Source: Clostridia bacterium (GTDB lineage: Bacteria > Bacillota_A > Clostridia > Oscillospirales > SIG627). Taken from it: a stretch of DNA of 8,291 nt. This document shows positions 1-8,291 of this stretch, in pieces (within the stretch, counting starts at the first letter, position 1; every line of letters begins with the position of its first letter). A program made the position numbers and the translations under genes. The stretch lies in NCBI GenBank assembly GCA_017508505.1, contig JAFVYT010000011.1:1-8291 (forward strand). Direction: 5' to 3'. The notes below the pieces were generated by a model. It was given only the letters and a program-made list of their open reading frames with translations. It ran no database searches and was not told the DNA's origin.

Positions 1-381
1 GCAGTTTTCTCTGCCGGAGTTTTTAGCAAAATGGGGTATTCCGTCATCCCCAACACCCTCGATAAGCGATATGACATCGTTCAGCAGATCTCTCTTGAGG
101 ACGGAAAAAAGGTCGAGGCCTTTTGCAAGGGGCTTCAGAGCGCCTCTCCCGTTGACAGCTACGTGGTCCCTATTCCCTGGGCGATGCCCGGATATCAGGA
201 TCCCGTGATTATGGCGGCAGGTGCCTTTACCCAAGGCTCCTCCATCGAGCTTTCTGCCGATGCCCCCATGCGCGTCCCCTTCACCGTGTATATGCAGGGC
301 GGACTTACCTATGAAAGTGCAAAGCTGGGAATCCTTGCGGCGGCAAGCGAGGTTCTGGCTCTTGAAAATGAAAATGAATGA
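1..381 (+). CDS. Methionine gamma-lyase family (YnbB/aluminium-resistance-like) PLP protein, C-terminal part
   Basis: The reading frame is open from base 1 and encodes the last 126 residues of a protein whose 5' part lies outside the window. The stretch from roughly residue 50 to 115 carries the features I associate with the Met_gamma_lyase (YnbB, 'aluminium resistance protein') family. These are a PVDSYV segment, a W-MPGY-DPVIMAAG segment, QGSSIELSADAP and YMQGGLTYE. Family members are fold-type I PLP enzymes of about 420 residues related to cystathionine/methionine lyases. The PLP-binding lysine is normally in the missing upstream part, so catalysis cannot be judged here. The in vivo substrate is not settled for most members, and the aluminium-resistance name is historical. 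The stop codon lies about 20 bases before the likely gpmI start, which suggests co-transcription. The family call is confident; the substrate is not known. Confidence 0.88.
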   Translation, partial: AVFSAGVFSKMGYSVIPNTLDKRYDIVQQISLEDGKKVEAFCKGLQSASPVDSYVVPIPWAMPGYQDPVIMAAGAFTQGSSIELSADAPMRVPFTVYMQGGLTYESAKLGILAAASEVLALENENE

Positions 382-402
382 AAAGAAATGAGGTATAAAG
401 GT

Positions 403-1776
403 ATGGAACTGAAAGAAATGAAAAAGAAGGTTGGCGTAAAGGGCCCCGTTGTCCTTTTGGTTTTGGACGGTGTGGGACTCAATCCCAATCAGGTCGGCAA
501 CGCCGTGAAATGTGCGGACACTCCCACGCTGGACCGTTTGATGCGCGATTACCCCACCTTGAGCCTGAAGGCGCACGGCACCGCAGTCGGCCTGCCCTCT
601 GACGACGATATGGGCAACTCCGAGGTTGGCCACAACGCACTTGGCTCCGGACAGATCTTTGCTCAGGGAGCAAAGCTGGTTTCCAACTCCATTGAGAGCG
701 GCAAAATCTTTGCGGGAGAGGGCTGGCAGAAGGTCAGCAGCAACTGCAAGGCAAACGCTTCCACCCTGCACTTCCTCGGTCTCTTTTCCGACGGTAACGT
801 GCATTCCCACATCGATCATCTGAAGGCTCTTGTGGCTCAGGCAAAGAAGGATGGAATCGCCCGTGTGCGCGTGCACATTCTTTTGGACGGCAGAGACGTC
901 GCAGAGACCAGCGCGCTGGATTACGTAGAGCCCTTCGAGGCTTACCTTTCCGAGCTGCGTGACGAGAGCTTTGACGTTATGATCGCCTCCGGCGGCGGAA
1001 GAATGAGCATCACCATGGACCGCTATGAGGCAAACTGGCAGATGGTCAAGGCAGGTTGGGACATCCACGTGCTCGGCAAGGGCAGACAGTTTGCAAGCGC
1101 AAAGGATGCGATTGAGACCTACCGCGAGGAGCTGCACGTGATCGATCAGGATCTCCCCGGCTTTGTCATTGCCCGTGACGGCAAGCCCGTCGGCACCGTA
1201 GAGGACGGAGACGGTGTGATCTTCTTCAACTTCCGCGGCGACCGATCCATCGAGATCTCCAAGGCATTCTGCGATGAGGACTTTGATCACTTCGACAGAG
1301 TGCGCTTCCCCAAGACGGCTTATGCCGGTATGCTGGAATACGACGGAGATCTTCACATTCCTCCCGTATACCTTGTGGCACCTCCCGAAATCACCAACAC
1401 CATGGGTGAGTATCTGGCCGAGGCTCCCTTCCGTTCTTTGGCGGTCAGCGAGACGCAGAAGTACGGTCACGTGACCTACTTCTGGAACGGCAACAAGTCC
1501 GGCAAATACAGCGAAGAAAAGGAAACCTATATGGAGATTCCTTCCGACGTGGTTCCCTTTGAGCAGAGACCTTGGATGAAGTGTGCAGAGATCACCGACG
1601 TGCTTCTTTCTGCCATCCGCGGGGGCGAATACAAGTTCATCCGTGCCAACTTCCCCAACGGCGACATGGTCGGCCACACGGGTAATATGAAGGCAACCAA
1701 GATCAGCATGGAGGCTCTTGACCTTTGTTTGGATCGCATCCTTGCGGCCAAGATGAGGTTGGCGGCGTCGCGCTGA
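403..1776 (+). CDS. gpmI: 2,3-bisphosphoglycerate-independent phosphoglycerate mutase, 5' fragment (frameshifted)
   Basis: Cofactor-independent phosphoglycerate mutase interconverts 3- and 2-phosphoglycerate in glycolysis using two Mn ions. I prefer the ATG at 403 because GAGG at 390-393 sits 9 bases upstream; an ATG at 388 is in frame but has a poor ribosome site. Numbered from 388, the N-terminal metal aspartate is D27 (VLDGVG) and the phosphorylated serine is S78 in [13 protein letters not shown] and LLDGRD mark the substrate-binding domain. NGDMVGHTG near the end supplies the Asp and His of one Mn site. The pattern SGGGRM-TMDRYE-W-MV, together with FFWNGN-SG, is the plant/trypanosome-like form rather than the usual bacterial GRYYAMDRD. 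The frame breaks near 1752: after LDRILAAK it runs into a short wrong tail (MRLAASR) and stops, while the remainder continues in the -1 frame. The 3' part is listed separately. Confidence 0.93.
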
Positions 1777-2045
1777 TCACCGCTGACCACGGCAACGCAG
1801 ACGAAATGTACGAGATCGACAAGAAGAGCGGTGAGCCCAAGAAGAATAAGGACGGCTCCCTGAAGTCCAAGACCAGCCACACCCTCAATCCCGTTCCCTG
1901 CATCTTCTACGACAATGCTACCGCCGACCGTTATACCGTAAAGGATGGCTCCTTCGGTCTTTCCAACGTGGCGGCTACTACGGTAAACCTCCTGGGCTAC
2001 GAGGCTCCCGAGATCTGGAACGAGAGCATGATCGAGGTCAAGTAA
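1725..2045 (+). CDS. gpmI: Phosphoglycerate mutase GpmI, 3' fragment (same gene, -1 frame)
   Basis: This is the rest of gpmI. The ATG at 1725 is only the first in-frame methionine; true homology begins at the GAT at 1752-1754 ([19 protein letters not shown]). It carries the D-H pair of TADHGNAD and the His of TSHT, which are metal ligands in the family, then LSNVAAT and a C-terminal I-E-V typical of the long form. Restoring one base at the junction (AAG GAT instead of AAGAT) would give one protein of about 547 residues from the 403 start. Usual bacterial GpmI is about 510, and the plant-like type about 550-560. As it stands, neither fragment contains all the metal ligands, so neither could be active alone. 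The good conservation on both sides suggests a recent mutation or an assembly error rather than old decay. Confidence 0.9.
1750..1754 (+). other. gpmI: Frameshift site in gpmI (apparent loss of one G)
   Basis: Frame 1 reads ...LDRILAAK up to base 1752. The -1 frame resumes the conserved protein at GAT (1752-1754), giving [14 protein letters not shown]. Inserting one G after AAG joins the two without loss. No X-XXY-YYZ slippery heptamer is present (local sequence GGCCAAGATGAG), so programmed -1 frameshifting is unlikely. Confidence 0.88.
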
Positions 2046-2063
2046 GGATAAAAGAATGAAAGC

Positions 2064-2100
2064 AATAAGTCCCTCCGAAATCGGAGGGACTTATTTTATT
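2064..2100 (+). terminator. Rho-independent terminator after gpmI, probably bidirectional
   Basis: A near-perfect hairpin has AATAAGTCCCTCCGA (2064-2078) pairing with TCGGAGGGACTTATT (2081-2095). It is followed by a T-rich run (TTATTCTCTT) on the plus strand and begins 18 bases after the gpmI stop. On the minus strand the same hairpin directly follows the stop codon of the small gene at 2096-2176 and runs into a moderately T-rich stretch, so it may end both converging transcripts. Confidence 0.93.
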
Positions 2101-2176
2101 CTCTTGTGACCTGCAATATACACATACAAAATACACCGATGATTGCACCGATCAACACACCCAAGAGAAAATCCAT
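2096..2176 (-). CDS. 26-residue single-helix membrane micro-protein, DUF3789-like
   Basis: A short reading frame starts with ATG at 2176 and ends with TAA at 2098-2096. It encodes a 26-residue peptide that starts MDFLLGVLIG and ends CILQVTRE. Residues 3-22 form one hydrophobic helix with small residues (G6, G10, G14) on one face and two cysteines (C17, C19). A short polar, charged tail follows, so a single-pass inner-membrane peptide is likely. AAAGGTG at 2192-2186 lies 9 bases upstream of the ATG, a good Shine-Dalgarno site for something so short. The pattern LLG--IG---GV--MC-LQ resembles the DUF3789 family, uncharacterised proteins of about 30 residues found in Firmicutes and their mobile elements; this is from memory and unchecked. 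The start is 48 bases after the recombinase stop on the same strand, so the two may share a transcript. Function unknown. Confidence 0.72.
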   Translation of the reverse strand: MDFLLGVLIGAIIGVFCMCILQVTRE

Positions 2177-2185
2177 TTTTGACCA

Positions 2186-2192
2186 CACCTTT
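2186..2192 (-). promoter_or_regulatory. Shine-Dalgarno site of the micro-protein
   Basis: Read on the minus strand this is AAAGGTG, 9 bases upstream of the ATG at 2176. It is the main non-coding evidence that the 26-codon frame is translated. Confidence 0.65.
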
Positions 2193-2224
2193 GTTTTTTA
2201 CTAGTATGGTTAAAATACAAAAGC

Positions 2225-3184
2225 TTATTCAGAATCATTTAACGGATTTTCTGCCATAGCGCGCTTCATATGGTCACTGCTGACGTGGGTATAGATTTGT
2301 GTGGTGGTCAGTTGCTCGTGGCCGAGGATATCCTTCAGGACGCGGACATCCACCTTTCCCGTCTCGTAAAGCAGAGTTGCGGCAGTATGGCGCAGCTTGT
2401 GCACGGACAGATTACGCTCACCGAGGCCTGCAAGATCAAGATAGCGATAAACGAGCCATTGGATGGACTTGACGGAGAGCCTGAGACTGTTGCGGCTGAC
2501 AAACAAGGCATCCGGATCCTTGCAATGGAGCTTTTTTCGTTCCGAAAGATACTCGGATAAGGCAGCAATGCAGGAATCGTTGAGATAGATCACCCGCTGT
2601 TTATTGCCCTTTCCCGTGACCACGAGGCGCTCAAGATCCCCGGACAGGTCGGAAAGAGAGAGACTTGCCATCTCGGAAACACGCATTCCGCAATTTAAAA
2701 AGAGCGTAATAATAGCATAATCGCGTAAGTTATGGGATGAGCCGTGCTCCTTGACGGCCAGAAGAAGGGCTCGGCTTTCCTCCAGAGTCAAAAACTTAGG
2801 GAGGGCCGGCTTCAGCGAAGGGGACTCAATATCCTTTGCCGGGTTATCGGGGATGGAATGCTCCTTGGTCGCAAGAAACTTAAAAAAGCCACGTATGGCG
2901 CAGAGCTTGCGCGCGCGGCTGGCATTCCCATTTTTCTTATCCCGAGCAAGATAAAGGAGATATTCGTAAATATCCTGACGCTGAATCGAGGCAATGTCAG
3001 AATCCATCACGGTAGTGAGGTCCGCAGTCTCCTGATCCGCAAATCGGTCACGAAAGCAGAACCTCAAAAAGCCGGAAAGATCGATACCGTATTCATAGAC
3101 AGTTTTTTCGCTGCAGCCCTGAATGGTGAGCTTATACGACAAAAAGCGTGCAACAGAGGGGGGATATTGATTTTTAGGAAGCAT
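2225..3184 (-). CDS. Tyrosine recombinase, XerC/XerD-like
   Basis: This is a complete 319-residue site-specific tyrosine recombinase, which would cut and rejoin DNA through a covalent 3'-phosphotyrosine. Residues 8-108 form the SAM-like core-binding domain and about 128-312 the catalytic domain. The full catalytic set is visible: R168 (CGMRVSE), K192 (GKGNK), H262 and R265 (HKLRH), H289 (LGHE) and nucleophile Y298 (TQIYTH). Spacing closely matches E. coli XerD (R148, K172, H244, R247, H270, Y279). The protein is about 20 residues longer than standard Xer proteins, mainly through extra sequence at residues 45-68. ATG at 3184 is preceded by AAGGTAA. The gene lies just after the terminator of the upstream surface-protein gene. 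No attachment sites or other phage/ICE genes are visible, so a chromosomal Xer-type recombinase is more likely than an element integrase. XerC versus XerD cannot be decided here. Confidence 0.93.
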   Translation of the reverse strand: MLPKNQYPPSVARFLSYKLTIQGCSEKTVYEYGIDLSGFLRFCFRDRFADQETADLTTVMDSDIASIQRQDIYEYLLYLARDKKNGNASRARKLCAIRGFFKFLATKEHSIPDNPAKDIESPSLKPALPKFLTLEESRALLLAVKEHGSSHNLRDYAIITLFLNCGMRVSEMASLSLSDLSGDLERLVVTGKGNKQRVIYLNDSCIAALSEYLSERKKLHCKDPDALFVSRNSLRLSVKSIQWLVYRYLDLAGLGERNLSVHKLRHTAATLLYETGKVDVRVLKDILGHEQLTTTQIYTHVSSDHMKRAMAENPLNDSE

Positions 3185-3200
3185 ATCAAATTACCTTAAA

Positions 3201-3233
3201 AAACAAAAAAGCGGCTGACGAACAGCCGCTTTT
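3201..3233 (-). terminator. Rho-independent terminator after the first surface-protein gene
   Basis: On the minus strand the stem AAAAGCGGCTG (3233-3223) pairs with CAGCCGCTTTT (3217-3207) around a TTCGT loop. It is followed by TTTTTTGTTTTTT. It begins 5 bases after the stop of the gene at 3239-4792 and ends within 20 bases of the recombinase ATG. Confidence 0.93.
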
Positions 3234-3238
3234 AAAGC

Positions 3239-4792
3239 TTAATGAACTCTCTTTTTCTTCAGAACCACAAAGCTTGCGCCTGCGGCAACAGTAAGCATTG
3301 CAACACCGGAGATGATGCAGATCGTCAAAGCGTCACCGGTCTGAGCCGAACCGCCGACAGAGCCCATAACAGAGCCGTAAACGGTAAAGCCACGGGACAA
3401 ATTCTTCGATACAGAGGTATTGACCCACTTGGATCCGTCAAATCTCTGCTGCGTGAAGGTTACGATCAAAATGTTGTGGCCGATCGGAAGGTTTCCGGTA
3501 TTAAACTTACCGGTTGTGAAATCCTCGCTGAAGGTGCCGGTAAGCTTGGTGGTTGCGCCACTTCTGATGATAAACTTGGTAGGTACGTTGCGAATGTCAC
3601 CGACCAGAGGTCTGGTATTGTCAACACCGTCGGGAATAACGGTGAAGCTCACGTCCTTGCCGGTCTGATAGGTGGCTCCAAACTGATCAAAGCCGAATCC
3701 GGAGGGGCCGGGACGGAAGCCGGTGGATGCGGGAGCATTTGCGCCACCGACGGTGGTGTGGAATACGGGAGAAGGTACGTAAGCAACGGAAAGGGATTCG
3801 CCCTTGGCGTTGGTCCAATACTCAGCAACCGCATCGTCCCACGTGCTCTTCACTTCCGTATCGGGGGAGCTGCCGTATGCACAAATCTCGCGCCCGCCCG
3901 CAAAGCCGGTGGACAGATAAAAGTTCTGATCACCGCCCGCGCCGCCGGTTCTTGTCACGCCAACCTGGAAGAGGTAGGAGCCGTAGAACTCACCGGAGGC
4001 AAGAAGGTCATCCACAGCCTTTTCATCATAGCTGCCGACGGCAGAGAAGATGACGTCGTTGAGAGGAATGCGATACTCAAACTCGTAAACGTAGCTGCCG
4101 TTATCCTCGGTGTAGGAGATGGCAGTGTTCTTGGAGTACTTATAGAGGGTCCAATCGGAGTAGGGGTTTGCATAGTCCAGAATCGCAGTCTTGGTTACCT
4201 CACCGTCGATCTTCTTATAGTTACGAAGACCTGCCACACAACCGCCAACGGAGTAGCCGTCAAGACCCTTCTCGTATGCGTAGGTGTTGGAAAGACGGGA
4301 AGCGGCCTCGGAGATGGCAGTGGACTGGTTCAGACCGTAACGCACGTTGGTGTTGAGCGTGGATGTATTGCCAAGCTCGTCCACAACGGAGAACTCAACG
4401 GGAGACTCCACCTTCTCGGCGATGAAAACATACTCGTCGTTATAAGCGAGATAGGTGGTTACGACGACGTCCTCATAATCGGCACCGTAGGCATCGGTAT
4501 AGTCAACCTTGCAATTGTCATCGGTCAAGGTCAGACCGTCCCCGAGCTTTGCCACGTCAGAGGGTACTCCGCCGTACTGAGCGGGATCAATGCCCGCATC
4601 CGTCAGGCTGGGCTCAGCACTGACCTTATAGGCAAGGAAGGTGTGCAAGCCGTATGCGCGCAGATCGTGGGCCGTCGTGCCGTACTGGATGTACGTGGTA
4701 GAGGTCTGATCCGCATAGCTTGCAAAAACAGGCACGCAGAACGCACCTACAACGAAAGTGATCGCAACAAGGAAAGAAATTATTTTTTTCAT
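3239..4792 (-). CDS. Exported surface protein with CBM9/DOMON-like domain and TGD-type C-terminal anchor (paralogue A)
   Basis: This is a 517-residue secreted, anchored protein. ATG at 4792 is chosen because AAGGAGT (4807-4801) sits 9 bases upstream; an in-frame TTG at 4801 overlaps that site. Residues 1-24 are a clear signal peptide (MKKIISF, hydrophobic core, cut after VFA). LRAYGLHT lies at 44-51. A P-L-T-D-x-G-I-x-x-x-Q-Y segment (about 61-73) and TYLAYNDEYVFIAE (113-126) resemble the two signature strands of CBM9-like/DOMON beta-sandwich domains. YEFEYRIPLNDV (236-247) is shared with the gene at 6284. A second, beta-rich region covers about 380-475. SAQTGD (482-487), a 23-residue helix (489-511) and KKKRVH form a sortase-like tail, though without the usual LPxTG proline. 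It is preceded by a consensus promoter and closed by its own terminator. A carbohydrate or other small ligand is plausible but unproven; no catalytic residues were recognised. Confidence 0.88.
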   Translation of the reverse strand: MKKIISFLVAITFVVGAFCVPVFASYADQTSTTYIQYGTTAHDLRAYGLHTFLAYKVSAEPSLTDAGIDPAQYGGVPSDVAKLGDGLTLTDDNCKVDYTDAYGADYEDVVVTTYLAYNDEYVFIAEKVESPVEFSVVDELGNTSTLNTNVRYGLNQSTAISEAASRLSNTYAYEKGLDGYSVGGCVAGLRNYKKIDGEVTKTAILDYANPYSDWTLYKYSKNTAISYTEDNGSYVYEFEYRIPLNDVIFSAVGSYDEKAVDDLLASGEFYGSYLFQVGVTRTGGAGGDQNFYLSTGFAGGREICAYGSSPDTEVKSTWDDAVAEYWTNAKGESLSVAYVPSPVFHTTVGGANAPASTGFRPGPSGFGFDQFGATYQTGKDVSFTVIPDGVDNTRPLVGDIRNVPTKFIIRSGATTKLTGTFSEDFTTGKFNTGNLPIGHNILIVTFTQQRFDGSKWVNTSVSKNLSRGFTVYGSVMGSVGGSAQTGDALTICIISGVAMLTVAAGASFVVLKKKRVH

Positions 4793-4800
4793 TGCAAACA

Positions 4801-4807
4801 ACTCCTT
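4801..4807 (-). promoter_or_regulatory. Shine-Dalgarno site of surface paralogue A
   Basis: Minus-strand AAGGAGT lies 9 bases before ATG 4792. It decides against the upstream TTG at 4801, which is part of the site itself. Confidence 0.85.
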
Positions 4808-4816
4808 ATAGTTCTG

Positions 4817-4850
4817 TTGACATTATAGCATTTCATAGGCTCAATGTCAA
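4817..4850. repeat. Inverted repeat TTGACATT...AATGTCAA framing the promoter
   Basis: TTGACATT (4817-4824) and its perfect reverse complement AATGTCAA (4843-4850) are separated by 18 bases. One arm contains the -35 box of paralogue A's promoter; the other overlaps the -10 box and probable start of transcription. This is the geometry of an operator, but it could arise by chance because one arm is constrained by the -35 consensus. Confidence 0.5.
4822..4850 (-). promoter_or_regulatory. Consensus SigA promoter of surface paralogue A
   Basis: On the minus strand TTGACA (4850-4845), a 17-base spacer and TATAAT (4827-4822) match the housekeeping consensus exactly. TGC precedes the -10, giving an extended -10 (TGnTATAAT). 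Transcription would start near 4815, about 23 bases upstream of the ATG at 4792, with AAGGAGT in the short leader. Strong constitutive expression is expected unless repressed. Confidence 0.92.
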
Positions 4851-4882
4851 TAGAAAAAGCATCAGAATCCACAACATATCCC

Positions 4883-6232
4883 TTATTTTTTCATCGATTT
4901 TTGTTTTTTTGCATCATTTTTCCCGCAATCCGAGCCATTTCGGAAAACAGATGCAACAACGATCACGGAGACCAAGAGCAATACTCCCGCAAAGCAAAGC
5001 AGGATCGGCCCCAAGACGGCATTGCTCTTCCCTTCCTCCGACAAGGAGGAAAAGAAAACGATCTCGGTTGCATCGGATGCATCTTCAAAATCATCGGGCA
5101 GCCCTTCCCAAAAGACGTCAGCCGGCAAGTCCCCATCCACCACTTTGTCTGCCGAAACGGTGGATGCAGGGGGAACAACCGTCTCGGAGTCGTTCTCGCC
5201 CCATTGCTTCTTGTTCTCGGGCGTCTTTTCGGGCTCAGCCGCAAGAGGTTCCCGGGACGCATCTTCGTCAGGCGCAGGCAAAGCAGGCTCCGTCGGAGAA
5301 TCAAAGCTGCCTTGCAAAAGGTATATACAAGGTAACAGCGGTGGCAGATCGGAGTCCGAAAGGCCGCATCCCTCTAAAGCTCCTGAGAACGTGGTGTCTC
5401 CGACGGAAAGATGCGCAGCCCTTTCCTTGGGAATCCCGATGCAGAGCAAAGCGGAATCCATGGGATTCGGAAAGCGTATGGGGACAGAAACGGAAATATA
5501 TCCGTAGCGAAGCTCGGCATTTGAGGAGGCGGGATTCAAGTAGGCATCTCTCTCGGAATCAGGCAAGCTGTTTGCCAGCTCCTCAAAGGAGCAGTTGAAT
5601 ACAAAGACCATGCCGCCGTGCTTTTCGGAGCAAGAGGCCGACGAAGAAAGCATATCGGCATCCCAAAAAGTTCCAGAGGAATCTGCAAAAGCCTCTCCCC
5701 TGGAGGCAGTAAAGGAGGAAAGGATGGCTTGGTTTTCCACAACGCCGTCAACTCTTTTGTTGCGGATGCCGTAAACCCCTATGCAGGAGTGATCCTTCTC
5801 GGAAAAGAAAAAGGAGGTCGTACAGGGCGAATAGGAGGACAGAGCACCGTCGGACCCAAGGCCCAGTTTTAAGTCGAAGCGATATCCGCTTTCTTTGTCA
5901 AAGGCCTTCACCGGAACCAAAAGCTCCGAGAACGCACGAGGCAAGAAAAGTTCGATTCGGATCATAGCCGAGGTGGAAGAAACCGAAAGGTAGGGATCCC
6001 CCTCCAGCTGAGAAATCAGATCGGTGTCGTCCTCAGAAAAACGATCGTTTTCCGTCAGGACAAACAAATCCCGCCCCGGACAAAGAGTGTGTAAGGAGGC
6101 ATCCGCCGTAAGGGACGGAAGGCTCGATACGAGCGAAACAGCACGATCCTCCTCCAAGGCTGAAACAGAGCAAAGCACACTCCAAAGAGCGAGAAGTATA
6201 CTAGCAGTTTTCAATAAAATTCGACATTTCAT
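4883..6232 (-). CDS. Diverged surface protein paralogue with acidic stalk and charged cytoplasmic tail (paralogue B)
   Basis: This is a 449-residue predicted type I membrane protein that I do not recognise as a named family. Residues 1-25 are a signal peptide (MKCRILLKTAS, hydrophobic core, VSA cut). An ectodomain covers about 26-305. An acidic, proline-rich stalk lies at about 310-400, a 26-residue transmembrane helix at 405-430, and a 19-residue lysine-rich cytoplasmic tail ends the protein. GIRNKRVDGVVENQAIL (155-171) aligns with GLRNYKKIDGEVTKTAIL in paralogue A. The following hydrophobic strand near 207-222 aligns with A's YEFEYRIPLNDV region, so B is probably a highly diverged relative. 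It has no TGD element and no clear N-terminal CBM9 strand. Its ATG lies only two bases after the T-run of the preceding gene's terminator, and no Shine-Dalgarno site is visible. The frame is intact over 1.35 kb, so it is probably functional but weakly expressed. Confidence 0.8.
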   Translation of the reverse strand: MKCRILLKTASILLALWSVLCSVSALEEDRAVSLVSSLPSLTADASLHTLCPGRDLFVLTENDRFSEDDTDLISQLEGDPYLSVSSTSAMIRIELFLPRAFSELLVPVKAFDKESGYRFDLKLGLGSDGALSSYSPCTTSFFFSEKDHSCIGVYGIRNKRVDGVVENQAILSSFTASRGEAFADSSGTFWDADMLSSSASCSEKHGGMVFVFNCSFEELANSLPDSERDAYLNPASSNAELRYGYISVSVPIRFPNPMDSALLCIGIPKERAAHLSVGDTTFSGALEGCGLSDSDLPPLLPCIYLLQGSFDSPTEPALPAPDEDASREPLAAEPEKTPENKKQWGENDSETVVPPASTVSADKVVDGDLPADVFWEGLPDDFEDASDATEIVFFSSLSEEGKSNAVLGPILLCFAGVLLLVSVIVVASVFRNGSDCGKNDAKKQKSMKK

Positions 6233-6234
6233 AG

Positions 6235-6271
6235 AAAAAAAAGAAGCCGACGATCATAAGGACCGTCGGCT
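6235..6271 (-). terminator. Rho-independent terminator after surface paralogue C
   Basis: On the minus strand AGCCGACG (6271-6264) pairs with CGTCGGCT (6252-6245) around an 11-base loop. C and eight T residues follow (6243-6235). It starts 12 bases after the stop of the gene at 6284-7771 and ends two bases short of the start codon of the gene at 4883-6232. Confidence 0.92.
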
Positions 6272-6283
6272 CATAATTCAAAA

Positions 6284-7771
6284 TCAGTGAGTGTTTGATC
6301 CGCGCTTTTTCATCACGATCACAACTGCTGCAGCGGCACAGAGGATCATGGCGGCGGAAAGAGACAGAGTAACGGAGAGATTGTCACCGGTTGCAACGGC
6401 AGCCTTGGTGGCAGCGGCAACGCGATTGGTCATATTGGCATTGGCAACGGCTCCTGCGGCTGCATTGGTGTTGGTTCCTCGAACCGCACTGGTCAAGGGA
6501 CCGCGGGTACGGGTCACACGGGAGGAGGTTACCAAAGTATCCGTGGGAGCGGAATAGAATCCGTCGTAGTTGAAGTTGGGATCGTAAGCACCGAGGAAGT
6601 GAACGGGGTTCATCCAGAAGGTAGTGCCTACCGTCGCCTTGCCGTGAATGGCCTTGGTAGCAGCGGTAACGGTGTTGGAAAGCTGATATTTCACAACCTT
6701 TCCGTCCTTATCGATATAACGGATGGTGCCGTTTGCACCGGAGGTAGCGGCGCCGCCTGCGGGCATATAAGTTACGGCATAGATAACATCATCGGGATGG
6801 ATCGTAGCCTCAGCGCCGTTGGGCAGGGTGCTGGTCTTACCGACGCTTGCCTGAAGGCGAATCTCGACGCCCCACTTGCCCCACTCGGGAACATAGTCAA
6901 TGGGGGTACCGTCGTCATACTCCACATCGGTGAGTCGGAGAACGTCGCCGAGAGGCATTCTGCCCTCGAAAACAACGCCCCATCTGCCGTCGTTCTGAAT
7001 GTCAACGCGGTAGGTGAAGTTCTCGGGTCTTCTGTAGATGGTAGAGCCCCAAGAAAGGCCATTCTCGTCTACGTAGGTGCCGACGTCGATGGTGTTGAAG
7101 GCATTGTTCTGATAGAGGGTGTAGATTCTCTTGTTGATGGAAACGGAAGCAGCGGTCTGAGGCTCGCTGAAATCGGTTCCTACGGGATACTTATAAAGAT
7201 TGTACATATTACGTCCGAAGGAGCTGGAGTTGCCGCCCTGAGATAAAGCGAGGTTTTCGGACTGCATAAAGTTAAAGCGGGTACCGAAAAGCCAGGTTGC
7301 CGAACGGGATACGCCGCCGGCGGAGTCAGTGCCGGAGGTGTTGCGGATGGCGGGCATCAGGGTGGAGACGGCAAAATAAACAAACTCGTCGTCGTAGGTC
7401 ATATAAGTATGAATATACTCGGGAATGTCGACGGGGTCGATGTAATCCGTCCAGTCACACTCGGGATAGAGGCTTCCCTGAGAGCCGTCTTCCTTGGGAT
7501 AGTATGCGTTCATCCACATGTTGTCGCCGAGAACAGACTCCAGCGCAAGGCCGTTGTTGGGACCGGGATACTCGGCCGTAGAGACGATACCGTCAATGGT
7601 GGGTGCCGTCTCGGTGGAATACACGTTCATCGTGTGGAGGCCGTATGCTTCCAGATTGTGGGAGGATACGGTTTCCGGAATGGTCAACGTGTAGCCTGCC
7701 GCAGAGGAAGACACCGTGACAAGGGACACCAGCATCGTGACTGCCAAAAGCATCGTAACTAATCTCTTCAT
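6284..7771 (-). CDS. Exported surface protein with CBM9/DOMON-like domain and TGD-type C-terminal anchor (paralogue C)
   Basis: This is a 495-residue secreted, anchored protein. ATG at 7771 is chosen because AAAGGAG (7784-7778) lies 6 bases upstream and the signal peptide MKRLVTMLLAVTML begins there; an in-frame ATG at 7807 would add 12 residues before the signal. The signal ends near SSSAA (21-25). NLEAYGLHT lies at 39-47. APTIDGIVSTAEY (56-68) and TYMTYDDEFVYFAV (122-135) are good matches to the P-x-I-D-G-x-x-x-x-x-E-Y and Y-D-D-E-x-x-Y signatures of CBM9-like/DOMON sandwiches. WGVVFEGRMPLGDV (264-277) corresponds to a segment in paralogue A. An Ala/Asn-rich spacer (about 433-459) precedes ATGD (460-463), a helix (465-487) and KKRGSNTH. 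Promoter and terminator are both strong, suggesting high single-gene expression. Ligand unknown; anchoring could be by a sortase or simply by the helix. Confidence 0.88.
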   Translation of the reverse strand: MKRLVTMLLAVTMLVSLVTVSSSAAGYTLTIPETVSSHNLEAYGLHTMNVYSTETAPTIDGIVSTAEYPGPNNGLALESVLGDNMWMNAYYPKEDGSQGSLYPECDWTDYIDPVDIPEYIHTYMTYDDEFVYFAVSTLMPAIRNTSGTDSAGGVSRSATWLFGTRFNFMQSENLALSQGGNSSSFGRNMYNLYKYPVGTDFSEPQTAASVSINKRIYTLYQNNAFNTIDVGTYVDENGLSWGSTIYRRPENFTYRVDIQNDGRWGVVFEGRMPLGDVLRLTDVEYDDGTPIDYVPEWGKWGVEIRLQASVGKTSTLPNGAEATIHPDDVIYAVTYMPAGGAATSGANGTIRYIDKDGKVVKYQLSNTVTAATKAIHGKATVGTTFWMNPVHFLGAYDPNFNYDGFYSAPTDTLVTSSRVTRTRGPLTSAVRGTNTNAAAGAVANANMTNRVAAATKAAVATGDNLSVTLSLSAAMILCAAAAVVIVMKKRGSNTH

Positions 7772-7777
7772 CTTGTG

Positions 7778-7784
7778 CTCCTTT
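7778..7784 (-). promoter_or_regulatory. Shine-Dalgarno site of surface paralogue C
   Basis: Minus-strand AAAGGAG lies 6 bases before ATG 7771. It fixes the start there rather than at the in-frame ATG 36 bases upstream. Confidence 0.85.
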
Positions 7785-7830
7785 GAAGGTTTTGTTCGAA
7801 TGAGCATAATATTACTCAGTATCTAGCATT

Positions 7831-7859
7831 ATGATAGCATCAAACCCTTTCTTTGTCAA
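7831..7859 (-). promoter_or_regulatory. SigA promoter of surface paralogue C
   Basis: On the minus strand TTGACA (7859-7854), a 17-base spacer and TATCAT (7836-7831) form a near-consensus promoter with an extended -10 (TGC just before it), as in paralogue A. An A/T-rich stretch lies upstream of the -35. The leader would be about 50 bases. Confidence 0.9.
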
Positions 7860-7864
7860 CAGGA

Positions 7865-7886
7865 TTTTTTGCGCAAATGCAAAAAA
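7865..7886. repeat. Short inverted repeat between divergent promoters
   Basis: TTTTTTGC (7865-7872) and GCAAAAAA (7879-7886) flank a 6-base centre, just upstream of paralogue C's -35 box. It could be a regulator site or an UP-like A/T element. It is mostly A/T, so its significance is low. Confidence 0.3.
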
Positions 7887-7923
7887 AGCATCGTTTTTCG
7901 GGATATATTTCACAAATTGTTTA

Positions 7924-7952
7924 TTGAAATTCCCTTTCGGATGCGCTAAACT
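7924..7952 (+). promoter_or_regulatory. Possible promoter of the rightmost membrane-protein gene
   Basis: TTGAAA (7924-7929), a 17-base spacer and TAAACT (7947-7952) form a plausible but imperfect SigA promoter upstream of the ATG at 7984. TATACA at 7952-7957 is an alternative -10 without a well-spaced -35. Confidence 0.4.
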
Positions 7953-7983
7953 ATACATAGATTATTTTTTGTGAGGATTCGAT

Positions 7984-8291
7984 ATGCACCAGATCAAACG
8001 AAACGCCGCACTGACCTTTAAAACCTTCCTGTATCAGGTTGTTATGAGTCTGTTTGGATTTATGATGTACAGCTCCACCTACCGCATTCCCTTTCTCCTT
8101 TGGATCGGGCAGGCGATCATCTCCGTTTTCTTCCTCTTTATAATGGCGTATCAGATGTTTCAGGCGGGAGCCAAGGCTTGTGAATACGATCGGGCCCACA
8201 GCCTCTCCTCTTCTCCGCTTCTCGGCTTCGGCTTTGCTTTGATCGGCTTCATCCCTGCGTTGGTGCTTTCCGCCATCGGCATCGCACAGCC
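7984..8291 (+). CDS. Multi-pass membrane protein of unknown function, N-terminal part
   Basis: ATG at 7984 is preceded by GAGG (7973-7976) at a 7-base spacing, and the frame stays open to the window edge, giving 102 residues. The start MHQIKRNAALTFKTF is basic and amphipathic. Hydrophobic helices lie at about 15-30, 36-58 and 79-101. A polar loop (60-77) containing ACEYDRAH separates helices two and three. I do not recognise the family. The gene is divergent from paralogue C with its own probable promoter, so it need not be functionally linked. Because the 3' end is missing, length and later domains are unknown. Confidence 0.8.
   Translation, partial: MHQIKRNAALTFKTFLYQVVMSLFGFMMYSSTYRIPFLLWIGQAIISVFFLFIMAYQMFQAGAKACEYDRAHSLSSSPLLGFGFALIGFIPALVLSAIGIAQ

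What the first reader, a model, noticed from the sequence alone, without database searches (positions are those of the whole stretch)
3239..7771. Tandem cluster of three diverging CBM9/DOMON-like surface proteins
Three consecutive minus-strand genes encode signal-peptide proteins with a C-terminal membrane helix. A and C share AYGLHT, a P-x-(I/L)-(T-)D-G-like segment, a Y-(D/N)-D-E-(F/Y)-V-(Y/F) strand and a (R)-(I/M)-P-L-(N/G)-D-V strand. B aligns weakly to A at GIRNKRVDG versus GLRNYKKIDG. This looks like duplication followed by specialisation of a surface binding module, with no enzyme, transporter or sortase gene beside it. I know of no described system with this layout. Function in ligand binding is inferred only from the CBM9-like strands.
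Basis: partly seen in the sequence, partly recalled or inferred. Interest (0 to 1): 0.72.

Follow-up and report, generated by a model that had tools for sequence, protein, structure and literature searches.

The report
Three-gene CBM9-fold surface protein cassette
A group of Clostridia carries three neighbouring genes, descended from one ancestor, for surface proteins with a sugar-binding-type fold; two look strongly expressed and wall-anchored, while the middle one looks weakly expressed and membrane-held, and what they bind is unknown.

The parts
6284..7771 (-). Gene C: secreted-type CBM9-fold paralogue, 495 aa, C-terminal ATGD sorting signal
   Evidence: ORF; homologous to A, hhalign E 6e-34; 36 other database relatives
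4883..6232 (-). Gene B: fast-diverging paralogue, 449 aa; signal peptide, sandwich module, acidic linker, membrane helix, basic tail; no sorting signal
   Evidence: ORF; hhalign to A and C; charges
3239..4792 (-). Gene A: secreted-type CBM9-fold paralogue with an extra Ig-like domain, 517 aa, AQTGD sorting signal
3746..4645 (-). CBM9-like sandwich of A (residues 50-349)
   Evidence: range aligned to 1i82 and 7nwn
3359..3703 (-). Ig-like domain of A (about residues 364-478), shared with long TGD surface proteins of Blautia and other genomes
3242..3340 (-). Sorting signal of A: TGD, hydrophobic helix, KKK tail (residues 485-517)
   Evidence: TGD in 28 of 28 A-family rows checked, window included; Gram_pos_anchor matched by 18 of 28 at E up to 1, not by the window's A
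6287..6391 (-). Sorting signal of C: TGD, hydrophobic helix, KKR tail (residues 461-495)
   Evidence: TGD in 32 of 32 C-family rows checked, window included; Gram_pos_anchor not listed for any of them
5309..6091 (-). Sandwich module of B (about residues 48-308)
   Evidence: model, fold look, hhalign to A
4886..5305 (-). B: acidic Pro/Ser/Thr/Asp/Glu-rich linker (net -19 per 100 aa), membrane helix (residues 410-428), basic tail (+5)
   Evidence: same pattern in 6 of 6 B
7831..7859 (-). Promoter-like site of C: TTGACA-17-TATCAT with TG extension, 11/12
   Evidence: conserved in 6 of 6 loci
4822..4850 (-). Promoter-like site of A: TTGACA-17-TATAAT with TG extension, 12/12
   Evidence: conserved in 5 of 5 loci
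6244..6272 (-). Terminator-like hairpin between C and B (12 pairs, T-run)
3207..3233 (-). Terminator-like hairpin after A (11 pairs, T-run)
   Evidence: one follows A in 5 of 5 loci

Best explanation
The locus is a conserved cassette of three ancient paralogues that build a lineage-specific cell-surface layer or adhesin. SHOWN by sequence and model: all three are secreted-type proteins of one family; A's module has a CBM9 fold, and B and C share that family by profile; A and C end in a TGD signal with helix and basic tail; B instead has an acidic linker, a membrane helix and a basic tail; near-perfect promoter-like sites precede C and A, and none of that quality precedes B. INFERRED: A and C are made in larger amounts and are joined to the cell wall by the class B-like sortase encoded elsewhere. 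B is made sparingly, by read-through past the hairpin behind C, and stays in the membrane with its module held out on the linker, as a base, assembly partner or sensor for the layer that A and C form. The sandwich faces bind a glycan, either the cell's own envelope polymer (a structural coat, slightly preferred) or an outside polysaccharide (an adhesin). My probabilities: wall-anchored CBM9-fold surface proteins 0.85; much more A and C than B 0.75; any glycan binding 0.45.
Against: No ligand, protein or transcript has been measured. No member passes Pfam CBM9_1, and CBM9's aromatic clamp could not be mapped. The signal is TGD, not LPxTG (0 of 60 rows); Gram_pos_anchor matches 18 of 28 A rows but is not listed for the window's A or for any of the 32 C rows. 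Recognition by the sortase is not shown; the three sortases scored fall just under the class B cut-off, and 14 of the 17 family genomes without the cluster also have a sortase. The cluster is in only 5 of 22 family genomes. Codon adaptation of A and C only equals that of iPGM, is below parC in G009 (0.44-0.45 against 0.47) and far below EF-Tu (0.73-0.78, partly by construction), so 'major protein' may overstate it. By a laxer rule (9/12) the window's B has one site, which overlaps the hairpin. The number of terminator-like sites in the window is near chance (10 found, 6.8 expected, sd 2.9), and the hairpin before B met my rule in 4 of 6 loci; in the other two I see one by eye with a short T-run.
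Confidence: 0.5

Rival explanations
1. Nutritional glycan capture: A and C hold plant, mucin or bacterial polysaccharide at the surface so that enzymes encoded elsewhere can feed on it, like CBM-bearing adhesins of fibre degraders.
Against: In the window no carbohydrate-degrading enzyme, transporter or regulator gene is recognised. In relatives the stretch beyond Xer varies: G001 has an aminotransferase-like and an AraC-like regulator gene, G006 a ribulokinase-like and BlaI/BlaR-like genes (names recalled), so a sugar link is not excluded. The promoter-like sites look constitutive and strong.
Confidence: 0.3
2. DOMON-type cofactor module: the sandwich holds haem or takes part in redox chemistry, as in the gamma subunits of ethylbenzene dehydrogenase and nitrite oxidoreductase.
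Confidence: 0.05
3. B is a decaying leftover: a silent paralogue without promoter that drifts freely.
For: A promoter-like site of at least 11/12 in 0 of 6 loci, a hairpin upstream, low codon adaptation, 27% mean identity; longest branch in the tree and odd composition for the window's B.
Against: Open frame, signal-like stretch, acidic linker, membrane helix and basic tail are present in 6 of 6; kept in G006 without A, and in G010 although an insertion separates it from A.
Confidence: 0.15
4. Phase-variable surface cassette switched by the adjacent Xer-type recombinase.
For: A tyrosine recombinase lies directly downstream in the window, G001, G006 and G010.
Against: In G001, G006 and G010 it is the best XerD match of its genome; in G008 and G009 the single match lies on another contig. 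No close inverted repeat flanks either promoter in the window (only distant, imperfect pairs and one hairpin at 2064-2095).
Confidence: 0.03

Closest known systems
Carbohydrate-binding module family 9 (T. maritima Xyn10A CBM9-2, 1i82; C. kristjanssonii CBM9.3, 7nwn/7nwo)
   Different: 10-11% identity; below Pfam CBM9_1 cut-off; free-standing proteins with sorting signals rather than modules of a xylanase; clamp residues and ligand unknown
BACUNI_03838, putative carbohydrate-binding protein of Bacteroides uniformis (4jpq)
   Different: Only 'putative' in the entry title; its gene context and anchoring were not examined here
DOMON-type gamma subunits (2ivf_C, 7b04_C)
   Different: Subunits of redox enzymes; no partner enzyme recognised in the window
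Sortase-anchored surface proteins of Bacillota
   Same: Signal-like stretch, C-terminal TG motif, helix, basic tail; 18 of 28 A-family rows match Gram_pos_anchor at E up to 1
   Different: TGD in place of LPxTG; no Gram_pos_anchor match listed for C; sortase not adjacent but elsewhere in the genomes

Membership tests
CBM9 | CBM9 beta-sandwich fold | tested here: met
CBM9 | Passes the Pfam CBM9_1 model (PF06452) | tested here: not met
   Not listed for A, B, C or the 60 A- and C-family rows at E up to 1; 0 of 5 cluster genomes over cut-off while T. maritima rings. CBM64 is listed weakly for 5 of 32 C rows (best E 0.019).
CBM9 | Aromatic clamp (Tyr89/Trp191 in CBM9.3) and calcium sites | not testable with these tools
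   No residue-level structural alignment available; invariant W318 and near-invariant W326 of A are only a lead.
CBM9 | Binds oligosaccharides | not testable with these tools
   Needs a bench assay.
DOMON (haem-binding) | Haem-ligating residues | not tested
   Fold likeness only.
Sortase substrates | Signal peptide, C-terminal TG-type motif, hydrophobic helix, basic tail (A and C) | tested here: met
   TGD in 28 of 28 and 32 of 32 rows; helix and +3 to +5 tail in the 11 A and C proteins of the six loci.
Sortase substrates | Canonical LPxTG | tested here: not met
   0 of 60 A- and C-family rows.
Sortase substrates | Match to Pfam Gram_pos_anchor | tested here: inconclusive
   18 of 28 A rows at E up to 1, best 1.6e-5, not the window's A; not listed for the 32 C rows.
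Sortase substrates | A sortase in the same genome | tested here: met
   5 of 5 cluster genomes, but also 14 of the 17 family genomes without the cluster. The window's own genome is not held.
Sortase substrates | Sorting motif in B | tested here: not met
   TGD in 0 of 6 B proteins.
Recombinase-switched (phase-variable) surface genes | Inverted repeats around the promoter | tested here: inconclusive
   No close pair found in window 2000-8291; no population reads available.

The most novel reading that the evidence does not exclude
An undescribed type of Gram-positive surface layer or adhesive organelle made of three CBM9-fold paralogues: two abundant, sortase-anchored major subunits (A with an Ig stalk, C without) and one scarce membrane-held minor subunit (B) that seeds or senses the layer, its stoichiometry set by a conserved promoter-C-hairpin-B-promoter-A-terminator layout.
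Probability: 0.25. Interest if true: 0.65.

Novelty: new variant of a known kind. Interest (0 to 1): 0.45.

Why it matters
It gives a family of Clostridia, whose named members here are metagenome-assembled genomes, a likely prominent surface protein set with a fold best known to me from modules of plant-fibre enzymes. The layout, with two strong-looking transcription units flanking a fast-evolving, weakly expressed membrane paralogue, is a clear and testable prediction about subunit ratios. If confirmed, it would show CBM9-fold modules serving as wall-anchored coat or adhesin subunits.

Tried and rejected
Pfam and NCBIfam on the single proteins: no family for A, B or C beyond weak matches (A matches GVDTG_CTERM at 16.1 bits, cut-off 29). 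PDB sequence searches with A, C and their profiles: no CBM9 match. Protein search with B: only B itself; its relatives came from genome neighbourhoods. Rfam at gathering threshold: nothing. Plasmids: no match to A. Phase variation by Xer: judged unlikely. The B-A relation was weak by single sequences and became clear only with profiles. Papers: five searches listed 4, 2, 1, 0 and 4 papers. Of PMC8280721 I read passages (12 of 30 places); the others were seen in the listing only. No listed title or abstract opening describes this cassette; that is all I can say about print.

Rows dropped or adjusted: A1 holds 28 of the 34 rows (window's A included). A2 holds the window's C and 31 of the 37 rows (one of the 37, P0038, is a fragment of C itself). 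In one search I cut signal peptides and unshared C-terminal parts before alignment. The codon comparison leaves out G008. One search used the wrong strand of EF-Tu and is replaced. In some searches the ORF picker chose antisense frames in part of the GC-rich loci, so A of G009 was placed, and the G008 and G009 sortases were not read. In some searches only 3 or 4 candidates per genome were scored, on samples of larger groups.

Full report
WHAT IS THERE. On the minus strand the window carries C (6284-7771), B (4883-6232), A (3239-4792) and a Xer-type recombinase (2225-3184). On the plus strand lie the end of a methionine gamma-lyase family gene, an iPGM gene, and the start of a small membrane protein that diverges from C. 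No Pfam family is listed for A, B or C at E up to 1. No genome is held for the window itself.

PARALOGY. A and C match by BLASTP (E 2e-13). A-B is marginal (E 0.010) and B-C absent. Database searches gave 33 other A relatives, 36 other C relatives plus one fragment of C itself, and only B itself for B. Thirteen of the longest-contig lengths listed for A relatives recur among C relatives, which suggests shared contigs (my count). Relatives of B came from genome neighbourhoods. With them, hhalign gives A-C 99.9% (E 6e-34), B-A 99.7% (E 2.7e-26) and B-C 99.0% (E 3.9e-18); with the window's own B added, 99.6% and 98.8%. A tree of 17 module sequences from six loci puts C (100/100), B (99/98) and A (91/97) each on one side of a branch, so the duplications look older than the sampled species; A's support is not starred, the window's B is a long branch, and the tree is unrooted.

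WHERE IT OCCURS. A scan of the 84,980-species collection by A patterns returned five loci; one encodes a full-length relative (L001, goat cecum Clostridia MAG), four only A's last domain. Of the 22 genomes in the family of that MAG, 7 have a match to the A profile; 5 of these carry the cluster and 2 are weak (E 4e-4 and 1e-3); the B profile finds the same 5. Among 394 genomes sampled from the order (C profile; 15 with any match) strong matches came only from those 5, and among 391 of the class (A profile; 14 with any match) only from G001; the others were short N-terminal stretches (up to 68 residues) or A's C-terminal domain (3 or 4 candidates scored per genome). C-B-A is contiguous in the window, G001 and G009; in G010 about 7 kb of other genes lie between B and A; G006 has C and B but no A; in G008 B and A are together and C lies on another contig. 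The small membrane protein and a cwlD-like amidase lie upstream in G001, G006 and G010, with the start of the former in the window; hflX-like genes are seen in these three and in G008 and G009, parC-like genes in G001, G006, G009 and G010 (names recalled). Xer follows in the window, G001, G006 and G010; in G008 another gene follows, upp-like by recall, and the first codons after A in G009 look alike.

ANCHORING. The A-family rows end in xQTGD or, once, PTGD (28 of 28 with TGD) and the C-family rows mostly in xATGD (32 of 32 with TGD), none with LPxTG (the window's own A and C are among the rows). Gram_pos_anchor matches 18 of 28 A rows at E up to 1 (best 1.6e-5), not the window's A, and is not listed for the 32 C rows. 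B has no TGD in 6 of 6; instead the 100 residues before its helix carry net -12 to -20, and a 20-44-residue tail +5 to +11. No sortase is adjacent, but PF04203 matches over cut-off in 5 of 5 cluster genomes and in 14 of the 17 others of the family, so it is not specific. The long sortase of G001, G006 and G010 has a TLSTC motif and the same neighbours and scores 150-153 bits on the class B model TIGR03064, cut-off 153.75.

REGULATORY LAYOUT. In the window the two best promoter-like sites of 2000-8291 are those of A (12/12) and C (11/12), both with TG before the -10; 10 sites of 9/12 or better were found against 4.6 expected (sd 2.6). In relatives the same holds: C 11/12 in 6 of 6 loci, A 12/12 in 5 of 5, all with TG and a 17-base spacer; B 0 of 6 at this level, though the window's B has one 9/12 site overlapping the hairpin. 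Control: over 188,860 strand-bases of these loci only 20 sites reach 11/12; 11 of them are these. A hairpin lies before B: by rule in 4 of 6 loci, by eye in G008 and G009; one follows A in 5 of 5. Terminator-like sites as such are not enriched in the window (10 found, 6.8 expected, sd 2.9). A and C have GGAG ribosome sites; I see none before B in 4 of 6 loci (by eye). Codon adaptation to EF-Tu is 0.43-0.55 for A and C, 0.30-0.33 for B, 0.43-0.55 for iPGM and 0.73-0.78 for EF-Tu itself; in G009 parC (0.47) exceeds A and C (0.44, 0.45).

DIVERGENCE. Mean identity between loci is 27% for B, 41% for A, 48% for C, 67% for Xer and 83% for iPGM, on unequal numbers of pairs. B is open in all six loci, so decay is possible but not favoured.

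VERDICT. The function is an inference. The closest known kinds, CBM9 modules and sortase-anchored surface proteins, are each met in part. I found no description of this cassette in five paper searches, which cover open-licence papers only.

Noticed in passing
window 388-2045 (+): The iPGM reading frame ends early at about 1776, and its continuation lies in another frame (ORF 1725-2045), unlike the 548-552-aa relatives; probably an assembly error or a frameshift.
   Followed up: partly
window 2096-2176 (-): A very short single-helix ORF (26 aa) follows the Xer gene (read by eye); it recalls DUF3789-like peptides (from memory, no search made).
   Followed up: no
L004 7529-10441, L005 7712-10438; also L002, L003: Long TGD surface proteins of Blautia and other genomes end in the same Ig-like domain as A; in L004 and L005 they sit just upstream of an htpG-like gene (name recalled).
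   Followed up: partly
L052 7774-15166: In G010 about 7 kb of genes, among them a chain-length-determinant-like and a large secreted protein (likeness recalled), lies between B and A.
   Followed up: no
L054 3324-4043; L051 near 11790: The closest pair, G008 and G009, has another gene (upp-like, name recalled) after A where the others have Xer; their single Xer match lies on another contig.
   Followed up: partly
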